Part shown: piece after piece, positions 1 to 10,767 of the stretch
How the letters are laid out: each line of letters opens with the position of its first letter
Numbering within the stretch: the stretch's first letter is position 1
DNA from: an uncultured Gammaproteobacteria bacterium
GTDB taxonomy: Bacteria > Pseudomonadota > Gammaproteobacteria > SZUA-140
Reading direction: 5' to 3'
NCBI GenBank assembly: GCA_945787585.1
Contig: CALZIG010000030.1
Coordinates: 1-10,767, forward strand
DNA length: 10,767 nt
Notes under the pieces: generated by a model
Seen by the model: only the letters and a program-made list of their open reading frames with translations
Databases searched by the model: none
Told to the model about the DNA's origin: nothing
Made by a program: the position numbers and the translations under genes

Positions 1-1
1 A

Positions 2-904
2 CTGACGAGCGAGGTGTTTGCGGTAGTGGATGGGGAGGTCATTTCGCAGCAGACGTTTGATACGTTTATGCACGTGGGGAAGCGGCAGCGTTTTTTTCAC
101 GGTGATATCCCTGAGCAGCAGCTGGCTGAGTTTCGCAAGGAAGTGGCGCAGCGCTTGATCGATCAGGTGTTGTTACGTGCTGCGGTGCGGGAGCGACAGA
201 TCAAACCGGATCCTGAGCAGGTGAAGGCGCAACTGGCAGCGATTGAGGCACGCTATGAGGCGCGACCGCAGTGGCAGGCGCAACGTGAAGGGTTGCTGGC
301 GGAGCTGCAGCCGCAGGTGGAGGAACAGAGCCAGCTGGCGCAGCTTGAAGCGCAGGTGAGGCGGGTGGAAGTGGTAGATAGCGCAGGGGTAGAGGCCTAT
401 TATCATGCCTACCCTGAGAAATTTACCACGCCGGAGCGGGTACGAGTTTCGCTGATTCTGCTGGGGATTGAGCCCTGGGCGCAGGCGGCGCGCTGGCAGG
501 CGGCGGAGGATGAGGCGCAACGGTTGATCAAACAGTTGCAGCAGGGGGGCGATTTTGCCGAGATGGCGCGGCTGCACTCAAGTGACAGCTCTGCGCTTAA
601 GGGCGGGGACCTCGGGTATGTGCACCAGGGGATGCTGGCAGAAGCGGCGCAGCGGGTGATTGATGGCCTGAAGCCGGGGGAGGTTTCAGGGGTTGTCCGC
701 TTGTTGAAAGGGATTGCGATATTCAGAGTTGAGGAACGGGTTAAACCTGTGTTGAACCCTTTTGAACGAGTCGCAACGCGTGTGCAGGAATTGTATGTGC
801 GTGAAATAAGTAATAAAAATTGGCGTAAATTTATTGATGAGATGCGCAGCAGTGCCGACGTTAGGGTAAGAGATCCATTGCTGCTACCAACGAACAATGA
901 GTAG
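2..904 (+). CDS. SurA/PpiC-type peptidyl-prolyl cis-trans isomerase (5' partial)
   Basis: This is a periplasmic foldase of the parvulin type, expected to catalyse proline isomerisation and to chaperone exported proteins. Numbering from the GTG at 14, residues 1-120 form a helical, Gln/Glu-rich SurA-like chaperone region starting VVDGEVIS. Residues about 141-242 match a parvulin domain, with SSDSSALKGGDLGYVHQGML (189-208) the diagnostic stretch, and a helical tail follows. The frame stays open upstream of GTG14 to the window edge (LTSEV before FAVVDG), and a start at GTG14 would leave no signal peptide. I therefore treat the gene as 5'-truncated, with the real start and export signal outside the window. 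It precedes the barrel gene by 67 nt, which fits a dedicated folding helper for the barrel or cytochromes (inference). The family assignment is firm; the client proteins are unknown. Confidence 0.88.
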   Translation: MTSEVFAVVDGEVISQQTFDTFMHVGKRQRFFHGDIPEQQLAEFRKEVAQRLIDQVLLRAAVRERQIKPDPEQVKAQLAAIEARYEARPQWQAQREGLLAELQPQVEEQSQLAQLEAQVRRVEVVDSAGVEAYYHAYPEKFTTPERVRVSLILLGIEPWAQAARWQAAEDEAQRLIKQLQQGGDFAEMARLHSSDSSALKGGDLGYVHQGMLAEAAQRVIDGLKPGEVSGVVRLLKGIAIFRVEERVKPVLNPFERVATRVQELYVREISNKNWRKFIDEMRSSADVRVRDPLLLPTNNE

Positions 905-929
905 GGGGTTGTTCTGATTATTATGCGGT

Positions 930-952
930 CGTTGCAATTTGTGGTTGTAACG
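930..952 (+). repeat. Short inverted repeat between foldase and barrel genes
   Basis: CGTTGCAA (930-937) can pair with TTGTAACG (945-952) in an 8-bp stem with one G-T wobble and a 7-nt loop. It sits in the 67-nt gap before the barrel gene. No T-run follows, so a terminator is unlikely. An operator or a 5'-UTR hairpin is possible. Nearby, TATTAT at 919-924 resembles a -10 hexamer but has no good -35 partner. This could be chance. Confidence 0.3.
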
Positions 953-971
953 TTAGATCAGTGCGGGTCAG

Positions 972-2765
972 GTGACTAGGCGAATGGCGGATCAGCGGCA
1001 TTTTGGCCTGATCACGTGCGCGGTGTTGTTGTGCCCGCTCGCCGCACCGCTGGCCGCGCCTGTCGATCTCTCCGGTGAGGTCGGCTACGCCTATCGCATG
1101 CTGAAGAGTGATACAGAAGAGACCGTCAGTAATCAGCTGCGCGGCGCCATCCGCGGTCAGACCTATATTTCGCAGCCGTGGATTGCGACCGTCAATGCCA
1201 ACCTGCGCATGACGCAGGACAACACCAGTTATAGTCTCACCTCGAATCCGAATGTCAATGACAGCACCTCTACACTGACCACCGGCGAGCTCAATCTTAA
1301 TGTGATCCCGCAGAGTCGCTTTCCGTTGTCGATCTCCTATCAGGCCAATGATAGTCGCGTGGACACAATGAATACGATCACCAGCCCGCTGACGGCTTCG
1401 GGTAGCCGTGAGTTTGAGACGCGCCGTTTATCGATTCGACAGAGCGCGGATCTGCGTGAGCTCGGACGCTATCAGATTAACTATGATGCCAACACGTGGG
1501 AATCGACCAATAGCGAAAAGTACAGTGACTGGTTAGTGGGTGCCAATGGCGATATCAACTGGGATAAAAATCGCCTACAGCTGCGCGGTTACTATAAAGT
1601 GATTGATCGCGCCGCGCTGGGTCAGGAGTCGACGAATACGACGTTGAGTGGCGACCATTTTTGGTATCTGACACGGGATTTAAGAGTAGACAGCTCGGCT
1701 GATTATTATAATTATGAGACTAAGTCATTGCCATCAGCGGTCGTGTTTAGTAACGGTGAGCGTGAGACGACCAGTGAGCAGCTCTCAAGTTTTGTCTTCT
1801 GGCGTCCAACGGATAGTCCCTTTACTGCGAGTGCAGGCGTCAGGGTTTTTATGTTAGACAGTGAGGCCGGTTCTAGCAATTCGGGGCCGAGTGTGATCGC
1901 TAATGAAACAGAGCTGACGAGTGTTAATGCCACGGCTGGCGGGATGTATCAGCACACCAAGAATCTTCGTTTCGACACCAATGTGAACTTTTCCGTCAAT
2001 GATAATGGCGCTGAGAATAATAATTCTCACCTTGCGCGTGTGGGTGCACTGTTTCAGTCAGATTATTATGAGGTGCTTGGTGGGGCGAGTTATCAGTGGT
2101 ACGCCTCCAGTGCGGGGCAGATACAAAAGTCTGGTGATGACGATCGCAATACGCTCAGCGCGAATCTGGGGCACGATGTGAATCGTGCCTGGATGAATGA
2201 CGATAAAACCTCGACGCTGCGTGTAGGCCTCAGTCAGGCGCTGAACGCGGCCTTTGAGGGGGGTGATGCTGACTCTGATACACAACGACTGGATCACTCT
2301 GCGACTGCCGGCTGGGATAGTTATGGTGGTAGTGGCACCACTTATGCGGCCTTGACGCTGTCTGATGCACGCACCTTTGGGGACAGTGAAAGTGACCAGC
2401 AACTGGTTAATGCGCAGCTCTCTCGAACCCAGAATTTATCCCGTCGCAGCTCATTAACGGGTAATATTACTGCGCAGAGTGTCAGTCAGAAATTTTCCGG
2501 ACAAAGTGTCAGTCAGACGGCAACCACCACCACAGGATCGCTGAATTATCAGCATTCGCGGCTGTTTGGGATGCCGCGTTTGCGTTTTGGTTCGGATCTG
2601 AGGTTGTCGCGTGCATCGGAATCGCAGGGCGTGGATCGCTCTGAGTGGGAAAACCGACTGGATTATAGTGTCGGTCTAGTAGATACTAGGGCGAGTTGGC
2701 GCCTGATTGATGCTGGGGAGCAGGATTACAGTTTAGTGTACTTTCAGGTTACACGACGTTTCTGA
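972..2765 (+). CDS. Outer-membrane beta-barrel, putative electron-conduit porin
   Basis: A 597-residue exported protein with an N-terminal signal peptide (hydrophobic core LITCAVLLCPLAAPLAAP, cleavage near residue 29). After it come many alternating polar/aromatic strands, such as RLQLRGYYKVIDR, and Asn/Ser/Thr-rich loops. It ends in YFQVTRRF, a terminal Phe signature recognised by the BAM machinery. Length and composition fit a large barrel of about 20 or more strands. The only Cys residues are in the signal peptide, so the N-terminal CXXC of MtrB is absent; this is not an obvious MtrB homologue. Cytochrome neighbours suggest it sheathes a multiheme cytochrome across the outer membrane (inference). 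The start is uncertain: GTG 972 gives MTRRMADQ and ATG 984 gives MADQRH. Both have weak ribosome binding sites, and I chose GTG for its more basic N-terminus. Barrel is confident; conduit role moderate. Confidence 0.82.
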   Translation: MTRRMADQRHFGLITCAVLLCPLAAPLAAPVDLSGEVGYAYRMLKSDTEETVSNQLRGAIRGQTYISQPWIATVNANLRMTQDNTSYSLTSNPNVNDSTSTLTTGELNLNVIPQSRFPLSISYQANDSRVDTMNTITSPLTASGSREFETRRLSIRQSADLRELGRYQINYDANTWESTNSEKYSDWLVGANGDINWDKNRLQLRGYYKVIDRAALGQESTNTTLSGDHFWYLTRDLRVDSSADYYNYETKSLPSAVVFSNGERETTSEQLSSFVFWRPTDSPFTASAGVRVFMLDSEAGSSNSGPSVIANETELTSVNATAGGMYQHTKNLRFDTNVNFSVNDNGAENNNSHLARVGALFQSDYYEVLGGASYQWYASSAGQIQKSGDDDRNTLSANLGHDVNRAWMNDDKTSTLRVGLSQALNAAFEGGDADSDTQRLDHSATAGWDSYGGSGTTYAALTLSDARTFGDSESDQQLVNAQLSRTQNLSRRSSLTGNITAQSVSQKFSGQSVSQTATTTTGSLNYQHSRLFGMPRLRFGSDLRLSRASESQGVDRSEWENRLDYSVGLVDTRASWRLIDAGEQDYSLVYFQVTRRF

Positions 2766-2775
2766 CGGCGTCGTG
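2752..2775 (+). repeat. Stem-loop straddling the barrel stop codon
   Basis: CACGACG (2752-2758) pairs perfectly with CGTCGTG (2769-2775) around a 10-nt loop that contains the TGA stop (2763-2765). No T-run follows, so it is not a canonical intrinsic terminator. It could stabilise the mRNA end or attenuate between the barrel and cytochrome genes. Confidence 0.4.
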
Positions 2776-2781
2776 GGCTCA

Positions 2782-2787
2782 TATAAT
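2782..2787 (+). promoter_or_regulatory. Perfect -10 hexamer (TATAAT), possible internal promoter
   Basis: TATAAT occurs 30 nt before the ATG of the first triheme cytochrome, with room for a transcription start near 2794. The best -35 match at usual spacing (around 2759-2765, TTTCTG or TTCTGA) is poor, so sigma-70 promoter status is uncertain. It could let the cytochromes be expressed independently of the barrel. Confidence 0.35.
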
Positions 2788-2800
2788 AAGCGTAAATTAC

Positions 2801-2806
2801 GAGGAG
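2801..2806 (+). promoter_or_regulatory. Strong ribosome binding site for the 2817 cytochrome
   Basis: GAGGAG lies 10 nt before ATG 2817 and is continued by AGAG. It is among the strongest Shine-Dalgarno sequences in the window and fixes the start of this gene. Confidence 0.7.
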
Positions 2807-2816
2807 AGAGTTTGGT

Positions 2817-3254
2817 ATGTCGTCTAAGATCAAGCGTAACGTGTTGAAATCGATGATCATAGGGGTGTTGGCCTACATGGGAGCCCTGGGGGTCCCGCAA
2901 CCTGCGCAAGCAGAGTATGCCGATGTCGTGATCAATAATTATGCCGATGCAGCGGGCATGCGCCCGGCGGTTTTTCCGCATTGGTTCCACCGTATTCGTT
3001 TCCGTTGCAAGGTGTGTCACGCGGATCTCGGGTTCGCATTTAAGGCGGGCGGTAACAAAATCACGATGGCGAAGATCATCGATGGTAAGTTTTGTGGCGC
3101 TTGTCACAATGGTGAAATTTCATGGTCAGTTGAAAACTGTGCCATGTGCCATTCCGGTAATCCGGGCACCCCGACCCACTTTCACGGCAGTACGGTACAG
3201 CGTCTGATTGCGCCGGCCTACAAGCCGCTTAAAGCTACAGATACCAAGAAATAA
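2817..3254 (+). CDS. Periplasmic triheme c-type cytochrome (c3/c7-like)
   Basis: A 145-residue small cytochrome expected to shuttle electrons in the periplasm. A signal peptide (MSSKIKRN basic start, cleavage after AQA at residue 32) precedes three heme sites: CKVCH (64-68), CGACH (93-97) and CAMCH (108-112). FPHWFH (53-58) before the first heme supplies candidate distal His ligands, a pattern typical of c3/c7 cytochromes, and TPTHFH (118-123) adds two more His. The core between hemes 1 and 2 (GNKITMAKIIDGKFCGACH, 79-97) matches the cytochromes at 3267 and 5409, so all three are related. Unlike those, it lacks an N-terminal extension of about 100 residues. It is 12 nt upstream of the next cytochrome gene. 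Heme binding is near certain; redox partners are unknown. Confidence 0.93.
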   Translation: MSSKIKRNVLKSMIIGVLAYMGALGVPQPAQAEYADVVINNYADAAGMRPAVFPHWFHRIRFRCKVCHADLGFAFKAGGNKITMAKIIDGKFCGACHNGEISWSVENCAMCHSGNPGTPTHFHGSTVQRLIAPAYKPLKATDTKK

Positions 3255-3258
3255 AGGA
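3254..3258 (+). promoter_or_regulatory. Ribosome binding site overlapping the upstream stop
   Basis: AAGGA starts at the last base of the TAA stop of the preceding cytochrome and sits 8 nt before ATG 3267. The arrangement suggests coupled translation of the two cytochromes. Confidence 0.6.
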
Positions 3259-3266
3259 CGCGAGCC

Positions 3267-3935
3267 ATGAATCATAAAACAAAAGCTATCTCCTTTTCAT
3301 GTGCAGTAATGATGGCTGCATTTTTGTGGAATGCACAAAGTCACGCAGCAGAGGCGGGAGAGAATGCAGCGCCTTTGATGTTAGCTGAAGTGTCCGGACC
3401 TAATACATTCAATCTTAACTTGAAGAAGCCGAAGGCACGTAACCTGCCGCCTGCTGAAGATGGTATTCATGACCCTGAAAATGAAGCGACCCATTCGTTG
3501 CAGCATCCGCTTGAGGCATATAAAGGATTACCGACCAGCGAGTTTGGTAACTATGTAGATTGGGTGAAGGCGCTTGATGAGGGTAAGTTACGGCCTCGCT
3601 GGGACCGTGCCGATCCCAATGATGAGCCTTTCGTGATGGATCTTGATATTGTGCGTCCAGTGAAGGCTTCTGTGCCTGATGTGGTGTTTCCACATCGTCA
3701 GCATACCGAGTGGCTTTACTGCTCAAACTGTCATCCAGCCATCTTTAAACCACAACGACTGGCGAACCAAATCAGCATGTCTGCGATCCTGTTGGGGCAG
3801 AAATGCGGCGTATGTCACGGTAAAGTCTCTTTTCCAATTGAGACGAAAACCTGCCGTAAGTGTCACTCTAAGCCAAAACCAGCCGATTGGCAGCCGCCTT
3901 TGAGTGAGGCGACATTGAAGAATCCCTGGAAATAA
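3267..3935 (+). CDS. Triheme c-type cytochrome with N-terminal extension
   Basis: A 222-residue exported cytochrome: signal peptide with cleavage around SHA/AEA (residues 27-30), an extension with no heme motif (about 31-138), then a triheme c7-like domain. Hemes are CSNCH (152-156), CGVCH (180-184) and CRKCH (196-200), preceded by FPHRQHTEW (141-149), which gives likely distal His ligands. The extension carries AEDGIHDPENEATHSLQHP (63-81) and YVDWVKALDEGKLRPRW (96-112). Both are shared with the cytochrome at 5409, so the two are paralogues with a common fused domain whose function I do not recognise. The C-terminal tail (201-222) is Pro/Lys-rich. It is probably periplasmic and closes the first block, being followed by a terminator-like hairpin. 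The heme assignment is firm; the role of the extension is open. Confidence 0.93.
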   Translation: MNHKTKAISFSCAVMMAAFLWNAQSHAAEAGENAAPLMLAEVSGPNTFNLNLKKPKARNLPPAEDGIHDPENEATHSLQHPLEAYKGLPTSEFGNYVDWVKALDEGKLRPRWDRADPNDEPFVMDLDIVRPVKASVPDVVFPHRQHTEWLYCSNCHPAIFKPQRLANQISMSAILLGQKCGVCHGKVSFPIETKTCRKCHSKPKPADWQPPLSEATLKNPWK

Positions 3936-3983
3936 CCGACATAATTAATTCGAGCTGAGACATATTAAAGGTTAGAAAATCAA

Positions 3984-4014
3984 ACATCGGGTGAATGCTT
4001 CGCCCGGTGTCTTT
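3984..4014 (+). terminator. Putative rho-independent terminator
   Basis: A 12-bp hairpin: 3984-3995 (ACATCGGGTGAA) pairs with 3999-4010 (TTCGCCCGGTGT), with two G-T wobbles and a 3-nt loop. A short, imperfect T-tract (CTTT) follows. An A-rich stretch lies upstream, so it could act in both directions. It is in the 140-nt gap after the 3267 cytochrome and before the cupredoxin gene, the longest gap in the cluster, so it probably splits two transcription units or gives partial read-through. Confidence 0.55.
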
Positions 4015-4075
4015 CCCTGTGATCTGTTTCAGTCTGGATTAATTGTTGTGTTAATTTTAAAGGATTATTGAAGCC
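4015..4075 (+). promoter_or_regulatory. AT-rich leader of the second gene block
   Basis: The segment between the hairpin and the cupredoxin start is AT-rich. It contains TGTGA-N6-TCAGT (4018-4033), a partial match to the CRP consensus, and two TTAATT direct repeats (4039-4044 and 4051-4056). GTTAAT (4050-4055) is a 4/6 match to a -10 box, but no good -35 is seen. AAAGGA (4059-4064) is the ribosome binding site, 11 nt before ATG 4076. A promoter is expected here from the terminator upstream, but its exact position is not readable. Confidence 0.35.
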
Positions 4076-5407
4076 ATGCAAATACCACTTTTGAGGTACT
4101 ACCCCGTTAAAGTTGGGATGATGTCTGTCCTGTTGGCGCTGTCTGCGCCTAGTTATGCTGTAGATGACGATTGGGGTGATGAGGAACAGATTGATATTGC
4201 AAAGATTTTTGTAATATCGTCAGAAGAAAAACCAAAATCGCATCCTTTTCATGGGGTTGGCCACAAGCTCGGACTGGACGTTGATGGCGTGGCTGGAAAG
4301 GAGTTGGTGTTAACACGAGGGGAAAGCTACGCCTTTCGCGTTGAGACAGATATTCAGCATGATGTTTACCTGTCGACCGAGGCGGTCGGGCGCGGTGCCT
4401 CAGTATTTGCTGATGGGGTGAAAGGTAACTTTACCTATGCCGGTATTGTGACCATTGAGACCTCTAATAAAACACCGAAGGAACTTTATTACGCTTGCCG
4501 TAATCACAGCTATATGGGCGGCAAAATTCATATCGCGAACCCAGGTGAAGAGAATAAGGTAGTGTTGGGTCAGATTGATACATCGTCTTTCCCCGCAACT
4601 AAACCACCGAAACCGATATCGTTAAATACGGTAAAACAGAAAATTAGCTTCGCAGACATGTTTGTCAGTCAGTCTTCAGCGGCAACACGTGTGGGCAACA
4701 GTGATAATGACAAGGCGAAGGTGGCCTATACCGATGCCCATGAGCGCCTCAATAAGGCAAAAGTGGCGATGGACGCGGGTGATCTGATGCTGGCATTGAG
4801 TGAAGTTGATGAATCGTTGCGTTCGATGAGTACAGCAGCGCGACTGGTGCCGACGCCTGAGCAGCTGGCGGAACAGCAACAGATGTTTGTCGCTTTGATG
4901 GAAGAGGTAAAGACCTTCGAACAGTCATACAAGCGCAATGTTGAACGGATGGAAAAGAGTGGGCGCACCGATGTACGTAAACACCTGAGTTATGCAGAAC
5001 TGGAAAGTACCGTTGAAGCGGCGGAAAGTCTACATGAGATAAACGAAATTGCTGCGGCCAATCGTTTGATGAAAACTTTACAAAAGACAATTACTACTGC
5101 ATTAGGTAAGATACTTGAAAACCAGACCGTGGTTTATGATAAGACGTTTGATACGCCATTAGAAGAATATGAATATGAGCTGGCGCGTTATTTGAGCTAC
5201 GAAGAGCTGGTTCCTTTGGCGATTGAGCAGAAGCGCCCATCTAAGCGGGCGGTTGAGTTAATGGATCAGTTCGTTGTGAAAGGCAAAAAAACTTATAACG
5301 AGTCGTTGCCTGTGGCTAAAAAGAAGGATTACAAAACCGCGATACTGATGTTGCAGGGTGCAACTTTTCAAATACAGCGTGCATTACGGATGGTGGGAGT
5401 GAGATAG
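4076..5407 (+). CDS. Exported cupredoxin fused to a helical repeat domain
   Basis: A 443-residue protein with a signal peptide cleaved after SYA (residue 28). Residues about 45-153 resemble a cupredoxin: beta-rich, with His95 in DIQHDVYLS and YYACRNHSYMGGKIHI (138-153). The latter gives Cys141, His144 and Met147, and with His95 these form a complete type-1 (blue) copper ligand set. Copper electron transfer is therefore predicted. A Lys/Pro linker (about 172-190) joins a mainly helical region. In that region residues about 220-259 (AHERLNKAKVAMDAGDLMLA and onward) and 405-440 (KTYNESLPVAKKKDYKTAIL and onward) resemble each other, suggesting internal duplication. No CXXCH is present. The gene starts the second block and lies 1 nt upstream of a triheme cytochrome. 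An electron relay or docking adaptor between copper and heme carriers is inferred. I recognise no named family for the whole protein. Confidence 0.82.
   Translation: MQIPLLRYYPVKVGMMSVLLALSAPSYAVDDDWGDEEQIDIAKIFVISSEEKPKSHPFHGVGHKLGLDVDGVAGKELVLTRGESYAFRVETDIQHDVYLSTEAVGRGASVFADGVKGNFTYAGIVTIETSNKTPKELYYACRNHSYMGGKIHIANPGEENKVVLGQIDTSSFPATKPPKPISLNTVKQKISFADMFVSQSSAATRVGNSDNDKAKVAYTDAHERLNKAKVAMDAGDLMLALSEVDESLRSMSTAARLVPTPEQLAEQQQMFVALMEEVKTFEQSYKRNVERMEKSGRTDVRKHLSYAELESTVEAAESLHEINEIAAANRLMKTLQKTITTALGKILENQTVVYDKTFDTPLEEYEYELARYLSYEELVPLAIEQKRPSKRAVELMDQFVVKGKKTYNESLPVAKKKDYKTAILMLQGATFQIQRALRMVGVR
5395..5399 (+). promoter_or_regulatory. Ribosome binding site inside the cupredoxin gene
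   Basis: GGGAG lies 9 nt before ATG 5409 and within the last codons of the cupredoxin gene. It supports ATG 5409 over the in-frame ATG at 5421 as the start, and implies translational coupling across the 1-nt gap. Confidence 0.5.
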
Positions 5408-5408
5408 C

Positions 5409-6059
5409 ATGACGCAGGCCATGAATCAACGATCACAGAAGATACTACCCGCATGGGGGTGGTGGCATGTGGTCGCATTCGTGGCCTGCTTTACCTTTGC
5501 TTTGCCTGGCAATGCTGCTGATATTGATGCAGCGCCGGCCGCTCAATCATCAGAGCCTGGCATTACTGCGGTATGGTCGCGCGGGCTTCATTTTCAAACG
5601 GAAGGTGAGGTGGTCCCACTGGCTGAGGATGGTATACATGATCCTGATAACGATGCCGTGCATCTACTTCAGGAGCCCTATGAGTCGATGGCAGATTTTC
5701 CGCGAGACTCACAGGGGATCATTGACTGGGTGCAGACGTTGCGTCAGGGGCTGATTGACCCGCGCATGAGTCTTAATGGCGACGATATTATGTATCCGGT
5801 GGATTTCGATATTATCTTTAAAAACACAGGTTCGATGCCGCATGTGCGGTTTCCACACCAGCAGCATACAGAGTGGCTGACCTGCGCGAATTGTCATCCA
5901 TTGATCTTCATTCCGCAAAAGGGCGGAAATCCCATCTCCATGTCAGCGATTATTCAGGGTGAATATTGTGGTGTCTGTCATGGTAAAGTCGCCTTTCCAC
6001 CTACAATGAATTGTGGCCGATGTCATTCCGTTCCAAATCAAGCCAACTTGCGACGCTAA
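5409..6059 (+). CDS. Triheme c-type cytochrome, paralogue of 3267-3935
   Basis: A 216-residue cytochrome with a signal peptide (hydrophobic core HVVAFVACFTFALPGNA, cleavage near 36). The extension carries LAEDGIHDPDNDAVHLLQEP (71-90) and IIDWVQTLRQGLIDPR (104-119). FPHQQHTEW (148-156) precedes hemes CANCH (159-163), CGVCH (187-191) and CGRCH (202-206). Order, heme spacing and extension all match the cytochrome at 3267, so the pair arose by duplication. They differ in tail length and in the linker sequence before the hemes. The two copies flank the cupredoxin gene, so one may be its specific partner (inference). The start at 5409 is supported by an upstream GGGAG; ATG 5421 is the alternative. 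The 3' end overlaps the next gene by 40 nt. Confidence 0.92.
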   Translation: MTQAMNQRSQKILPAWGWWHVVAFVACFTFALPGNAADIDAAPAAQSSEPGITAVWSRGLHFQTEGEVVPLAEDGIHDPDNDAVHLLQEPYESMADFPRDSQGIIDWVQTLRQGLIDPRMSLNGDDIMYPVDFDIIFKNTGSMPHVRFPHQQHTEWLTCANCHPLIFIPQKGGNPISMSAIIQGEYCGVCHGKVAFPPTMNCGRCHSVPNQANLRR

Positions 6060-7336
6060 TCGCACTGAGTGCCGTCCTCCTGCTTGGGGGGTGCACCATG
6101 CTGTCCAAAGACGGGGCAGTCAAACCGGCGCAAAAAAAACAACAGTCGCTCTATGGCTGGCGTGATATTGATGGCGGTTTTGAAGGCAGTGGCATCACCG
6201 GCAAACGCCATGTGCGTTTTTTACGCCCAGTGCAGGTTGCCGCGCGCGGCAATTTTGTCTTTATCGTCGATGCTGGGGCCGATTTACTTTATCGATATGA
6301 GCTTGCCCGTGACCAGTTGACTGTCGTCATGGACCTTAATCATGTCACTGCGGGTGAGGTCTCTGACATTTACCTCTATCCCGATCACTCATTTTTGCTG
6401 GTCGATCCCGATTCTGCACGTGTGCTTCATTTTGATCGAAATGGGCGCTATATCCGCACCTTTGAGGATCGTCTCAATCTGATTCGCCCTGTGGCGGTCA
6501 CCTATGACGAAGCGATGGGCCGGGTGTTGATTGCCGACGGTTCCAGTGATGACATTCTGGTATTCACCACCACCGGTCAATTGCAGGGGGTGATTGGTGC
6601 GCGTGGTGTTACAGAAGGACGCTTCCTGAATATTACGGCGATTACTTCTGGCGAGGATGGTATCTATGCCACCGCGCGCCTGGGTCATCGCGTGCAGTTG
6701 ATGGGGCGTGACGGCAGCCATCGCAAGACGTTTCAGCCCGACACGGTGGTCTTTCCACTGGCGATCGCGGTCGACCGCAGCCACAACACCTTCGTCAGTG
6801 ATTACCTTGATAACTCCATCAAAGTGTTTCGAGACGGCCTGTTTCTTGAGAGTATTGCCGGTTCGGGCGCTGGGCCGGGGCGCTTTAAGCGCATTAGCGA
6901 TCTGTGGTACGACGCCGGCTTTCTCTATGCGGTGGATAGTCTGAATGGGCGGATACAGATTTTACGGGTAGAGGTGGTGGAGCCTATTCTACCGATCGAG
7001 AACGAAGATGAGGCATTCGAAGCAGAGGCCACGGCGGCGGCGATTGCGGAAGAGATGAGTGCTGAAGATGATGTGCCGGATGGCGCGGCTGCAGCGCCAA
7101 CACCCGCACCTGTTGAAGCGAAAAGCGTCGCGCAACAAGAGCTGGAAGCTGCGCAGAGTGAACTGGAAAAAATCCAGTCTGAACTGGCAGCTGCACGCGC
7201 TGAACTAGAAGCGGCGCAGGCAAAAAACGCGAGCGAAGCGGATAAACGTGCCCCTTCGGACGTAGATGAGGCCGATGCTTCGCAGGTGAACGGCTCGTCT
7301 GCCAGTGATACCGCTATCAGCGATACCCCGGAATAA
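6020..7336 (+). CDS. NHL-repeat beta-propeller lipoprotein with coiled-coil tail
   Basis: A 438-residue lipoprotein. The signal ends in a lipobox LGGC (residues 22-25) with Thr at +2, so outer-membrane sorting is expected. Residues about 52-318 hold NHL/six-bladed propeller repeats, for example VAVTYDEAMGRVLIADGSSD (158-177) and LAIAVDRSHNTFVSDYLDNS (247-266). An acidic Ala/Glu-rich tail follows, with a coiled coil at about 371-402 (QQELEAAQSELEKIQSELAA) and a polar Ser/Asp end. No CXXCH or catalytic motif is visible, so a scaffold or protein-binding role near the conduit is likely (inference). ATG 6020 is chosen; TTG 6011 is an alternative that only adds three residues. Starting later would lose the lipobox. 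The gene therefore overlaps the preceding cytochrome by 40 nt, and its ribosome binding site is weak, so expression probably depends on translation of the upstream gene. Confidence 0.85.
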   Translation: MSFRSKSSQLATLIALSAVLLLGGCTMLSKDGAVKPAQKKQQSLYGWRDIDGGFEGSGITGKRHVRFLRPVQVAARGNFVFIVDAGADLLYRYELARDQLTVVMDLNHVTAGEVSDIYLYPDHSFLLVDPDSARVLHFDRNGRYIRTFEDRLNLIRPVAVTYDEAMGRVLIADGSSDDILVFTTTGQLQGVIGARGVTEGRFLNITAITSGEDGIYATARLGHRVQLMGRDGSHRKTFQPDTVVFPLAIAVDRSHNTFVSDYLDNSIKVFRDGLFLESIAGSGAGPGRFKRISDLWYDAGFLYAVDSLNGRIQILRVEVVEPILPIENEDEAFEAEATAAAIAEEMSAEDDVPDGAAAAPTPAPVEAKSVAQQELEAAQSELEKIQSELAAARAELEAAQAKNASEADKRAPSDVDEADASQVNGSSASDTAISDTPE

Positions 7337-7342
7337 TTCCCC

Positions 7343-8419
7343 ATGAAGCGTCTTCCCTACCATTGGCTGGCGGTATCGTTATGCCTGCTGCTTGCGGGCT
7401 GTGCGAGTGCGCCCGCGGTGTTGAATTATGATCTGCAGGCGTCTGGTAGACATGTCTGGCCAGTCGAGCCTGAAATCCCACGTTATCAGTATGTGGGACA
7501 GTTAACCGGCGAAGAAAACTTCGTGAAAGCGAAGGATGATGTCTCCGTCGGGCGCAAAATGTTTGACTGGCTGGTGGGAATCGTCGCCGGAGAAGAGGCC
7601 CCTACCGTGCTACAGCGTCCGCAGTCCGGTGCGGTCGATCGTGATGGCCGCGTCTATGTGACCGATGTCAGCCGCGCCGCGGTTTATGTCTTTGATAAGC
7701 CGGGTGGTCGACTTGCGGTGTGGGAGATGGCCGGCGAGCAGACGCGCTTTAAAACGCCTATCGGTCTGGTGGTGATCGAGCTGGGTGAGGGCAAGCGTGA
7801 AATACTGGTGGCCGACGCTGATCTTAAACACGTCGCCAGACTCGATCAAAACGGCAAGCCACTGGGCCATTTCGGTGAAGGTGAGCTGGTGCGCCCGACA
7901 GGGCTGGCACGCGATCCGCAGAGCGGTCATGTTTATGTTGCCGATACGCACGCCCATGACATCAAGATTTTTGATGCCAGCGGTGCCTTACTAAAGACTG
8001 TGGGCACGGGCGCTAGAGGTGAAGGGGTCGATGCATTTAATTCCCCCACCCACCTATCCTTTGCCAATGGACAGCTTTATGTCAGTGATACGCTCAATTC
8101 ACGGATCAATGTCTTTACCGCAGAGGGTGAGTTTGTACGCACGTTTGGGCGTCGCGGTCTCTTTGTCGGTGACCTGCCGCGGCCGAAAGGGGTAGCGGTT
8201 GATAAAGACGACAATGTCTATGTGGTGGAATCCTATTATGATCATCTGTTAGTATTCGATAACAAAGGGAATTTACTTTTGCCGATTGGGGGCTCGGGTA
8301 GCAGTGTAGGGGAGTTTTACCTGCCTGCTGGCATCTGGACAGATCACCAGGACAGGGTATATGTGGCTGATAGTTTTAATGGTCGAGTAGTGATATTGCA
8401 GTTTTTGGGGGGGGCATGA
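7343..8419 (+). CDS. NHL-repeat beta-propeller lipoprotein
   Basis: A 358-residue lipoprotein with signal MKRLPYHWLAVSLCLLLAGC (lipobox LAGC, 17-20; Ala at +2 fits outer-membrane sorting). A short linker precedes about six NHL blades (about 85-355). Typical blade cores are GAVDRDGRVYVTDVSRAAVY, PTGLARDPQSGHVYVADTHA and PKGVAVDKDDNVYVVESYYD. It lacks the coiled-coil tail of its neighbour but shares its fold, and the two may be old duplicates. It starts 6 nt after the preceding gene, with a weak GGAA site. Its last codons run through TTTTTGGGGGGGG, and its TGA overlaps the next start as ATGA. No catalytic residues are recognised. NHL propellers usually bind proteins or ligands, so scaffolding of the electron conduit is inferred. 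Confidence 0.87.
   Translation: MKRLPYHWLAVSLCLLLAGCASAPAVLNYDLQASGRHVWPVEPEIPRYQYVGQLTGEENFVKAKDDVSVGRKMFDWLVGIVAGEEAPTVLQRPQSGAVDRDGRVYVTDVSRAAVYVFDKPGGRLAVWEMAGEQTRFKTPIGLVVIELGEGKREILVADADLKHVARLDQNGKPLGHFGEGELVRPTGLARDPQSGHVYVADTHAHDIKIFDASGALLKTVGTGARGEGVDAFNSPTHLSFANGQLYVSDTLNSRINVFTAEGEFVRTFGRRGLFVGDLPRPKGVAVDKDDNVYVVESYYDHLLVFDNKGNLLLPIGGSGSSVGEFYLPAGIWTDHQDRVYVADSFNGRVVILQFLGGA
8402..8419 (+). promoter_or_regulatory. T5-G8 tract and ATGA stop/start overlap
   Basis: Five T (8402-8406) then eight G (8407-8414) lead into CATGA, where ATG 8416 (cytochrome start) overlaps TGA 8417-8419 (NHL stop). The G-run can pair with the anti-Shine-Dalgarno, though it is very close to the ATG. Termination-reinitiation coupling is the simplest reading. 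In the NHL frame the tract reads ttG GGG GGG, a possible -1 slippery heptamer. Confidence 0.5.
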
Positions 8420-10767
8420 GACGCCATTTTACAGGTACGTTGTTGATCCTGGTTGCTATTCTATCGATACCTTTGTCGATGACAGAGCCTGCTTACGCCG
8501 CCAGAATCTCGGATATCTCGAACACCAAGCATAACTTTTCTGCGACCGTCGCGCCGACCGAAACCGTACGTAACGCCAGCGCCGTCTCAGAGTCACAGAT
8601 CTGCGCGTTTTGCCACACCCCGCACGGCGCGACCAATGAACCTCGTACACCACTGTGGAACCGTACCCTGTCGAGCGCCACTTACACCCCTTATTCATCG
8701 ACATCGTTGGACGCGACCGATTTAGGGCAGCCGGAAGGCAAATCCAAACTCTGTCTGTCGTGTCATGATGGCACGCTTGCGCTCGGTTCGGTGAATGTAC
8801 TGAATCGTGTCGAACTCAAGAAAGAGGGGCGCACTGTGCCGTTTCAGGGGACTCGCGCGGATGGCTCGATTCCTGATGGCCTTGGTGAGACCACCGGTTT
8901 CACCCGCCGTATTGGCGCGGACCTGAGTAATGATCACCCGATCTCATTTACCTTTGACAGCGCGCAGGCTGCGCGTGACGGGGAGCTGTATAACCCGGTT
9001 TCTGAGCTGCATATTAAAGAACGTTCGCCGGGCAGCGGGCCGCCGTTCCCGCAGTCACAACACACCGGCGTGCAGGGGTATTTGCCGCTTGAAGGTGGGC
9101 AGGTGGAGTGTATTACCTGTCATGACCCGCATGTACGTTCGGATGACCCGAACGAAGGCAATATCAAATTTTTACGCGTCAATCGTATTCAGCGCAATGC
9201 GGAACCAGTGGATGGGCAATTTAACGCGGATAACGACATCATCTGTATCGCCTGTCACGACAAGGCGGGCTGGGTCGGTTCTGCGCATGCGAATCGCCTG
9301 GCGGGTGATGAACGATACACTGTGCCCGCAGGTGATCTGCGTGAGTTCCCGCGTGATACCCAGGTGTGGCAAGCGGCCTGTCTGAATTGTCACGATCCAC
9401 ACACAGTACAGGGATCGCGCCGCATTTTACGTGAAGGTACTGATGGCCCCACCGCGATTGATCCAGCAACGGGCGCAAAATTTAAGCAGGGCGGTGATCA
9501 CGCCATCGAAGAGGTCTGTTTCGCCTGCCATTCACTGGATGGCGGCACGCTCGCCGGACAGGGTGTCGGGGGTGTGACCGGTGGTTTTCAGGTACCGAAT
9601 GTGAAGACTGACTTTGTTACCCCGGGCAATACCCATATGCCGTTACAGAGTGCCGATCAGCGCGCCGGTCGAGAAGTGCATTCCATCGGTACCGGTGGGG
9701 ATGGCTCTGAGGGGCTGACCCGTGGGCAGGATTTTGTCGAATCGCCGGAGAAGATGGGCAAGGGCAACCTGATGAATCGTCACGTCGAGTGTACCGATTG
9801 CCATAATCCGCACCGTGTCGCCAAAAACCGTATGTTTAATGCCAATAACGCCATTCCTGATGATGCTGGCACACATCCGCACACACCGGGAGACCTCGCC
9901 GCGAATGGCTTAACAATGCACACTAATCTTGCATCTGGGGTGCTGCGCGGAATTACCGGCGTTGAGCCGGTGTACGGCTCCCCTGCATTTTTCAGTGAAC
10001 CTGTCAGTTTTACGTTGAAACGTGGTGACCCGGGCACGGGCGGCGATACCAATGTCGATGCACCCCATGTAACGCGTGAATATCAGGTCTGCCTCAAGTG
10101 TCACTCAAACTACGCCTACGACACGCCACCGCCTTTGGGGCTGCACGGCGGCAGTACCGCGGTCGGCACCAATGCGATGTTTGAATACACCAATCAGGCG
10201 ATGGAGTATCAGGCACCCGAAAGCCATATGGGTGAGGCGAGTTCTACGCCTGCACCGGGTTGGGGGCCTTTTGTTGGAATCGATGCCGGCGGTAATAATG
10301 TGGATTATGAATTCGAGAACCATCGCTCATGGCACCCGGTGATTAAAAAGACAGGCAGGACCGCGGGCGCGGGTAACTCTTTTACTGGGAGCGAGCGTTT
10401 AGCCGCTTCCAATGTCTGGCGCACACCATTCAATATTACCGGTGCCGTAGGTAACCAGACGATGTACTGCACCGATTGTCACGGTAACAATACCGCCAAT
10501 ACTACCGTCATCCCGAACGGCGGTGTCAATGGTGAAGTCTGGGGGCCGCACGGCTCGCAGAATAACTTTCTGCTGAAAGGCCCATGGGATGACAAAACGG
10601 GTAACGGCGGCGGTGATGCGCAGGATGGCCTCTGTTTTAGATGCCATGATTATCAGCAGTATGCAGAGAATTCGACCGCAGCGGTGCTTGCCAGTGGCTT
10701 TAAACGAGGGGGCGGCGGCGGGGGATGCCTGACTTTTAATGCCTCTACTAATCTACACCGTGCACAC
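8416..10767 (+). CDS. Large multiheme c-type cytochrome (3' partial, at least 10 hemes)
   Basis: The frame from ATG 8416 stays open for 784 codons to the window edge, so the gene is 3'-truncated. A signal peptide (MRRHFTGTLLILVAI start, cleavage after AYA at residue 28) has no lipobox, so the protein is periplasmic or secreted. Ten CXXCH motifs start at residues 63 (CAFCH), 113 (CLSCH), 232 (CITCH), 277 (CIACH), 322 (CLNCH), 368 (CFACH), 459 (CTDCH), 559 (CLKCH), 685 (CTDCH) and 740 (CFRCH). CAFCHTPHGA with PLWNR just after it is typical of doubled-CXXCH cytochromes. Hemes 1, 3, 5 and 7 are CHxPH and the even ones are not, suggesting paired heme modules. Long Gly/Asn/Thr-rich stretches separate later hemes, as in extracellular cytochromes. 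The start overlaps the NHL stop (ATGA). It is likely the long-range or cell-surface electron conductor; total heme number is unknown. Confidence 0.93.
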   Translation, partial: MRRHFTGTLLILVAILSIPLSMTEPAYAARISDISNTKHNFSATVAPTETVRNASAVSESQICAFCHTPHGATNEPRTPLWNRTLSSATYTPYSSTSLDATDLGQPEGKSKLCLSCHDGTLALGSVNVLNRVELKKEGRTVPFQGTRADGSIPDGLGETTGFTRRIGADLSNDHPISFTFDSAQAARDGELYNPVSELHIKERSPGSGPPFPQSQHTGVQGYLPLEGGQVECITCHDPHVRSDDPNEGNIKFLRVNRIQRNAEPVDGQFNADNDIICIACHDKAGWVGSAHANRLAGDERYTVPAGDLREFPRDTQVWQAACLNCHDPHTVQGSRRILREGTDGPTAIDPATGAKFKQGGDHAIEEVCFACHSLDGGTLAGQGVGGVTGGFQVPNVKTDFVTPGNTHMPLQSADQRAGREVHSIGTGGDGSEGLTRGQDFVESPEKMGKGNLMNRHVECTDCHNPHRVAKNRMFNANNAIPDDAGTHPHTPGDLAANGLTMHTNLASGVLRGITGVEPVYGSPAFFSEPVSFTLKRGDPGTGGDTNVDAPHVTREYQVCLKCHSNYAYDTPPPLGLHGGSTAVGTNAMFEYTNQAMEYQAPESHMGEASSTPAPGWGPFVGIDAGGNNVDYEFENHRSWHPVIKKTGRTAGAGNSFTGSERLAASNVWRTPFNITGAVGNQTMYCTDCHGNNTANTTVIPNGGVNGEVWGPHGSQNNFLLKGPWDDKTGNGGGDAQDGLCFRCHDYQQYAENSTAAVLASGFKRGGGGGGCLTFNASTNLHRAH

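Follow-up and report, generated by a model that had tools for sequence, protein, structure and literature searches.

Outer-membrane electron conduits are generally described as heme chains. The locus analysed here raises the question of what a predicted copper site might do in such a conduit. An initial annotation of this DNA had described a protein of 443 amino acid residues, encoded at 4076-5407 on the plus strand, in which a cupredoxin with the ligands His95, Cys141, His144 and Met147 is joined to a helical part and lies between two triheme cytochrome genes. The reading frame and the four residues were present as described. The window, i.e. the whole stretch of 10,767 nucleotides that was analysed, is the entire contig of an incomplete genome (86 percent complete, 321 contigs). 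According to the ORF listing, its plus strand carries nine main open reading frames, given here together with one hairpin:

2..904, plus strand: PpiC-type prolyl isomerase, UetB slot (PF00639, E 1.7e-17); the 5' end lies outside the window
972..2765, plus strand: presumed outer-membrane beta-barrel of 597 residues, UetC slot, assigned by slot and conservation only
2817..3254, plus strand: triheme c7 cytochrome, UetD slot (TIGR04257, E 7.8e-18)
3267..3935, plus strand: triheme c7 cytochrome, UetE slot (TIGR04257, E 6.5e-17; three CXXCH)
3985..4009, plus strand: 10-pair hairpin separating the UetE- and UetF-slot genes, part of the finding by position only
4076..5407, plus strand: UetF-slot protein of 443 residues with signal peptide, cupredoxin, linker and helical domain (ORF, alignment, AlphaFold2 model)
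5409..6059, plus strand: triheme c7 cytochrome, UetG slot (TIGR04257, E 2.7e-18; three CXXCH)
6011..7336, plus strand: beta-propeller protein, UetH slot (PF17170, E 8.2e-07), start codon uncertain
7343..8419, plus strand: NHL-repeat beta-propeller, UetI slot (PF01436, E 1.1e-23)
8416..10767, plus strand: multiheme protein, UetJ slot, with 10 CXXCH within the window; the 3' end is cut

This gene order matches the Uet cluster from UetB to UetJ. The two triheme neighbours of the UetF slot were confirmed by their CXXCH motifs and TIGR04257 matches; the UetD-slot gene (2817-3254) is a third triheme gene, absent from the initial annotation. For the UetC-slot protein, neither Pfam nor NCBIfam gave a match at E up to 1. 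For the UetJ slot, 11 CXXCH were counted in each of the 23 other proteins of the undecaheme tree. The UetH-slot frame overlaps the 3' end of the UetG-slot gene by 49 bases (6011-6059), and the true UetH start may lie further in. A four-heme gene is found directly upstream of the UetB slot in the relatives L032-L037; the window contig starts inside the UetB slot. A porin-cytochrome system of the Mtr/Mto kind was rejected within the window, where no MtrB/PioB-type barrel stands beside a decaheme MtrA, and decaheme-family models matched the multiheme protein only far below cut-off. The hairpin at 3985-4009 is kept in 8 sequences of the same genus (7 distinct, the window included), with 98.6 percent of the cells pairing versus 31-53 percent when the position is slid. 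Two of its pairs are changed on both sides, and the covariation support is modest because 117 of 500 shuffles also reach 2. It is possibly an RNA-processing or attenuation element.

The Uet (undecaheme electron transfer) cluster was reportedly named by Eddie et al. 2022 (mSphere 7:e0022322). The complex belongs to cathode-oxidising Tenderiales and is treated in work on Gallionellaceae, the available part of which gives as components the tetraheme UetA, the prolyl isomerase UetB, the barrel UetC, the trihemes UetD, UetE and UetG, the NHL proteins UetH and UetI and the undecaheme UetJ (PMC10734462); in that part, UetF is mentioned solely as one of several listed search queries. The window resembles this cluster of Tenderiales and Gallionella (UetA-J) in the kinds and the order of its genes, from the prolyl isomerase through the undecaheme protein. 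The tags of Ca. Tenderia electrophaga, as they appear in the available part of PMC5371394, fit the window slot by slot with the same spacing: Tel_16515 and Tel_16520 are triheme cytochromes, Tel_16525 is a tetratricopeptide protein, Tel_16530 a further triheme cytochrome and Tel_16545 the undecaheme protein. The gene order of G242 (L111) also fits Ca. Tenderia electrophaga. In the window, the slot lies between the second and third triheme genes and is followed by two NHL genes and the undecaheme gene. By gene order, the window protein is UetF of the Uet cluster. The fusion had been presented as a one-off; it is instead a standard UetF-slot component of a published cluster.

In the available text of PMC5371394, Tel_16525 is apparently cotranscribed with three triheme genes that are themselves among the most expressed on the cathode. 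At +470 mV (SHE) its peptides exceeded their abundance at +310 mV, where its transcripts were slightly higher, and the authors suggested that it may align cytochromes (PMC5371394). It is called a tetratricopeptide-repeat protein there and that text mentions no cupredoxin domain for it, whereas the window protein is a fusion. The cupredoxin gene of PMC5371394 was rejected as the UetF-slot protein; it is grouped in the available text with a tetraheme and two diheme genes. In the literature covered, which did not include Eddie et al. 2022, no paper was found that describes a cupredoxin in the UetF slot. The cupredoxin-scaffold fusion in this slot differs from the published TPR description, and its priority is uncertain.

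The UetF-slot protein was divided into the following parts:

4076..4159, plus strand: signal peptide, residues 1-28, with the cleavage after ...SYA placed by eye from the sequence
4193..4540, plus strand: cupredoxin domain, residues 40-155 (AlphaFold2 model, structure matches)
4358..4360, plus strand: His95, predicted copper ligand, identical in 120/120 aligned sequences
4496..4516, plus strand: Cys141-x2-His144-x2-Met147, predicted copper ligand loop, identical in 120/120 aligned sequences
4541..4621, plus strand: variable linker, residues 156-182, mean pairwise identity 23 percent
4622..5389, plus strand: helical domain, residues 183-438 (AlphaFold2 model, alignment)

The AlphaFold2 model, made with 120 sequences, had a mean pLDDT of 86.8 and a pTM of 0.53. 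It contains strands from 41-51 to 149-154, then helices over 183-438. Residues 40-155 are predicted to form a Greek-key beta-sandwich of about eight strands, so that the modelled fold is a cupredoxin, as had been proposed. The top structure matches to the model were rusticyanin and the N-terminal domain of copper nitrite reductase, in agreement with a cupredoxin joined to a helical domain. Sequence searches of solved structures recovered no cupredoxin and gave weak matches only, to an antibody, a cytolysin and designed proteins (best E 0.0056 and 0.0043). For this reason the fold assignment rests on the model. In the model, His95 would lie between the strands 84-90 and 97-100, and the Cys-x2-His-x2-Met motif would begin where strand 136-141 ends and reach strand 149-154, giving a predicted ligand order typical of type-1 copper proteins. 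A His, Cys, His, Met set of which the last three share one loop is, as judged from the residues, that of a putative type-1 copper site.

Conservation of the ligands was followed in alignment A2, which holds the window protein and 119 relatives taken from 120 listed of 244 found. His95, Cys141, His144 and Met147 were each invariant in all 120 sequences, and the homologues thus retain the three loop ligands on which the proposal depended. Even the divergent L054 protein (31 percent identical) has all four. The set is also kept in 34/34 fusion loci (33 genes; L076 and L111 are one gene and L073 is the window), a count conditioned by picking the frames with the motif C-x-N-H-x2-M, and, in frames picked by motif and conditioned likewise, in the stand-alone cupredoxin relatives L057, L114, L115 and L116. 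The mean pairwise identity was 58 percent in the beta domain, 47 in the helical domain and 23 in the linker. Within the helical domain, residues 363-382 are the most conserved block of 20 residues (78 percent mean pairwise identity), and F358, E364, Y365, Y367, E368 and R371 (converted to window numbering) were invariant in the 40 sequences of alignment A3.

The window protein matched no Pfam family at E up to 1, and TPR_19 (E 0.02) and TPR_14 (E 0.075) were each found in 1 of the 36 members of A1. Among the matches listed, 4 of 120 helical-only relatives carry a precomputed TPR accession (P0132, P0137, P0147, P0216), and several relatives are named TPR proteins by one source. The At5g54830-like domain PF25489, named after a plant protein, matched 31/36 A1 members at E up to 0.1 (best 1.8e-08), and in the five displayed (P0010, P0015, P0026, P0030, P0101) it falls on the cupredoxin part; L111 passes the cut-off (E 1e-06) and the window protein has no match. 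Rusticyanin of Acidithiobacillus ferrooxidans is a single domain, in contrast to the fusion, and overlaps loosely (TM 0.42 by target length). Its His143 and Met148, taken from entry titles, are five residues apart versus three in His144-x2-Met147. Identity with rusticyanin was rejected, the His-x4-Met spacing of its ligand loop being absent from the window protein.

We infer that the UetF-slot protein is exported to the periplasm. A lipobox pattern near the N-terminus was present in 87 of the 119 aligned listed relatives and is missing in the window protein, which is without this anchor. In the 87 relatives, a stretch of 69-167 residues with a high content of Ala, Pro and Glu separates the lipobox from the cupredoxin. 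As a rule, lipoproteins with a residue other than Asp after the lipobox cysteine are sorted to the outer membrane. Since Asp follows the cysteine in 0/87, an outer-membrane location is suggested for these relatives. By their sequences, most relatives resemble lipoproteins of the outer membrane in which a flexible tether of about 110 residues carries the cupredoxin.

The same fusion beside triheme genes was then sought in 370 Gammaproteobacteria genomes, all at least 90 percent complete except the window's own. The UetF-slot family was matched in 49 genomes; by reading of the matched ranges, these were assigned to 35 full fusions, 1 fusion cut by a contig end (G200), 11 helical-only and 2 cupredoxin-only cases. 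On the same strand, the first triheme gene is no more than 1.3 kb from the fusion in 35/35, and an undecaheme gene lies 2.7-3.4 kb away in 32/35, counts that used the best 37 triheme rows and excluded the weak undecaheme matches of G110 and G216 (107 and 119 bits). Because all 35 full fusions lie this close to the first triheme gene, the association with trihemes goes beyond chance. The exceptions for the undecaheme gene were G210, G298 and G096 of one genus (L108-L110), in which the fusion and the remaining cluster genes are present and the undecaheme match lies elsewhere. Trihemes flank the fusion on both sides in 33/35 (L071-L100, 30/30, and L109, L110 and L054), the downstream side of G359 and G288 being outside the count. 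In three rows of the window's genus the downstream triheme carries the label of its paralogue, probably as a result of the overlap between UetG and UetH. In L032 (16286-19774), ResB-like, CcsA-like (Cytochrom_C_asm), TPR and DsbA-like genes follow the undecaheme gene, and ResB-like and CcsA-like genes are also found in L055. The ResB-, CcsA- and DsbA-like genes are perhaps a private heme-attachment set for the conduit, outside the window.

A second cluster type was observed among the 48 of 370 genomes with an undecaheme match, 13 of which have no full fusion. In eight of these (G076, G109, G166, G217, G322, G345, G379, G386; type B) the slot is occupied by two tandem helical-only proteins. The tandem follows the second triheme gene in 7/8; the contig of G322 begins within the first of the two copies, and the undecaheme gene of G109 lies on a separate contig. 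A scan for a C-x2-H-x2-M type motif found none among the ORFs listed for the eight type B loci, the ORF lists of the compared loci being a mechanical pick of non-overlapping frames. The other five genomes are G080, G095, G200 with its cut fusion, and the weak matches G110 and G216. G080 (L117) has the cluster with a slot that lacks the helical protein, and G095 has undecaheme and triheme matches on separate contigs and no fusion match. Because the type B slot holds the helical domain alone, it is the helical part that stays constant there and the copper part that is specific to a lineage.

The undecaheme tree (24 rows) splits the two types at 100/99, with 16 type A loci and the broken-contig L118 on one side and 6 type B loci and L117 on the other. 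It contains 16 of the 23 type A loci from the NHL tree; L031, L054 and L108-L110 (no complete gene in the stretch) and L036 and L038 (near kin) were left out. Since this tree is unrooted, it admits both gain and loss of the cupredoxin. The NHL tree (31 rows, tblastn stretches with stop signs stripped, of which 31/31 had none) was poorly resolved, its three groups need 6 changes and the types were not separated. The NHL tree counts against a simple history of the cluster types.

Both halves of the protein also occur by themselves. The helical-only relatives are a large family with 860 matches. They adjoin two trihemes in L058, L059 and L119, groups which are perhaps a minimal periplasmic bridge module; no barrel-slot match is listed alongside these three. 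In the stretches examined around the helical-only L056, L066, L068, L112 and L113 no heme gene was found. At L112:4261-7916 (G242) the helical-only relative stands beside an LVIVD beta-propeller protein of 920 residues. Cupredoxin relatives stand alone in L057, L116, L114 and L115. Those at L057:9263-10069 and L116:9585-10478, from two genomes of one genus, adjoin an HDOD/EAL-domain protein, with which they are perhaps a copper-linked signalling pair.

The metabolism of the genus was surveyed in five genomes. RuBisCO was present in 4/5 and absent from the window's own incomplete genome, and a near-full-length heme-copper oxidase match was found in 3/5. The dsrA model gave no match over the cut-off in the five genomes, with weak matches in 5/5, and NapC/CymA was found in 0/5. 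The RuBisCO and oxidase matches fit electron-uptake autotrophy. Because Uet is tied to cathode oxidation and because of these two counts, electron uptake is the likelier direction.

We give a probability of about one half to the reading that the UetF-slot protein of a Uet-type outer-membrane conduit is a helical scaffold for the trihemes combined with a copper electron relay. The helical domain would bind UetD, UetE and UetG and align them into a bridge under the UetC barrel. This role is proposed because the domain lies among trihemes in both cluster types; scaffolding is not its sole use, since helical-only proteins occur elsewhere. The helical part had been taken for the docking domain of the copper relay. 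It is indeed an all-helical domain, but not merely a docking domain for copper, as it is found alone in two tandem copies in type B. The copper site might carry electrons singly between the triheme bridge and a partner of high potential; the probable setting is an autotroph that takes up electrons from minerals or electrodes. A one-electron relay is suggested because the cupredoxin, a module that was either added or lost, has the full ligand set of an electron-transfer site. Potentials of +310 to +470 mV are usual for type-1 copper. In the Tenderia work, as far as the text is available, the donor electrode was at +310 to +470 mV, and the undecaheme gene was not differentially expressed, whereas a Cyc2 homologue was (PMC5371394). 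The odds for the relay are lowered because this Cyc2 result and the helical-only relatives without heme neighbours weigh against it. A comparable pair is known from the iron-oxidation chain of A. ferrooxidans, where a cupredoxin has reportedly been studied as a complex with a multiheme cytochrome of the c type (PMC5982212); there the two are separate proteins of an acidophile and the cytochrome is diheme rather than triheme. Only tentatively do we propose that Uet comes in two builds, an all-heme one with two helical scaffolds and a copper-heme hybrid in which a tethered type-1 copper would set or gate the exit potential from the triheme bridge.

The helical part could also be the working scaffold while the cupredoxin handles copper, holding or delivering it, for example to a heme-copper oxidase, or sensing copper or the redox state. 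Such a division of labour would agree with the eight type B genomes whose slot has no cupredoxin and with the solo cupredoxin relatives (L057 and L116 beside the HDOD/EAL protein, L114, L115). A full Cys-His-His-Met set is, however, a property of electron-transfer cupredoxins rather than of known copper chaperones, and its invariance in A2 suits the former. Moreover, no copper-transport or oxidase-assembly family was found among the window genes or the genes adjoining the L032 cluster, and ten further flanking ORFs (L032, L047, L111) gave porins, EAL, an ABC transporter pair and three without a family, with no copper-handling family among them. We consider this explanation unlikely.

Similarly low is the probability that the cluster is mainly an assembly or secretion machine for an extracellular cytochrome, as proposed for osc, with UetF as an assembly factor whose copper would serve as a redox check or as protection during heme-protein folding. 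The parts do match: the Osc/Oet clusters of Geobacter and syntrophic sulfate reducers also have a prolyl isomerase, a beta-propeller, a barrel and multiheme cytochromes (PMC5539420, PMC10553843, PMC13194489), and the Uet loci add the ResB, CcsA-like and DsbA-like neighbours. For the OmcS nanowires of G. sulfurreducens, the proposed roles of osc genes are folding (OscH), secretion (OscE/F/G) and morphology (OscD) (PMC13194489 citing Shen et al. 2025). The likeness concerns the parts described, and the available texts of the three papers name no copper component. The three trihemes around UetF and their highly expressed counterparts on the cathode (PMC5371394, available text) suit carriers better than an assembly machine.

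That UetF is an enzyme, e.g. a docking domain joined to a small copper oxidase or nitrite reductase, is very improbable, with a single predicted cupredoxin domain and a single conserved ligand set, whereas laccases and nitrite reductases depend on additional copper centres located between domains.

The finding is ordinary as a member of a published cluster and interesting because the subunit, published as TPR, is here a fusion of cupredoxin and scaffold to which a copper-free form corresponds in sister clusters. It sharpens the annotation of the UetF slot, whose proteins are called TPR or hypothetical by the sources, and, through the two cluster types, a conduit that has copper can be compared with one that naturally lacks it. 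If there are two builds, Uet would be a mixed-metal extracellular electron conduit in which the copper step is gained or lost as a module. A copper site in the scaffold of a widespread conduit would alter the models of high-potential electron uptake by cathode- and mineral-oxidising bacteria.
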